DNA of 64,000 bases, taken from contig NZ_CP125295.1 in the NCBI RefSeq assembly GCF_030412785.1, positions 3,906,001 to 3,970,000 of the forward strand. The letters run 5' to 3'. Below the pieces are notes generated by a model that saw only the letters and a list, made by a program, of their open reading frames with translations, did no database searches and was not told where the DNA came from. Positions 1-64,000 of the stretch are shown here, piece after piece (the first letter of the stretch is position 1; each line of letters begins with the position of its first letter). This DNA comes from Paraburkholderia sabiae. GTDB lineage: Bacteria > Pseudomonadota > Gammaproteobacteria > Burkholderiales > Burkholderiaceae. The translations under genes and the position numbers were made by a program.

Positions 1-144
1 GTCGAAGACGGGCCCGAGTTCCTGCTGCAACGCGAGCGATTTGAGCATCAGCTTCTCGCTGCCCGAGTAGTGGTCGCAGGCAGGCAGCACTTTGGGCGGC
101 GCTTCGCCGTCAAACAGGACTTCGGCGGGAGTCAATGCACGCAT
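1..144 (-). CDS. CoA ester lyase (HpcH/HpaI, CitE-like), N-terminal fragment
   Basis: The first 48 codons of a leftward gene that continues past the left edge of the window. It starts MRALTPAEVLFDGEAPP and contains LPACDHYSGSEKLM, which resembles the N-terminus of HpcH/HpaI-family CitE-like lyases, and a gene of that family commonly lies beside mdh in Burkholderia. Such enzymes cleave or hydrolyse malyl-CoA or citramalyl-CoA type thioesters. The catalytic barrel is outside the window, so activity cannot be judged. It is read in the same direction as mdh but lies behind a probable terminator, so it may be transcribed separately. Confidence 0.7.
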   Translation of the reverse strand, partial: MRALTPAEVLFDGEAPPKVLPACDHYSGSEKLMLKSLALQQELGPVFD

Positions 145-308
145 TCTCGGCGTCAGGGGCGTGGGTACTGTCTGGATATTCCGATTCGGGCGCGTTCTGC
201 TGCTTCCCGGCTGCGAAGTGTCGCAGATCGAATCAAAACGCGCTCGGATCAGTGGTGCACAGCCGCATGCGGCTTGTCGCGCAAGCCGTCATGCGGGCTG
301 TCAAACGC

Positions 309-346
309 AAAAAACCGGAACCCGTCGCGTCGCAACGGAGTCCCGG
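309..346 (-). terminator. Rho-independent terminator after mdh
   Basis: On the minus strand an imperfect GC-rich hairpin (CCGGGACTCCGT paired with ACGGGTTCCGG) is followed at once by six T residues. It lies 19 bp beyond the mdh stop codon and ahead of the CoA ester lyase start. Confidence 0.7.
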
Positions 347-364
347 TCTCTCTGCATCCGGCGA

Positions 365-1348
365 TTAGCCGAGCAGGTGCTGAACGCCGTCGCGCTCTTC
401 GAGCAGCTCGTTCAGCGTGTTGTCCATCTTCTCGCGCGCGAACGCGTCGATCTGCAGGCCTTCGACACGCTTGTACTCGCCGTTTTCGCACGTCACGGCA
501 ACGCCGTAGACGATGTCTTCGGGGATGCCGTACGAGCCGTCCGACGGGATGCCCATCGTGACCCACTTGCCGTTCGTGCCCAGAACCCAGTCACGCACGT
601 GGTCGATTGCAGCGTTCGCTGCCGAAGCCGCCGACGACAGGCCGCGCGCTTCGATGATCGCCGCGCCGCGCTTGCCGACCGTCGGGATGAACGTGTTGCG
701 GTTCCATTCTTCGTCGTTGATCAGCTTGGTCAGATCCTGGCCTTCTGCCGTTGCAACGCGGAAATCCGGGTACATCGTCGGCGAGTGGTTGCCCCACACG
801 ACCAGCTTTTCGATCGACGAAACCGGCTTGCCCGACTTCGCAGCCAGTTGCGACAGCGCGCGGTTGTGGTCCAGACGCAGCATGGCCGTGAAGTTCTTCT
901 TCGGCAGATCCGGTGCCGACTTCATCGCGATGTAGGCGTTCGTGTTCGCCGGGTTGCCGACGACCAGCACCTTCACGTCGCGGCTCGCCACTTCGTTCAG
1001 CGCCTTGCCTTGCACCGTGAAGATTTCGGCGTTGGCCGACAGCAGGTCCTTGCGTTCCATGCCTTTCGAACGCGGGCGTGCACCGACCAGCAGCGCGACG
1101 TCGGCATCCTTGAATGCAACCTTGGGATCGTCAGTGACCACGACACCCGCGAGCAGCGGGAACGCGCAGTCTTCGAGTTCCATCACGACGCCTTTGACGG
1201 CGCCTTGCGCTTGCGGCAGGTCCAGCAGTTGCAGGATGACCGGCTGATCCTTGCCGAGCATGTCGCCATTGGCGATGCGGAACAGCAGGGAGTAACCGAT
1301 TTGACCTGCGGCGCCGGTGACGGCAACGCGCTTTGCGGGCTTAGCCAT
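365..1348 (-). CDS. mdh: Malate dehydrogenase
   Basis: A 327-residue NAD-dependent malate dehydrogenase that interconverts malate and oxaloacetate in the cytoplasmic TCA cycle. The N-terminal Rossmann motif is [11 protein letters not shown] (residues 12-22). The substrate-binding arginines fall in [15 protein letters not shown] and the catalytic histidine in [14 protein letters not shown]. The length matches the Thermus/beta-proteobacterial type of about 327-330 residues. The ATG is preceded by GGAGA at 7 bp. The gene is divergent from gntR-sdh-gltA, so three TCA enzymes sit around one control region. Confidence 0.97.
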
Positions 1349-1699
1349 TGAGAAATCTCCAGGACGATGCGTTGAACGCTAGGGAAAACGCCATTCTATA
1401 TGCGCGTTAAGCGAAGCGTGGTTTAAGCACGGCGAATTCGTTTGCGCGAGCCCTGCAGGCGGTCCGGAGAAGGCCAGAAGACACGCAGCCGGCGAAGCCG
1501 CCGTGCCGGAATAATCTGTGCTGCCGAGCGTGGGGACGGGAAGATGCTTGCCTGTGTGCCGCCGTGGCGATACCACGATCGACGAAACTTTCGGGCCGCT
1601 GCATGGCGCGGGCTCCAGCAAACAGCGCGTTTCGGCGGGCATTGCGGCGTACGTGTCGGGCAATGCAGGGCGGAGCGAAACCTGAACTGCGTGAGGGAA

Positions 1700-1737
1700 C
1701 AGCGTGATGCAGGGTGGCCTTTCGGTGCATCACGCTG
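1700..1737. promoter_or_regulatory. Perfect 12-bp inverted repeat (hairpin) upstream of mdh
   Basis: CAGCGTGATGCA (1700-1711) and TGCATCACGCTG (1726-1737) are exact reverse complements separated by 14 bases. No T-run follows in either direction, so a simple terminator is unlikely. It could be an RNA hairpin in an mdh leader or a protein site. Confidence 0.55.
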
Positions 1738-1757
1738 TTGACATAAAGCGGTGTCAA
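1738..1757. promoter_or_regulatory. TTGACA-N8-TGTCAA inverted repeat
   Basis: TTGACA (1738-1743) and TGTCAA (1752-1757) are reverse complements 8 bp apart, directly after the 12-bp inverted repeat. Read as -35 hexamers they would serve promoters facing either way, but I find no well-spaced -10 hexamer, so a dyad operator is equally possible. Confidence 0.35.
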
Positions 1758-1832
1758 AAATGCGTGGCACAACCCGCAAACCCTTGCTCGACAAGGAGTG
1801 TAGGAGTCGGGCGACACAAAGTCAACAGTATC

Positions 1833-1854
1833 TTATGTCTTATATAAGACATAA
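1833..1854. promoter_or_regulatory. Perfect 22-bp palindrome, candidate GntR operator
   Basis: TTATGTCT (1833-1840), a self-complementary TATATA centre, and AGACATAA (1847-1854) form a perfect palindrome 53 bp upstream of the gntR ATG. It is AT-rich in a GC-rich background. Size, symmetry and position suit autoregulation by the adjacent GntR protein and possible control of mdh and sdh; binding is inferred. Confidence 0.65.
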
Positions 1855-1907
1855 CTATTGCGGGAAAAATCTGGACGACGCGAGGCGCTTTGTGTTGAAA
1901 TGCGCGC

Positions 1908-2708
1908 ATGAATTCGAACCCGGCCAGCACAGCAAACCCTCCCGGCGCGCCCGGCGCGGGTGACGCTGCGCCTGCCGCCGCGCCGGCTCCGTCGCCGACA
2001 TTCAGCCCTCTCTATCAGCAGATCAAGGCGCTCATCACGCAGAGCCTCGAATCGGGTGAGTGGAAGCCGGGCGAGATCATTCCTAGTGAAGTCGAACTGG
2101 CCGCTCGTTACAAGGTCAGCCAGGGCACCGTGCGCAAGGCGATCGACGAACTCGCCGCCGACAACCTGCTGGTACGCCGTCAGGGTAAAGGCACCTTTGT
2201 TGCTACGCACAACGAAGAGCGCGCGCAGTTTCGCTTTCTCCGACTTCTCGCCGACGACGGCGCCGAACATCCGCATATCAGCAGGCTACTCGAATGCCGG
2301 CGTTTGCGTGCGTCGGCGGACATCGCGCGGCAGTTGGATCTGAAGCCGGCCGATCCCGTCGTGCTGATCAAGCGTCTTCTGACATTCGACGGCGAAGACA
2401 CCGTGCTCGACGAAATCTGGCTGCCGGGCGGCGTGTTTCGCGGACTGACGCTCGAGCGCCTGTCGGAGTACAAGGGCCCGCTCTATGCGATGTTCGAAAC
2501 GGAGTTCGGCACGCGCATGATCCGGGCGTCGGAGAAGATTCGCGCTGTCGCCGCCGATCCATCCGTTGCGGATCTTTTGCACGTGCCGACGGGATTTCCG
2601 TTGCTGTCGGTGGAACGCGTGTCCTATACCTATGGTGACCGTCCCGTTGAAGTGCGCCGGGGATGGTATGTCACAACCGGGTATTACTATCAAAACGATT
2701 TGAGTTGA
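1908..2708 (+). CDS. GntR-family regulator with UTRA domain
   Basis: A 266-residue transcription factor of the HutC-type GntR group. After a low-complexity Ala/Pro N-terminus (residues 1-30), a winged helix occupies about 35-100, with PSEVELAARYKVSQGTVRKA as helix-turn-helix and RRQGKGTFVA as the wing. A UTRA effector domain (about 115-255) follows, ending VEVRRGWYVTTGYYYQNDLS. It lies between mdh and sdhCDAB, a conserved position, and a perfect palindrome stands 53 bp upstream, so a TCA-cycle regulator is a reasonable guess. The effector is not evident from sequence. Confidence 0.9.
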   Translation: MNSNPASTANPPGAPGAGDAAPAAAPAPSPTFSPLYQQIKALITQSLESGEWKPGEIIPSEVELAARYKVSQGTVRKAIDELAADNLLVRRQGKGTFVATHNEERAQFRFLRLLADDGAEHPHISRLLECRRLRASADIARQLDLKPADPVVLIKRLLTFDGEDTVLDEIWLPGGVFRGLTLERLSEYKGPLYAMFETEFGTRMIRASEKIRAVAADPSVADLLHVPTGFPLLSVERVSYTYGDRPVEVRRGWYVTTGYYYQNDLS

Positions 2709-2860
2709 ACGAAGAAGCATTGCCGTGGGCTTGCGGCAAGGCTTGCGAGTGCCTTGATGCGTGCTTCGCGGCGCGCTTTCTCGAGCAGTGTTACGCTGCA
2801 GCGCGAAAAGAAAAGGCGCTAAAATTGCGGATTAGTGTGACTACATAGTAGGGGTCTAGC

Positions 2861-3277
2861 ATGGCAGAAGCCGTAAAAAAACCGAGGCCGGAATTCCGGA
2901 ACATCGGTATCGGGCAGATATTGGCGGCATACCGTCTCCCGCTGGCGGGACGCGTGTCGATTCTCCACCGCGTGAGCGGCGGGCTGCTGTTCATCTTCCT
3001 TCCGTTCCTGCTTTACCTCTTCGACCAGAGCCTGACTTCCGAACTGAGCTTCGAGGTGTTCAAGGGCTTCCTGTCGAACATCATCGTCAAGCTGATCACG
3101 CTGGTGCTCGCATGGGCGTTCCTGTTCCACTTCTGCGCGGGCGTGCGCCATCTGCTGATGGACACGAACCATGACGCCGTCACGAAGGAACGCGGCAAGA
3201 GCACATCGGTGGTCGTGCTCGTTGTGTCGTCGATCCTGACGATTGCCTTCGCGCTCAAACTGTTCGGAGCTTTCTAA
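2861..3277 (+). CDS. sdhC: Succinate dehydrogenase cytochrome b556 subunit
   Basis: A 138-residue inner-membrane anchor of complex II that carries haem and the quinone site together with SdhD. Three hydrophobic helices are visible (about residues 35-55, 70-90 and 110-130). HRVSG near residue 30 and HFCAGVRHLLMD near 85 hold the conserved histidines of the family. AGGGG precedes the ATG. It is the first gene of sdhCDAB, with 3 bp to sdhD. Confidence 0.95.
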   Translation: MAEAVKKPRPEFRNIGIGQILAAYRLPLAGRVSILHRVSGGLLFIFLPFLLYLFDQSLTSELSFEVFKGFLSNIIVKLITLVLAWAFLFHFCAGVRHLLMDTNHDAVTKERGKSTSVVVLVVSSILTIAFALKLFGAF

Positions 3278-3280
3278 AAC

Positions 3281-3649
3281 ATGTCCGCTAATAACCGGGT
3301 TGGCTCGAAGCGCCTCGTCGTGGGCGCGCACTACGGTCTGCGCGACTGGCTCGCGCAACGCATCACGGCCGTCGTCATGGCTGTGTACACCGTCATCCTG
3401 CTCGCGTGGTTCTTCGGCGCGCAGGCATTCTCTTACGACGGCTGGGCAGGCATCTTCGCCACGCAGTGGATGAAGCTCGCCACCTTCGTCGCGCTGCTGT
3501 CGCTGTTCTATCACGCGTGGGTCGGCATCCGTGACATCTGGATGGACTACATCAAGCCCGTGGGCACGCGGCTTCTGCTGCAGGCGCTGACGATCGTCTG
3601 GCTGCTCGCGTGTGCGGGCTACGCTGCGCAGATTCTCTGGAGAGTGTAA
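3281..3649 (+). CDS. sdhD: Succinate dehydrogenase membrane anchor subunit
   Basis: A 122-residue membrane subunit of complex II with three helices (about residues 28-47, 60-82 and 96-118). [16 protein letters not shown] contains the haem-ligand-type histidine and the conserved D-Y pair of SdhD. It is packed between sdhC (3 bp) and sdhA (4 bp), consistent with translational coupling. Confidence 0.95.
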
Positions 3650-3653
3650 AAGA

Positions 3654-5429
3654 ATGGTTGCAATCAAGAATTCTCTGCCGCGTCGCAAGTTCGATGTGGT
3701 CATCGTCGGCGCGGGCGGCTCCGGGATGCGCGCCTCGCTGCAGCTCGCGCGCGCGGGCCTCTCCGTGTGCGTGCTCTCGAAGGTGTTCCCGACGCGTTCG
3801 CACACCGTCGCCGCACAGGGCGGCATCGGCGCCTCGCTCGGCAACATGAGCGAAGACAACTGGCACTACCACTTCTACGACACGATCAAGGGCTCCGACT
3901 GGCTCGGCGACCAGGACGCGATCGAGTTCATGTGCCGCGAAGCGCCGAACGCCGTCTACGAACTGGAACACTTCGGCATGCCGTTCGACCGTAACGCGGA
4001 CGGCACGATCTACCAGCGCCCGTTCGGCGGCCACACGGCGAACTACGGCGAGAAGCCGGTCCAGCGCGCGTGCGCTGCCGCTGACCGTACGGGCCACGCA
4101 CTGCTGCACACGCTGTACCAGCAGAACGTCGCGGCGAAGACCACGTTCTTCGTCGAATGGATGGCGCTGGACCTGATCCGCGACGCCGAAGGCGACGTGC
4201 TCGGCGTGACCGCGCTCGAAATGGAAACGGGCGACGTCTACATCCTCGAAGGCAAGACCACGCTGTTCGCCACGGGCGGCGCGGGCCGGATCTTCGCGGC
4301 GTCGACCAATGCGTTCATCAACACGGGCGACGGCCTCGGCATGGCTGCACGCGCAGGCATCCCGCTCGAAGACATGGAATTCTGGCAATTCCACCCGACG
4401 GGCGTCGCCGGTGCCGGCGTGCTGATCACGGAAGGCGTGCGCGGCGAGGGCGGCATTCTGCGCAACTCGAACGGCGAGCGCTTCATGGAGCGCTATGCAC
4501 CGACGCTGAAGGATCTGGCGCCGCGCGACTTCGTCTCGCGCTCGATGGACCAGGAAATCAAGGAAGGCCGCGGCGTCGGTCCGAACAAGGACCACGTGCT
4601 GCTCGACCTGTCGCACATCGGCGCCGAGACGATCATGAAGCGTCTGCCGTCGATCCGCGAAATCGCGCTGAAGTTCGCGAACGTCGACTGCATCAAGGAG
4701 CCGATCCCCGTCGTGCCGACCATCCACTACCAGATGGGCGGCATTCCGACGAACATCCACGGTCAGGTCGTGGGCACCGCGAAGGGCCACGAAGACCCGA
4801 TCAACGGTTTCTACGCGGTGGGCGAATGCTCGTGCGTGTCGGTGCACGGCGCGAACCGTCTGGGCACGAACTCGCTGCTCGACCTGGTGGTGTTCGGCCG
4901 CGCGGCCGGCAACCACATCGTCAAGCACGTGAAAGAGATCAAGGATCACAAGCCGCTCCCGGCCGATGCCGCTGATTTCGCGCTGTCGCGTCTGGCGAAG
5001 CTCGACAATTCCAGCTCGGGCGAATACGCGCAAGACGTCGCCAACGACATCCGTTCGACGATGCAGAAGCATGCAGGCGTGTTCCGCACGTCGGCGCTGC
5101 TGGCTGAAGGCGTCGAGCGCATTCGCGAAGTGGCCGCACGTGCAGGCCACATCCATCTGAAGGACAAGTCGAAGGTGTTCAACACGGCGCGCGTGGAAGC
5201 GCTCGAAGTGGAGAACCTGATCGAAGTGGCGCGCGCGACGATGGTGTCGGCGGAAGCACGCAAGGAAAGCCGCGGCGCGCACGCGCAGAACGACTTCGAG
5301 CATCGCGACGACGAAAACTGGCTGCGCCATACGCTGTGGTACAGCGAAGGCGACCGCCTCGACTACAAGCCGGTACACATGAACCCGCTGACGGTCGAAT
5401 CGGTGCCGCCGAAGGCACGGACCTTCTAA
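3654..5429 (+). CDS. sdhA: Succinate dehydrogenase flavoprotein subunit
   Basis: A 591-residue catalytic subunit that oxidises succinate to fumarate. It shows the FAD dinucleotide fold [18 protein letters not shown], the FAD-linking histidine in [16 protein letters not shown], the active-site region [21 protein letters not shown] and the C-terminal [19 protein letters not shown] chose the ATG at 3654, 4 bp after sdhD, because an upstream in-frame ATG lies inside sdhD and would add 14 residues foreign to the family. Confidence 0.97.
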
Positions 5430-5457
5430 GGCACACGCACAAAAAGGACCCCACACA

Positions 5458-6162
5458 ATGGCCAAGCGTACATTTGAAATCTATCGCTACGATCCGGACA
5501 AGGACGCCGCGCCGCGCATGCAGTCGTACGAGATCGAGATCGACTCGCACGAGCGCATGCTGCTCGACGCGCTGGTGAAACTGAAGGCGCTGGACGAAAC
5601 GCTGTCGTTCCGCCGTTCGTGCCGCGAAGGCGTGTGCGGCTCGGACGCGATGAACATCAACGGCAAGAACGGTCTGGCGTGTCTGACGAACCTGAACGAT
5701 CTGCCGCAGAAGATCGTGCTGCGTCCGCTGCCGGGACTGCCCGTCGTGCGCGACCTGATCGTCGACATGACGCAGTTCTTCAACCAGTATCACTCGATCA
5801 AGCCGTTCCTGATCAACGACACGCCGCCGCCGGAGAAGGAGCGTCTGCAGTCGCCGGAACAGCGTGACGAACTCGACGGTCTGTACGAGTGCATTCTGTG
5901 CGCGAGCTGCTCGACGTCGTGCCCGAGCTTCTGGTGGAATCCGGACAAGTTCGTCGGCCCGGCGGGCCTGCTGCAGGCCTACCGTTTCATCGCGGACAGC
6001 CGCGACGAGGCGACGGGCGAGCGTCTGGACAACCTGGAAGATCCGTACCGTCTGTTCCGTTGCCATACGATCATGAACTGCGTCGACGTGTGCCCGAAGG
6101 GGCTCAACCCGACGAAGGCGATCGGCAAGATCAAGGAATTGATGGTGCGCCGGACGGTCTGA
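5458..6162 (+). CDS. sdhB: Succinate dehydrogenase iron-sulfur subunit
   Basis: A 234-residue electron-transfer subunit. The [2Fe-2S] cysteines lie in [16 protein letters not shown] and NGLAC (about residues 55-75). The [4Fe-4S] set is [16 protein letters not shown] and the [3Fe-4S] set is [17 protein letters not shown]. It completes sdhCDAB, and its stop is one base before the sdhE start. Confidence 0.97.
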
Positions 6163-6163
6163 G

Positions 6164-6436
6164 ATGGACGACGCGTCACATCAGACCGACCCCCTTCGCC
6201 GCGCGCGCCTACGCTGGCGCGCACGGCGCGGCCTGCTGGAAAACGATCTGATCTTCGAACGTTTTTTCAGCCGATATGAGCATGAACTCAGTGATGCGGA
6301 CGTGGGCGCGCTCACGCGCCTGCTCGAACTGAGCGATAACGACCTGATGGACTTGCTGCTCGCACGCAAGGAACCGGAAGGCGACCTCGCCGACGCAGAT
6401 GTCAGGCGGGTGCTGGAGATGCTGCGTACGGTGTGA
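6164..6436 (+). CDS. sdhE: SdhE-type FAD assembly factor
   Basis: A 90-residue protein of the SdhE/Sdh5 (YgfY) family that promotes covalent flavinylation of SdhA. The hallmark R-G-x-x-E motif is in ARRGLLENDLIFERFF, followed by the short helical bundle ending in VRRVLEMLRTV. The start is one base after the sdhB stop, a classic complex II assembly arrangement. Confidence 0.92.
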   Translation: MDDASHQTDPLRRARLRWRARRGLLENDLIFERFFSRYEHELSDADVGALTRLLELSDNDLMDLLLARKEPEGDLADADVRRVLEMLRTV

Positions 6437-6517
6437 GCTTTGCCCGTATGCAGGTGAGTTTGATCCAGGCGTGCAATTATCGAAACCCTGTTTCCATACT
6501 TCGATTGAGGATGTGCT

Positions 6518-7819
6518 ATGACCCCGTCAGATGTTAAAGCCACGCTATCGTTCAGCGACAACTCGCCGAGCGTTGAAATGCCGATTTACAAGGGCACGAT
6601 GGGCCCGGATGTGATCGACATCCGTAAACTGTACGGTCAGACCGGCAAGTTCACGTACGATCCGGGCTTCATGTCGACGGCGTCGTGCAACTCGGCGATC
6701 ACCTACATCGACGGTGACAAGGGCGAGCTGCTGTACCGCGGCTTCCCGATCGACAACCTCGCGCAAAACGCCGACTTCCTCGAAACGTGCTATCTGCTGC
6801 TGAAAGGCGAACTGCCGAACCAGGCGCAGAAGGACGAGTTCGTGAAGACGGTCACGAACCACACGATGGTTCACGAGCAGATGCAGTTCTTCTTCCGTGG
6901 CTTCCGCCGTGACGCGCACCCGATGGCGATCCTCGTCGCCGCAGTCGGCGCGCTGTCGGCGTTCTACCACGACTCGCTCGACATCACGAACCCGCGTCAC
7001 CGCGAAGTCTCGGCGATCCGCATGATCGCGAAGCTGCCCACGCTGGTCGCAATGGCGTACAAGTACTCGATCGGCCAGCCGTTCGTGTATCCGCAGAACA
7101 ATCTGTCGTACAGCGCAAACTTCATGCGCATGATGTTCTCGAACCCGTGCGAAGAGTACAAGGTCAACGAAGTGCTGGTCCGCGCACTGGACCGCATCCT
7201 GATCCTGCACGCAGACCACGAGCAGAACGCGTCGACGTCGACGGTGCGTCTGGCCGGTTCGTCGGGTGCAAATCCGTTCGCGTGTATCGCTGCCGGTATC
7301 GCGTGTCTGTGGGGCCCGGCGCACGGCGGTGCGAACGAAGCCGCGCTGAACATGCTGGAAGAGATCGGCTCGGTCGACAACATTCCTGAGTTCATCAAGC
7401 AGGTGAAGGACAAGAACTCGGGCGTGAAGTTGATGGGCTTCGGTCACCGCGTCTACAAGAACTACGACCCGCGTGCGAAGCTGATGCGCGAAACGTGCCA
7501 CGAAGTGCTGAACGAACTGGGCCTGCACGACGACCCGCTGTTCAAGCTCGCAATGGCGCTCGAAAAGATCGCGCTGGAAGACGAATACTTCGTGTCGCGC
7601 AAGCTGTACCCGAACGTCGACTTCTACTCGGGCATCGTGCAGCGCGCGCTGGGCATCCCGACGTCGATGTTCACGTGTATCTTCGCGATGGCACGTACGG
7701 TCGGCTGGATCGCACAGTGGAACGAAATGATCGCCGACCCCGAACAGAAGATCGGCCGTCCGCGTCAGCTTTTCATCGGCGAATCGCCGCGCGAAGCAAA
7801 GCCGATCGCGAAGCGCTAG
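6518..7819 (+). CDS. gltA: Citrate synthase, type II
   Basis: A 433-residue hexameric-type citrate synthase condensing oxaloacetate with acetyl-CoA. Catalytic regions visible are [33 protein letters not shown] (active-site His) and [15 protein letters not shown]; the C-terminus ends [25 protein letters not shown] precedes the ATG. A strong terminator follows, closing the sdh-gltA block. Confidence 0.97.
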
Positions 7820-7865
7820 GCAGCAGGGCGCGTGAGCGCTCTACGCTTGCGTTAAACGCATCGAA

Positions 7866-7906
7866 TAAAACACCCCAACGGTTCGCCGTTGGGGTGTTTT
7901 GTTTTT
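7866..7906 (+). terminator. Rho-independent terminator after gltA
   Basis: CACCCCAACGG and CCGTTGGGGTG form a perfect stem with a very short loop, followed by TTTTGTTTTT. An A-rich stretch on the left side may make it work in both directions. Confidence 0.92.
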
Positions 7907-7933
7907 GGCGCGTCCCTGCGTCTTGCATCACCG

Positions 7934-7967
7934 CTGGTAGTGTCGATACAGGTATCGGCACTACCAG
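7934..7967. promoter_or_regulatory. 16-bp near-perfect hairpin in the gltA-leuC spacer
   Basis: CTGGTAGTGTCGATAC and GTATCGGCACTACCAG pair over 16 positions with one mismatch and only two bases between them. A T-run (TTTTTT) comes about 12 bases later, too far for a standard terminator. It stands 115 bp upstream of leuC, so it could be part of a leu leader or a dyad operator. Confidence 0.45.
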
Positions 7968-8081
7968 CCAACTCCCTGTTTTTTATCGGTTTTCTCGATG
8001 TTTGGTGCGCGCGCAAAGCCAACTGCGTGGCATAATCGACCGGACACGAACTGCCCGTTGTGATTACAACCCCCGCATACC

Positions 8082-9491
8082 ATGGCACAGACTCTCTACG
8101 ACAAATTGTGGAACACGCACGTGGTCCACACGGAAGAAGACGGTACGACGATTCTCTACATCGACCGTCAACTGCTGCATGAAGTGACCAGCCCGCAGGC
8201 CTTCGAAGGTCTGAAGATGGCGGAGCGTCCCGTGTGGCGCATCAGCGCGAATCTGGCGGTGTCGGACCACAACGTGCCGACCACGGATCGCAGCCACGGC
8301 ATCGCTGATCCCGTCTCGAAGCTGCAGGTCGATACGCTCGACGCGAACTGCGACGCCTTCGGCATCACGCAGTTCAAGATGAACGACTTGCGCCAGGGCA
8401 TCGTGCACATCATCGGGCCGGAACAGGGCGCGACGCTGCCGGGCATGACGATCGTCTGCGGCGACTCGCACACGTCGACGCACGGCGCGTTCGGCGCGCT
8501 GGCGCACGGCATCGGCACCTCGGAAGTCGAGCACGTGCTGGCCACGCAAACGCTCTTGCAGAAGAAGAGCAAGAACATGCTCGTGAAGGTCGAAGGCGCA
8601 TTGCCGCGCGGTTGTACCGCGAAGGACATCGTGCTCGCCATCATCGGCAAGATCGGCACGGCGGGCGGCACGGGCTACGCGATCGAATTCGGCGGCTCGA
8701 CCATTCGCGCGCTGTCGATGGAAGGCCGCATGACCGTCTGCAACATGGCGATCGAAGCGGGCGCGCGCGCCGGCATGGTCGCCGTCGACGATACGACTGT
8801 CGAATATCTGAAGGGTCGTCCGTACTCGCCGCAAGGCGTCGAGTGGGATCAGGCCGTCGAATACTGGAAGCAGTTCAAGTCCGACGAAGGCGCGCATTTC
8901 GATCGCGTGGTCGAACTGAACGCCGCCGAGATCGTGCCGCAAGTCACGTGGGGCACGTCGCCGGAAATGGTCACGTCCATCGACGGACGCGTGCCGGATC
9001 CGGAAAAAGAGAAAGATCCCGTCAAGCGCGACGCTATCGAGCGCGCGCTGCAATACATGGCGCTCGAACCGAACCTGCCCATCGAATCGATCAAGCCGGA
9101 CAAGATCTTCATCGGCTCGTGCACGAACGCGCGCATCGAAGACATCCGCGCTGCCGCGTGGGTCGTGAAGAAGCTTGGCCGCCGCGTCGCGTCGAACATC
9201 CGTCTCGCGATGGTCGTGCCGGGCTCGGGTCTCGTGAAGGCGCAAGCCGAACGTGAAGGGCTCGACAAGGTCTTCACGGAAGCGGGCTTCGAATGGCGCG
9301 AGCCGGGCTGCTCGATGTGTCTCGCGATGAACGCCGACCGCCTCGAACCGGGCGAGCGTTGCGCGTCCACGTCGAACCGCAACTTCGAAGGCCGTCAAGG
9401 CGCGGGCGGACGCACGCACCTCGTCAGCCCGGCAATGGCTGCGGCTGCCGCCATCGAAGGGCATTTCGTCGACATTCGCAAGCTGGGATAA
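8082..9491 (+). CDS. leuC: 3-isopropylmalate dehydratase large subunit
   Basis: A 469-residue aconitase-family subunit which with LeuD isomerises 2-isopropylmalate to 3-isopropylmalate in leucine synthesis. The [4Fe-4S] cysteines lie in [14 protein letters not shown] and [23 protein letters not shown] and the C-terminal [20 protein letters not shown] are family signatures. The leuC-leuD-leuB order is intact, but a small lipoprotein gene sits between leuC and leuD. Confidence 0.97.
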
Positions 9492-9498
9492 GCCCAAC

Positions 9499-9651
9499 AT
9501 GAACATCGATCGCATCGCACTTCTGCGCCGATTCGCACTCGCGACGCTCGCCGGGCTTCTGCTCGGCCTCGCCGGATGCAACACGGTGCACGGCTTTGGC
9601 GAAGACCTGCAGCATCTGGGCGGGTCGATCAGCGACAAGGCGGCAAAGTAA
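9499..9651 (+). CDS. Entericidin-like small lipoprotein
   Basis: A 50-residue protein starting MNIDRIALLRRFALATLAG. It has a signal peptide with two arginines and a hydrophobic core, and a lipobox LAGC that puts the lipidated Cys at about residue 27. The short mature part (CNTVHGFGEDLQHLGGSISDKAAK) matches the C-N-T-x-x-G-x-G-x-D layout of entericidin A/B lipoproteins. It begins 7 bp after leuC and lies ahead of leuD, so it is presumably co-transcribed. Entericidins are linked to membrane stress and lysis; its role inside a leucine operon is unknown. Confidence 0.85.
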   Translation: MNIDRIALLRRFALATLAGLLLGLAGCNTVHGFGEDLQHLGGSISDKAAK

Positions 9652-9741
9652 GCGGTTTTTGATTCGCCGGACGGCGTGAGTGACCTGCCCGGTCACGTAA
9701 GCGTAAAACGCGTCTTCCGGCTTCGAACAGGCTAAAGCGTC

Positions 9742-10395
9742 ATGGATAAATTCACTGTACACACCGGCGTCGTGGCGCCGCTCGATCGCGAAAACGTCGA
9801 CACGGACGCGATCATTCCGAAGCAGTTCCTCAAGTCGATCAAGCGAACGGGCTTCGGTCCGAATGCGTTCGACGAATGGCGTTATCTCGATCACGGCGAG
9901 CCCGGTCAGGACAATTCGAAGCGTCCGCTGAATCCCGATTTCGTGCTGAACCAGCCGCGCTATCAGGGCGCGTCTGTGCTCCTCGCACGCCAGAACTTCG
10001 GCTGCGGCAGCTCGCGCGAGCATGCGCCGTGGGCGCTGCAGCAGTACGGCTTCCGCGCGATCATCGCGCCGAGCTTCGCGGACATCTTCTACAACAACTG
10101 CTTCAAGAATGGTCTGCTGCCCATCGTGCTGACGGAACAGCAGGTCGACCATCTGTTCAACGAAACGTTCGCGTTCAACGGCTTCCAGCTGACCGTCGAT
10201 CTGGAAAAGCAGGTCGTGCGCACGACGGACGGGGGCACCGAATATCCGTTCGACGTCGCTGCGTTCCGCAAATACTGCCTGCTGAACGGCTTCGACGATA
10301 TCGGCCTCACGCTGCGTCACGCGGACAAGATCCGTCAGTACGAAGCCGAGCGCATCGCGAAGCAGCCGTGGCTGAACAATCGCCTCGTGCGCTGA
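9742..10395 (+). CDS. leuD: 3-isopropylmalate dehydratase small subunit
   Basis: A 217-residue swivel-domain partner of LeuC. It shows the family start [34 protein letters not shown] and the substrate-binding loop [17 protein letters not shown]. It ends in the leu cluster 48 bp ahead of leuB. Confidence 0.97.
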
Positions 10396-10443
10396 ACGTT
10401 TATCGCGCGTCTGAAGCCAGCTAGAAACCAACAAGGAACAAGC

Positions 10444-11511
10444 ATGAAGATCGCAGTGTTGCCGGGCGACGGCATCGGCAAGGAAATCGTCAAGGAAGCA
10501 GTCAAGGTGCTGAACGTGCTCGGCGAAAAGTTCGAGCTCGAAGAAGCGCCCGTCGGCGGCGCGGGCTACGAGGCGGCGGGCCATCCGTTGCCGGAAGCCA
10601 CGCTCAAGCTCGCGAAGGAGGCGGACGCGATCCTGTTCGGCGCAGTCGGCGACTGGAAATACGATTCGCTCGAGCGCGCGCTGCGCCCGGAACAGGCGAT
10701 TCTCGGCCTGCGCAAGCATCTGCAGCTGTTCGCGAACTTCCGTCCGGCCATCTGCTATCCGCAGCTGACGGGCGCGTCGTCGCTGAAGGAAGAGATCGTT
10801 TCGGGCCTCGATATCCTGATCGTGCGTGAACTGAACGGCGATATCTACTTCGGCCAGCCGCGCGGCGTGCGTCAGGCGCCGGACGGCCTGTTCGAAGGCG
10901 CGAAGGAAGGTTTCGACACGATGCGTTACGCGGAGCCGGAAGTGCGCCGCATCGCGCACGTCGCGTTTCAGGCGGCGCAAAAGCGCGGCAAGAAGCTGAC
11001 GTCGGTCGATAAAGCCAATGTGCTCGAAACGTCGCAATTCTGGAAGGACATCATGATCGATGTGTCGAAGGAATATGCGGACGTCGAGCTGTCGCACATG
11101 TACGTCGACAACGCGGCGATGCAGCTGGTGAAGGCGCCGAAGTCGTTCGACGTGATCGTCACGGGCAACATGTTCGGCGACATTCTGTCGGACGAGGCGG
11201 CCATGCTGACGGGCTCGATTGGCATGCTGCCGTCGGCTTCGCTCGACAAGAACAACAAGGGTCTGTACGAGCCGTCGCATGGCTCGGCGCCGGATATCGC
11301 GGGCAAGGGCATCGCGAATCCGCTCGCTACGATCCTGTCCGCCGCGATGATGCTGCGTTATTCGCTGAACCGCGCCGAACAGGCCGACCGCATCGAAAGC
11401 GCCGTGAAGAAGGTGCTGGAGCAGGGCTATCGTACGGGCGACATCCTCACGCCGGGCTGCAAGCAGGTCGGCACGGAAGCGATGGGCGACGCCGTGATTG
11501 CCGCGCTGTAA
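10444..11511 (+). CDS. leuB: 3-isopropylmalate dehydrogenase
   Basis: A 355-residue NAD-dependent oxidative decarboxylase in leucine synthesis. Landmarks are [18 protein letters not shown], the R-rich substrate loop in [23 protein letters not shown], the metal/substrate site [14 protein letters not shown], and [21 protein letters not shown] lies ahead of the ATG. A hairpin follows within 14 bp. Confidence 0.97.
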
Positions 11512-11524
11512 TTGTTGAGTAATG

Positions 11525-11560
11525 CGCGTGAATCGCCCCGTTTTGGGCTCGATTCACGCG
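11525..11560. terminator. Hairpin after leuB, possible terminator
   Basis: CGCGTGAATCG (11525-11535) and CGATTCACGCG (11550-11560) are exact reverse complements, and the loop can add CCC-GTTTT-GGG pairs. No T-run follows, so it may be a weak or factor-assisted terminator, or the first structure of an asd leader. Confidence 0.45.
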
Positions 11561-11610
11561 AATCGTGGCGTGCGCGCCGCACAAAACGGGTTTTCGTGTA
11601 GACTCTGCTG

Positions 11611-11727
11611 ATGGCGACGATTCCTCAAATCACCTCGATTTCGACACTGCGCGGCAAAACGGCCCGCGTGGTTGCGCTCGCCATTACCATCAAAACGATT
11701 ACCCCGAAAACGATCACGAAGCGCTGA
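11611..11727 (+). CDS. Candidate Thr/Ile-rich leader peptide ahead of asd
   Basis: A 38-codon reading frame ending 81 bp before asd. By direct translation 9 residues are Thr and 7 are Ile, concentrated near the C-terminus in AITIKTITPKTITKR, which recalls the E. coli thr leader peptide with its runs of Thr and Ile codons. Two overlapping, mutually exclusive hairpins follow the stop. asd makes aspartate semialdehyde, a precursor of threonine and isoleucine, so attenuation by these amino acids would make sense. Weak points are the absence of a clear Shine-Dalgarno sequence before the ATG and the lack of a long U-tract after the second hairpin. Confidence 0.5.
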   Translation: MATIPQITSISTLRGKTARVVALAITIKTITPKTITKR

Positions 11728-11737
11728 TCGTCCGTCG

Positions 11738-11787
11738 TGCCCGCCCATCTTCCCCGCGCGGTCACTGCGGGCAAAGATGCGGGGAAG
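11738..11787 (+). promoter_or_regulatory. asd: Interleaved hairpins in the asd leader (candidate attenuator)
   Basis: TGCCCGC (11738-11744) pairs exactly with GCGGGCA (11767-11773). CTTCCCCGC (11749-11757) pairs exactly with GCGGGGAAG (11779-11787). The pairs interleave, so as simple hairpins they exclude one another, as in antiterminator/terminator switches. Only TTT follows the second stem, and the asd ribosome-binding site (GAAGGG, 11797-11802) is outside both. Confidence 0.45.
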
Positions 11788-11808
11788 TTTCCACTCGAAG
11801 GGTAAGTC

Positions 11809-12930
11809 ATGAACGTAGGTCTCGTAGGTTGGCGCGGCATGGTCGGCAGCGTCCTCATGCAACGCATGCAGGAAGAACGCGATTTCGACCTGATCGAACC
11901 GGTGTTTTTCAGCACCAGTAACGCGGGCGGCGATGCGCCGTCGTTCGCCAAGAACGAGACCAAGCTCAAAGATGCGACAAGCATTGACGACCTGAAGAAG
12001 TGCGACGCCATCATCTCCTGCCAGGGCGGCGACTACACGAACGAAGTGTTCCCGAAGCTGCGCGCAGCGGGTTGGGACGGTTACTGGATCGACGCAGCTT
12101 CGGCGCTGCGCATGAAGGATGACGCCGTCATCATTCTCGATCCCGTCAACCTCGACGTGATCAAGAACGCGCTGGTCAAGGGCCAGAAGAATTTCATCGG
12201 CGGCAACTGCACGGTCAGCCTGATGCTGATGGCGCTGGGCGGCCTGTTCCGCGAAAACCTCGTCGACTGGATGACGGCCATGACGTATCAGGCCGCATCG
12301 GGCGCGGGCGCGCAAAACATGCGCGAACTGCTGCAGCAGATGGGCACGCTGTACGGTTCGGCGAAGGAAGATCTGGCCGATCCGTCGTCGGCGATTCTCG
12401 ACATCGACCGCCGCGTGCTGGCCGCAATGAACAGCGACCGCATGCCGACGGACCACTTCGGCGTGCCGCTCGCCGGCTCGCTGATTCCGTGGATCGACAA
12501 GGATCTCGGCAACGGCATGTCGAAGGAAGAGTGGAAGGGTGGCTCGGAAACCAACAAGATTCTCGGCAAGCCCGCGATGGGCCAGCCGGGTTCGATTCCC
12601 GTCGACGGTCTGTGCGTGCGTATCGGCGCAATGCGCTGCCACTCGCAGGCGCTGACCATCAAGCTGAAGAAGGACGTGCCGCTCGACGAAGTGAACGGCA
12701 TCCTCGCGTCGGCGAATGACTGGGTGAAGGTCGTGCCGAACGAGCGCGAAGCGTCGATCCGCGATCTGTCGCCGGCTGTCGTGACGGGCACGCTGACGGT
12801 TCCCGTCGGCCGTCTGCGCAAGCTGGCGATGGGTGGCGAATATCTGTCCGCATTCACGGTCGGCGATCAGCTTCTGTGGGGTGCTGCAGAGCCGCTGCGT
12901 CGTATGCTTCGCATTCTGCTCGACAAGTAA
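11809..12930 (+). CDS. asd: Aspartate-semialdehyde dehydrogenase
   Basis: A 373-residue NADP-dependent enzyme that reduces aspartyl phosphate to aspartate semialdehyde, the branch point for lysine, methionine, threonine and diaminopimelate. It has [17 protein letters not shown] (nucleotide binding), the catalytic Cys in [18 protein letters not shown], and [16 protein letters not shown] with the active-site His. The length is that of the gamma/beta-proteobacterial type. GAAGGG precedes the ATG. The upstream leader may control it. Confidence 0.97.
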
Positions 12931-12971
12931 AGTAAACTAACGCGTTAGCTGAACGACGCGTTCAAAACTCC

Positions 12972-13003
12972 AAAAAGCGTCGCGATTTCGCGGCGCTTTT
13001 TTA
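12972..13003 (+). terminator. Rho-independent terminator after asd
   Basis: AAAAAGCGTCGCG and CGCGGCGCTTTTTT form a strong stem with an ATTT loop and terminal T-run. The matching A-run suggests it can act on both strands. Confidence 0.92.
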
Positions 13004-13073
13004 TTGTGCATTTCAGAATCTTGTCGCCAACACTTCTACGCATGCGCCGCACGACCGCGCACGAAAGGTCCCG

Positions 13074-15398
13074 ATGACGGCCCGATTCCCTATTCTTCAA
13101 GCCGCCACACGTAGCGGCTCGCAGCAGATTGCGGCGGCTGTCGCAATCGTCTTCCTCGGCGCGCTGTCGGTCCCGACCTACGCGCAGACGGCGACCACGG
13201 GGGCGGCCAGCGCCGCTGCGGCCGCGAGCGCACCGGCGGGTGCCAACGCAGGAGGCGCACAATTCACCGTTCAGCCGGGGCAATCGCTGAACGACGCCGC
13301 GATCGCGATGACGCAGTCGCACGACCACACTGTGCTGGCGCGCGCGGCGAAGGCGATTTTCGACGCGAATCCCAACGCGTTCATGGGGCACGATCCGAGC
13401 CGTTTACGGCTGGGCGCTGTGCTGAACCTGCCTTCCGTCGACGCGACGGGTGCGCCCGTCGTCGCGGCATCGGCGGCGGCACCGGCTTCCGCGGCGTCTA
13501 ATCCGACGGCGCAGGCGGCGGCGGGCAACAACAACGCTTCCGCGACGACTTCGGCTGCGGCACCGGCTGCGACGGCTGGCGCGGGTGCATCGTCGGCGGC
13601 AGCGACGACAAACGCAACGCCCGCGACGCAAGGCGCCAGCGCACCTGCGACAGCCGAGGCAACGTCCGCTCCCGCAGCAGGCGCGCAGCCGACGAGCGGG
13701 ACCGCCGCACCGTCGGCTTCGACTGCGAGCGGCTCTTCATATTCCGGATCGATTCAAAACAGCGAGCCCGCGGCAACGCCGCCCAGTGCGCCCGCTGCGA
13801 ACAACGGGCAGCCTGCCTCACAGACGCGTCCGTCGAGCTTGCAGCAGTTGCTGGCGCTGAAGAATCGCGTGCTGATGGAGTTGCAGAAGCACGGCATCGG
13901 CAAACAGCCGGACGCGAACGAAAACGGCGCGCCTGCAACGACCGCGACGCAGCCTTCGAACGCGGCTCCGGGCGCGAGCGCACCGGCGCACGCCGCGCCG
14001 TCGAAGGCGCCGGCCGCCAGCCAGCCCGCCGGAATTCCGCAGGAATATCTCGCTGCCGCCGGCATCGCCGGCGCTGCGCTCGTGGCGCTGCTGGCCGGCC
14101 TGACGATGCGCCGCCGCCGCAAGGCCGCGCGTGCGCAGGAAGCGGCCAGCGCGGACCTTGACCGCGAAGAAGAGACGCCGCCTGTCGCGCCCGCTGCCGC
14201 AGAACCGTTTGCCTCCACGCCGCGTGACGAAGCGGCTTCGACGGCTCAGACGCAGCCGGAACCGGAATCGCACGATGTCAGCGCAGTTGCCGCCGCCGCT
14301 GCTTATGAAGAAATCTCGGCCGCGCCTGAGCATGAGGCCGAACTCAAGCCCGAGCCGGAAACGTTCCATGCCGCGTCCGCCGAGGCCGCGCTCGACGCCG
14401 CCGCGACGCTCGGCGCCGATGCGCTGCCGCGCGAATCGCTCGATCCGGCTCGCGAAGAAGTGCGCGCCGCCGAAGCGGCCGAGCTCGAGCAGGCCGCGCG
14501 CGAACAGGAGCTGACGCCGGACGAAGCCGCTGCCGTCGCCCCTGCCGCCGACTTGTCGCTCGATGAAACGCCGATCCACGAACCCGTCGAGCCGCATTTC
14601 GTCGAGCCGATCGGCGCGCCGCACGGCGAGTCGGGCGCGACGCCCAAGCCGTTCGTGCTCGATCTCGGTCCCGCGCCCGCTTCGGAACAGATCGAACCGA
14701 CGTTCGAGCAACCCAGCGCGCCCGCCGCGCCTGCCATTCAGCTGAGCCATGTCGAGCCGGCCGCTCAGCACGAGCAGTTGATCGAGCCGCTACCCGAGGC
14801 CATCGACGAAACTCACGTAGAAGACGACGCGGAACCGCATGCCGCGACGTCGCTGCCGCTCGGCGCGCCGCCGCCGCTGGAACCGGCTGTGCCGGACGAA
14901 TTCCCGCGCGAGGCGATGCGCGCGCTCGACAGCATCGACGAATTCGCGCTGCCGCCGCGCACCGAGCCGTTTGCGTCGGCTGCACCCGCAGTGACGGCGC
15001 CCGGTTCGCTGGCGACGCAGCCCGTCGTCGCGCCGGAAATCACCGCGCAGCAGGCGGTGCCCTCGCATCTGACGCAAGCCCGTGCCGCCGGCGATGAAAT
15101 CATCGCTGGCACGGCGGGCGCGGCGGCTGTCGCGGGTCTGGGCGCGTCGCGCTTCGGCGCGCTGAAGCTCGATTTCGATCTCGAACTGCCGCCGTCGCCG
15201 GCGCAGGCCGTGCCGTCGTTCTCGCCGGACGAGATCGCACGCATTGCGCGCAACAAGCTCGATCTGGCCGTCGAATATATCGATCTCGGCGACGTCGTCG
15301 GTGCGCGCACGCTGATTAACGAAGTCATCGAGTCGAACGATGCCGACACGCGCGCCGACGCGCGCGCGTTGCTGTCGACGCTCGCGCCGCTTTCGTGA
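13074..15398 (+). CDS. fimV: FimV-like motility/polarity protein
   Basis: A 774-residue envelope protein. An N-terminal signal (about residues 15-38, ending VPTYAQ) precedes an Ala-rich linker and a LysM-like region ([25 protein letters not shown]) expected to bind peptidoglycan. A membrane helix at about 323-343 ([20 protein letters not shown]) is followed by RRRRK. A very long acidic Ala/Pro/Glu-rich cytoplasmic part ends in the conserved FimV C-terminal segment [27 protein letters not shown]. In Pseudomonas FimV organises type IV pili and cell-pole proteins. The position between asd and truA is conserved. GAAAGG precedes the ATG. Confidence 0.88.
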
Positions 15399-16201
15399 TG
15401 ACGCGGATCGCGCTTGGCATCCAGTACGACGGCGCGGCATTTTGCGGCTGGCAGTCGCAGCCGCACGGCAAGACGGTGCAGGACACGCTCGAGCGGGCGC
15501 TGCGCGAGTTCGCGTTGACGCCGCTGCAGACGGTCGTCGCAGGGCGCACGGATACGGGCGTTCACGGTCTCGGGCAGGTCGTGCATTTCGATACGGAACT
15601 CGACCGCGCAGAGTTTTCGTGGGTGCGCGGCACGAACGCGTTCTTGCCGTCCACGGTCGCCGTGCAATGGGCCAAGCCGATGCCCGAGGCATTCCACGCG
15701 CGCTTCTCGGCGTTCGAGCGCACGTATTACTACGCGCTGTATGTGCATCCCGTGCGCTCGCCGATGCTCGCGAGCCGCGCCGGCTGGATCCACACGCCGC
15801 TCGACGTCGACGCGATGCGCGAGGCGGCCGCCTGTCTGATCGGCGAGCACGATTTCTCGGCGTTCCGTTCGTCGGAATGCCAGGCGAAGACGCCCGTCAA
15901 GCATTTGTATCAGATCGATATCCGGCCGCAAGGCGACTTCATTCACTTCCGCTTCCGGGCCAACGCATTCCTGCATCATATGGTGCGGAATCTGATGGGC
16001 TGTCTGGTCGCCGTGGGCCGAGCGCGTTATCCCGCGGCATGGCTTGCGGAAGTGCTCGAAGGCCGCGACCGGAGTCGCGCCGCGCCCACTTTCATGCCCG
16101 ACGGGCTGTATCTCGCTCAGGTGGGCTATCCTGAGACGTTTGCCGTGCCTGCGCCGCAGGCGGGCAGCGTTCCGTGGAGTACCGTTTGGACCGACTCATG
16201 A
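15398..16201 (+). CDS. truA: tRNA pseudouridine(38-40) synthase
   Basis: A 267-residue enzyme that isomerises uridines in the tRNA anticodon stem-loop. It shows [14 protein letters not shown], the catalytic aspartate in [28 protein letters not shown] and [16 protein letters not shown] chose the ATG whose A is the last base of the fimV stop codon; a GTG three bases earlier is a possible alternative. Its own stop overlaps the trpF ATG by four bases. Confidence 0.95.
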
Positions 16202-16905
16202 CTTCCGCCGACACCCAAGCCGAAAGCGTTTCGTCTGCCGACAGCGCCGTGCCGCGCCGCACGCGCATCAAGCTGTGTGGACTCGGCAATGCCGCCGACG
16301 TCGCCCATGCCATCGACCTTGGCGCCGATGCGATCGGCCTCGTGTTCTATCCGCCGAGCCCGCGCGCGCTGAGCGTGGCACAGGCCGTCGAGATGACGCG
16401 CGATATCCCGCCGTTCGTGTCGGTGGTCGGTCTGTTCGTGAATCCGACGCCCGAGTGGTTCAGCGACGTCATCTGCAACGTGCCGCTGACGATGCTCCAG
16501 TTTCACGGCGACGAAACTCCCGAGCAGTGCGAAAAGCTCGCGGGCGTTGCGGGTTTGCCTTGGTTGCGCGCATTGCGCATTGCGGCAGATACTGAGCCGG
16601 CCGATTTGGTAAAATCGGCGCTTAACTATTCGGCCGCCAGTGGTCTCCTGTTCGACACACATGTCGAGGGCTATGGCGGCGGCGGGAAGGTCTTCGATTG
16701 GTCACTTATTCCAGAAGAGCTCGCGCGTCGGGCCGTTTTGAGTGGTGGGTTGAACACGCAAAACGTACGTGATGCGATTCATCGTGTGCGCCCGTACGCG
16801 GTCGATGTCTCGAGCGGCATCGAAGTGTCTGGCGCAAAGGGCGTGAAGGATCACGCCCGGATGGCGGCGTTCGTGCGCGCAGTGCGCGAAGCGGACGCCC
16901 GGTGA
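16198..16905 (+). CDS. trpF: Phosphoribosylanthranilate isomerase
   Basis: A 235-residue TIM-barrel enzyme converting phosphoribosylanthranilate to CdRP in tryptophan synthesis. The catalytic cysteine is in [13 protein letters not shown] and the general acid aspartate is in [29 protein letters not shown] and [16 protein letters not shown] form the phosphate site. A non-conserved tail of about 20 residues precedes the barrel. An in-frame GTG at 16174 is an alternative start; the ATG overlapping the truA stop is preferred. Confidence 0.95.
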
Positions 16906-16965
16906 TTTCCAGGCCGCGCTGTGCATCTGATGCGATGCGCGGCCAGCTGAGAAGAGTGACGGAAT

Positions 16966-18159
16966 ATGTACAACTTACCCGATGAACGTGGCCACTTCGG
17001 CCAATATGGCGGCGTGTTCGTCGCCGAAACCCTCGTGCAGGCGATTGACGAACTGCGCGTTGCGTACGAGAAATACTCCAAAGACCCGGACTTCATCGCC
17101 GAATACGAGCGCGAACTGAAGTACTTCGTCGGTCGTCCTTCCCCCGTTTATCACGCGCAACGCTGGAGCGAACTGCTCGGTGGCGCGCAGGTTTATCTGA
17201 AACGCGAAGACCTGAATCACACGGGCGCGCACAAGGTGAACAACGTGATCGGCCAGGCGCTGCTCGCGAAACGCATGGGCAAGCCGCGCGTGATCGCGGA
17301 AACGGGCGCGGGCCAGCACGGCGTGGCGACGGCGACCATCGCGGCGCGCTTCGGCATGGAGTGCGTCGTGTACATGGGCGCGGAAGACGTGCGCCGCCAG
17401 GCCGCGAACGTGTACCGGATGAAGTTGCTCGGCGCGACCGTCGTGCCCGTCGAATCGGGCTCGCGCACGCTGAAGGACGCGCTGAACGAAGCGATGCGCG
17501 ACTGGGTCACGAACGTCGAAAACACGTTCTACATCATCGGCACGGTGGCCGGTCCGCATCCGTATCCGATGATGGTGCGCGACTTCCAGCGCGTGATCGG
17601 CGACGAATGCAAGGTGCAGATGCCGGAACTGACGGGGCGTCAGCCGGATGCTGTGATCGCGTGTGTTGGCGGTGGTTCGAATGCGATGGGTATCTTTTAT
17701 CCGTACGTTGACGACAAATCGGTGAAGCTGATCGGCGTGGAAGCAGCCGGCGACGGCATCGATACGGGCCGTCACGCGGCATCGCTGATCGGCGGCAGTC
17801 CGGGCGTGCTGCACGGCAATCGCACGTATCTGCTGCAGGACGAGAACGGCCAGATCATCGAGACGCATTCGGTGTCGGCGGGCCTCGACTATCCGGGCGT
17901 CGGTCCCGAGCACGCGTGGCTCAAGGACAGCGGGCGCGCCGAATACGTCGGCATCACCGACGAAGAAGCGCTCAAGGCGTTCCACGACTGCTGCCGCATC
18001 GAGGGCATCATTCCCGCGCTGGAGTCGAGCCACGCGCTCGCGTACGCGGCGAAGCTCGCGCCGACCTTGCCGAAGGACAAAATCCTTCTGGTGAACCTGT
18101 CGGGCCGCGGCGACAAGGACATGCACACGGTCGCCGAGCGATCGGGCATCCAGTTCTGA
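16966..18159 (+). CDS. trpB: Tryptophan synthase beta subunit
   Basis: A 397-residue PLP enzyme that joins indole to serine. The PLP lysine is in [16 protein letters not shown], with [12 protein letters not shown] and the phosphate-binding loop [12 protein letters not shown]. It ends in [15 protein letters not shown]. In place of the usual direct trpB-trpA junction, a DNA methyltransferase gene separates it from trpA. Confidence 0.98.
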
Positions 18160-18170
18160 GCGCCGCGACG

Positions 18171-19091
18171 ATGCGCGACGAGTTCGAGGAGCCGCAGCCG
18201 CCCGCGCTGAAGGGTGACGCCGAAGCTGGCGTCGCCGAGGCCGCGCAACGGACGGAAGCTTCGCCGTTGCTGGCCGTGCCGGCCGGCATCCAGCTCCTCA
18301 ACCGCGATTTTTTGACCGATGCAGCGAATCTGCCGGACGGCTCGATCGATCTGATCGTCGCCGATCCGCCTTATGGTCTGGGCAAGGACTATGGCAACGA
18401 TTCCGACATGCGCTCGGGCGAGGATTTTCTCGCCTGGACGCGTGACTGGCTCGATCTCGCCATTCCGAAGCTCAAGCCGTCGGGTTCGCTGTACATCTTC
18501 TGCACGTGGCAGTACGCGCCGGAAATCTTCGTGTTTCTGAAGAGCAGGCTCCTGATGATCAACGAGATCATCTGGGACCGGCGCGTGCCGAGCATGGGCG
18601 GCACGACGCGCCGTTTTACGTCGGTGCACGACAACATCGGTTATTTCGCGGTGTCGAAAGACTATTTTTTCGACCTCGATCCCGTCCGCATCCCGTACGA
18701 TGCCGTCACGAAGAAGGCGCGTTCGCGTAAGTTGTTCGAAGGAAGCAAGTGGCTGGAGCTCGGCTACAACCCCAAGGACGTCTGGTCGGTGTCCCGCCTG
18801 CATCGGCAGCACGCGGAGCGGGTCGACCATCCGACCCAGAAACCGCTCGAAATCGTCGAGCGGATGGTCCTGGCAAGTTGTCCGCCGGGCGGCCGCGTGC
18901 TCGATCCCTTCATGGGAAGCGGCACGACGGCCGTCGCTTGCGCCCGTCAGAAACGCGAATTCGTCGGCTATGAGATCAATGAAAGTTACTGCGCGATAGC
19001 GCGAGAACGGGTCAGTTTGGCGGCAAATCCGCCGCCGCCCGTTCCCCGTCGCAGCAAGGCCGCGATTGCCGATCCAACGGCGCAGGCCTGA
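18171..19091 (+). CDS. Orphan DNA (adenine-N6) methyltransferase, beta class
   Basis: A 306-residue site-specific DNA methyltransferase of the N6_N4_Mtase family. Catalytic motif IV ([17 protein letters not shown], about residue 60) precedes the target-recognition region and the AdoMet motif I ([17 protein letters not shown], near 250). That order defines the beta class, and DPPY suggests adenine methylation. There is no restriction gene nearby. It starts 11 bp after trpB and ends 32 bp before trpA, so it is likely expressed with the trp genes. As I recall, an orphan enzyme at the equivalent place in B. cenocepacia (BCAM0992) is reported to methylate GTWWAC; applying that here is inference. 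The start is chosen just beyond the trpB stop, because the longer in-frame extension lies inside trpB. Confidence 0.9.
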
Positions 19092-19123
19092 CAAAGCGCA
19101 GTCATCGACTTCGAGAAAATTCC

Positions 19124-19939
19124 ATGTCCCGTATTCAATCCACGTTCGCGGCGCTGGCCGCGCAGGGCAAGAAAGGTCTGATTCCATTCATGACCGCCGG
19201 CGATCCCGATCCGGCACGCACTGTCGAATTCATGCATGCGCTCGCGAAAGGCGGCGCCGATGTCATCGAACTCGGCGTGCCGTTCTCCGACCCGATGGCC
19301 GATGGTCCCGTGATCCAGCAGTCGTCTGAGCGCGCGCTGGCGAAGGGTGTGTCGCTGAAACACGTGCTCGCCGACGTCAAGCGCTTCCGCGAGACCGATG
19401 ACAAGACGCCCGTCGTGCTGATGGGCTACGCGAACCCGATCGAGCGCATGGGCGCCGACGCGTTCGCCGCGGCTGCGCAGGACGCGGGCGTCGACGGCGT
19501 GCTGGTCGTCGACTATCCGCCGGAAGAATCGGCTAACTTCGCCGAAAAGATGAAGGCGGCCGGGATCGACCCGATTTTTCTGCTCGCGCCTACGTCGACG
19601 GACGAACGCATCGTGGAGGTTGGTAAAATCGCGTCCGGTTACGTCTACTATGTATCGCTCAAGGGTGTGACGGGCGCTGCAAATCTGGACGTTTTGAGCA
19701 TCGCGGGTAAAATCCCGGCCATCAAGTCGCGCGTACCGCTGCCGGTGGGCGTCGGTTTCGGCATCCGTGACGCGCAATCCGCGCGCGCTGTGGCCGAAGT
19801 GTCCGATGCCGTCGTGATCGGCAGCCGTATCGTGCAATTGCTCCAAGAAGCAGCACCCGAGTCCGCTGCCGGCAAACTGACGAATTTCATCAGCGAGATT
19901 CGCCAGGCGCTCGACAGCATCGGCGCGACTGCCCGATAA
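19124..19939 (+). CDS. trpA: Tryptophan synthase alpha subunit
   Basis: A 271-residue TIM-barrel subunit cleaving indole-3-glycerol phosphate to indole. The catalytic glutamate is in [21 protein letters not shown] and the catalytic aspartate in [27 protein letters not shown] and [13 protein letters not shown] form the phosphate-binding loops. It is downstream of the methyltransferase. Confidence 0.97.
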
Positions 19940-20021
19940 ACATCATTTTTGTCGCGGTTAGTATGGCGGCGCAGTTTCTGCTGCGCCGTCGTTCGTATCG
20001 CGGATCCTGGAAGGAATCATC

Positions 20022-20894
20022 ATGAGCTGGCTCGACAAACTGTTGCCGCCGAAAATCAAGCAAACCGACCCGAAGAGCCGCAAGGGCATTCCGGAAGGGC
20101 TGTGGATCAAGTGCCCGTCGTGCGAAGCGGTCCTGTACCGCAACGACGTCGAGGCGAATCTGCACGTCTGCCCGAAGTGCGACCACCATATGCGGATCGG
20201 CGCGCGCGAACGGCTGGACGGCTTGCTCGATCCGGAAGGTCGCTACGAGATCGGTCAGGAAATCCTGCCGGTCGACGCGCTCAAGTTCAAGGACAGCCGC
20301 AAGTACCCCGATCGCCTGAAAGAGGCGATGGACGAGACCGACGAAACCGACGCGATGGTCGTGATGGGCGGCTCGATCCACACGTTGCCCGTGGTGGTTG
20401 CGTGCTTCGAGTTCGCGTTCATGGGCGGCTCGATGGGTTCCGTGGTCGGCGAGCGCTTTGCGCGCGGCGCGCAGAACGCGATCGAGCAGCATGTGCCGTT
20501 CATCTGCTTCACCGCTTCAGGCGGCGCGCGGATGCAGGAAAGCCTGTTGTCGCTGATGCAGATGGCCAAGACCACCGCGATGCTGACCAAGCTCGCCGAA
20601 GCCAAGCTGCCGTCCATCTCCGTGCTGACCGACCCGACGATGGGCGGCGTGTCGGCGAGCTTCGCGTTCCTCGGCGACGTCGTGATCGCCGAGCCGAAGG
20701 CGCTGATCGGCTTCGCCGGCCCGCGCGTGATCGAGCAGACTGTGCGCGAAAAGCTGCCGGAAGGCTTCCAGCGTGCCGAATTCCTGCTGCAAAAGGGCGC
20801 GATCGACATGATCGTCGACCGTCGCAAGCTGCGTGAAGAACTCGCGCAACTGATGGCGCTGCTGACGCGCCAGCCGGCGGACGCAGTCGCCTGA
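20022..20894 (+). CDS. accD: Acetyl-CoA carboxylase carboxyltransferase beta subunit
   Basis: A 290-residue subunit transferring carboxyl from biotin to acetyl-CoA in fatty acid synthesis. The N-terminal zinc ribbon [23 protein letters not shown] (cited by its four Cys, about residues 27-49) precedes the crotonase-like fold with [19 protein letters not shown] and [23 protein letters not shown] precedes the ATG. The trpA-accD-folC order is a widespread proteobacterial arrangement. Confidence 0.97.
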
Positions 20895-20941
20895 ACGTCT
20901 TGACGCCGCGCTTTACGCCGCGCGGTGAGTCGGAAAAAGCC

Positions 20942-20974
20942 AACGCGCCGCGAGAAGGTTTCAAGCGGCGCGTT
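20942..20974 (+). terminator. Hairpin after accD, probable terminator
   Basis: AACGCGCCGC and GCGGCGCGTT are exact reverse complements with a 13-base loop. Only a short T-containing stretch (GTCATTTCT) follows, so termination may be partial with readthrough to folC. Confidence 0.5.
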
Positions 20975-21017
20975 GTCATTTCTAGGATAATTCCGATCCG
21001 CACTGCCAGTTTCTCAG

Positions 21018-22328
21018 ATGACCACTTTCCCCACTCTCGACGCGTGGCTCACGCACCTGGAATCCGCTCATCCCGTCGGCATCGACATGGGCCTTGCGCG
21101 CATCAGCCAGGTGCGCGACGCGTTGCAACTGTCGTTTGCGTGCCCGGTGATCACGGTCGGCGGCACGAACGGCAAGGGTTCCACCTGCGCGATTCTCGAA
21201 TCGATCCTGCTGCGCGCCGGTTACAGCGTTGGCTGTCATACGTCGCCGCACCTGCTGTCGTTCAACGAGCGCGCGCGGATCAACGGCGAAATGGCGACGG
21301 ACGCGGCGCTGCTGCCGCATTTCGAAGCGGTCGAAAAGGCGCGTCGCTCGCTGCCTGAGCCCGTTTCGCTGACGTATTTCGAGTTCACGACGCTCGCGAT
21401 CATGCATCTGTTCGCAGAGCGCGGCCTCGACGCGGTGATTTTCGAAGTGGGACTGGGCGGGCGGCTGGACGCCGTGAACATCCTCGATACCGACTGCGCG
21501 ATTATCACCAGCATCGACATCGATCACACCGACTTCCTCGGCGATACGCGCGACAAAATCGCGTTCGAGAAAGCGGGTATCTTCCGCGCGGGCAAGCCGG
21601 CGATCTGCGCCGATCCCGTCCCGCCGCAAACACTGATCGATCACGCCGAGAAGATCGGCGCCGATTTGTGGCTTTTTGGACGCGATTTCCGCTACGAAGC
21701 GCAGCCAGGCAACGAGCGGCAGCAGTGGAGCTACATCGGCCCGTCGATGCGCCGCTCCGCGCTGGCTTACCCCGCGCTGCGCGGCGCGAATCAGCTGATC
21801 AATACGACGGCGGCGCTGGCCGGGCTCGAAGCCCTGCGCGACCGGCTTCCTGTGTCGGCGCAGGACATCCGTCTGGGGCTCGCGAATGTCGAATTGCCGG
21901 GACGCTTCCAGGTGCTGCCCGGCAAGCCGTCGATCGTGCTGGACGTCGGTCACAATCCGCACGCAGCCGCTGTGCTGGGACAAAATCTCGGCAATATGGG
22001 CTATTTTCCGTACACGTACGCAGTTTTTGGCTCGATGCGCGACAAGGACATCGCGGGCGTGCTGAGCCATCTGACGGGCGAAATCGATCATTGGAACGTG
22101 ACCGATCTGCCGACGCCGCGCGCGGCCAGCGCCGAAGAACTGGATGCCGCGTTGCGCGATGCGGGCGTCACGGATGGGCCGGACGGCGGCGTCAAGCGTT
22201 TTGCAACACCTGCAGAAGCTTTCCAGGATGCGCTAAAACGAGCCTCCGAAAATGATAGAATCGTGGTTTTCGGCAGTTTCTATACGGTTGCAGGCGTGAT
22301 GGCCTACCGTAAATCGCAGCAGCACTGA
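21018..22328 (+). CDS. folC: Bifunctional dihydrofolate/folylpolyglutamate synthase
   Basis: A 436-residue Mur-ligase-type enzyme adding glutamate to dihydropteroate and to folates. The P-loop is TVGGTNGKGSTCAILESIL. Other signatures are CHTSPHLLSFNERARING, FEVGLGGRLDAVNI, the DIDHTDFLGDT loop and the C-terminal DVGHNPHAAAVLGQNL and VFGSFYTVAGVM. It is followed after 27 bp by the SPOR gene. Confidence 0.96.
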   Translation: MTTFPTLDAWLTHLESAHPVGIDMGLARISQVRDALQLSFACPVITVGGTNGKGSTCAILESILLRAGYSVGCHTSPHLLSFNERARINGEMATDAALLPHFEAVEKARRSLPEPVSLTYFEFTTLAIMHLFAERGLDAVIFEVGLGGRLDAVNILDTDCAIITSIDIDHTDFLGDTRDKIAFEKAGIFRAGKPAICADPVPPQTLIDHAEKIGADLWLFGRDFRYEAQPGNERQQWSYIGPSMRRSALAYPALRGANQLINTTAALAGLEALRDRLPVSAQDIRLGLANVELPGRFQVLPGKPSIVLDVGHNPHAAAVLGQNLGNMGYFPYTYAVFGSMRDKDIAGVLSHLTGEIDHWNVTDLPTPRAASAEELDAALRDAGVTDGPDGGVKRFATPAEAFQDALKRASENDRIVVFGSFYTVAGVMAYRKSQQH

Positions 22329-22355
22329 ACGCGCGGGCCTCGAACCAAGCCATTC

Positions 22356-23294
22356 ATGGGTATTTTTTCGTTCGGCAAGAAAGACGACGCACCTACGCGG
22401 CGCGGCGCAAAATCCAGTTCCAGTCGCGGTAGTCGTGCCGAGCGCGCAGAACGCGCGGAGCGGGTCGAACGGCGCAGCCGTCGCACGGAGCGTTCCGGCG
22501 ACGCCGACGCGATGCTGCTCGACCCCACGCTTCCCGAAAAGCAGCGCGCACGTCGCCGCCTCGTCGGTGCAATCGCGCTGGTGATCGCAGCCGTCGTGAT
22601 TCTCCCGATGGTGCTGGATTCACATCCGAAGCCCGTCACCGACGACATTTCCATCGACATTCCGAACCGTCCCGCGCCGAAAGCGCGTGCGTCTGAAGAC
22701 GCCGACACGCAGGCGGGCGTCGCACCGGACAATCCGGCCGCACCGGAAGCGGCGCTGGCCGCTTCGGGTCTTGCACCCGCAGCATCGGGCGCGGCGGCGA
22801 CGGGCGCCGTTGCTTCCCAGCGCAGCGGCGACAGCAAGAACGCACCCATCGCAATGACCCCGGCGAAGCCGCAGGCACCCGCCGTCGTCGCGAATAACAC
22901 GCCGGCGCAGGCGGCGAAACCCGCCGCGAAGCCGCAACCGGAAACGAAGCCAGCGGCAAAACCGGAACAGAAACCCGCATCGACGCAAGCAACCCAGACG
23001 GCGCAAGCAGCTGCCTCCGGCACTGAAACGGGCACGCCCGCGGCGCCTCCCGGCAGCCGCTTTGCGGTGCAGTTGGGCGCGTTCCAGGACGACGCGAGCG
23101 CGCACACGTGGGCGAACAAGTTGAAAGCGGCGGGCGTGCCCGCATATACGGAGCGTCGCAAGCAGGCTGACGGCTCTACCCGCACCATGTTGCGCGCCGG
23201 TCCGTTCGCGGATCGTGCGGCGGCGTCGGCGGCCATCGCGAAGGTTCGCGAGGCTGGGCTGTCGTCGGGTGCGAACAACGGCACTGCGCAGTAA
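22356..23294 (+). CDS. SPOR-domain cell division protein (DedD-like)
   Basis: A 312-residue bitopic inner-membrane protein. A basic N-terminus rich in Arg and Ser (residues 1-65) is followed by one helix at about 70-87 (VGAIALVIAAVVILPMVL). A long Ala/Pro/Lys linker leads to a C-terminal SPOR domain (about 225-300, FAVQLGAFQDDASAHTWANK and MLRAGPFADRAAASAAIAKV), which binds denuded septal glycan. The folC-SPOR-cvpA-purF order equals folC-dedD-cvpA-purF of E. coli, so a DedD role at the septum is likely. Confidence 0.88.
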   Translation: MGIFSFGKKDDAPTRRGAKSSSSRGSRAERAERAERVERRSRRTERSGDADAMLLDPTLPEKQRARRRLVGAIALVIAAVVILPMVLDSHPKPVTDDISIDIPNRPAPKARASEDADTQAGVAPDNPAAPEAALAASGLAPAASGAAATGAVASQRSGDSKNAPIAMTPAKPQAPAVVANNTPAQAAKPAAKPQPETKPAAKPEQKPASTQATQTAQAAASGTETGTPAAPPGSRFAVQLGAFQDDASAHTWANKLKAAGVPAYTERRKQADGSTRTMLRAGPFADRAAASAAIAKVREAGLSSGANNGTAQ

Positions 23295-23301
23295 TCCGGC
23301 G

Positions 23302-23796
23302 ATGTTCACCGCGTTCGACTACGCTGTAATGGCGGTGATCGGGCTGTCGGCACTGCGCGGCGGCTGGCGCGGCTTTTTGTCCGAGGTGTTCGGACTGATC
23401 GGCTGGGTCGTCGCGTTTCTGGTAGCGGCGCGCTTCGTGGGGCTGCTGGTGCCCTTCGTGCCGTCTAACTGGCCGGGCGGCGCGCTGACGCAGTGGCTGA
23501 TCGCGTTTGCGGCCATCGTCATCGGTGTGATTCTGGTGGCGAGCGTGGCGAACGCGCTATTGAGCCGGCTGGTGCAGGTGTCCGGCCTGGGCGGAGTGGA
23601 CCGCTCGCTTGGACTGATGTTCGGCCTCGTACGCGGGGTCATACTGGTGCTGATTCTGGTCGCCCTCGCTGGCTTGACCGAACTGCCCAAACAGGAATTC
23701 TGGCGCAACGCGCTGCTACGGCCCTACGCCGAGCAGGGCGTGCGAGAGTTGAAGCCTCTGCTTCCCGAAACGCTCGCCGCCTACGTCCACGTGTAA
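23302..23796 (+). CDS. cvpA: CvpA family membrane protein
   Basis: A 164-residue inner-membrane protein with four predicted helices (about residues 3-20, 26-45, 64-85 and 103-124). The N-terminus (TAFDYAVMAVIGLSALRGGWRGFLSE) and GLVRGVILVLIL are typical of CvpA, linked in E. coli to colicin V production and envelope stress. I chose the ATG at 23302, 7 bp after the SPOR gene, because upstream codons overlap that gene and are unlike the family. Confidence 0.9.
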   Translation: MFTAFDYAVMAVIGLSALRGGWRGFLSEVFGLIGWVVAFLVAARFVGLLVPFVPSNWPGGALTQWLIAFAAIVIGVILVASVANALLSRLVQVSGLGGVDRSLGLMFGLVRGVILVLILVALAGLTELPKQEFWRNALLRPYAEQGVRELKPLLPETLAAYVHV

Positions 23797-23931
23797 CGAT
23801 CGCGTTGCACGCAAGGGGCGAAGGCGGATGACAAGGCGGGCCGATGGTGAAGCATGCAGGACCACGGCGCGCGCGGCTGTCTCCCAGGCAGGCCGCACTG
23901 TTCGAATTTCGTACCCTTTGAAGGACATGCC

Positions 23932-25482
23932 ATGTGCGGCATCGTAGGCGTAGTTTCCCAGTCTCCCGTCAACCAGTTGCTGTATGACAGCCTGCTGCTG
24001 CTGCAGCACCGCGGTCAGGACGCAGCCGGCATCGCCACGGCGAACGGCAGCACTTTCCACATGCACAAGGCGAACGGCATGGTGCGCGACGTGTTCCGCA
24101 CGCGCAACATGCGCAGCTTGCCCGGCACGAGCGGCATCGGCCAGGTGCGTTATCCGACGGCGGGTTCCGCGTCGAGCGAAGAAGAAGCCCAGCCGTTCTA
24201 CGTGAACGCGCCGTTCGGCATCATCCTCGCGCACAACGGCAACCTGACCAACTGGCAGCAGCTGAAAGACGAGATGTTCCGCGTCGATCGCCGCCACATC
24301 AATACGAATTCCGACACGGAAGTGATGCTCAACGTGCTCGCGCACGAAGTGCAGACGGCCAGCTCGGGCCTGCAACTCGATCCGGCGGCGATGTTCAAGG
24401 CCGTGTCGGGCGTGCACCGCCGCGTGCGCGGCTCGTACGCGATCGTGTCGCTGATCTCCGGCTACGGTCTGCTCGGCTTCCGCGACCCGTTCGGCATTCG
24501 TCCGCTGTGTATCGGCAAGCTGGAAACGGCGTCGGGCACCGAATGGATGCTCGCATCGGAATCGGTGGCGATCGAAGGCATCGGCTTCGAATTCGTGCGC
24601 GACGTGGCGCCGGGTGAAGCGATTTTCATCGACTTCGAAGGCAACTTCCACGCGCAGCAATGCGCGCCGAACGCGAGCCTGAACCCGTGCATTTTCGAAC
24701 TCGTGTATCTCGCGCGTCCGGATTCGGTGCTCGACGGCGTGCCCGTCTACAACGCGCGTCTGCGCATGGGCGACTATCTCGCCGAGAAGATCCTGCGCGA
24801 ACTGCCGAAGGACGTGAAGATCGACGTCGTGATGCCGATTCCCGATTCGTCGCGTCCTGCAGCGATGCAGGTTGCCGCGAAGCTCGGCGTCGAGTATCGC
24901 GAAGGCTTCTTCAAGAACCGTTATGTGGGCCGCACCTTCATCATGCCGGGCCAGGCGGTGCGCAAGAAGTCGGTGCGCCAGAAGCTGAACGCGATGGGCA
25001 TCGAGTTCAAGGGCAAGAACGTGCTGATCGTCGACGATTCGATCGTGCGCGGCACCACCTCGCATGAAATCGTGCAGATGGCGCGCGATGCGGGCGCGAG
25101 CAAGGTGATTTTCGCGTCGGCCGCGCCGCCCGTGAAGTTCCCCAACGTGTACGGCATCGACATGCCGACGCGCAGCGAACTCGTCGCGCATGACCGTTCG
25201 GACGAAGAAGTGGCGCGTCTGATCGGCGCCGACTTCCTCGTCTATCAGGACGTCGACGCGCTGAAGAACGCGGTGCGTGACATCAACCCGGCGCTGAAGG
25301 AGTTCGAGGCTTCGTGCTTCGACGGCAACTACATCACGGGCGATGTGACGTCGGAATATCTCGATCGCATCGAATCCGCGCGCCTCGCGCCGTCGGCGCA
25401 GTCGGACCGCGACGCGGCAAGCGAAGCGATCGACGGTGGCGCTGCGCGTTCGCAATTGCACCTGCAGTTGTCGGTCGAGTAA
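23932..25482 (+). CDS. purF: Amidophosphoribosyltransferase
   Basis: A 516-residue enzyme for the first committed step of purine synthesis (PRPP + glutamine to phosphoribosylamine). The N-terminus begins MCGIVGVVSQ, so Cys2 becomes the glutaminase nucleophile after Met removal, which fixes the start. LLQHRGQDAAGIA and LAHNGNLTN complete the amidotransferase site. The PRPP motif is VLIVDDSIVRGTTS (about residue 365). A strong terminator follows. Confidence 0.98.
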   Translation: MCGIVGVVSQSPVNQLLYDSLLLLQHRGQDAAGIATANGSTFHMHKANGMVRDVFRTRNMRSLPGTSGIGQVRYPTAGSASSEEEAQPFYVNAPFGIILAHNGNLTNWQQLKDEMFRVDRRHINTNSDTEVMLNVLAHEVQTASSGLQLDPAAMFKAVSGVHRRVRGSYAIVSLISGYGLLGFRDPFGIRPLCIGKLETASGTEWMLASESVAIEGIGFEFVRDVAPGEAIFIDFEGNFHAQQCAPNASLNPCIFELVYLARPDSVLDGVPVYNARLRMGDYLAEKILRELPKDVKIDVVMPIPDSSRPAAMQVAAKLGVEYREGFFKNRYVGRTFIMPGQAVRKKSVRQKLNAMGIEFKGKNVLIVDDSIVRGTTSHEIVQMARDAGASKVIFASAAPPVKFPNVYGIDMPTRSELVAHDRSDEEVARLIGADFLVYQDVDALKNAVRDINPALKEFEASCFDGNYITGDVTSEYLDRIESARLAPSAQSDRDAASEAIDGGAARSQLHLQLSVE

Positions 25483-25522
25483 CACGACGTCAGCGCGCGA
25501 GCATTGGCTCGCAGCCCACACG

Positions 25523-25557
25523 AAGCCCGCTTATGCTTATGCAAAGCGGGCTTTTTT
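25523..25557 (+). terminator. Rho-independent terminator after purF
   Basis: AAGCCCGCTT and AAGCGGGCTT form the stem, followed by TTTTTT. Confidence 0.93.
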
Positions 25558-25610
25558 GTTGCTCTCGCTGGTTGCTCTTGCGTGCGATCTGAAAACGGAA
25601 CGAAACGAAC

Positions 25611-26795
25611 ATGGACGATTCCCTGAACTTCGACACACTCGCAGTCCGCTCGGGCACGTTGCGCAGCGAATTCGGCGAACATTCCGAGGCGCTCTTTCTG
25701 ACGTCGAGCTTTGTCTTTGCGAGCGCCGCAGAAGCCGCCGAGCGCTTTAAGAATTCCGAAGACTATTACACCTACTCTCGCTTCTCGAATCCGACTGTGA
25801 CGATGTTCCAGGAACGTCTGGCGGCGCTCGAAGGCGGCGAGGCGTGCATGGCGACGGCGTCGGGGATGAGCGCGATCATGTCAGTGGTGATGTCGGCGTT
25901 GCAGGCAGGCGATCATCTTGTCAGCTCGCGGAGTCTGTTCGGTTCGACGCTCGGCATGTTCTCGCAGATTTTCAGCAAGTTCGGCATTACGACGACCTTC
26001 GTCGATCCGACCGATCTCGACGCATGGAAGAACGCGGTGCGTCCCGAGACGAAGATGTTCTTCCTCGAAACGCCGTCGAACCCGCTGACTGAGATCGCGG
26101 ATATCGAGGCGATCAGCAGGATCGCGAAGTCGGCGAATGCGCTGTTCGTTGTCGACAACTGTTTCTGCAGTCCGGCGCTGCAACAGCCGCTGAAACTCGG
26201 CGCGGACGTCGTGATGCATTCGGCGACCAAGTTCCTCGACGGGCAGGGACGTGTGCTTGGTGGCGCGTTGGTCGGCTCGAAGCAGTTCATCATGGAAAAG
26301 GTGTTTCCGTTCGTGCGCAGCGCGGGGCCGACGTTGTCTGCGTTCAATGCGTGGATTTTGCTGAAGGGCCTGGAGACGTTGTCGCTGCGCGTCGAGCGAC
26401 AGTCGGCGAATGCGCTGGAGATCGCGCGTTGGCTCGATCAGCATCCTTCTGTTGGGCGTGTGTTCTATCCCGGGCTGGAGTCGCATCCGCAGTATGAGAT
26501 CGCGAAGCGGCAGCAGAAGGCGGGTGGTGCGATTGTGTCGTTCGAACTCAAGGGCGACACGCCCGAGGAGATGCGCGCTAATGCCTGGCGGGTGATCGAT
26601 AGCACCAAGATCTGCTCGATCACCGGGAATCTTGGTGATACGCGGACGACCATTACGCATCCTGCTACGACGACGCATGGGCGTGTTTCTGCTGAAGCTC
26701 GCGCTTCGGCTGGTATTACTGAGGGTTTGGTTCGGCTGGCTGTTGGGCTTGAGAATGTAGATGATATTCGCGGGGATCTCGCCAGGGGTTTGTAG
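25611..26795 (+). CDS. metZ: O-succinylhomoserine sulfhydrylase
   Basis: A 394-residue PLP enzyme of the cystathionine gamma-synthase family that makes homocysteine from O-succinylhomoserine and sulfide. The PLP lysine is in VVMHSATKFLDGQGRVLGG, and the N-terminal TLAVRSGTLRSEFGEHSE matches MetZ. The purF-metZ neighbourhood is conserved. About the last 70 codons change character: I count 31 of 71 ending in T, against 12 of the first 72. The change coincides with proximity to the palindromic element downstream. Confidence 0.94.
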   Translation: MDDSLNFDTLAVRSGTLRSEFGEHSEALFLTSSFVFASAAEAAERFKNSEDYYTYSRFSNPTVTMFQERLAALEGGEACMATASGMSAIMSVVMSALQAGDHLVSSRSLFGSTLGMFSQIFSKFGITTTFVDPTDLDAWKNAVRPETKMFFLETPSNPLTEIADIEAISRIAKSANALFVVDNCFCSPALQQPLKLGADVVMHSATKFLDGQGRVLGGALVGSKQFIMEKVFPFVRSAGPTLSAFNAWILLKGLETLSLRVERQSANALEIARWLDQHPSVGRVFYPGLESHPQYEIAKRQQKAGGAIVSFELKGDTPEEMRANAWRVIDSTKICSITGNLGDTRTTITHPATTTHGRVSAEARASAGITEGLVRLAVGLENVDDIRGDLARGL

Positions 26796-26805
26796 TTTTT
26801 TGTCT

Positions 26806-26830
26806 GCGACGATAGTCGCTGTTTTTGTTT
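26806..26830 (+). terminator. Terminator after metZ (GCGAC/GTCGC module)
   Basis: GCGAC-GATA-GTCGC is followed by TGTTTTTGTTTTTG, 10 bp after the metZ stop codon. The same module recurs after the araC and glgB stop codons, each time bordering a long palindromic element. Confidence 0.75.
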
Positions 26831-26851
26831 TTGTTTTTGCTTTTTGTCTTT

Positions 26852-27379
26852 CGCTGGCATCCGCGATTTCGTATCGGTTTGCTAGCGTCGCCCCTGTGCG
26901 GGGCGGCACCTACTTTTCTTTGCAGCGGCAAAGAAAAGTAGGCAAAAGAAAGCCGCTTCAAACCTCCGGTGCCCGCCTGGATAACGCTACGGCATGCGTT
27001 CTTTGAGCTGTGGCGCAGCGACGTCGGCACTCCGTAGAAAGCCCGCAGTCAACCGCGCACGACGAAAAATCCACACACAGTCTGGAGCACAAACCGCCGC
27101 AATTGGACCGAAGGCAAACGGACAAAAGCAAGCCGACCGAATGTGCCCCAAGTGGATGTCAACTTTCGCGCCGCGCGCACCTCACTGCGGGCTTTCTACG
27201 GAGGTTCGCGTTGCTGCGCGACAGCTCAAAGAACGCATGCCGTAGCGTTATCCTGGCAGGCACCGGAGGTTCAAAAGCGGCTTTCTTTGGTTACTTTCTT
27301 TGCCGCGGCAAAGAAAGTAACTGCCGCCCCGCACAGGGGCAACGAGTGAAGCACGGATGCGAATTCGCGGACGCCAGCG
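26852..27379. repeat. Long palindromic repeat element, copy 1
   Basis: A noncoding element of 528 bp made of two inverted arms of about 230-240 bp around an asymmetric centre (about 27083-27140). It begins GCTGGCATCCGCG and ends with the complement CGCGGACGCCAGC. Each arm carries, from the outside in, GCCCCTGTGCGGGGC, a hairpin (left CCTACTTTTCTTTG/CAAAGAAAAGTAGG, right the GTTACTTTCTTTG type), an AAGCCGCTT block, CTCCGGTGCC, a variable block and AAAGCCCGCAGT. Both arms of this copy have the same variable block (CGGCATGCGTTCTTTGAGCT). The similarity extends outward to the GCGAC/GTCGC modules, about 26797-27445. It lies between convergent metZ and araC. Confidence 0.9.
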
Positions 27380-27404
27380 AAAGACAAAACGCAAAAACCA
27401 AAAA

Positions 27405-27436
27405 AGGCAAAAAGCCAGAACAGCGACTAGCGTCGC
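27405..27436 (-). terminator. Terminator after araC (GCGAC/GTCGC module)
   Basis: On the minus strand GCGAC-GCTA-GTCGC lies 26 bp after the stop codon and is followed, nine bases later, by a T-run. It mirrors the metZ module on the other side of the palindrome. Confidence 0.55.
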
Positions 27437-27461
27437 AGACAAAAGCAAAAACGATAAAACC

Positions 27462-28229
27462 TCAGTGCACTCCGCGCCACTGCCCCGGCGCAATCCCAAA
27501 CCGCCGGGTAAACGCATGCGTATAGGCGCTCTGATCGCCGAACCCAACCTCAAGCGCAACATCCGTCAACGACCGACGCGAATCCAAAAGCAACGTCAAC
27601 GACACATCAAGCCGAACCCGCTGCAAATACCGATGGGGTGTCTCACCAAACGCCTCGATAAACAGCTGATGAAACCGCCGCATCCCAAACCCGCAATGCG
27701 CGGCGAGATCGGCAATGCGTAAAGGCTCGGACAATCTCGCCCGCAACCACGCATCGATACGCGCAAAATCCAAACCGCCGCCCGGCACAGCATCCGACGT
27801 ACCCGAATCTTCGAGTATCGCCGCGCACAACCTCGCAGCCGCATCCCAATTGAACCGGCGCCACGCGGCATCGCCGTCGATATGCCCCGTCGCGCGACCC
27901 GCGATATGCGATACGAGTTGCGTAAGCGATCCATCGATCGACACCGCACGCGCCCGATCAAACAAACGCTGTGGCACCGCGACCGACAACGCCGGCAGAT
28001 CGAGCACAAGCTGCCGGTTCTCGCCGACACCCGCGTAGTCGTGCCGCGAACCCGCTGGAATGAGCCATGCAGCCGACCGGTCGATTTCATGCGCGACGCC
28101 ATCGACGGCCATCACCATCGAACCGTCGAGACCCAGCACGATCTGATGAAAGTCGTGAACGTCCGACGCTTCCACCGCGCCGTAACGGCGCAGGGAAACG
28201 CTGGGCGCGTCGACGACGACGTGGCTCAT
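27462..28229 (-). CDS. AraC-family transcriptional regulator
   Basis: A 255-residue regulator with an N-terminal cupin-like sensing domain (about residues 1-120, including HDFHQIVLGLDGSMVMAVDG and AWLIPAGSRHDYAG). A C-terminal double helix-turn-helix domain occupies about 155-250, with IADLAAHCGFGMRRFHQLF as the first HTH and TDVALEVGFGDQSAYTHAF as the second. The ATG at 28229 is used; an in-frame TTG lies three codons upstream. The target is unknown. The 3' part is rich in T-ending codons, like other gene ends beside the palindromic element. Confidence 0.88.
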   Translation of the reverse strand: MSHVVVDAPSVSLRRYGAVEASDVHDFHQIVLGLDGSMVMAVDGVAHEIDRSAAWLIPAGSRHDYAGVGENRQLVLDLPALSVAVPQRLFDRARAVSIDGSLTQLVSHIAGRATGHIDGDAAWRRFNWDAAARLCAAILEDSGTSDAVPGGGLDFARIDAWLRARLSEPLRIADLAAHCGFGMRRFHQLFIEAFGETPHRYLQRVRLDVSLTLLLDSRRSLTDVALEVGFGDQSAYTHAFTRRFGIAPGQWRGVH

Positions 28230-28260
28230 GTCACGCAACTTCGCTAAAACGCAGAAACGC

Positions 28261-28602
28261 TCAGACGTCGAGCAATTCGACTTCGAACACGAGCGTCGCG
28301 TTCGGCGGAATTACGCCGCCTGCGCCACGCACGCCGTAGCCGAGTTGCGGCGGAATGGTCAGCTTGCGTACGCCGCCGACCTTCATGCCCTGCACGCCTT
28401 CGTCCCAGCCCTTGATGACCATGCCGCCGCCCAGCACGAACGCAAACGGGTCGTTACGGTCCTTGCTCGAATCGAACTTCTGGCCGTCCGTCAGCCAGCC
28501 GGTGTAATGCACGCTGACGGTCTGGCCGGCCTTCGCTTCCGCGCCCGTGCCTTCCTTCAGGTCTTCGTACTTGAGGCCCGATTCAGTGGTGACAGTAGTC
28601 AT
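28261..28602 (-). CDS. FKBP-type peptidyl-prolyl isomerase
   Basis: A 113-residue single-domain FKBP that catalyses proline cis-trans isomerisation. It has [37 protein letters not shown], the [10 protein letters not shown] segment and the C-terminal [14 protein letters not shown]. There is no signal peptide, so it is cytoplasmic. AAGGAG at 7 bp fixes the ATG at 28602. It reads into araC, 31 bp away. Confidence 0.95.
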
Positions 28603-28735
28603 GCGATGCTCCTTGTAATCGTTCGAAACCACTATTGTAGGCGTGTTGTCATACCTTCGCGAAGATTGGCCGAACGGCCATGCCTATAATGTCCAGACCG
28701 CAACCAACGCTGAACCGTCAACAAGGATGTCGATC

Positions 28736-29527
28736 GTGAGCACATCTACCCCGTCTTCTTCCGGCCGCAGCGAGGAGATGCCTGCCATCACCGAGCGAAC
28801 CGCGCGGCGCAGCGCCGAAACGGCGCTCTTCATGCGCGATCATGTGCTGTCGCTGGTGTCGCACGACCTGCGCAGCCCGTTGAACGCGATTCATAGCTGG
28901 GCCTATGTGCTCGACCGCAAGATCGATGCAAACGACGCCACCGCGCAACGCGCGCTCGAAGGTATCCGGAATGGTGTCGACCAGCAGGTGAAGCTACTCG
29001 AATCGATCGTCGACACGACGCGCGCCGAAACCAAAGCGCTCGCGTTGAACCGCGCGCCGTTCGCGTTGCGTCCATTGCTCGACGAAACGCTCGGCGATGT
29101 GCGCGAAGGGCTCGCGGCGCGGCGCGGTGTCACGCTCGCGCTGAACACACCGCTCGCCGACCAGCAGATGGACGGCGACCGCGAGCGCCTCGCCGCCGCG
29201 CTGTGGCTGCTCGTCACGTTCGCAGTGGAAGCGAGCGCGAATGGCACGACCGTGACGCTCGACGCCGATATCGATGCCTCGAAGTTCTGCGCCACCGTTT
29301 CCTGGCAGGCGTCGCCCGCCGCACTGACCGACCCGTCGTTGCCTCACGTGCTCGAAAATTTCGCGCGTGCGCAAGCCACGCACCCGCGCGAAGCCAGCCG
29401 CATTTCATGGGTGCTGAGTCTCTGCAAGCGCGTGTCGGACGCACACGACGGCGCGTTCGAGCAGGGCGAATGGGCGGACGGCCAACCGACCACGCTCAAG
29501 CTGCGCGTGCCGCTCGCCGGCGCGTGA
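28736..29527 (+). CDS. Histidine kinase-like protein with degenerate ATPase domain
   Basis: A 263-residue soluble protein. The HisKA dimerisation helix with intact H-box (LSLVSHDLRSPLNAIHSW, His43) is clear. The region where HATPase_c should follow (about residues 140-263) lacks the N-box Asn (DRERLAAALWLLVTFAVEA in place of a NLxxNA pattern) and has no DxGxG box. It has no sensor domain, membrane helix or neighbouring response regulator. It may be a phosphotransfer or scaffold protein. The GTG at 28736 has AAGGA at 8 bp; an ATG three codons upstream overlaps that site and is the alternative. Confidence 0.8.
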   Translation: MSTSTPSSSGRSEEMPAITERTARRSAETALFMRDHVLSLVSHDLRSPLNAIHSWAYVLDRKIDANDATAQRALEGIRNGVDQQVKLLESIVDTTRAETKALALNRAPFALRPLLDETLGDVREGLAARRGVTLALNTPLADQQMDGDRERLAAALWLLVTFAVEASANGTTVTLDADIDASKFCATVSWQASPAALTDPSLPHVLENFARAQATHPREASRISWVLSLCKRVSDAHDGAFEQGEWADGQPTTLKLRVPLAGA

Positions 29528-29642
29528 GCGCACACGTCGAAACGCGCGTGACCTGGCCGGATGGCCAGTTCATGCGCGCTCATCTCTTTCGGGTGCCTTT
29601 CGCACTCTATACTGACGGCTTTTGTTGCCGGAGTCCTTCGCT

Positions 29643-30986
29643 TTGATCCAGGTCGTCGCCCTCATTGGCGCGTTGTTGCTCGTTGCCCTCAACGGTTTCT
29701 TTGTCGCTGCCGAATTCGGTCTCGTGAAGCTGCGGCAGACACGCGTGCGAACGCTCGCGGAGAAGCATGGCTTGCGCGGCAAGCTGCTCGCAACAGTGCA
29801 TGGCCGGCTGGATGCCTATCTGTCCGCGTGCCAGCTGGGTATCACGCTCGCGTCGCTCGGGTTAGGCTGGATCGGCGAACCGGCGTTTGCCGAACTGCTG
29901 AACCCGGTGTTCCATGTGCTCGGCATCCAGAACGAGAACCTGATACACGGCATCTCGCTGTTCTTCGCGTTCACGTGTATTTCGTTTCTGCACATCGTGG
30001 TCGGCGAACTGGCGCCGAAGTCGCTGGCCATCCGCCAGGCCGAACAGATTTCGCTGTGGGTCGCGATGCCGCTCTACGGCTTCTACTGGGCGATGTATCC
30101 GGCCATCTGGGTGCTCAACACCAGCGCGAACGCCGTGCTGCGCATCGCCGGTCTCGCGTCCGATCACGGCGGCGACACGCATTACTCGACGGAAGAACTC
30201 AAGCTGATTCTGCGCGGCCGCCGCGCGAGCGTGACGAACGAACTCGACGCGCCGGAAGACGCCTACTCACAGGACGAATGGAACACGATCGCGCATTCGC
30301 TCGATTTCTCGCGCATGACCGTGTCCGACCTGATGCGGCCGGCACATGAACTCGTGAGCCTGCGCCGCGATCTGCCGTGGCGCGACAACATGCAGATCGT
30401 CGCGCGCCATCGTTTCAGCCGTTATCCGCTGCTCGAAGATGCGACGGGCGAACGTGTCGCGGGCACGATCCATCTGAAGGACTTGCTGCTCGCGCGCCAC
30501 GCGGGCAGCACGCTCGACGACCTGTCGCGCTACGTGCGTCCCGTGCAGTACGTGAAGCCGGAAATGCCCGCGCTCGAACTGTTCCGGCGCTTTCGCAAGG
30601 GCGCGCCGCATCTCGCGCTGGTCGGCAGGAAGAATGCGAAGCCGATCGGCTTTCTCACGCTCGACAACCTGCTCGGCGCGCTGGTCGGTCAGATTCACGA
30701 CGAATTCCGTCAAGGTGATGCCGACTGGACGCGCATGGACGACGGCACGCTGATGGGCAAGGGCAGTTTGCCCGTGGTGTCGCTGGAGCGCGCTCTCGGT
30801 ATCGATATCGACGAAGGCAGCGCGGAGTCGGTCGGCGGTCTCGTGATCAACGCGCTCGGCGATCTGCCCGAAGAAGGGCAGCGCGTGGAGTTCGACCGTT
30901 TCGACGTGGTCGTCAAGCGAATGAAGGGGCCGCGTATCGTGCTCGTGCGCGTCTATCCGAAGGTCTTTGACGACGAAGGCGGCTGA
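29643..30986 (+). CDS. CNNM/CorC (HlyC/CorC) family membrane protein
   Basis: A 447-residue protein with an N-terminal CNNM (DUF21) transmembrane domain of four helices (about residues 1-170, including ALNGFFVAAEFGLVKLRQTR and CQLGITLASLGLGWIGEP). A pair of CBS domains (about 205-330; DLMRPAHELVSLRRDLPW, HRFSRYPLLED) and a C-terminal CorC_HlyC domain (about 345-440) follow. Family members are linked to Mg2+/Co2+ export. The TTG at 29643 is chosen for GGAG at 9 bp; another TTG seven codons upstream has no such site. Confidence 0.9.
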   Translation: MIQVVALIGALLLVALNGFFVAAEFGLVKLRQTRVRTLAEKHGLRGKLLATVHGRLDAYLSACQLGITLASLGLGWIGEPAFAELLNPVFHVLGIQNENLIHGISLFFAFTCISFLHIVVGELAPKSLAIRQAEQISLWVAMPLYGFYWAMYPAIWVLNTSANAVLRIAGLASDHGGDTHYSTEELKLILRGRRASVTNELDAPEDAYSQDEWNTIAHSLDFSRMTVSDLMRPAHELVSLRRDLPWRDNMQIVARHRFSRYPLLEDATGERVAGTIHLKDLLLARHAGSTLDDLSRYVRPVQYVKPEMPALELFRRFRKGAPHLALVGRKNAKPIGFLTLDNLLGALVGQIHDEFRQGDADWTRMDDGTLMGKGSLPVVSLERALGIDIDEGSAESVGGLVINALGDLPEEGQRVEFDRFDVVVKRMKGPRIVLVRVYPKVFDDEGG

Positions 30987-31010
30987 TCTTCACACGCGGT
31001 CGTGAAGCGT

Positions 31011-33845
31011 TCACACGCGCGGCACACCATCCTCGACGAGCACGGCAACGGGCATCGTCGTCAGCGCTTCGCGCAAATAGAGCAGCCCCGTATCCTCGAC
31101 CTTCGGCGCGGCGGGGCTCAGCCAGTCGAACAGCGCGCGCCCGAACAGTTCTTCGGGCATCTGCACGGCCGTTTCGTCCCACGCGATGGGGTCGACCAGC
31201 GGCAAAGCGCTGTCCGCATCGAGCAGCGCCATCGAAAGACGCGTTGCGATCACGACAGCCCAGCAGTTGCCCTGACGCCGCGCGAACGCGATCACGCGTT
31301 CCGCATGCTTGCCTTGCACCGTAAGCGGCAGATAGCTGCCGTTGCTAAGCAATTCCGGAATCTGCATCCGAAGTGCGAGCATTCGCTGATTGATCGCGAG
31401 CTTCACGCGGCCGTCGCGCCAGTTGGCGAGATAGTCGGAAGGCCGCGCTTCCGCGAGCATCCGCTGACGCTGTGAAAAATCGACGGGACGCCGGTTGTCA
31501 GGATCGACGAGGCTGAAGTCCCATAGTTCGGTGCCCTGATAAAGATCGGGCACACCCGGCGACGCAAGACGCAACACCGTCTGCTGCAAGCTGTTCACCA
31601 CACCTGCCCGACCGATACGCGCAACGAAATCGCTCAGTTCGCGCAGAAATCCGTCGCGGCGCTGCGGCGCGAGTATGTCGAACAGAAACTCGCGGCAACC
31701 GTCTTCGAAGGCTTCGTCGGGCGCGAGCCAGGTGGTGCGCAGCTTCGCTTCGCGCAGCGCCTTCAGTTGCCATTGCGCGACGCGCTCGGCGAGTGCCTTG
31801 ATGCCCGCTTCGTCGTCGGATGAAAGACCGGGCGGCCAGCAGCCCACCAGCGTCTGATACAGCATCGCCTCCGCCGCCGGGCCGGGCGCCCAGTCATCGG
31901 CATTGCCGTTCAAAGCACGGCGATGCGGCGTGTTCAACGTCGTCCATGCGCGCAGCGTCGCGACCCACTCATCGGCGATTTCGCTCAGCACGGCAAGCCG
32001 CGCGCGCGTGTCTTCGCCGCGCTTGTGATCGTGCGTCGCCGTCGCGAGCATCGCGTGTGGAAAGCGCCGCGCGCGTTCCTGATTGCCCGCATGAAACGCC
32101 TCGACCGACAGCGCGAACTCGCCCGGATCTGCGCCCACTTCGCAGCGCGACAGCAGACGTCCATAGCGATAGCACGCGGTATCTTCGATCGCCTTCGCGG
32201 CGACGGGCGCCGTCAGCTGCGAGAACAGCGTCTGCACCGTGCGTCGCGCCGACGCCGTGTGATTGAACGGATTAGCATTGCCGTTTGCCTGCGCTGAATA
32301 TGCCGCGCCGCGTCCGTTGCCGTTCTCGTCCACGCCGCTGCCGAGCCACGCATCGACGCGCGCGAGCACGCCATGATCGGCACGCGACAGCGTCTGTCTC
32401 GCGGCATCGAGCGCGACGTCGAAATACACGTTGTCGGCGGCGCTGCGCAGGCCATTTTGCGGATAGATGCGATAGACGGGAAAGTGCGCGGCCAGTTCAT
32501 TGGTCACGCGGCGAATGGCCGTGTAAGTGAAATCGCGCGTGGTGATGCTGTCGCGCGCCAGCCGATGCAGTGCGCGCGACACGCGGTCGAGTTCCGCGGG
32601 CAGATTCTCGGCGAGAATCTTGCGCCGCGCGGGCAGCGCTTCGTCGGCGAAATTCGCGGGGCGGCCGCTCAGTTCCGCCCACGCGTCGGCGAGCGGCGCG
32701 GCGCCCGCGGGATCGTGCAGCAGCGCGCCCGCATCGTTCATGAAGTCGTAGCCCGTCGTGCCGTCCACGGGCCAGTCGTCGCGCAGCGCTTCGCCGCGCG
32801 CGAGAATCTTTTCGACGACGATATACGGCGTCGTGCCTTCGCGCAGTTCCGAGAGCCGCTGACGCAGCCGCTGCGCGTATTCGCGCGGCTCGGCCAGCCC
32901 GTCGATGTGATCGATGCGCAAACCGTCGATCACGCCTTCTGCATAGAGCCGGAAGATCAGCGCGTGCACGGCGTCGAACACCTCGGCGCGCTCGACGCGC
33001 ACCGCCGCGAGCGTGCTGATATCGAAGAAGCGCCGCCAGTTCACTTCGTCCGATGCCGTGCGCCACCACGCGAGCCTGAAATGCTGCCGCTCGATCAGCC
33101 GATGCAGACGGTCGCGCGTGACAGGATCGTCCGGCGAATACGCTTCGAGCACGAACTCGAGCGCCGACGCGCCGTTCTGCCGCACGAACTCGCGCAACGC
33201 TTCGCGGCCTTCGGCGGCGCGCGGGTGGTCGGCGGGCTGGGTCGTGACGGGCGCGAAACGGTCGGCGAGCGCGCTCAGATCGGCGCGATCCGCCGATTGC
33301 AGGATAGCCGCGTAATCGATCGGGCACACGGGGCACTCGTGCTCGGCATACACGATGTTGAAGCGTCCGTTGTCGGCATCGAAACGCAGCGCGATGCGGC
33401 CCGCGAACAGTTCGTCGCCATACGACGCGCCGAGCACGGGCATCAGCACCTTGCCGCGCAACGCCGGGTCGGGCGAGTGCCAATCGACATCGAAGTAGCG
33501 CGCAAACGCGCTATGGCGGCCCCATTCGAGTATGTCCTGCCACCACGCGTTGTGTTTGCTCATGCCCATGTGGTTCGGCACGACGTCGACGATCAGGCCC
33601 ATGCCGAGTTCGTGCAGCTTGTCGGCGAGGCGTCGCAGGCCGTGTTCGCCGCCGCATTCGGCGCTCACCTGGCCGTAATCGACCGTGTCGTAGCCGTGCA
33701 TCGAGCCCGGCGTGGCTGTCGTGATCGGCGAAGCGTACAGATGGCTCACGCCGAGCGCGGCGAAATAGTCGACGTGCGCGAGCGCATCGTCGAATGTGAA
33801 GTCGCGATGAAACTGGAGTCGGAGCGTGGCGCGCGGAACAGTCAT
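31011..33845 (-). CDS. treY: Maltooligosyl trehalose synthase
   Basis: A 944-residue GH13 enzyme that converts the reducing-end alpha-1,4 bond of maltodextrin to alpha,alpha-1,1. Conserved regions are GMGLIVDVVPNHMGMSKHN (region I), GVIDGLRIDHIDGLAEP (nucleophile Asp), YIVVEKILARGE (acid Glu) and ATATHDHKRGEDTRARL. The N-terminal PRATLRLQFHRDFTFDDAL is the usual TreY start. The ATG overlaps the malQ stop by four bases, indicating translational coupling. It is the last gene of the leftward glucan cluster. Confidence 0.95.
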   Translation of the reverse strand: MTVPRATLRLQFHRDFTFDDALAHVDYFAALGVSHLYASPITTATPGSMHGYDTVDYGQVSAECGGEHGLRRLADKLHELGMGLIVDVVPNHMGMSKHNAWWQDILEWGRHSAFARYFDVDWHSPDPALRGKVLMPVLGASYGDELFAGRIALRFDADNGRFNIVYAEHECPVCPIDYAAILQSADRADLSALADRFAPVTTQPADHPRAAEGREALREFVRQNGASALEFVLEAYSPDDPVTRDRLHRLIERQHFRLAWWRTASDEVNWRRFFDISTLAAVRVERAEVFDAVHALIFRLYAEGVIDGLRIDHIDGLAEPREYAQRLRQRLSELREGTTPYIVVEKILARGEALRDDWPVDGTTGYDFMNDAGALLHDPAGAAPLADAWAELSGRPANFADEALPARRKILAENLPAELDRVSRALHRLARDSITTRDFTYTAIRRVTNELAAHFPVYRIYPQNGLRSAADNVYFDVALDAARQTLSRADHGVLARVDAWLGSGVDENGNGRGAAYSAQANGNANPFNHTASARRTVQTLFSQLTAPVAAKAIEDTACYRYGRLLSRCEVGADPGEFALSVEAFHAGNQERARRFPHAMLATATHDHKRGEDTRARLAVLSEIADEWVATLRAWTTLNTPHRRALNGNADDWAPGPAAEAMLYQTLVGCWPPGLSSDDEAGIKALAERVAQWQLKALREAKLRTTWLAPDEAFEDGCREFLFDILAPQRRDGFLRELSDFVARIGRAGVVNSLQQTVLRLASPGVPDLYQGTELWDFSLVDPDNRRPVDFSQRQRMLAEARPSDYLANWRDGRVKLAINQRMLALRMQIPELLSNGSYLPLTVQGKHAERVIAFARRQGNCWAVVIATRLSMALLDADSALPLVDPIAWDETAVQMPEELFGRALFDWLSPAAPKVEDTGLLYLREALTTMPVAVLVEDGVPRV

Positions 33846-36022
33846 GGCGTATCGGACAACGAAGAAGCAGAGGTTGAGTCGGTGCGTGCCCGCTCGATCG
33901 CGAGCAGACGGTCGCAAAACGTTTCGTCGGCGAACAGCGCGTCGACGGGCTGGACCACTCGACGGCGCCAGTTCGGATGTTCGTCGATCGAGCCGGGCAG
34001 ATTCGGCTGATCGGCGAGACCGAGCAGGTCTTCGAGCGGATACGTGACGAGCGGCGATGGCGTTGCGGCGACGAATGCGAGCGCTTCGTCGACGGGCGCT
34101 TCATCGGGCGGCGGCGGGTCGACGTCGGACGCGGCGATGCCCGCCTTCTGGAACGCCTGCCACAACGCGGCGCGGTCGTTGTCGCGTTCGGCCTGCGCGA
34201 GCGCGACGGGGTCGCGTCCATCGGCGCGCGCAGCCGTTTGCCCGACGCGATGGCGCCACACGATGTCTTCGCCGCGCCACCAGCCGGTGACGGTCGGCAG
34301 ATCGTGCGTGGTCGTCGTCGCGACGGCGCCGCGGTCCCATTCGGCCGGCGCCATGAAGGCCTTGCCGTCCTTCGTGCGTTCGAACCACAGCACGCGGATG
34401 CCCGCGAGTCCATGTTCGCTGAGTCGCTCGCGGAAACCCGGCGGCACGGTGCCGAGGTCTTCGCCGATCACGATCGCGCGATGCCGCCACGATTCGAGCG
34501 CGATCAGGCGCAGCATGTCTTCGAGCGGATAGCGCAGATACGCGCCGTTCTTCGCGGGCTCGCCTTCGGGCACGAGCCACAGACGCCGCAGCCCTAGAAT
34601 GTGGTCGATGCGGATGCCGCCTGCGCTGGCGAATGCGGCGCGCAGCATGTCGATGAACGCCGAGAAGCCCTGCGTGCGCATCGCGCGCGGCGAGAAGGTG
34701 GTGAGTCCCCACGCCTGACCCGCCTGATTGAACAGATCGGGCGGCGCGCCGACGGACACGCCATGCAGCATGTCGTCGCGGTACGACCACGCATGCGAGC
34801 CTGCGCTATCGCAACCGACGGCGAGATCCGCGATCAGTCCGACCGCCATGCCCGCATCGCGCGCCGCATGTTGCGCGTGCGACAGTCCCTTCGACGCGAG
34901 CCATTGCAGGAACAGATGAAATTCGACTTCATGCCGATGCTCGTTCGCGAACGCTTCGACTTCGGGGCTGCGCGGGTCTTGCAGCGCGTCGGGCCACTTG
35001 CGCCAGTAGCCTTCGCCGTCGTGCTGCAACTGGAACGCATGCAGCGCTTCGAAGCGCGCGTGGTCTTCGAGCGCGCGGCCGCCGCGCTCGCAGAAGCCGT
35101 GAAATTCCAGCGCGCGCGGCGAGTCCTGTGCGCGGTCGTTCGCGCAGAAGCGCTCGAACAGCACGCGCAGTGTCTTTAGCTTGAGCGGCGTCGCCGTCTT
35201 CCAGTCGATCAGCGGTTCCGCTTCGAGCTTCGTCCAGGTGTCGAGACCACCCGCCGCATCGAGCGCGGCCTGTGCGGCTTGCGCGCCGAACACGGCGGCG
35301 GGATCGATATGCGTGACGTTCAGCCACAAACGCGACGATGGCGAATATGGACTGAACGATCCCGGCAACGCGCTGAACATCGCGTGCGTCGGGCTGATCG
35401 CGAGTGCATTCGCGCCGCGTTTCGCGCTTTCGATCGCAAGCGTGGTCAGCGCCGTGTAATCGCCGATACCGCCGTCGCCCACGCGCCGCAACCCGTAGAT
35501 TTGCGCGGCGATGCCCCACATCGGCGGCGTCTTTTTGTCGTCGCCGTGCAGCGCGCGCCACGCGTCGGCGACCGTGTAGCAGCGCGCGGGCGCGACGGCG
35601 AGCGTCATCCGGTGATCGTTGAGCACGAGCGTGTGGTAGCCGGGCTCGTCGATCGGCGAGAGCAGGGCCGCTTCGCCCTTGGGCGCGGTGAAGCGTCCGT
35701 CGATCAGCGAGCCGCTCTCCAGTTCGATCCGGTAGTGGCTGCCCGATTTGATCGCGGCAGCGGGCAGTGCGATGCCGCGCCCGCATTCGACCGTCATCAA
35801 CGGTGGCAGCTTGCGGCCGGACAGTTCGGCTTCGAGCGCCGCGGCGCTCTGGCGGATCTGCGTGGCGTTGCCGCACGGCAGGCCCATGCGTTCGAGCAGC
35901 GCGGCGAGCGTGCTGTCGGGCACGCGCTTTTTGTTGTGATGCGCGTCTTCCCATTCGACTTCGAAGCCTGCGCGCGCGGCGAGCGTGTCGATGGAAATGC
36001 CGGGGCGTCGGGTCGTGGCCAC
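33842..36022 (-). CDS. malQ: 4-alpha-glucanotransferase (amylomaltase)
   Basis: A 726-residue GH77 enzyme that transfers glucan segments between maltodextrins. An N-terminal extension (about residues 1-130) precedes the barrel, which shows GIAAQIYGLRRVGDGGIGDY, VGLIADLAVGCDSAGSHAW, GIRIDHILGLRRLWLVPEG (nucleophile Asp), AIVIGEDLGTVPPG (acid Glu) and TTTHDLPTVTGWWRGED. I chose the GTG at 36022, with AGGAG at 8 bp just inside the treZ stop region; longer in-frame starts would overlap treZ. Placed between treZ and treY, it likely tunes maltodextrin length. Confidence 0.92.
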   Translation of the reverse strand: MATTRRPGISIDTLAARAGFEVEWEDAHHNKKRVPDSTLAALLERMGLPCGNATQIRQSAAALEAELSGRKLPPLMTVECGRGIALPAAAIKSGSHYRIELESGSLIDGRFTAPKGEAALLSPIDEPGYHTLVLNDHRMTLAVAPARCYTVADAWRALHGDDKKTPPMWGIAAQIYGLRRVGDGGIGDYTALTTLAIESAKRGANALAISPTHAMFSALPGSFSPYSPSSRLWLNVTHIDPAAVFGAQAAQAALDAAGGLDTWTKLEAEPLIDWKTATPLKLKTLRVLFERFCANDRAQDSPRALEFHGFCERGGRALEDHARFEALHAFQLQHDGEGYWRKWPDALQDPRSPEVEAFANEHRHEVEFHLFLQWLASKGLSHAQHAARDAGMAVGLIADLAVGCDSAGSHAWSYRDDMLHGVSVGAPPDLFNQAGQAWGLTTFSPRAMRTQGFSAFIDMLRAAFASAGGIRIDHILGLRRLWLVPEGEPAKNGAYLRYPLEDMLRLIALESWRHRAIVIGEDLGTVPPGFRERLSEHGLAGIRVLWFERTKDGKAFMAPAEWDRGAVATTTTHDLPTVTGWWRGEDIVWRHRVGQTAARADGRDPVALAQAERDNDRAALWQAFQKAGIAASDVDPPPPDEAPVDEALAFVAATPSPLVTYPLEDLLGLADQPNLPGSIDEHPNWRRRVVQPVDALFADETFCDRLLAIERARTDSTSASSLSDTP

Positions 36023-36027
36023 GCGTG

Positions 36028-37947
36028 TTACTCCTCTTGAACGTGCTTGCGCGCGTCGTGACCGATCGCGTATTCGCTGACGTCGCCCGTCAGCCACGCG
36101 ACGAATGCATTCGACGGCAACTCGCCCGTGTCGATGCGATCGCGCACGCGTGGCGGCGTTTCGAAAATCAGCTTGCCTGCCGGACGTTCGTCGAGCCGCA
36201 CAGCGTCTTTGCCGAGATTCAGCGCAATCGACAGCGTTTCGCCGTCGGCGAGCGTCCAGCGCGCGACGAGCGCGTTCGCGTCCTGCGCGCCGGACGTTTT
36301 AAGTACGGTTGCGCCGAGCGGCTTTGCCTGCTTGAGACGCGGCGCAATCAGCTTGGCGCGCACGGCGAGCGCGGACTTGTAGAAGTGCATCCAGTCGAGT
36401 GCGTCTTCGTCGAGCGAATCCCCGTGACGTTCGGGCGGCGACGACATGACGAGCGTCTGTGGATCGTTCGGATCGGGAATCTGCGCGCGGCGCTTTTCGT
36501 CGGCGAATGCGGAAAAGCGCGCGAACTCCTTGCGGCGCCCTTCACGCACGGCATTCGCGAGATCGCCGGTGTAGTCGGTGAAGAACAGGAACGGCTGCTT
36601 CGAGCCGTACTCTTCGTCCATGAACAGCAGCGGTATCTGCGGCGACAGCAGCAACAGGCCTGTCGCGGCGCGCAGCGCGTCGTCGGAACAGAGCGTACGC
36701 AGACGCTCGCCCATCGCGCGATTGCCGATCTGGTCGTGGTTCTGCAGGAACGCGACGAACGATGCCGGCGACAGATGGCCGCTAGGCTGTCCGCGCGGCT
36801 TGCCGTCGTGGATCGGCGAGGGATCGCCCTGATAGCCGAAGCCGCTGCCGAGTATCTTCGCGAGCTTCTGGATCGGCTGATCGGTGTAGGCGGCGTAATA
36901 GCCTTCGTGTTCGCCCGTCAGCAGCACGTGCAGCGTGTTGTGCGCGTCGTCGTTCCATTGCGCGGTGAAATGCGTGTCGAGCAGGTTCGCCGTGTTGCGC
37001 TCGTTTTCCAGCACGAGATGCACATGGCGACCATGTTGCACATGAGCGTGCACGTGATCGGAGAAACTGCGCAGCCACGTGTCGTTGTCGATTGCATGCA
37101 CGGCATCCATACGCAATCCGTCGAAGCGGAATTCGTTGAGCCAGTACAGCGCGTTGTCGCAGAAGAACTCACTGACTTCGCTACGCTCGAAATCGATCGC
37201 GGGGCCCCACGGCGTGTGCGTGCCTTCGCGGAAAAACGGCTTCGCATACTGCTGCAGATAGTTGCCGTCCGGGCCGAAGTGGTTATAGACGACATCGAGA
37301 AACACGGCGAGCCCGTGACCATGCGCGGCGTCGATCAGGGCCTTCAGTTCGTCGGGGCGTCCGTACGAGGAATCGGGCGCGTACGGCAGCACGCCGTCGT
37401 AGCCCCAGTTGCGGGTGCCGGAAAAATCGTTGAGCGGCATCAGTTCGATTGCCGTGACGCCGAGCGCGGCGATGGCGGGCAGGCGCTTCATCACGCCCGC
37501 ATAGCCGCCGAGCGCGCCGACATGCAGCTCGTACAGCACCGTTTCTTCCCACGGCCGGCCGCACCAGTGCGTGTGCGCCCACATGTACGCGCGCGGATCG
37601 ATCACCTCGCTCGGACCGTGCACGTCCTGCGGCTGAAAGCGCGATGCAGGGTCGGGAATCAGCAGCGCGCCATCGAGCTTGTAGCGATACAGCGTGCCCG
37701 CACCGCAGTCGATTTCCGCCTCGAACCAGCCGTTGCCCGTCGGGCTCATGTCGTGCGTGCCGGCGGCCTGCTGGCCCTGGCCATTTTCAATCGCGACCTG
37801 CACCTTTTCGCACGAAGGCGCCCACAGCCGGAAGCGCGTGCGCGGCTTCGCGCTCGCCGCGCCGAGCAGCTGCGCGCCGAACGGCAGGCAGTGCGCGTAA
37901 TGATGCGCGTGAGGGTCGATCGGACGTTCATGCATGATTGTCACCAT
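36028..37947 (-). CDS. treZ: Malto-oligosyltrehalose trehalohydrolase
   Basis: A 639-residue GH13 enzyme that releases trehalose from TreY product. An N-terminal CBM48-like domain (about residues 20-120, FRLWAPSCEKVQVAI) precedes the catalytic barrel with AVFLDVVYNHFGPDGNYL, FRFDGLRMDAVHAID (nucleophile), HLVLENERNTANLL (acid) and FLQNHDQIGNRAMGERL. A second in-frame ATG four codons downstream could also start the protein; neither has a strong ribosome-binding site. It starts 72 bp after glgX and ends 5 bp before the malQ start. Confidence 0.95.
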   Translation of the reverse strand: MVTIMHERPIDPHAHHYAHCLPFGAQLLGAASAKPRTRFRLWAPSCEKVQVAIENGQGQQAAGTHDMSPTGNGWFEAEIDCGAGTLYRYKLDGALLIPDPASRFQPQDVHGPSEVIDPRAYMWAHTHWCGRPWEETVLYELHVGALGGYAGVMKRLPAIAALGVTAIELMPLNDFSGTRNWGYDGVLPYAPDSSYGRPDELKALIDAAHGHGLAVFLDVVYNHFGPDGNYLQQYAKPFFREGTHTPWGPAIDFERSEVSEFFCDNALYWLNEFRFDGLRMDAVHAIDNDTWLRSFSDHVHAHVQHGRHVHLVLENERNTANLLDTHFTAQWNDDAHNTLHVLLTGEHEGYYAAYTDQPIQKLAKILGSGFGYQGDPSPIHDGKPRGQPSGHLSPASFVAFLQNHDQIGNRAMGERLRTLCSDDALRAATGLLLLSPQIPLLFMDEEYGSKQPFLFFTDYTGDLANAVREGRRKEFARFSAFADEKRRAQIPDPNDPQTLVMSSPPERHGDSLDEDALDWMHFYKSALAVRAKLIAPRLKQAKPLGATVLKTSGAQDANALVARWTLADGETLSIALNLGKDAVRLDERPAGKLIFETPPRVRDRIDTGELPSNAFVAWLTGDVSEYAIGHDARKHVQEE

Positions 37948-38019
37948 TCGTCGCCATGCTGACTGGCGGATTCATTTGTGCTTTCAGCATCGGCATTCCA
38001 TTGATAGTCGGACGCGCGC

Positions 38020-40233
38020 CTAGCCGGACTGTTCCGTGTCCGGCATCGACGTGCCCGGGTCCGGCGGCAGCGCGGTCAACAGCCGTGGCCCATATTGCGC
38101 ACCCGCGCGCCAGCTCGCCTGCCAGTCCGCGTCGCCCGTGGGCTGCGCCGCGAGCACGACCATGCTGTGCGCGGCGACTTCCAGATCGGGCGTCGCGAGC
38201 GGCGCGGGCGGCGCCTCCGGGTCCGCCGTATCCAGCAGCACATGCCATTCCAGGTGCGGCGGAGGCGGCGTGAAACGCAACGCCGTCGCGGATGCATTCA
38301 ACATCATCAACAATACTTCCGTTTCTCCGTTCAGGCCTGCGCCTGCGCGCCGCAGCGTGAAGGCGCGGCCTTCGGGATCCTGCCAGGCTTCGATGGTCAG
38401 CGCTTCGCCGTGCTCGTCGAACCAGCCGACATCGTAGAGGCCCGGCAGCACTTCGCGATCGCCGAACAGGAAGCGGTTTTCGCGCAGCAGCGGATGCTGT
38501 TTTCGCAACGCGATGATGCGCGCGAAGAACATAGTCATTTTGCGCCCGTGTGGGAGCGCGGCACGTTCCCAATCTATCCAGGAAATTTCGTTATCCTGGC
38601 AATACGCGTTGTTGTTGCCGCGCTGGGTGCGGCCCATTTCGTCACCGGCGAGCATCATCGGCGTGCCGAGCGCGATGAACAGCGTCGCGGCCAGCGAACG
38701 TGACACGCGCTCGCGCGTTTCGGCGATGGCGGGTTCGTCGGTCGGACCTTCGACGCCCCAGTTCGAGCCGTAGTTCTCGTTGTGACCGTCGTTGTTGTTT
38801 TCGTTGTTGATCTCGTTGTGCTTCTGCGAATACGAGACGAGATCGGACAGCGTGAAGCCGTCGTGCGATGTGACGAAATTGACCGACGCCGTCGGCTTGC
38901 GAAAACGCCGGTTGAAGAGATCGGCGGAACCCGTCAGCCGCGCGGCAAGATCGGGGCGCATGCCTGCGTCGCCGCGCCAGAAGCGCCGCACCGAATCGCG
39001 GAAACGGTCGTTCCATTCGCCGATGCCGGGCGGATGATTGCCGAGCTGATAGCCGCCGGGACCGATGTCCCATGGCTCGGAGATCAGCTTGCGCTGCGAC
39101 AGGACGGGGTCTTGCCGGAGCGCGTCGAAGAAACCCGAACCGGGATCGAAGCCGGAATGCTCGCGACCGAGCGTGACGCCGAGATCGAAACGGAAGCCGT
39201 CGATATTGAAAGCCGTCGACCAGTAGCGCAGCGAATCCATCACCATTTGCAGCACACGGGGATGCGGCAGATTGAGCGTGTTGCCGCAGCCCGTGTCGTT
39301 GATGTGATGGCGCTCGTCGCCTGGAATCAGGCGGTAATAGCTGGCATTGTCGAGTCCACGCCACGACACGGTGGGGCCCATTTCATTGCCTTCGCATGTG
39401 TGGTTGTAGACGACGTCGAGTATCACCTCGATTCCTGCCGCGTGCAGTTGACGGACGGCGATGCGCATTTCATCGAGCCGGTGCGCGGACAGATACGACG
39501 GCTCGGGCGCGAAGAACGCGGCCGTGTTGTAGCCCCAGTAGTTGCGCAGCCCGCGCTCGACGAGAAAGCGGTCGTTGAGGAACGCGTGCACGGGCAGCAG
39601 TTCGACGGCCGTGACGCCCAGCTTCAGCAGATGCTCGATGAATTCCGGCGACGCGAGTGCGGCGAACGTGCCGCGTTCGGGGGCACGCAGATCTTTGCGC
39701 AACATCGATGCACCGCGCACGTGGGTTTCGTAGATGACGGTTTCGCTCCACGGCACGTTGGGGCGTGTGTCGTGCGACCAGTCGAAGGCTTCGTCGACGA
39801 CGACGCATTTCGGCATGGCGGGCGCCGAGTCGCGGCGATCGATCGACAGGTCCATTCTGTTCGAGTGCACGCGATAGCTGAACAGTGCGTCCGACCATCG
39901 GAACTGGCCGGTGAGTTTTCTTGCGTACGGGTCGAGCAGCAGCTTGTGCGGGTTGAATCTGTGCCCGTGCTGGGGCTGGTAGGGGCCGTGGGCTCTGAAG
40001 GCGTAGACCGTGCCTGGATGTGCATGCGGCAGGTAGCCGTGCCAGACCTCGTCGGTGCATTCCGGAAGCGCGTAACGTTTCAGTTCTTTTCTGCCTGTCG
40101 GCTCGAAGAGGCACAACTCGATACGTTGCGCGTTTGCCGAGAAGACGGCGAAGTTCACGCCTAAGCCATCCCAGCTTGAGCCCAATGGGTACGGGTTGCC
40201 TGGCAGCAGGCGGTCAGGGAGTACGTGTGGCAT
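38020..40233 (-). CDS. glgX: Glycogen debranching enzyme
   Basis: A 737-residue GH13 isoamylase-type enzyme hydrolysing alpha-1,6 branches. The N-terminal CBM48 region reads GNPYPLGSSWDGLGVNFAVFS. Catalytic regions are EVILDVVYNHTCEGNEMG, NIDGFRFDLGVTLGRE (nucleophile), KLISEPWDIGPGGY (acid) and FVTSHDGFTLSDLVSY. The ATG at 40233, with GAAGG upstream, is used; a longer frame to 40320 runs only into low-complexity spacer. Its first hundred codons contain 18 A-ending and 7 T-ending codons by my count, including three rare AGA. This is the opposite bias to genes that point towards the palindromes. Confidence 0.95.
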   Translation of the reverse strand: MPHVLPDRLLPGNPYPLGSSWDGLGVNFAVFSANAQRIELCLFEPTGRKELKRYALPECTDEVWHGYLPHAHPGTVYAFRAHGPYQPQHGHRFNPHKLLLDPYARKLTGQFRWSDALFSYRVHSNRMDLSIDRRDSAPAMPKCVVVDEAFDWSHDTRPNVPWSETVIYETHVRGASMLRKDLRAPERGTFAALASPEFIEHLLKLGVTAVELLPVHAFLNDRFLVERGLRNYWGYNTAAFFAPEPSYLSAHRLDEMRIAVRQLHAAGIEVILDVVYNHTCEGNEMGPTVSWRGLDNASYYRLIPGDERHHINDTGCGNTLNLPHPRVLQMVMDSLRYWSTAFNIDGFRFDLGVTLGREHSGFDPGSGFFDALRQDPVLSQRKLISEPWDIGPGGYQLGNHPPGIGEWNDRFRDSVRRFWRGDAGMRPDLAARLTGSADLFNRRFRKPTASVNFVTSHDGFTLSDLVSYSQKHNEINNENNNDGHNENYGSNWGVEGPTDEPAIAETRERVSRSLAATLFIALGTPMMLAGDEMGRTQRGNNNAYCQDNEISWIDWERAALPHGRKMTMFFARIIALRKQHPLLRENRFLFGDREVLPGLYDVGWFDEHGEALTIEAWQDPEGRAFTLRRAGAGLNGETEVLLMMLNASATALRFTPPPPHLEWHVLLDTADPEAPPAPLATPDLEVAAHSMVVLAAQPTGDADWQASWRAGAQYGPRLLTALPPDPGTSMPDTEQSG

Positions 40234-40431
40234 GTTCGTTTTGCCTTCGGGCTTGGTGTTGGTGTTGGTTTTTTCTGCTTTCGCTGGACCTGGTTCTTGG
40301 CTTTCTGCTTTCGCTTGCAAATCAAGCCGCTAACACCGCTAGTCCTTGTTGTTACCCATGGGCCCCCAACATCTCCACATTTCTCTCGATAGTGCTCTTG
40401 GTTATTGCTTCGCCTGTTTTTGATTTACTCT

Positions 40432-40960
40432 CGCTGGCGTCCGCGATTTCGTATCGGTTTGCTGGCGTCGCCCCTGTGCGGGGCGGCACCTACTTTTCTT
40501 TGCAGCGGCAAAGAAAAGTAGGCAAAAGAAAGCCGCTTCACACCTCCGGTGCCCGCCAGGATGGCGCTGCGGCATGCCGCAGTCGAGCCGTCGCGCAGCG
40601 ACGCCCACACTCCGTAGAAAGCCCGCAGTCAATCACGCACGGCGCGAAAAGCCCACACAGTCTGGAGCACCTACCGCCGCGATCAGACGACGGCAAACAC
40701 ACAAAAACAAGCCGACCGAATGTGCTCCAGGTGGATGTCATCTTTCGCGCCGCGCGCGGTTAACTGCGGGCTCTCTACGGAGTGTTGGCGTCGCTGTGCG
40801 ACAGCTCAAGGAGCCTGTGCCGTAGCGGTAAGCTGGCAGGCACCGGAGGTTTGAAGCGGCTTTCTTTTGCCTACTTTTCTTTGCCGCGGCAAAGAAAAGT
40901 AGGTGCCGCCCCGCACAGGGGCGACGCCTGAAGCACCGATACGAAACCGCGGATGCCAGC
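40432..40960. repeat. Long palindromic repeat element, copy 2
   Basis: A 529-bp element in the same orientation as copy 1. Both arms carry the CCTACTTTTCTTTG...CAAAGAAAAGTAGG hairpin. The variable blocks differ between arms (left GCGGCATGCCGCAGTCGAGC; right, read inward, CGGCACAGGCTCCTTGAGCT). The asymmetric centre lies between CTGGAGCAC (about 40663) and TGTGCTCCAG (about 40721). It sits between glgX and glgB in an otherwise compact leftward cluster, so glgX-treZYmalQ may need its own promoter. On its right is a tract of repeated CCAACAG units and A-rich sequence (about 40958-41037). Confidence 0.9.
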
Positions 40961-41029
40961 CAACAGCCAACAACCAACAGCCAACAGCCCAAAAACCAGA
41001 AACGAAAAACGAAAAACAAAAAACAAAAA

Positions 41030-41058
41030 ACAAAAACCCAGAATGGCGACTGCGTCGC
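41030..41058 (-). terminator. Terminator-like module after glgB (GCGAC/GTCGC)
   Basis: On the minus strand GCGAC-GCA-GTCGC starts 12 bp after the glgB stop and is followed after about nine bases by repeated TTTTTG. It is the same module as after metZ and araC. Confidence 0.55.
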
Positions 41059-41070
41059 AGACAAAACAGA

Positions 41071-43296
41071 TTAATCCGCCCGCAGCACAACAGTCCCTAA
41101 CGGCGGCAAAACAAGAGCAGCAGACTGCGGCCGCCCATGCGCGGAAATCTCATCTGTATAGATGACACCACCATTCCCAACATTGGAACCACCATAAACA
41201 CCCGCATCGGAGTTCAAAACTTCGACCCACCGCCCCGCACGGGGCAAACCAACCCGATATCCATGCCGCGGCACCGGCGTAAAGTTGCAAACGGTAATCA
41301 GCTCACGCCCCGCGCCATCCACGCGCCGCCAGGCAAAAACCGAATTCGCAGTGTCGTCGCCGATGATCCACTCGAACCCGCCCGGCTCCGTATCGAGCCG
41401 ATGCAACGCAGGCTCCTCGCGATACAGCCGGTTCAGATCCCGCACCAGCCGTTGCACACCGTGATGCAGATCATCGTCGAGCAGATGCCAGTGCGGCGAT
41501 CCATCGTGATCGAACTCGGCCATCTGCCCGAACTCGCCACCCATGAACATCAGCTTCTTGCCCGGATGCGTCCACATGAACGCGAAGTACGCGCGCAGAT
41601 TCGCAAACTTCTGCCAGCGGTCGCCCGGCATCTTGCCGAGCAGCGATCCCTTTCCATGCACGACTTCATCGTGCGATAGAGGCAAGACGAATTTCTCGGA
41701 ATACGCATACACCATCGCGAACGTCATGTTGTGGTGATGCCATTGCCGATACACCGGGTCTTCGTGCATGTAGTGCAGCGTGTCGTGCATCCAGCCCATG
41801 TTCCACTTGAACTGGAAGCCGAGCCCGCCATCCTCGGTGCGCGCCGTCACGCCCGGCCATGCCGTCGATTCCTCCGCAATCGTGATCGCGCCATGCACGT
41901 CGGGCATATGCTGCACTTCGTGATTCAGACGCTTCAAAAACGCAATCGATTCGAGATTCTCGCGGCCGCCGTAAATGTTCGGCACCCACTCGCCCGCCGC
42001 GCGCGAATAGTCGCGGTACAGCATCGACGCCACCGCATCCACACGCAAACCGTCGACGTGATAACGCTTCAACCACGCCAGCGCCGACGCAATCAGGAAC
42101 GCGCTCACCTCGTTGCGACCGAGGTTGTAGATCATCGTGTTCCAGTCCTGGTGATAGCCCTCGCGCGGATCGGCATGCTCGTAAAGCGGCGTGCCGTCAA
42201 ATTCCACGAGCCCATGCGAATCGTTCGGAAAGTGCGCGGGCACCCAGTCGAGAATCACGCCGAGTCCCGCCTCGTGCGCGCGATTCACAAAGCCCGCGAA
42301 CTGCTCCGGCGTGCCGAAGCGCGCGGACGGCGCGAATTGCGACAGCGGCTGATAACCCCACGATCCGCCGAACGGATGCTCGGCCACCGGCATGAACTCG
42401 ATATGCGTGAAGCCCATTTCCTTCGCATACGGAATCAGCCGATCCGCAAGCTCCGACCAGTTCAGGCCGCGATGTCCTTCCTCCGCGATGCGCAGCCACG
42501 ATTCCGCATGGACCTCGTAAATCGAAATCGCCGATTGCGCCGTCTGCTTGCCGGCGCGCGTCTGCATCCAGTCGCCGTCGGTCCACGGATAACGCTCGAC
42601 CTCGTCGACATGCGCGACGATGGATGCCGTCGCGGGCGGCTTCTCCGTCTGCATCGCGCAAGGGTCGGCCTTCAGCGGCAACGGATGACCGTCGCGCGTC
42701 AGCATCTCGTACTTGTAGCGCGTGCCCGCACCGATGCGCGGCACGAACAGTTCCCACACGCCCGCCTGATGACGCATACGCATCGGATGGCGGCGGCCGT
42801 CCCACGAGTTGAAGTCGCCCACGACCGACACGCGTCGCGCATTCGGTGCCCACACGGCGAAGCGCACGCCCGGCACGCCGTCCATCGTGTAGGGCCGCGA
42901 GCCGAGACATTCGAGCACCGCATACGGATCGCCCCACGCGACGCGCTGCAAGGGCTCGTCGCCGAGCACCGGGCCGAACGAATACGTGTCCTCGATCTCC
43001 TGAACCGAGCCATGCCAGTCGATGCGCAAGCGATACGGCACGGCTTCGCTCACCGGACCCGCGAACAGACCGCCCGGATGCAATTGCTCGAGTTCGCCGA
43101 GCAGACGGCTATCGTCGCGCGCAATTACCGAGACGCGTCCCGCATTCGGCAGCATCACGCGCACGACGGGACCACTATGGGTGTCGTGCATGCCCAGCTG
43201 CGAAAACGGATCGTGATGGCGCGCATCGACGAGCGCATCCAGGTCCACGCGATTCAGACCGGCAGCTTCAAGTTGAACGTTGTGTTGCTCACTCAT
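41071..43296 (-). CDS. glgB: 1,4-alpha-glucan branching enzyme
   Basis: A 741-residue GH13 enzyme adding alpha-1,6 branches. An N-terminal branching-enzyme domain (about residues 20-110) and a CBM48 ([21 protein letters not shown]) precede the barrel with [36 protein letters not shown] (nucleophile), [15 protein letters not shown] (acid) and [16 protein letters not shown]. The ATG at 43296 has AGAGG at 6 bp and overlaps the end of the treS fusion by eight bases. In the GlgE route it branches the linear glucan. The last codons are T-rich, next to palindrome copy 2. Confidence 0.96.
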
Positions 43297-46200
43297 AGTC
43301 ACCCTCTGATCCAGCTGATCCTTCCGGCGGCGTCGAGCCAGCCGACGGCGAATGCGGCCCTGCGCCCGTGTCGCCGAGCAGGCGGCTCGTCAACGCTGCG
43401 AGTCCGCGCACCGGCAGGCTGAGCCACGTCGGCCGGTTGGCTGCCTCATAGCGGATTTCATAGGCGGCCTTCTCGATCAGGAACAGATCGAGCAGCGCCT
43501 GTTCGTGCTCCGGTGCGACGAGCGGCTGCGCGGCAGCCTCCGTCGCAGTGCGGTACTCGTCGAGGAATGCCTCGGCGGCGGCGGCGCGGAAGCGCTCGAA
43601 CAGCGCGCGCTTGCGGTCGGCCGTCATTTGCGGCGCGGCTTCCATCGTCGATTGCGCGGCGGCGCTCGCATACGACAGCGAACGCAGCAGCCCCGCGACG
43701 TCGCGCAACGGACTCGATTTCGCGCGCCGTTCTTCGAGTTCGCGAGCGGGCTCGCCTTCGAAGTCGATCAGGAACGCATCGCCCTGCGCCACGAGTACCT
43801 GGCCCAGATGGAAGTCGCCGTGGATGCGCGTGCGCAGTGCATGCGCATCGGGCGTCACGAGATTCGACACGGCTTCGACCAGCTTGTCCTTGCGATCGAG
43901 AATGCTGCGACCGAGCAGCGCCGCGTCTTCGCCGAGATGATCGACGTTCTTTTCGAGCAGTTCGAGCGCGACGGCAAGCAGCTTTTGCGTGCCGTCGATC
44001 CACGCCTGCACCTGCTGCGCGTCGGCGGGCTCGGGGTTGAACGCGGGGTTGTCGGATGGCGTCGCGAGCGCGACGTGCAATTCGCCGAGCCGTTTGCCGA
44101 TGGTGCCCATGTACGACGCGTAGCCTTCGATCGCTTCTTCCTCGTTCACGCGATCCTGGTTCTGCTGGTTCGCGTCGAGTCCGCCATCCATCACGAGGGC
44201 AAGCTCGTCGATCGAACGGCGCAGCGTGTCGAGCGCCCAGTTCCATGCGTCGCCCTGGTTGTCGACGAAGCCTTGCAGAATGCACAGCGTATGCGGCACG
44301 TTGTCGGGATCGACGCGCACGACTTCGCCGATCAGAGGCGCTGTGTTCGCGTAGCCGAGCTGCGTCAGATAGCGGGTCATTTCCGCTTCCGGATGCACGC
44401 CCTTCAACAGACGCCGCACGAGTTTGAGCACCACCTTGTCGGCGATCACGAGCGAACTGTTGCTCTGTTCCGCCGCGAGCCAGCGAATTTCCGGTTGATC
44501 GTCCAGTTCGAGTTCGGCGAAACGGTCGGTCGGAATGAACTGGATCGTGCTCTTCTGCACGGTCGGGACGGACGCGCGCTCGCGCAGCTTGCGCAGCGTG
44601 CCGTACGCGAATTGCGGCAGCGAGAACGCATCCGTCAGATGGCCGACGTTGCGGCCGCGGCGCACGCGCGCGAGCGCAAGCTGCATGAAGAGCGGCGTGG
44701 TCGTATCGGCGCCCCACGTGATCGCGATGGGCAGCACGTAACGTTCGGTGTGATTGCCGACATCCGCTTCGATTTCCGTAAACGCGAAGCCTGCTTCGGG
44801 AATCGTCGTGAGCGCGGCGAGCCGCACGGCGTGCATCTTCTGATCCTTCGATGCAAACCAGCGGCGGCGTCCCAGCCACGACGGCAGCACTTCCGATTCG
44901 AGCAGCCGCACGTTCTCCGGCGTCGGCCCTGACTGGCCTTCGCGGATCACGATCGTCACGAAATCGGGCAGCGGCTCGGACGGCGGCTGGCTCCATGTCG
45001 GACGGCCCTGGCCTTCGCAAAGAAGGAACCACAGGAAACCGTACGGCGGGAACGTCAGCAGATACGTCAGCTGGCCGATGCTCGGGAACACGGAATCGGC
45101 CGTCATTTCGATCGGCGTCGCGCCGTTGAATTCGGACAGATCGAGTTCGACGGCTTGCGGCGCGCGCGACAGATTCGCCACACACAAGATAGGCGGCTCG
45201 CCGGGTAACTCGCGCAGATACGCGAGAATCTTGCGATTGTTCGGCTTCAGGAAGCGGATCGTGCCGCGCCCGAACGTGTGCTTCGAACGGCGCGTCGCGA
45301 GCATGCGGCGCGTCCAGTTCAGCAGCGAATGCGGATCGCGGCTCTGTGCTTCGACATTGACGGCGTCGAAGCCGTACAGCGCACCCATCACAGGCGGCAG
45401 CACGAGTTGTTCGGGATCGGCGCGCGAGAAGCCGCCGTTCCTGTCCGACGACCACTGCATCGGCGTGCGCACACCGTCGCGATCGCCGAGGTGGATATTG
45501 TCGCCCATGCCGAGTTCGTCGCCGTAATAGATGACGGGCGTGCCCGGCATCGACAGCAGCAGCGAATTGATCAGCTCGATACGGCGGCGGTCGCGTTCCA
45601 TCAGCGGCGCGAGACGTCGGCGAATGCCGAGGTTCAGGCGCGCGCGGCGGTCGCTCGCATAGGTGTTCCACAAGTAGTCGCGCTCGGAGTCGGTGACCAT
45701 TTCGAGCGTGAGTTCATCGTGATTGCGCAGGAAGATCGCCCACTGGTTCGTTTCGGCGAGATCCGGCGTCTGCTTCATGATGTCGGTGATCGGGAAGCGG
45801 TCCTCGCTCGCGATCGACATGTAGATGCGCGGCATCAGCGGGAAGTGGAACGCCATATGGCATTCGTCTTCGTTGCCGAAGTATTCCTGCACGTCTTCCG
45901 GCCACTGGTTCGCTTCGGCGAGCAGCATCCGGTTCGGATATTCGGCGTCGATGGTCGCGCGAATCTTCTTCAGAATGGCGTGCGTTTCGGGCAGATTCTC
46001 GTTGTTCGTGCCTTCACGTTCGACGAGATACGGCACTGCATCCAGCCGCAGACCGTCGATACCCATATCGAGCCAGAAGCGCATCACCTGCAGCACTTCC
46101 TTGAGCACCGCGGGATTGTCGAAGTTCAGGTCCGGCTGGTGCGCGTAGAAGCGGTGCCAGTAGTACTGGCCGGCGACGGGATCGTGCGTCCAGTTCGACG

Positions 46201-46753
46201 GCTCCGTGTCGATGAAAATGATGCGCGTCTGCTCGTACTTCTTGTCCGTGTCGGACCACACGTAGAAATTGCGATGATTCGAGCCGGGCTTCGCGCGGCG
46301 CGCGCGCTGGAACCACGGGTGCTGATCGGACGTGTGATTGATGACGAGTTCGGTGATCACGCGCAGCCCGCGCGCGTGCGCTTCCTGAATGAAACGCTTG
46401 ACGTCGGAGATCGTGCCGTAGTCGGGATGCACGTTGCGGTAATCGGCGATGTCGTAGCCGTCGTCGCGGCGCGGCGAAGGATAGAACGGCAGCAGCCAGA
46501 TCGCGCTCACACCCAGTTCCGCGATGTAATCGAGCTTCGCCATCAGGCCGGGGAAATCGCCGACGCCGTCGTTGTTCGCATCGTAGAACGACTTGATGTG
46601 CACCTGATAGATGATCGCGTCCTTGTACCAGAGCGGATCGTCGTTGAGCGTCGACACCTTGCCGCGCCGCGACGCGCGCGGCTTCGAGGGCGCCGCCGTC
46701 GTGTCGGTGATATGGGCCTGCGACGTGCTTTCTGCGGGATCGTCACGTTTCAT
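43289..46753 (-). CDS. treS: Trehalose synthase / maltokinase fusion
   Basis: A 1154-residue two-domain enzyme. Residues about 35-590 are TreS (GH13, trehalose-maltose isomerase): [39 protein letters not shown] (Asp238), [14 protein letters not shown] (Glu280) and [12 protein letters not shown] (Asp346). From about residue 665 a maltokinase (Mak/Pep2) follows, starting [15 protein letters not shown], with the kinase loop [20 protein letters not shown] (about 970) and [15 protein letters not shown]. The fusion would turn trehalose into maltose 1-phosphate, the GlgE substrate. Its ATG overlaps the glgE stop by four bases. Such fusions are known in several proteobacteria. Confidence 0.95.
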
Positions 46754-49700
46754 ATCGCACCTTCGTTGAATGTCGTGTCATGGGCAGCCCGATGCGCTTC
46801 GGCTTCGTCGGGAACGGCTTCGCGCGGCAGGCCGCCCGCGGGCGCGATGCGCCAGATCGCGAACGGCCGTGTGCCGGGATCGAGCCGCACGTGTTGCCAT
46901 CGGCCCTGCCATTGAAACTGCTCGCCTGTCATCTGATCGATCACGTCGATAGCGCCGTGATCGTGCACGCCCCAGCGGTTGAACGTCGACCACGACAACT
47001 CGATATCCGCGCCCTGCTCGTTGTACGGATCGAGATTGATCGCGACGACGATCACGTTGTCGCGTGCTTCCGTGGCCTTTTCGAAGAACAGGATGTTCTC
47101 GTTGTGCGCAGGCAGGAACGTGAGATTCAGATGCGTATGCAGCGCCGGATTCGTGCGGCGAATGCGGTTCAGCTCCGTGATCTCGCGCACGATGTTGCCG
47201 GGCCGGTTCCAGTCCCACGCGCGTATCTGATACTTCTCCGAATCCAGATACTCTTCGCTGTTCGGCAACGCTGCCGCTTCGCACAGTTCGAAGCCGCTAT
47301 ACACGCCCCACAGTCCCGAGAGCATCGTCGCGAGCGCCGCGCGAATCAGAAAGCCCGGACGTCCTTGCCGTTGAAGATGACGCGGGTTGATGTCAGGCGT
47401 GTTCACGAAGAAGTTCGGCCGGAAGAAATCGCGCAGGTTGGTCTGCGTGAGTTCCGTCAGATACTCGGTGAAGTCGCGCTTCGACTCGCGCCACGTGAAG
47501 TACGTGTACGACTGCGAGAAGCCGAGCTTCGCGAGGCGCGCCATCACGCGCGGACGCGTGAACGCTTCAGACAGGAAGATGACGTCGGGATGCCGCGCAC
47601 GCACGTCGTTGATCATCCATTCCCAGAACGGGAAGGGCTTCGTGTGCGGATTATCGACGCGGAAAATGCGCACGCCCGCGTCGATCCAGAACAGGATCAC
47701 GTCGCGCAGCGAGATCCACAATTCGGGCTTCGCGTCGCGCGCATAGAAGTCCGGATTCACGATGTCCTGATACTTCTTTGGCGGATTCTCCGCGTAGCGC
47801 AGCGTGCCGTCGGGACGCCATGCGAACCACGTCGGGTGTTTCTTCAGCCAGGGGTGATCGGGCGAACATTGAATCGCGAAGTCGAGCGCGATTTCGAGGC
47901 CGTGATCGTGCGCGGCGGCGAGCATGCGCTTGAAGTCGTCGAGCGTGCCGAGCTGCGGATGCACGGCGTCATGACCGCCCGCTTCGCCGCCGATCGCATA
48001 CGGACTGCCGACATCGTCCGGTCCCGGCGTGAGCGTGTTGTTGCGGCCCTTGCGGTTCGCGATGCCGATGGGATGAATCGGCGGAAAGTACAGCACGTCG
48101 AAACCCATGTCGCGGATGCGCGGCAGCTTGCCGATCACGTCGTCGAAGTTGCCGTGCCGATGCGCGTCGTCGCTCGTCGAGCGCGGGAAGATCTCGTACC
48201 AGCTGCCGAAGCGTGCGCCCGCGCGTTCGGCGTCGATGCGATAGACGATCTGGTCGCGCGACAGCCCTGGCCGGTGACGCGCGGCGGCGAACGCTTCCGC
48301 CGTGGTCGGCGCGAGCACGATCGCGAGACGCTCGCCCACATCGGCCTTCATGAACTCCTTGACGATGGCATCGAGCTGTTGCGGCTGCGACCCTTCCGCT
48401 GTTTCCGCTTCGGCCAGCGCGAGCGCGAACAGATGCTTCGCTTCCTCGACTTCGAGTTCGACGGATTGATCGGCCTTCAGCTTCTTCTGCATGTGATCGA
48501 CCAGCGAAGCGAAATCGTCGCGCCACGCGATCACCGTGAACTCGTGACGCCCGAGGCGTTCGAGCGGAATGCGCGCCTCCCAGATGTCGTTGCCGGCGGG
48601 CTGCGCGGGCGTCATTGGCGTTTCGTGCCACGCGGTTTCGTCGGCGGCGCGCCAGATCACGGCGGCTGCGATCTTGTCGTGGCCTTCGGCGAACACGGCG
48701 GCCGTCACGTGCACGCGTTCGCCGACAATGCGTTTCGCCGGGAAGCGTCCGTGATCGACGGCAGGCGACACGCTCTCGATCGCCACGCGCGACATCGCAA
48801 TCGCGTCGAGCACGCTCTTGTGGCCCGAGGTCTTCGTGTTCTGCTTGTCGATCGGCGGCGCGAGCACGACGGGCTTTTCGGCGACCGCGCGGAACAGGCG
48901 GCACGCGCCCGGCGGCAGCGTGAAGGCCGCGAGCGGCTGCGGCGCGCTGCGCGCTTCCGTGCCGAGCGCCACGAAACGCGTGAAGCCGCCCGGCACGCCG
49001 TCGAGGAAGCGCGCAGGATCGATGCGCACAGGCGTGCCGAGTTCGGGATTGATCGCGATCAGCACGGCTTCGCCGGCATCGCGCAGATCGTGCTCATCGC
49101 CGCGCAGCAGCAATGCCGCGTGCGTGTCGGGGCCGGACAGCGAGCGCAACTCGCCGTTCGTTTGCAGGGACCATGTATCGCGCGCAATCGCGTTTGCATG
49201 GCGCACGCGCTCGGCGAGATCAAAGCGCGCCGCGCTGCGCAGGTTCGCGTAGTGGCCCGCGTCGCCGAGCGTATGCGAGATCGGTTCGGCGATGCCGTAT
49301 TCGAAGCCCATCGGCATCAGCCAGCCGGTGCCCGTCGAAACAGCCGTCAGCAACGCGCGGCGATACGCGCGTTCGACGATGGCGGAGTCGTGCACCTGTG
49401 CGAGATCCGCCGCGAGGCGCGTGCCGTACGGTGCTTCGGGAAAGGCAATGGGCGAGCCGGCGCGCATCAAAACGGCGTGTTCGTCGAGCATCCACGGCGC
49501 GCGGAAGTCCCACCAGCGCGACGACGAAAACACGGCGTCGAAGCCCACGCTTTCGAGCGCGGCGATGTCCGAGCGCATCAGGCCAGGCGTCGCGGCGAGA
49601 AAGCGCGTCGACGGATGGCGCGACGCACGCACGGTGTCGAGCAGACGCCGCCATGCGAACACGGGCACGCGATGCGGCGAATCGAAACGGAATCCGCCGA

Positions 49701-50193
49701 TGCCCGCATCGGCGAGCGTATCGAGCGTATTCGCCCACCAGTCGATCAACGGCGCGGCCACATGCTCGTTGCTGAAATCCGCATACGCGACGTTGTCTTC
49801 GTGACGCGCATGACGCGGATCGAGCCGCGCTTCTTCCGGCTCGAACGGATGAAACCAGTCGCGATGCTCGCGATAAAGCTGGCCGTCGGCGGCTGCACGG
49901 TCGATCACGAGATCGACGAGCAACGTGAGGCCATGCTGACTCGCTGCTTCGGTGAGACGCTGCAGCACTTCGTGCGCCGGCTGGTCGGTAGCGAGCGCGG
50001 GATGCAGTTTCGCGTGATCGCTGACGATCTGCGCATGCCCCGCCTGTCCCGGCTGGAACAGCCCGCCGATCAGCACATGATCGAAACCGAGCGCAGCCGC
50101 GTGTTCGAACTGCGCGGGCCACGCATCGAGCCGTCCGACAAGGGGAGAATGAACGAAGTAAATCCGCGGCGCATAGGCGTGAGGAGCTTCCAT
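46750..50193 (-). CDS. glgE: Maltose-1-phosphate maltosyltransferase with extra N-terminal GH13-like domain
   Basis: A 1147-residue protein, far longer than typical GlgE (about 660-700). The C-terminal two thirds (from about residue 465) is a complete GlgE: SRVAIESVSPAVDHGRFPAK, WYEIFPRS, ALDFAIQCSPDHPWLKKHP, RIFRVDNPHTKPFPFWEW (Asp847), IFLSEAFTRPRVM (Glu876) and NTPDINP. The two catalytic residues are 29 apart, as I recall for S. coelicolor GlgE. The N-terminal ~430 residues are a second GlgE-like GH13 module (GFRFDSPHRVPVFAWRRL, Asp171) in which the acid position reads FLAATP, with Ala for Glu. I chose the ATG at 50193, with GGAAA upstream, over a longer start at 50235. Confidence 0.93.
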   Translation of the reverse strand: MEAPHAYAPRIYFVHSPLVGRLDAWPAQFEHAAALGFDHVLIGGLFQPGQAGHAQIVSDHAKLHPALATDQPAHEVLQRLTEAASQHGLTLLVDLVIDRAAADGQLYREHRDWFHPFEPEEARLDPRHARHEDNVAYADFSNEHVAAPLIDWWANTLDTLADAGIGGFRFDSPHRVPVFAWRRLLDTVRASRHPSTRFLAATPGLMRSDIAALESVGFDAVFSSSRWWDFRAPWMLDEHAVLMRAGSPIAFPEAPYGTRLAADLAQVHDSAIVERAYRRALLTAVSTGTGWLMPMGFEYGIAEPISHTLGDAGHYANLRSAARFDLAERVRHANAIARDTWSLQTNGELRSLSGPDTHAALLLRGDEHDLRDAGEAVLIAINPELGTPVRIDPARFLDGVPGGFTRFVALGTEARSAPQPLAAFTLPPGACRLFRAVAEKPVVLAPPIDKQNTKTSGHKSVLDAIAMSRVAIESVSPAVDHGRFPAKRIVGERVHVTAAVFAEGHDKIAAAVIWRAADETAWHETPMTPAQPAGNDIWEARIPLERLGRHEFTVIAWRDDFASLVDHMQKKLKADQSVELEVEEAKHLFALALAEAETAEGSQPQQLDAIVKEFMKADVGERLAIVLAPTTAEAFAAARHRPGLSRDQIVYRIDAERAGARFGSWYEIFPRSTSDDAHRHGNFDDVIGKLPRIRDMGFDVLYFPPIHPIGIANRKGRNNTLTPGPDDVGSPYAIGGEAGGHDAVHPQLGTLDDFKRMLAAAHDHGLEIALDFAIQCSPDHPWLKKHPTWFAWRPDGTLRYAENPPKKYQDIVNPDFYARDAKPELWISLRDVILFWIDAGVRIFRVDNPHTKPFPFWEWMINDVRARHPDVIFLSEAFTRPRVMARLAKLGFSQSYTYFTWRESKRDFTEYLTELTQTNLRDFFRPNFFVNTPDINPRHLQRQGRPGFLIRAALATMLSGLWGVYSGFELCEAAALPNSEEYLDSEKYQIRAWDWNRPGNIVREITELNRIRRTNPALHTHLNLTFLPAHNENILFFEKATEARDNVIVVAINLDPYNEQGADIELSWSTFNRWGVHDHGAIDVIDQMTGEQFQWQGRWQHVRLDPGTRPFAIWRIAPAGGLPREAVPDEAEAHRAAHDTTFNEGAI

Positions 50194-50755
50194 CGGTCGT
50201 TTCCAGATTCGTCCTGCTTTGCGGCGTGGATGCACATGGGTGCGATCACGACCGCCTATTAGGCTTCAGAGCCGGATGCCGCGCGATGCGTCCTGCGACG
50301 GCGCGTACTGCTCAATGTAGTGCATTGATCGACATGCGGCGCGTCAGTTCACACTCGCCGCGAACTGTCCGATAGCGACGGCGGTTCGAGCGGATTCGCG
50401 CTGCATGTCATCGGTCAGAAACCGGTCGACAGGCGGGTTAGGAGCAAGCGTTATGCCAGAAAGCGATACAGGACGGACACAGCAAGAACGAGGACATGCG
50501 GACGACAATGGCTGGCGCAGCCCGGTACGGCAAGATGCAGTGGATGCACACGCGGCGTCGTTCATACGAATGACGCCGCGAAACGGAAGGAAGACGTGTA
50601 ATTCGGGCGTGTCGCCGGGCGGCTGTTACATGGCATGTTGCCATAGACACGCATGCGCGACATCGAAGCGCGCGAGATACATGCGTCGAGCGAATCGGAA
50701 AGCGGAGGCCGGTCATGAAGTGCTTTGCGCACAACCGGCCCGCCGCGATGACTCG
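50194..50755. other. Noncoding region upstream of glgE
   Basis: About 560 bp between glgE and the DUF1345 gene, both read leftward. It must carry the promoter of the glucan cluster, but I could not place -35/-10 hexamers with confidence. The only local symmetry I noticed is ATGGCA-TGT-TGCCAT at 50630-50644. Short frames here lack recognisable families. Confidence 0.5.
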
Positions 50756-51406
50756 CTACGAACCGAGCAGACCCGCCGCCATGTTGATGCACAGCCCGAG
50801 CACGGCGACGTTGAAGTAGAACGACAATACCGACTGCGCGAGCGTCGCGCGGCGCACTTCGCTGGAGCGCAGCACGACGTCCGATGTCTGCGACGCGACG
50901 GCGATCGTGAACGAGAAGTACAGAAAGTCCCAGTAGTTCGGATCGAGCTTGTGGTCGGGAAACTTGAGCGCCGTTTCCTGTTTGCCCGCGGCGAAGTGCA
51001 GGCGGGCGTAGTGCAGCGTGAAGATGGTCGGTATCAGGAACCACGCGCCGATCAGCGTGACAGCCGTGACGACGTAGTGTGACAGGCCCGTGCTGCCCTT
51101 CGACGACGCCAGCTCAGCCACGATCGCAACGATGCTCGCCACCGTCGCCAGACAGACGATGGCGAGCACGACGACGGCGTTCTCGTCCTCGCGCTGGGCG
51201 ATCTCGCGCACGCGGTCGTGATCGGCGCGCGCCATCTCGATCCACATGAGCGCGAGATAGGTCCACACGGCGACGTCCCATGAGAGAAGCACGCGGATCA
51301 TCGGACGCATGTGCGCGCCTGCTAACACCAGACCCATCACCACGCCCACGGCGAGGCCCGTGACCATGCGCGGCCGGTTGCGCAGTACCTGCGGATAGAC
51401 ACTCAT
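50756..51406 (-). CDS. DUF1345 family membrane protein
   Basis: A 216-residue inner-membrane protein of unknown function with about five hydrophobic helices (near residues 15-33, 38-56, 78-98, 108-128 and 190-214). The loop [19 protein letters not shown] with ASQTSDV is the conserved DUF1345 signature. AGGAG at 9 bp supports the ATG at 51406. It is divergent from the sugar dehydrogenase genes. Confidence 0.88.
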
Positions 51407-51797
51407 GGGCAAGCGCTCCTGGCAGCGGGATATGACAACGGTATGTCGCGGGGCGCCCTTGAGGGCGGCGATTCTACGTGGCTATGCTGCATGATTTGTC
51501 GAAATGGGTGCCTGGACGTTATAGTTTTCCCGCAGTTTTACTCAGTGGCCTTGCATGCGGCTTTCACGGCCTGCTTCGTTCTCGCGCGAAGCGCTCCGCG
51601 AGCATGTAATGGCGGCTGCAATTCCGGCGCATTCGAGCGCCTGCGGCGGGGCGTTGCACGCGCCGCGCCTGAAGATCAGAGACCGCGAGACAGCGGCGCA
51701 AGACCGGTTTGGGGCGGACGCCCGTGTGTGCTTGCATGATCCGGCCAACAGCCGGACATAGCGCGCCGGGCGAATACAAACATCATCTGGAGCCCCC
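51407..51797. other. Divergent intergenic region, no further feature
   Basis: About 390 bp between the DUF1345 gene and the sugar dehydrogenase operon. I see no strong inverted repeat, promoter pair or coding frame; it presumably holds both promoters. Confidence 0.45.
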
Positions 51798-52373
51798 ATG
51801 ACAGATGTTGATCGACACGCTGTGCGCTCGCCACGCCGCCGGGCATGGATGCTCGGCGCGTTCGCTTCGGCTGCCGGTCTCGCGTTTGCGTCGGCGGCAC
51901 GCTATGGCGCTGTGCCTGACGTTGCGCGCCTCGCGGGCATCGCGCCCGCATTCGCCGACACGCCGGCCCCCGCAGGCGGCGGCTTCGACGCATTCCTCGC
52001 GCTGTCGGGCAAGCTCACGGGGCACACCAGCTTCGACACCGTGCACGGCAAGCGCGCCTATGACGCTCTGTCACGCGCCGACAAGCAGTTTGCGCAAAAC
52101 GTCGCCGCACTCAACAGCTGGATCCAGACGCACGGCGGCGTGCCGTCCGATACCGTCACGCAGGCCTTGCAGGCCGAGCAGCCGCAACTCGCGAAGACCG
52201 TCAGCGCGATCACGCGCGCGTGGTATCTCGGGCTCGTCGGCGACATGCCGAACGTGCAGGTGATCGCCTACGAGCGCGCGCTGATGTTCGAACCCGTGAA
52301 AGACATTCTCACGATCCCGTCGTATTGCCGCGACGTGCCGTTTTACTGGACGCAGAAGCCCGCGAACGCGTAA
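51798..52373 (+). CDS. FAD-dependent sugar dehydrogenase, small (gamma) subunit
   Basis: A 191-residue protein with a Tat-type signal (RSPRRRAWMLGAFASAAGLAF, about residues 10-30) and a C-terminal region matching the sorbitol/gluconate dehydrogenase small-subunit family (ITRAWYLGLVGDMPNVQVIAY, then SYCRDVPFYWTQKP). In the B. cepacia FAD glucose dehydrogenase this subunit carries the Tat signal and escorts the catalytic subunit, which has none, to the periplasm. The gamma-alpha-beta gene order here is the same. GGAG precedes the ATG by 5 bp. Confidence 0.9.
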   Translation: MTDVDRHAVRSPRRRAWMLGAFASAAGLAFASAARYGAVPDVARLAGIAPAFADTPAPAGGGFDAFLALSGKLTGHTSFDTVHGKRAYDALSRADKQFAQNVAALNSWIQTHGGVPSDTVTQALQAEQPQLAKTVSAITRAWYLGLVGDMPNVQVIAYERALMFEPVKDILTIPSYCRDVPFYWTQKPANA

Positions 52374-52457
52374 TCGCCGGGCCCATCATGGTTGCGTGGC
52401 GCACGGCATGAACAGAACGAAAGAGAGCGCAAAGCCGAAGGCAAACTAGAGGCAAGA

Positions 52458-54059
52458 ATGGCAAACGCAAATTCCGCCGACGTCGTCGTAGTCGGCTCGG
52501 GCGTGGCGGGCAGTCTCGTCGCGCATCAGATGGCGCTTGCGGGCGCGTCGGTGATCCTGCTCGAAGCGGGGCCGCGTCTGCAGCGCGGGCAGATCGTCGA
52601 GAACTTCCGCAATTCGCCGGCGAAATCGGACTTCGCGACGCCGTATCCGTCGACGCCTTACGCGCCGCATCCGCAGTACTCGCCCGCGAACAACTATCTG
52701 ATCCAGAAGGGCGACTATCCGTATAACTCGCAGTATCTGCGGCTCGTTGGCGGCACGACCTGGCATTGGGCCGCGGCGACGTGGCGACTGTTGCCGTCCG
52801 ACTTCGAGTTGAAGAAGCGCTACGGCGTGGGCCGCGACTGGCCGTATCCGTACGAGACGCTCGAGCCGTGGTACTTCGCCGCCGAAGTGCAACTGGGCGT
52901 GTCCGGGCCCGATGCCTCCGTCGATCTCGGTTCGCCGCGCTCGAAGCCTTATCCGATGAAAGGACTGCCGCTGTCGTACATGGATCAGCGCTTTTCCGAC
53001 GTGCTGAACGCGAACGGCTTCAAGGTCGTGCCCGAGCCCGTCGCGCGCAACAGCCGCCCATACGACGCGCGCCCGACCTGTTGCGGCAACAACAACTGCA
53101 TGCCGATCTGCCCGATCGGCGCGATGTACAACGGCATCACGCATGCCGACAAGGCCGAGCGCGCGGGCGCGAAGCTGATCGCGCAGGCCGTCGTCTACCG
53201 GATCGAAGCGGACAACAAAGGGCTGATCACGGCCGTTCACTACAAGGACCCGAACGGCAACAGCACGCGCGTGACGGCCAAGCTGTTCGTGCTCGCGGCG
53301 AACGGCATCGAGACGCCGAAGCTGATGCTGATGTCGACTTCCGATGCCTATCCGCACGGCATCGGCAATCGTTCGGATCAGGTGGGCCGCAATCTGATGG
53401 ATCATCCCGGCACGGGCGTGGCGTTTCTCGCGAACGAATCGCTGTGGCCGGGACGCGGGCCGATGGAGATGACGTCGGTCGTGAACTTCCGCGACGGCGC
53501 GTTCCGCTCGGAATACGCGTCGAAGAAGCTGCATGTATCGAACGGCGTGCCGACGATGGCGATCGCCGCCTCGCTGCTAAAAAGCGGACTGACGGGCGCC
53601 GAACTCGACCGGCAGATTCGCGATCGCGCCGCGCGCATGGTCGTGATCAACAGCTTCCATGAGCATTTGCCCGAACCGCAGAACCGCATCGTGCCTTCCG
53701 CCGATCACAAGGACGCGCTCGGCATTCCGCAACCCGAGATTTACTACTCGATCAACGACTACGTGAAGAAAAGCGCCGCGCACACGCACGAACTCTACGC
53801 GCAGATCGCCGGTCTGTTCGAAGGCACGGAGGTGTCGTTCGACGACAACTTCGCGCCGAACAACCACATCATGGGCACGACGATCATGGGCAACGACGCC
53901 GCCGATTCCGTCGTCGATGCCGACTGCCGCACGCACGATCATCCGAACCTGTTCATCGCGAGCAGCAGCGTCATGCCGGGCGCGGCGTCGGTGAACTGCA
54001 CGCTGACGGTTGCGGCGCTGTCGCTGAAGCTCGCCGACAAGCTCAAGAGCGAGATCTGA
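52458..54059 (+). CDS. FAD-dependent sugar dehydrogenase, catalytic (alpha) subunit, GMC family
   Basis: A 533-residue GMC oxidoreductase. The FAD motif is VVVVGSGVAGSLVAHQMALA near the N-terminus. A cysteine cluster TCCGNNNCMPICPIGAMYNG (about residue 213) fits the Fe-S site of B. cepacia FAD glucose dehydrogenase. The C-terminal catalytic region is FAPNNHIMGTTIMGNDAADS, then HPNLFIASSSVMPGAASVNC. No signal peptide is present, so export would depend on the Tat-tagged small subunit. The ATG at 52458, with AGAGG upstream, is used. The substrate could be glucose, gluconate or another sugar. Confidence 0.92.
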   Translation: MANANSADVVVVGSGVAGSLVAHQMALAGASVILLEAGPRLQRGQIVENFRNSPAKSDFATPYPSTPYAPHPQYSPANNYLIQKGDYPYNSQYLRLVGGTTWHWAAATWRLLPSDFELKKRYGVGRDWPYPYETLEPWYFAAEVQLGVSGPDASVDLGSPRSKPYPMKGLPLSYMDQRFSDVLNANGFKVVPEPVARNSRPYDARPTCCGNNNCMPICPIGAMYNGITHADKAERAGAKLIAQAVVYRIEADNKGLITAVHYKDPNGNSTRVTAKLFVLAANGIETPKLMLMSTSDAYPHGIGNRSDQVGRNLMDHPGTGVAFLANESLWPGRGPMEMTSVVNFRDGAFRSEYASKKLHVSNGVPTMAIAASLLKSGLTGAELDRQIRDRAARMVVINSFHEHLPEPQNRIVPSADHKDALGIPQPEIYYSINDYVKKSAAHTHELYAQIAGLFEGTEVSFDDNFAPNNHIMGTTIMGNDAADSVVDADCRTHDHPNLFIASSSVMPGAASVNCTLTVAALSLKLADKLKSEI

Positions 54060-54061
54060 CG

Positions 54062-55513
54062 ATGAGCGATCACCTGTCCCGCGCGAAACGGTCGGACGTT
54101 CACGGCGGCAATCTCGACGCAACGGTTTTCTCGTCGAGCCGGCGCGTGGCGCTCAAGAGCCGCCGGCGCATCTGGAGGATGGCGGCGCTCGCGGCGGTGT
54201 TTTCGGTGTTCGCGCTGTATCTCGCGTGGCTCGAAGCGTACGACGCCGAGCCGCATCGCAACGACGAATCGCCGCTCGGCGAAGCCGTCGCGCAGGCCAC
54301 GGCGCCTGCTGCGTCTGGACGCGGCCCGGATCTCGTCAAGCGCGGCGAGTATCTGGCGCGCGCGGGCGACTGCATCGCTTGCCACACGTCGGACAAAGGG
54401 CGTCCATTCGCGGGCGGCCTCGCGATCGCCACGCCGTTCGGCACGATTTATACGCCGAACATCACACCCGATCCGGACACGGGCATCGGCCGCTGGACGG
54501 AAGCGGACTTCATGCGCGCGATGCACGAGGGCATCGGCAAGGAAGGCGAGCGGCTTTATCCGGCGTTTCCGTACGTCGGGTACACGAAGGTCACCGATCA
54601 GGACGTGCAGGCGATCCGCGCGTATCTGAACACGGTGGTGCCCGTGCATTACACGCCGCCGTCGAACGACTTGCGCTTCCCGTTCAACCAGCGCTGGCTG
54701 ATGGTCTTGTGGAACCTGTTCAACTTCGACGAAGGGCGTTTCTTGCCCGATCCGAAGCAGAGTGCCGAATGGAATCGCGGCGCGTATCTCGTCGAAGGTC
54801 TTGCGCATTGCGAGGAGTGCCATACACCGCGCAACTTCATGCAGGGCCTGAAAACCAGCGAACGATTCTCAGGCGCGATCCAGGCCGGCTGGCATGCGTA
54901 CAACATCACGCCGCACAAGACGAGCGGCATCGGCGACTGGTCGGAACAGGATGTCGTCAGTTACCTGTCGACGGGCGTCGCGCATGGGCGCGCCAATGCG
55001 GCCGGACCGATGGCCGATGTCGTTTCCGATAGCACGCAGTATTTGAATCGCGAAGATCTGCGTTCGATCGCGACGTATTTGCGGTCGATCAAGCCTGTCG
55101 ATCGGGGTGAATCGAGGATGCGTGCTGCATGGGGTTCGCCTGCCAGCGATGTCGATGCGATGCGGGGTACTCGGGTTAGCGGCGTCAATGGTGCGCAGCT
55201 TTTTCTCGCTAATTGTGCTTCCTGTCATCACTGGACTGGGGAAGGTGTCGGCGCTAGCTCGCCGGGTGCTTATCCTGCTCTGCTGCATAACAGTGTTGTT
55301 GGGGCTAGTGATGCTAATAATCTCGCGATGGTGATTTTGCACGGTGTGCGGCGTACGACTCAGGATGCTGATGTTTTGATGCCTGGGTTTGAGCGTGATT
55401 TGAATGATGAGCAAATTGCTGCTCTCGCTAACTATGTGACCGGGCAGTTTGGGAATCCGCGGGCTCGGGTTAGTGCCGACGAGGTCGGGAGGTTGAGGGG
55501 TTTGACGCCCTGA
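54062..55513 (+). CDS. Triheme cytochrome c subunit of the sugar dehydrogenase
   Basis: A 483-residue membrane-anchored cytochrome. It has three CxxCH haem sites: CIACH (about residue 103), CEECH (about 250) and CASCH (about 385). A 36-residue basic cytoplasmic N-terminus and one helix (about 40-57, MAALAAVFSVFALYLAWL) replace the cleaved signal usual for this subunit. It starts 2 bp after the alpha subunit and would pass electrons to quinone or oxidase. The last 103 codons contain 50 ending in T, against about 12 in the first 103. The change faces palindrome copy 3 and lies within an intact reading frame. Confidence 0.92.
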   Translation: MSDHLSRAKRSDVHGGNLDATVFSSSRRVALKSRRRIWRMAALAAVFSVFALYLAWLEAYDAEPHRNDESPLGEAVAQATAPAASGRGPDLVKRGEYLARAGDCIACHTSDKGRPFAGGLAIATPFGTIYTPNITPDPDTGIGRWTEADFMRAMHEGIGKEGERLYPAFPYVGYTKVTDQDVQAIRAYLNTVVPVHYTPPSNDLRFPFNQRWLMVLWNLFNFDEGRFLPDPKQSAEWNRGAYLVEGLAHCEECHTPRNFMQGLKTSERFSGAIQAGWHAYNITPHKTSGIGDWSEQDVVSYLSTGVAHGRANAAGPMADVVSDSTQYLNREDLRSIATYLRSIKPVDRGESRMRAAWGSPASDVDAMRGTRVSGVNGAQLFLANCASCHHWTGEGVGASSPGAYPALLHNSVVGASDANNLAMVILHGVRRTTQDADVLMPGFERDLNDEQIAALANYVTGQFGNPRARVSADEVGRLRGLTP

Positions 55514-55560
55514 GTCATGGCTATTGCTTTGCTTTGCTTTGCTTTGGTTTGATTTGCTGT

Positions 55561-56078
55561 GGCATCCGCGAATTCGTATCGGTTTATTAGCGTTGCCCCT
55601 GTGCGGGGCGGCAGTTACTTTCTTTGCCGCGGCAAAGAAAGTAACCAAAGAAAGCCGCTTTTAAACCTACGGTGCCTGCCAGGATAACGCCACGGCACAG
55701 GTTCCTTGAGCTGTCGCACAGCGACGCCAATACTCCGTAGAAAGCCCGCAGTTAACCGCGCGCGGAGCGAAAGATGACATCCACCTGGAGCACATTCGGT
55801 CGGCACGTTTTTTTTGCATTTGCCCTCGGTTGATTGCGGCGGTATGTGCTCCAGACTGTGTGGGCTTTTCGCGCCGTGCGCGCTTGACTGCGGGCTTTCT
55901 ACAGAGTGCGGACGTCGCTGCGCGACGGCTCAACTGCGGCATGCCGCAGCGCCATCCTGGCGGGCACCGGAGGTTCAAAAGCGGCTTTCTTTGGTTACTT
56001 TCTTTGCCGCGGCAAAGAAAGTAACTGCCGCCCCGCACAGGGGCAACGCTAGCGAACCGATACGAATTCGCGGATGCC
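55561..56078. repeat. Long palindromic repeat element, copy 3 (inverted)
   Basis: A 518-bp element whose asymmetric centre reads in the opposite direction to copies 1 and 2. The segment with TGGATGTCA/CACATTCGGTCGG is on the left and the CACAGTCTGGAGCAC side is on the right. Both arms carry the GTTACTTTCTTTG...CAAAGAAAGTAAC hairpin. The variable blocks are CGGCACAGGTTCCTTGAGCT (left arm) and GCGGCATGCCGCAGTTGAGC (right arm, read inward), the same pairing as in copy 2 once orientation is allowed for. It lies between the cytochrome gene and the phosphatase. A TTTGC-repeat tract (about 55525-55557) borders it on the left. Confidence 0.9.
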
Positions 56079-56233
56079 GGCGAAGTGACAATTCGCGAAC
56101 CCCATCAACCTGACCTGCGAACAAAAATCAAAACGCCGCTGCAAGCAAAACCAAACCCAAAACACTAACGAACGGCCTAGAAACGCGAGATGCCCCGCAT
56201 ACAGGGCATCCCCACCCGCACTATCATGCTGTT

Positions 56234-56971
56234 ATGGATTCCACACTTGTCACCGTCGTCGAACATCATCCCTTCAACCGCGCGGGACGCGACTTCGTCA
56301 TCGGCGATCTGCACGGTTGTCTCGACGCGCTCCGCTTCCTGCTACGCGAAATCGAATTCGATCCGTCGCGCGACCGGCTGTTTTCGGTCGGCGATCTCGT
56401 CGATCGTGGTTCGCAGTCGGAAGAAGCCCTCGCGTTGCTCGACAAGCCCTGGTTCCATGCCGTGCTCGGCAATCACGAGGACACGCTCTGCGCGGTTGCC
56501 GAAGGCAAGCTCAAGAAGCAGTGGTGGTACGGCATCGGCGGATTGTGGAGCGCGCATCTGCCGGCCGAAAAGCTGCAATCCTATGCGCAGCGGCTGCGCG
56601 CGCTGCCGCTCGTGCGCGTGATCGGCTCGGGCAGCCAGCGCTTCAACGTGCTGCACGCCGAGTTTCTCGGCACGGACGCCGACCTCGACGCCGACGATTT
56701 TTCCGCGGAAACACGCCAGCAACTGCTGTGGGGCCGCAGCCTCGCCATGGGCACGGGCGATCCGATGTCCCAACTCGGCCTGTCGCTGACCTATTGCGGT
56801 CACACGCCGATGCGCGAGGTCCAGCAGATCGGCGCGCAGGTGTTCATCGATACGGGCGCGTTCGGTCCCGGCGGCAAGCTGACGATCGTCGAGGCCCACA
56901 CGACGAATCGCTGGTCGGTCACGGTCGACGTGGCGCGCTCGGTCGGCGCTGCGGCGCTCGCGCTGCCGTAG
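56234..56971 (+). CDS. PPP-family metallophosphatase (serine/threonine phosphatase type)
   Basis: A 245-residue calcineurin-like phosphatase close to the bacterial PrpA/PrpB and lambda phosphatase group. The three metal/phosphate signatures are complete: FVIGDLHGCLDAL (residues 20-32), FSVGDLVDRGSQSEE (about 50-64) and AVLGNHEDTL (about 75-84). YCGHTPMREVQ supplies a C-terminal metal histidine. It may act on phosphoproteins or dinucleotides; the substrate is not visible. It has no signal peptide. Its 5' flank is the A+C-rich side of palindrome copy 3. Confidence 0.9.
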   Translation: MDSTLVTVVEHHPFNRAGRDFVIGDLHGCLDALRFLLREIEFDPSRDRLFSVGDLVDRGSQSEEALALLDKPWFHAVLGNHEDTLCAVAEGKLKKQWWYGIGGLWSAHLPAEKLQSYAQRLRALPLVRVIGSGSQRFNVLHAEFLGTDADLDADDFSAETRQQLLWGRSLAMGTGDPMSQLGLSLTYCGHTPMREVQQIGAQVFIDTGAFGPGGKLTIVEAHTTNRWSVTVDVARSVGAAALALP

Positions 56972-56991
56972 GCTCACGTCATCATCAGCCG

Positions 56992-57693
56992 TCATCCCAC
57001 CTGATTCAGCTCGAAGATCACATCGACGGCATTGCCGTTCCAGTTGTATTCCAGGTACGCCGCGTGATGACAGTCCCGCAGCAGCGTCGTCTTGAACGCG
57101 GCGAGGCATTCGCCCGCCGCATCCCGCACCGACGGATACACGATGCCCGGCGCACCCGCCTCGCGCACCGCGCGACCGAGCGCCTGGCCGGGCGCGTAGT
57201 CGTTCGGCGACAGCACCGATGCATCGACCGATTCCGCGCCGCGCAGATCCACCACGTTGCCTTGCGCCATCACGGTGTAGAGGCGCATCTGCTGGCGCAT
57301 CGGTGGCTGCTGGGTGGCGGCGAGGAACAGGCCGGAGTGATAGCGCGTCTCGGCAATCGCGGTGTCGCGCGAGCGCGCGCAATAAAACACGCCGTACGTG
57401 CCGTCCGAGAAACGGCTGCCCTGCGGGTTCAGATGCGTGAGCGCGGCCATGATCGGTCCGTAGCCGGGACCGAAGCGCCTTTCTTCGCGCGGCACGAGAT
57501 CGAGATCGCCGACTTCGGTACGCACACGGTCATTGGTCATCGCTTCGAGCGCGTAGAGCGCCTCGAAATCTTCGGGCGACGCGACGCGATCGAACAGGTT
57601 GACGGCGGGAAAACGCGTGGGAATCACGCGATACGCCGGCGTCCAGACGAGCGGGCACGCGCGCCAGCGGTCTTGCCATTGTGGATCGGTCAC
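56992..57693 (-). CDS. RES-domain toxin
   Basis: A 233-residue RES-family protein. The three name-giving residues are in place: Arg in PAYRVIP (Arg22), Glu in DTAIAETRYHSG (about 115) and Ser in GIVYPSVRDAAG (about 186). Family members deplete NAD+ as toxins (for example MbcT) or modify other targets. The gene overlaps the upstream antitoxin by four bases (ATGA), the standard toxin-antitoxin layout. Confidence 0.92.
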   Translation of the reverse strand: MTDPQWQDRWRACPLVWTPAYRVIPTRFPAVNLFDRVASPEDFEALYALEAMTNDRVRTEVGDLDLVPREERRFGPGYGPIMAALTHLNPQGSRFSDGTYGVFYCARSRDTAIAETRYHSGLFLAATQQPPMRQQMRLYTVMAQGNVVDLRGAESVDASVLSPNDYAPGQALGRAVREAGAPGIVYPSVRDAAGECLAAFKTTLLRDCHHAAYLEYNWNGNAVDVIFELNQVG

Positions 57694-58127
57694 GCCCAGC
57701 CGCCTCGCATTGCGTCGAGATACTGGCGCACGGCCACGAGGTCGCTGATGTTGCCCGCCAGCATGCGGTCGAGCGCGCGGCGGCCGCCGAACGGCGGCGC
57801 GCTGTTGGGACGCTTGACCCAGGTATCTGCGGCGGCGGGTTGCGGCAGCAGGATTTGCAGTGCCTTATAGATGCCGAGCAGAAGCGACAGACGCTCCAGC
57901 GTGTCGCGTCCGAGGCGTGCCGTTTGCGGCTCCTGCTTCCATTTGAAGAACGTGGAACGGCCAGGCGAGCCGAGCAGGATGATCTGCTCTTCGGTGCTCA
58001 GTTCCCAGTCGCGGGCGATGTTGAAGAACGCGCGCAGACCGGCGGCGGACATGTCCGCCATCGAAGGTTCGGCGGAAGGGCGTCGCAACGGTCGTTCAGC
58101 GCTCGAATAGTGCGCGGCGGAAGACAT
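57690..58127 (-). CDS. Xre/MbcA/ParS-type antitoxin
   Basis: A 145-residue partner of the RES toxin. The N-terminal half is an Xre-like helix-turn-helix (about residues 28-80: GLRAFFNIARDWELSTEEQI, LGSPGRSTFFKWKQE). The C-terminal half is the MbcA/ParS toxin-binding domain (PNSAPPFGGRRALDRMLAG, then VAVRQYLDAMRGGWA). AGGA lies 8 bp before the ATG. A short AT-rich dyad upstream (58157-58172) may be its operator. Confidence 0.92.
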   Translation of the reverse strand: MSSAAHYSSAERPLRRPSAEPSMADMSAAGLRAFFNIARDWELSTEEQIILLGSPGRSTFFKWKQEPQTARLGRDTLERLSLLLGIYKALQILLPQPAAADTWVKRPNSAPPFGGRRALDRMLAGNISDLVAVRQYLDAMRGGWA

Positions 58128-58156
58128 GATCTGAGTCCTGTTTTGAACTTTTTATG

Positions 58157-58172
58157 CATATTAGTCTATATG
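58157..58172. promoter_or_regulatory. Dyad upstream of the RES/Xre pair, candidate operator
   Basis: CATAT-TAGTCT-ATATG, an AT-rich dyad 30 bp upstream of the antitoxin start, is in the expected place for autorepression by the Xre protein. It also lies ahead of the rightward gene at 58232. Confidence 0.4.
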
Positions 58173-58194
58173 TGGATTATTGCAAGTACGCCTG

Positions 58195-58200
58195 TATAAT
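58195..58200 (+). promoter_or_regulatory. TATAAT -10 box for the gene at 58232
   Basis: A perfect TATAAT 31 bp ahead of the GTG start. No good -35 hexamer stands at 16-18 bp. Confidence 0.45.
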
Positions 58201-58231
58201 TCGCGCCTCGAGTTTTTGCACGGAGACTGCG

Positions 58232-58618
58232 GTGTCGCTGCGTTCGAAGGTGTGGTTGACGGTAGGTTTGCTGGGCGCGTCGATGGCGGCGCACGCGGAG
58301 TACAAGGAAGTGTGGAATCCGCCCGAGGCGACGCGCGGCGCGACGCACGCTCACGCTCACGCTCATCCGGCGAAGGTGGCGCCGGCTAAGCACGTCGCGT
58401 CCGTGAAGGCGAAACCGACGGCGAAAAAGCCGCATGGCGTCGCAGTGAAAGCGACGCACGCGACGCACACGCCGCACACGGCAAGCGCCAAGGTCGCGCA
58501 TGCAAAGCCTGTCGAAGCGGCGGCGAAACCTCAACGGGTCGCTGCGAGTCCAGCCGTTCAGCCCGGCACCAGCGGCAACCACGCAACACCGCGCGAACTG
58601 CCGCCCATCCTTCACTAA
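58232..58618 (+). CDS. Small exported His/Ala/Lys-rich protein of unknown function
   Basis: A 128-residue protein I do not recognise. A clear Sec signal peptide (MSLRSKVWLTVGLLGASMAAHA, given here as residues 1-22) would leave a mature chain starting EYKEVWNPPEATRG. The rest is low complexity, rich in Ala, His, Lys, Thr and Val, with THAHAHAHPAK near residue 40 and repeated KATHATHT-type units. Histidine clusters suggest metal binding, but this is a guess. The GTG at 58232, with GGAG at 6 bp, is a better start than upstream in-frame codons. Confidence 0.75.
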   Translation: MSLRSKVWLTVGLLGASMAAHAEYKEVWNPPEATRGATHAHAHAHPAKVAPAKHVASVKAKPTAKKPHGVAVKATHATHTPHTASAKVAHAKPVEAAAKPQRVAASPAVQPGTSGNHATPRELPPILH

Positions 58619-58637
58619 AAATCCCGCGCGGGTGCGC

Positions 58638-59489
58638 TCACTGCGCGCTCAAGCCGTTCGTCACGAGCCGCAACGACTCGATCGAGCGCGCGTCGCGAAC
58701 ACGCGAATGCAGCGTCACGCGCGATTCCGGCAACGGAGGCAGGCCGAGTCTCGGCCCTGAATCGACGAGTCCACGCGGCGCGACACGTCTTGCCAGCGGC
58801 GAGACGGCCAGTCCAGCCGCCGCCGCCGCGCCCACCGCCTGCACGCCGCCGCCGACAAACGTCTCGCGCCACGCGATCCCCGCGCCATCGAGCGTGCGCA
58901 GCGCAATCGACCGCACGTTGCAGGGCGCGGCCAGCAGCGCCAGCGACAACGGCTCGCCCGCGCGCGGCTGCCATTCGGGTGCCGCGAGCCATGACAGCGG
59001 TTCCGTGAAGAGCAGCTGGCCGTCGTCGCGCGGTACGTCGTCCGGTTCGTAGCGCACGATCACGGCGTCGAGCCGCCGTTCGTCGAACTGTTGCAGCAGC
59101 GTCGCCGACAATCCCATGTGCAGTTCCAGCACGAGCCCCGGATCGTGCGCATTCACGCGCGCAAGCAGCGTCGCGAGATCGCTTCCCGCCACGTGCTCGC
59201 TCAAACCGAGCGCGAATCGCCGCCTGTCCGCCGATAACGCGCCGAGCGCCCGGTCATGCGCGCGGAGCAGATCGCGTGCGCCTTCGAGAAACGCCTCCCC
59301 GTCCGCCGACAGCCGCACCACGCGCGGCGTGCGTTCCAGCAACTGCTTGCCCACGTGCGCTTCCAGCCGCTTCAGCTTGAGGCTGACAGCGGACTGCGTG
59401 GTGTCGAGCGCATCGGCGGCGCGCGTGAAGCTGCGCAGATCGGCGACGAGCACGAACGCGCGCACGGCATCGAGATCGAGTACTTTCAT
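58638..59489 (-). CDS. LysR-family transcriptional regulator
   Basis: A 283-residue LysR regulator. The N-terminal winged helix holds FVLVADLRSFTRAADALDTT and QSAVSLKLKRLEAHVGKQLL (about residues 10-60); a periplasmic-binding-like effector domain covers about 90-280. It is divergent from a tautomerase gene 98 bp away and probably controls it. The ATG at 59489 gives the normal LysR start; an extension of 16 codons is open but unlike the family. Confidence 0.9.
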   Translation of the reverse strand: MKVLDLDAVRAFVLVADLRSFTRAADALDTTQSAVSLKLKRLEAHVGKQLLERTPRVVRLSADGEAFLEGARDLLRAHDRALGALSADRRRFALGLSEHVAGSDLATLLARVNAHDPGLVLELHMGLSATLLQQFDERRLDAVIVRYEPDDVPRDDGQLLFTEPLSWLAAPEWQPRAGEPLSLALLAAPCNVRSIALRTLDGAGIAWRETFVGGGVQAVGAAAAAGLAVSPLARRVAPRGLVDSGPRLGLPPLPESRVTLHSRVRDARSIESLRLVTNGLSAQ

Positions 59490-59500
59490 TTCAGGTGAAA
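59489..59500. promoter_or_regulatory. Dyad at the LysR start, candidate operator
   Basis: TTTCA-GG-TGAAA is a perfect dyad nested in a wider TTTCAT...ATGAAA pair (59484-59510), between the divergent lysR and tautomerase genes. It overlaps the chosen lysR ATG, so it may be autoregulatory or may argue for a different start. Confidence 0.35.
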
Positions 59501-59587
59501 ATAGATGAAATATCCAGCTATGTCTGTTCATCATCATAGACGCGAACTAATCTGAATGCACTTTCTCTTCATTCATAGGAGTTCGAC

Positions 59588-59971
59588 ATGCCTTTCACCC
59601 GCATCGCACTTCGCGCCGGCAAGCCGGCCGCTTATCGCAAGGCGCTCACGCAAGGCATCCAGCGCGCGCTGATCGCCGAGTTCAACGTGCCCGAGGACGA
59701 CATCTTCATGGCCATCACCGAGCACGACGAGAGCAATTTCTTCTATGGACGCCACTTCCTCGACATCCAGCGCAGCGACGATCTTGTGATGATCCAGCTC
59801 ACTGTGACCAACTCGCGCACGGAGGAGCAGAAGAAGGCGCTGTACAGGCACATCGTCGACAATCTCGCGGAATCGCCGGGCGTGCGGCGCGAGGACGTAT
59901 TCATCAATCTCGTCGAGGTGCTGAAGGAAAACTGGTCGTTCGGCAACGGGATTGCGCAGTACGCGCTGTGA
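59588..59971 (+). CDS. Tautomerase-family protein
   Basis: A 127-residue protein of the 4-oxalocrotonate tautomerase superfamily, long-chain type. It begins MPFTRIALRAGK, so Pro2 becomes the catalytic N-terminal proline once Met is removed. Core segments are DIFMAITEHDESNFFYGRHF and VMIQLTVTNSRTEEQKKALY, then VFINLVEVLKENWSFGNGIA. AGGAG at 7 bp fixes the start. The substrate is unknown. Confidence 0.88.
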   Translation: MPFTRIALRAGKPAAYRKALTQGIQRALIAEFNVPEDDIFMAITEHDESNFFYGRHFLDIQRSDDLVMIQLTVTNSRTEEQKKALYRHIVDNLAESPGVRREDVFINLVEVLKENWSFGNGIAQYAL

Positions 59972-60006
59972 GCCGCGCGGATGACGGCGGACGAGGGGGG
60001 CGTCGC

Positions 60007-60012
60007 TATAAT
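60007..60012 (+). promoter_or_regulatory. TATAAT -10 box for modE
   Basis: A perfect TATAAT in CGCTATAATGGC, 44 bp before the modE start. An ATGACG at 59981 is a poor -35 candidate with long spacing. Confidence 0.45.
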
Positions 60013-60056
60013 GGCCCACACCTTCATCCGTTCGTCATCCGACGCACACGCGAGCC

Positions 60057-60887
60057 ATGACTTCCGATAACAACGACACCTCCCACGACTCTTTGCAGTT
60101 TGGCGGCTCCGTCTGGTTCCGCTCCGGCGAGCAGGCGCTCGGCGGCGCGCAGCGCATCGCGCTGCTGGCGGCGATCGGCGAGACGGGCTCGATCACGGCG
60201 GGCGCCAAAGCCGTCGGCATGAGCTACAAGGCCGCGTGGGATGCCGTCGACGCGATGAACAACCTCGCGGGCGAAACGCTCGTCGTCCGTTCGACGGGCG
60301 GCAAGGGCGGCGGCGGCACGACGCTCACGCCGCGCGCGCTGACGCTGATCGACACGTTCCGCGCCGTCGATCGCGAGCATCGGCTGTTTCTGGAGCGCGC
60401 GGGCGCGGCGATCGCCGGTTTCTCCGATGACTGGCAGATGATCGGCCGCATCGGCATGAAAACGAGCGCGCGCAACCAGCTTTACGGCAAGGTCAGCGCG
60501 GTTCAGCGCGGCACCGTCAACGACGAGATTTCGTTGGCATTGCCGGGCGGGCAGAGCATCGTCGCGATCGTCACGCACGAAAGCACGGAGACGCTGGGGC
60601 TCGCGGTTGGCGCGGAGGCGGTGGCGCTCGTGAAGGCGTCGTCGGTGCTGCTGGTCGCGGACGACGGGACATCGGACCGGCTCTCGACTCGCAATCGCCT
60701 GAAGGGAACCGTGTCGGCCGTGCAGCGCGGCGCGGTGAATGCGGAGGTGTCGCTGACGCTCGAAGGCGGCGCGGTTCTGACATCCGTCGTCACGAACGAT
60801 AGCGTCGCGGCACTGGGCATTGCCGAAGGACAGGCGCTCGTCGCCGCGTTCAAGGCATCGAGCGTGATTCTGGGCGTGACGGCCTGA
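60057..60887 (+). CDS. modE: Molybdate-responsive regulator ModE with two Mop domains
   Basis: A 276-residue regulator. The N-terminal winged helix (about residues 25-110: ALLAAIGETGSITAGAKAVG, MSYKAAWDAVDAMNNLAG) is followed by two tandem molybdate-binding Mop domains, starting near residues 138 (SARNQLYGKVSAVQRGTVND) and 208 (STRNRLKGTVSAVQRGAVNA). It is convergent with modC, 8 bp apart, and should repress modABC when molybdate is plentiful. Confidence 0.95.
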   Translation: MTSDNNDTSHDSLQFGGSVWFRSGEQALGGAQRIALLAAIGETGSITAGAKAVGMSYKAAWDAVDAMNNLAGETLVVRSTGGKGGGGTTLTPRALTLIDTFRAVDREHRLFLERAGAAIAGFSDDWQMIGRIGMKTSARNQLYGKVSAVQRGTVNDEISLALPGGQSIVAIVTHESTETLGLAVGAEAVALVKASSVLLVADDGTSDRLSTRNRLKGTVSAVQRGAVNAEVSLTLEGGAVLTSVVTNDSVAALGIAEGQALVAAFKASSVILGVTA

Positions 60888-60895
60888 TCGTCAGG

Positions 60896-61597
60896 TCAGG
60901 AAACCGTCCGCGGATAACCCTTGAACGGCACGTTCTCACGCACGCTGCCGTCATACACCTGCACGACCTGATCGCCGAATGCGGCGACATCGTCGGGATC
61001 GTGCGTGATCAACAGCATCGGAATATCGAGCCGCGTCTGCAGGTCCGACAGCTCGCGCCGCATGCGCGCGCGCAACGCGTGATCGAGCGCGGAAAACGGC
61101 TCGTCGAGCAACAGCAGACGCGGCTTCGCGACCAGCGCGCGCGCCAGCGCCACGCGCTGCTTCTGTCCGCCCGACAGTTGCGCAGGATGATGCCCGGCCA
61201 CGTTCTTCAGATCGAGCGCATCTAGCCAGTAATCGATCTGCGGATGCGAAAAACGCCGTCCCGGATTCAGCCAGCCCGTGTGCATCCCGAAACCGATGTT
61301 CTGCCGCACGTTCAGATGCGGAAACAGCGCGTAGTCCTGAAACAGATACGCGAGCCTGCGAGCCTGCGGCTTCTGGTCGATGCCTTGCGCGCTGTCGAAC
61401 AGCGCGTCGCCGTGCAGCACGATCTGGCCTTCGTCGGGACGCAGCAGACCGGCGATCGCCTGCAGCGTCAGGCTCTTGCCCGCGCCCGATGGCCCGAACA
61501 GCACCATGCGCTGCGAGTTCGCCGTGAACGACACATCGAGCCGGAACTCGCGTTCGGCTGTGCGCAGGGTTTTGCGGATATCGACGGTGAGCGGCAT
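60896..61597 (-). CDS. modC: Molybdate ABC transporter ATP-binding protein, short form
   Basis: A 233-residue ATPase energising molybdate import. Walker A is FGPSGAGKSLTLQAIAG, the signature is LSGGQKQRVALARAL, Walker B is RLLLLDEPFSALD, and the H-loop is LLITHDPDDVA. E. coli ModC is about 350 residues with a C-terminal Mop/TOBE domain, which is absent here. The nearby ModE has two Mop domains. It starts one base after the modB stop. Confidence 0.94.
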   Translation of the reverse strand: MPLTVDIRKTLRTAEREFRLDVSFTANSQRMVLFGPSGAGKSLTLQAIAGLLRPDEGQIVLHGDALFDSAQGIDQKPQARRLAYLFQDYALFPHLNVRQNIGFGMHTGWLNPGRRFSHPQIDYWLDALDLKNVAGHHPAQLSGGQKQRVALARALVAKPRLLLLDEPFSALDHALRARMRRELSDLQTRLDIPMLLITHDPDDVAAFGDQVVQVYDGSVRENVPFKGYPRTVS

Positions 61598-61598
61598 G

Positions 61599-62273
61599 TC
61601 AGCGGGACGTCATCAGCGAATGTTGCGGTACGAGCCGGCCCGCGAGCACCAGAATCACGACGCAGGTGACCGAGGTCACGAGCACGAGGAAATTGGCCGT
61701 GCTGTCGTCGCCGGCCTGCACGGCGGCGTACACGGCGACGGACAGCGTCTGCGTGCGGCCGGGGAGATTGCCCGCGATCATCAGCGTCGCGCCGAATTCG
61801 CCGAGCGCGCGCGCAAACGCGAGCAACGCGCCAGCCAGAATGCCACGCGACGCGAGCGGCAGCGTCACGCGGAAGAAGATCGCCGTTTCGCTCACGCCGA
61901 GCGTGCGCGCGGCGCGCTCCAGTTGCGGATCGACGGATTCGAATGCGGCGCGCGCCGACTTCAGCACGAGCGGAAACGCGACCACCATCGACGCGATCAC
62001 CGCGCCTTGCCACGTGAACACCAGCTGGATATCGAAGCGATCGAGCCACGCGCCGAACACGCCGCGCCGGCCGAGCAGCACGAGCAGGTAATAGCCGAGC
62101 ACGGTCGGCGGCATGACGAGCGGCAGTGTCAGCAGCGAGTCGATCAGATCGCGCGCGCCCGAACGCCAGCGCGCGAGGCCGAAGCCGAGCGCGACGCCGA
62201 ACACGATGTTCAGCGCAGTCGCCCAGCCCGCGACTTTCAGCGACAGCATCAGCGGAATCCAGGCTTGTTCCAT
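61599..62273 (-). CDS. modB: Molybdate ABC transporter permease
   Basis: A 224-residue inner-membrane permease with about five helices. The coupling motif is ALGEFGATLMIAGNLPGRTQ, the EAA-loop region contacting ModC. It follows modA by 33 bp and joins modC. Confidence 0.95.
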   Translation of the reverse strand: MEQAWIPLMLSLKVAGWATALNIVFGVALGFGLARWRSGARDLIDSLLTLPLVMPPTVLGYYLLVLLGRRGVFGAWLDRFDIQLVFTWQGAVIASMVVAFPLVLKSARAAFESVDPQLERAARTLGVSETAIFFRVTLPLASRGILAGALLAFARALGEFGATLMIAGNLPGRTQTLSVAVYAAVQAGDDSTANFLVLVTSVTCVVILVLAGRLVPQHSLMTSR

Positions 62274-62306
62274 GTCAGCGTTGGCGCTTGTAAGACGGTG
62301 CGCGGC

Positions 62307-63086
62307 TTAATGCGCCGGCTTGAAGCCGTACTTGGCCAGCACAGCCTGGCCTGCCGGCGACAGCACGAAGGTGATGAACGATTGCGCGTCGGCGGCGTGC
62401 TTGCTGCCTTCGACCTGCGCGATCGGATAGCTGATCGGCGTCGTGGTCGGCACGGTCAGCGCGACCTTGACCTTGTCGGGCATCACGGCGGCGTCGGTGC
62501 CGAACACGAAGCCGGCATCGACTTCGCCGCGCGACACGTAATCGAGGCTCTGGCGCACGTTCGACGCGAGCACGCCCTTCGCGCTCACGGCGTCCCACAC
62601 GCCCGCTGCCTTCAGCGCGCCTTCCGTGTAACGGCCGACGGGCACGGAGGCCGGATCGCCGTACGCAATCCGCTTGACGCTCGCCGAGGTCAGCTCGTTC
62701 AGGTTCGACGGCGCGAGCTTGCTGTCCGTCGGCACGATCAGCACGAGCGAGTTCGCGGCGAAGTCCTTGCGCGTCGACGGCACGATCACTTTTTGCTCGG
62801 CGGCCTTGTCCATCGCTTTCTGATCGGCGGACGCGAAGACGTCGGCGGGCGCGCCCTTCACGATCTGCTGCATCAGCACGTCGGATGCGCCGAAATTGAA
62901 GAGCAGCCTGGTGCCCGGATGCTCCTTCTCGTAGGCGTCGCCGACAGCCTTGAACGCGTTGGTCAGGCTGGCGGCTGCGGACACGACGAGTTCGTCGGCG
63001 CGTGCCTGCGCGCTGAAGGCAAACGAAATCGCGCTCGCGACGAGCAGGGCAGGTTTCAGAAAGCGGATCATCGACGGAAGAGACAT
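62307..63086 (-). CDS. modA: Molybdate ABC transporter substrate-binding protein
   Basis: A 259-residue periplasmic binding protein. A Sec signal peptide (about residues 1-30, ending FSAQARA) precedes ELVVSAAASLTNAFKAVGDA, the conserved ModA start with oxyanion-binding serines. FNFGASDVLMQQIVKGAPAD and YVSRGEVDAGFVFGTDA also fit. I chose the ATG at 63086; the frame also opens at 63128, but that codon overlaps a ModE-like site and has no ribosome-binding site. Confidence 0.93.
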   Translation of the reverse strand: MSLPSMIRFLKPALLVASAISFAFSAQARADELVVSAAASLTNAFKAVGDAYEKEHPGTRLLFNFGASDVLMQQIVKGAPADVFASADQKAMDKAAEQKVIVPSTRKDFAANSLVLIVPTDSKLAPSNLNELTSASVKRIAYGDPASVPVGRYTEGALKAAGVWDAVSAKGVLASNVRQSLDYVSRGEVDAGFVFGTDAAVMPDKVKVALTVPTTTPISYPIAQVEGSKHAADAQSFITFVLSPAGQAVLAKYGFKPAH

Positions 63087-63126
63087 GGGGTGGCGCCGGT
63101 TCGACCGGAAGGAAGTTGAAAACGCC

Positions 63127-63152
63127 ATCGTAATATATGTAGGGTTACAGCG
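63127..63152 (-). promoter_or_regulatory. Possible ModE-binding site upstream of modA
   Basis: On the minus strand CGCTGTAACC...ATATATTACGAT resembles the E. coli ModE box (CGcTATAT and TATATAACGAT halves), with one good and one weaker half. Its place 40 bp before modA suits repression by the adjacent ModE. Confidence 0.45.
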
Positions 63153-63200
63153 GTCGACATGTTGAACATGTGGCGCGCAAGATTGCTCGTTTCGTGTGAT

Positions 63201-63914
63201 TTATGCGTCGGAATCGGGCAGCGGCATCGCGACGTTGCGTGTTTTCTGCAACGGCACGACAGGTGCAGCCGGGATCTCAATGTCGCGCAGTGTCTTCCAC
63301 TTTGCGCGGATGAACGGCCGGTCGTGGCCGGAAACCTTCAGCGCGATATGCGTGACCCAGCGCTGGGTAGGCAGATGCAGCTTGTGCAGGCCGAGCATGA
63401 TGACCATCAGGCTTACGACGACAGGCGCCACGGGCAGGCGTCCCGGCGGCGTCGCATTCCACGCGATGCGCACGAACACGAGCGCAGTCAGCGCGCCGAC
63501 GATGCAGCCGGTGATTGCTTCGGAAGGCGAATGCGCATCGATGATCACGCGCGACAGGCTGACGGTCGCGCCGCCCAGCAGCGCGAGCGCTACGCCGGCA
63601 ATGCGTACGGCAGGCGGCGCGGACAGCAGCACGAGAAAGGCCGCCACGGGGAAGACGGCGGTGGCGAACATCGCGTGCCCGCTCAAGCCCGTGAAATCCC
63701 AGACGCGCAAGCCGATGCCCCAACCGAGGAACGCGATCTTCGTTGCCGTGACGAGCGCGACGGCCACGCCGAGCAGACACAGCCAGCCGGCCGCGAGCCG
63801 CCACGAATAGCCGACGGCCAGCCACAGCGCGATAGCGAAGGCGAGCGGCAGCGTCAGTCCGGCGCCGCCGAAGTTCGTAATCAGATACCAGAGGTGAGAT
63901 GGCAGATGAGACAT
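63201..63914 (-). CDS. PAP2-family membrane phosphatase-like protein
   Basis: A 237-residue protein with about six membrane helices. Two phosphatase signatures are recognisable, LSGHAMFATAVFP (motif 2) and SRVIIDAHSPSEAITG (motif 3), but motif 3 ends in Glu where Asp is usual, and the K-x6-RP motif 1 is not clear (TKIAFLGWGIGLRVWDF). A soluble C-terminal tail of about 50 residues follows. Substrates in the family are lipid or undecaprenyl phosphates. The ATG at 63914 is chosen; a TTG two codons upstream is possible. Confidence 0.82.
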   Translation of the reverse strand: MSHLPSHLWYLITNFGGAGLTLPLAFAIALWLAVGYSWRLAAGWLCLLGVAVALVTATKIAFLGWGIGLRVWDFTGLSGHAMFATAVFPVAAFLVLLSAPPAVRIAGVALALLGGATVSLSRVIIDAHSPSEAITGCIVGALTALVFVRIAWNATPPGRLPVAPVVVSLMVIMLGLHKLHLPTQRWVTHIALKVSGHDRPFIRAKWKTLRDIEIPAAPVVPLQKTRNVAMPLPDSDA

Positions 63915-64000
63915 GGGCAATTCGATTGACGACGTATCAGGGCGCGATCGTGTTCGACCCGCGAGTATTCTATAAGTATAGGGGTAGCTGTTCTGTCGCA

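What the first reader, a model, noticed from the sequence alone, without database searches (positions are those of the whole stretch)
55100..56230. Strand-composition flip centred on palindrome copy 3, with T-ending codons in the cytochrome 3' end
On the + strand the left flank is G+T-rich (55381-55500: G47 T30 C22 A21) and the right flank A+C-rich (56101-56160: A26 C22 G7 T5). In the cytochrome gene 50 of the last 103 codons end in T, against about 12 of the first 103, within one intact frame. In both flanks the strand whose 3' end points at the element is enriched in G and T. That is what C-to-T and A-to-G changes in 3' single-stranded tails would leave if breaks at the palindrome were resected repeatedly. 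The pattern is direct; the mechanism is inference.
Basis: partly seen in the sequence, partly recalled or inferred. Interest (0 to 1): 0.85.

Follow-up and report, generated by a model that had tools for sequence, protein, structure and literature searches.

The report
Strand-biased mutation scars around DNA palindromes
A long DNA palindrome that is repeated about a hundred times in this soil bacterium is flanked on both sides by about half a kilobase in which one particular strand has lost C and gained T, probably because that strand is repeatedly left single-stranded and damaged; related species show the same beside their palindromes, and the same genes without a palindrome do not.

Summary
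The element (55561-56078) is a ~518-bp imperfect palindrome. At all 30 copies first profiled, and on 39 of 39 flank sides of a diverged version in a second genus, the strand pointing 3' at the element is G+T-rich; the skew fades within ~1.5 kb. It is mirrored in genes read toward and away from the element and does not depend on replication direction. It needs the element: of 80 cytochrome orthologues, the one with an element is skewed and the 79 without are not. Changes on that strand are C>T, G>T and C>G; G>A and C>A stay flat. Recent strain differences still show the bias, though weakly beyond 150 bp. Element interiors evolve in concert within a genome and carry a gene-conversion signature. 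Best reading: recurrent breakage (or blocked synthesis) at the palindrome, resolved by recombination, exposes the 3'-ended flank strand, which takes single-strand damage. The break itself is inferred, gaps at stalled polymerases are not excluded, and canonical SbcD was not found in this genome.

The parts
55561..56078 (.). element copy 3: ~518-bp imperfect palindrome (arms 55561-55697/55942-56078, 93%; 55706-55772/55867-55933, 84%)
55614..55645 (.). perfect 32-bp palindrome in the left arm
55994..56025 (.). perfect 32-bp palindrome in the right arm
55000..55560 (+). left halo: + strand G+T-rich (end of the cytochrome gene and 55514-55560)
56079..56233 (-). right halo: + strand A+C-rich, i.e. 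- strand G+T-rich
54062..55513 (+). cytochrome c gene read toward the element; T-ending codons in its 3' third
56234..56971 (+). calcineurin-like phosphoesterase gene read away from the element; coding part not skewed
26856..27375 (.). element copy 1, same halo on both sides
40436..40957 (.). element copy 2, same halo on both sides

Best explanation
The element is a resident long palindrome that repeatedly breaks, or blocks synthesis hard enough to start recombination. In each event the flanking strand whose 3' end points at the element is left single-stranded for up to ~0.5-1 kb on either side (resected 3' tails). Single-stranded C is deaminated (C>T, and C>G through abasic sites) and G is oxidised (G>T); some lesions are fixed when the strand is filled in. 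The element is restored by copying a sister or another genomic copy, which homogenises its interior and wipes out bias there. SHOWN: halo geometry, need for the element, independence of transcription and fork direction, strand-specific spectrum, bias in recent changes, concerted evolution with a gene-conversion signature. INFERRED: that exposure comes from double-strand breaks and resection; that the lesions are deamination and oxidation; which enzyme acts.
For: Halo at 30 of 30 copies on both sides at 0-100 bp and on 39 of 39 sides in a second genus. Mirror image in genes read away: third-position A 0.37 vs 0.08 background and G 0.15 vs 0.37. Same flank skew with respect to fork direction at 0-300 bp, difference 0.006+-0.021. 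79 cytochrome orthologues without element not skewed, one with element skewed; other gene tails 0.188 with (35) vs 0.031 without (29). Third positions near vs far: C>T 0.52/0.14, G>T 0.27/0.014, G>A 0.02/0.05, C>A 0.01/0.03, and no such bias in element-free lineages. Recent differences within 600 bp: C>T over G>A 2.3-fold, G>T over C>A 4.0-fold; at 1-2.5 kb 0.97 and 0.88. Same-site elements of two species 38-49% identical, different sites within a genome 86% and 78%; 432 of 738 recent changes inside elements are bases common in other copies, 197 expected. Yeast precedent: PMC3681665, passages seen.
Against: No break was observed. Canonical SbcD was not found here (best hit 51 bits, cut-off 77.65) nor in 73 of 81 element-bearing genomes. 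Skew does not follow palindrome strength. Total recent change is raised only within 150 bp; without those 150 bp C>T/G>A is 2.06 (p 0.016) and G>T/C>A 1.8, not significant. Skew in genes read away is about half that in genes read toward at 200-500 bp, and the right-hand gene of this very locus has none. No strand bias is left inside the element, which needs the added assumption of conversion.
Confidence: 0.58

Rival explanations
1. Replication gaps without breaks: hairpins on either template block the polymerase, and the template 5' of the hairpin (the same strand in the same flanks) stays single-stranded until it is filled in; gap repair causes the conversion.
For: Same geometry as resected tails; a halo of a few hundred bp is of gap size; canonical SbcD, which would cut hairpins, was not found here.
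Against: The lagging-template version predicts a halo mainly on the ori-proximal side. Proximal minus distal is 0.006+-0.021 at 0-300 bp and 0.026-0.033 beyond 2 kb, the ordinary background; one bin (600-1200 bp, 0.049+-0.013) is slightly higher. Uncorrected, 500-800 and 800-1200 bp differ at p 0.024 and 0.006.
Confidence: 0.2
2. A trans-acting nuclease or transposase cuts at the element ends or at the 32-bp palindromes; the flanks are resected and the element is copied back from another site (excision and gap repair, or homing).
For: The bias starts at the element boundary and is absent inside; ends are conserved while the middle differs between species at the same site; each element carries two perfect 32-bp palindromes.
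Against: No candidate enzyme found. The one IS200-like (Y1) protein of the genome has no element within 1.5 kb. Sites are long-lived rather than mobile: most tested tails share the element with G398.
Confidence: 0.12
3. Selection for G+T-rich, Chi-like or RecA-favoured sequence in the orientation that helps repair of breaks at the element.
For: The polarity is that of Chi: GCTGGTGG 8 inward, 0 outward within 1 kb of 40 copies; 9 and 8 further away.
Against: Eight is about what the base composition alone gives (my estimate, 6-7). G>T, which selection for G+T would not favour, is up about 20-fold, while recent A>G is not raised. Amino-acid-changing sites also change faster.
Confidence: 0.06
4. 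Transcription: the coding strand is exposed in R-loops at gene ends, or gene ends have this codon use anyway.
For: 61 of 80 sides have a gene read toward the element by my gene calls; beyond 200 bp the skew is about twice as strong there.
Against: Genes read away carry the mirror-image change and the first 200 bp are equal on both kinds of side; 104 gene ends with no element within 1.5 kb average 0.021+-0.075.
Confidence: 0.03

Closest known systems
Inverted-repeat-induced mutagenesis in yeast (PMC3681665; passages seen)
   Same: Long inverted repeats break; mutations rise on both sides; resection and single strands are implicated; repair restores the repeat, making it a lasting source of mutations
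   Different: Engineered repeats in yeast, mutations up to 8 kb away; here natural, in about a hundred copies per genome, an evolutionary footprint of ~0.5-1 kb in bacteria with strand polarity, plus concerted evolution
REP/BIME-type extragenic palindromes (PMC3733652; search for terms in the text)
   Same: Many palindromic copies between genes, often at gene ends
   Different: Those are 20-40 bp units; this is ~520-650 bp; the paper's main text does not mention Burkholderia or Ralstonia; no flank mutation halo is described in the passage seen
Palindrome cleavage by SbcCD and RecBCD/RecA repair in E. coli (recalled; search listing only)
   Same: Two-ended break at a long palindrome with 3' tails would give this geometry
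   Different: Canonical SbcD was not found in this genome; no break has been shown
Rfam RF02421 Bp1_684 (Burkholderia sRNA candidate)
   Same: Both ends of the element match, pointing outward, mainly through the GCCCCGC...GGGGC hairpin
   Different: 43.0 and 35.4 bits, below the gathering score of 44; the family describes neither the palindrome nor the halo

Membership tests
Break-induced 3'-tail mutagenesis at inverted repeats | mutation bias on both sides, on the strand with its 3' end at the break | tested here: met
Break-induced 3'-tail mutagenesis at inverted repeats | depends on the presence of the repeat | tested here: met
Break-induced 3'-tail mutagenesis at inverted repeats | single-strand damage spectrum on one strand only | tested here: met
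   C>T and G>T up, G>A and C>A flat; modest in recent changes
Break-induced 3'-tail mutagenesis at inverted repeats | double-strand breaks and resection at the repeat | not testable with these tools
   needs break and ssDNA mapping
REP/BIME | 20-40 bp palindromic units | tested here: not met
   518-bp inverted repeat with two inner 32-bp palindromes
REP/BIME | associated RAYT (Y1) transposase flanked by the repeats | tested here: not met
   one Y1 protein in the genome, no element within 1.5 kb
MITE / insertion sequence | terminal inverted repeats with target-site duplication and an autonomous relative | tested here: inconclusive
   inverted ends present; target duplication not tested; the longer copies read carry an IS481-type insert rather than being an autonomous form
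Rfam RF02421 | score at or above the gathering threshold of 44 bits | tested here: not met
   43.0 and 35.4 bits

The most novel reading that the evidence does not exclude
Resident palindromes in Paraburkholderia and Caballeronia are permanent recombination sites that keep themselves alike by gene conversion and, as a by-product, continually rewrite one strand of the neighbouring ~0.5 kb, changing codon use and C-terminal protein sequence of many genes: a natural, genome-wide record of single-stranded 3' tails in bacterial DNA.
Probability: 0.45. Interest if true: 0.9.

Novelty: new variant of a known kind. Interest (0 to 1): 0.86.

Why it matters
Where, and how far, bacterial DNA is single-stranded in vivo is normally inferred from engineered breaks. 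Here evolution seems to have recorded it at many natural sites in two genera, with polarity, length and damage spectrum readable from sequence. It makes several questions directly testable: how long palindromes are tolerated where canonical SbcD is missing, what processes them, how far 3' tails or gaps reach, and how many oddly coded gene ends are mutational rather than selected.

Tried and rejected
Transcription as the cause: rejected by the mirror image in genes read away. Replication direction: no difference at 0-300 bp. Ordinary gene-end composition: 104 gene ends with no element within 1.5 kb average 0.021; of five control ends above 0.18, three sit beside other elements. Chi enrichment: no more than composition gives (expectation is my own estimate). 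Palindrome strength against skew: no correlation. Autonomous 1.8-kb form: the copies read carry an IS481-type insertion in the palindrome. SbcD loss as the condition for the element: in the second genus SbcD is over the cut-off in 3 of 38 genomes with and 14 of 20 without the palindrome core (Fisher 1.7e-6, relatedness not corrected), but in the window's genus in 5 of 41 and 1 of 19, so it is not a rule.

Results against the reading: recent total change is not raised at 150-600 bp and recent A>G is not raised. Two relatives (L225, L227) have an element hit 223 and 180 bp after the stop but tail skew 0.03; two element-free relatives (L252, L254) have 0.17, where the gene is G+T-rich further upstream too. 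Of 118 properly anchored sides in three strains, 4 are not positive at 0-300 bp (one search counted 115 of 120 including two mis-anchored sides).

Rows dropped or limited: one search scored 40 of 180 candidates, so 40 full-length copies were studied with 6-kb flanks and the others were not profiled. One search kept the best 80 of 110 loci. One search used 10 of 16 gene tails (those with at least two element-free relatives), dropped element-free relatives with tail skew of 0.13 or more, and dropped sites where they disagreed; for most of these genes the element-free genomes are a proxy for the ancestor, not a rooted tree. One search used 30 of 40 sides. Gene calls in this genome are my own, by codon usage.

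Full report
1. What was claimed and whether it is there. The element is 55561-56078: outer arms of 137 nt at 93% complementarity, inner arms of 67 nt at 84%, and a perfect 32-bp palindrome in each arm. As single-stranded DNA it folds to -253 kcal/mol against -106+-5 for shuffles. The window holds three such elements and nearly all of its strongest skews lie beside them. The exceptions are 22.8-23.6 kb, two adjacent genes of unusual amino-acid composition, and a window at 58.1-58.3 kb that was not followed up.

2. It belongs to the element, not to this locus. The genome (9.9 Mb, 4 contigs) has 238 hits of the palindrome core, two per complete element, and 107 hits per strand of an end pattern, so roughly 100-120 elements. 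In the 30 best-matching copies the left flank is +0.41 and the right flank -0.45 (G+T minus A+C) at 0-100 bp, fading to about zero by 1.5 kb; at 0-100 bp all 30 are positive on the left and negative on the right. In genes read toward 40 copies, T/(T+C) at third positions falls from 0.75 to about 0.2 with a midpoint near 390 bp. The core was found in 81 of 398 genomes of the family, in 4 of 25 genera and almost entirely in two; matching records in the plasmid collection are Paraburkholderia (9) and Caballeronia (5), which is my basis for naming those two genera. Twenty loci from eight genomes of the second genus, with a diverged element, are skewed on 39 of 39 sides at 0-200 bp. In three strains of the P. 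largidicola group 114 of 118 sides are positive at 0-300 bp.

3. What it does not depend on. Gene calls are my own. At 0-100 and 100-200 bp the skew is the same on sides with a gene read toward (53 sides: 0.438, 0.260) and away (13 sides: 0.438, 0.262); at 200-500 bp it is 0.23-0.19 against 0.12-0.10. At third positions within 150 bp, toward genes have T 0.41 and C 0.14 (background 0.12 and 0.43; 1429 codons); away genes have A 0.37 and G 0.15 (background 0.08 and 0.37; 230 codons), the mirror image on the other strand. Thirty-five chromosome copies were given a fork direction from local GC skew: ori-proximal minus distal is 0.006+-0.021 at 0-300 bp and 0.026-0.033 beyond 2 kb, the ordinary background; the 600-1200 bp bin (0.049+-0.013) is slightly higher.

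4. It needs the element. Of the best 80 cytochrome orthologues in species genomes, one (Paraburkholderia sp. Tr-20389) has an element after the stop and a skewed tail (0.21; T in 32 of 103 codons). The 79 without average -0.03+-0.03, maximum 0.04, with 13 of 103. For 15 other gene tails, 60 stretches from five relatives were fetched: with an element hit within 1 kb 0.188+-0.093 (35 comparisons), without 0.031+-0.076 (29), this genome 0.239. Within single genes the contrast is sharper, for example 0.16 and 0.16 with, -0.10, -0.10 and -0.09 without (gene L076L).

5. What changes. In the cytochrome tail (codons 320-483), at sites where at least 80% of six element-free relatives agree: C>T 40 of 134, C>G 13 of 134, G>T 13 of 147, A>G 7 of 76; in the body C>T 17 of 271. 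Over 10 genes at third positions, from 0-150 to 600-900 bp before the stop: C>T 0.52 to 0.14; G>T 0.27 to 0.014; C>G 0.22 to 0.09; G>A 0.02 to 0.05; C>A 0.01 to 0.03; A>G 0.60 to 0.40 on few sites. Positions 1+2 change at 0.120 near and 0.024 far. In element-free lineages of 7 of these genes positions 1+2 change at 0.010 and 0.006, and C>T and G>A are alike. C and G lesions on one strand are what deamination and oxidation of single-stranded DNA would leave (general knowledge; the assignment is inference).

6. It is still going on, modestly. Among three strains (98.5-98.6% identical at one 6.65-kb locus), derived singletons within 600 bp show C>T over G>A 2.3-fold (40/12300 vs 27/19209, p 6.5e-4) and G>T over C>A 4.0-fold (25/19209 vs 4/12300, p 4e-3); at 1-2.5 kb the ratios are 0.97 and 0.88. 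Without the first 150 bp C>T/G>A is 2.06 (p 0.016) and G>T/C>A 1.8, not significant. Total recent change is raised only within 150 bp (7.6 against 4.4 per thousand far away). C>T (40) and T>C (38) are now balanced within 600 bp, as expected if composition there is near equilibrium.

7. The element recombines. At 13 gene tails with an element both here and in G398 (12 distinct elements), same-site elements are 38-49% identical counting gaps, whereas different sites within one genome average 86% (here) and 78% (G398). Only the ends match in the blast search, so the middle is genome-specific. Relatives' elements are mostly palindromic too (arm identity 0.57-0.77 against 0.50-0.58 shuffled; lowest at the two sites where the element is 752 bp). 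Between strains, element interiors (16 of 20 loci) change at 23.6 per thousand against 4.4 far away, and 432 of 738 derived bases are present in at least 20% of other copies, 197 expected at random. That is concerted evolution by gene conversion. Inside the element of this genome no consistent strand bias is left.

8. Mechanism. Recurrent events in the palindrome that expose the strand running 5'->3' into it, on both sides, and that are resolved by recombination, explain these facts with one cause. Double-strand breaks with resected 3' tails are the simplest form and have a precedent in yeast, where inverted-repeat breaks cause mutation on both sides and repair restores the repeat (PMC3681665, passages seen). 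A blocked polymerase that leaves a gap 5' of a hairpin has the same geometry; equal flanks with respect to fork direction argue against a lagging-strand-only version. The nuclease is open: SbcD over the cut-off is absent here and from 73 of the 81 genomes with the core (many are drafts). The best SbcD-like hit here is a 387-aa phosphoesterase next to an ATPase-like frame; calling them an Mre11/Rad50-like pair is recall.

9. Literature. No description of this element or of such a halo in bacteria turned up in eight searches of the held library; nothing outside that library was searched. Two further papers were searched for terms only (PMC3521395, no hit; PMC3733652).

Noticed in passing
L046:2480-3750 and L048; similar end-pair spacing (1786-1789 bp) at G000:C1 ~965, 2415, 4572 and 5008 kb: An IS481-type insertion sequence (LZ_Tnp_IS481 and rve domains) sits inside the palindrome near one end; six end pairs in the first listed matches have that spacing, two were read.
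   Followed up: partly
G000:C1 (6.58 Mb): Sampled GC skew changes sign about four times along C1 (positive 0.4-1.8 Mb, negative 2.8-3.5, positive 3.8-4.6, negative 5.2-5.9), as if two replicons were fused or misjoined.
   Followed up: no
element flanks, e.g. L018-L020, L026, L027: Between many gene stops and the element lies a T run with a short inverted repeat (GTCTGCGACGCTAGTCGCC) and TTTTGC-type repeats, possibly a terminator and slippage products.
   Followed up: no
window 55495-55624 (-) and 56015-56151 (+): Rfam RF02421 Bp1_684 matches both element ends pointing outward, just under and below its gathering score.
   Followed up: partly
window 22356-23796: A reverse composition flip comes from two adjacent proteins of unusual composition, one A/K/P/Q-rich and one hydrophobic.
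   Followed up: yes
window 58101-58300: A G+T-rich stretch 2.1 kb from the element, without an element beside it.
   Followed up: no
G296 (genus g3): The only g3 genome with a core hit is also the only one of the 14 g3 genomes tested that lacks SbcD over the cut-off; it was chosen for its hit.
   Followed up: no
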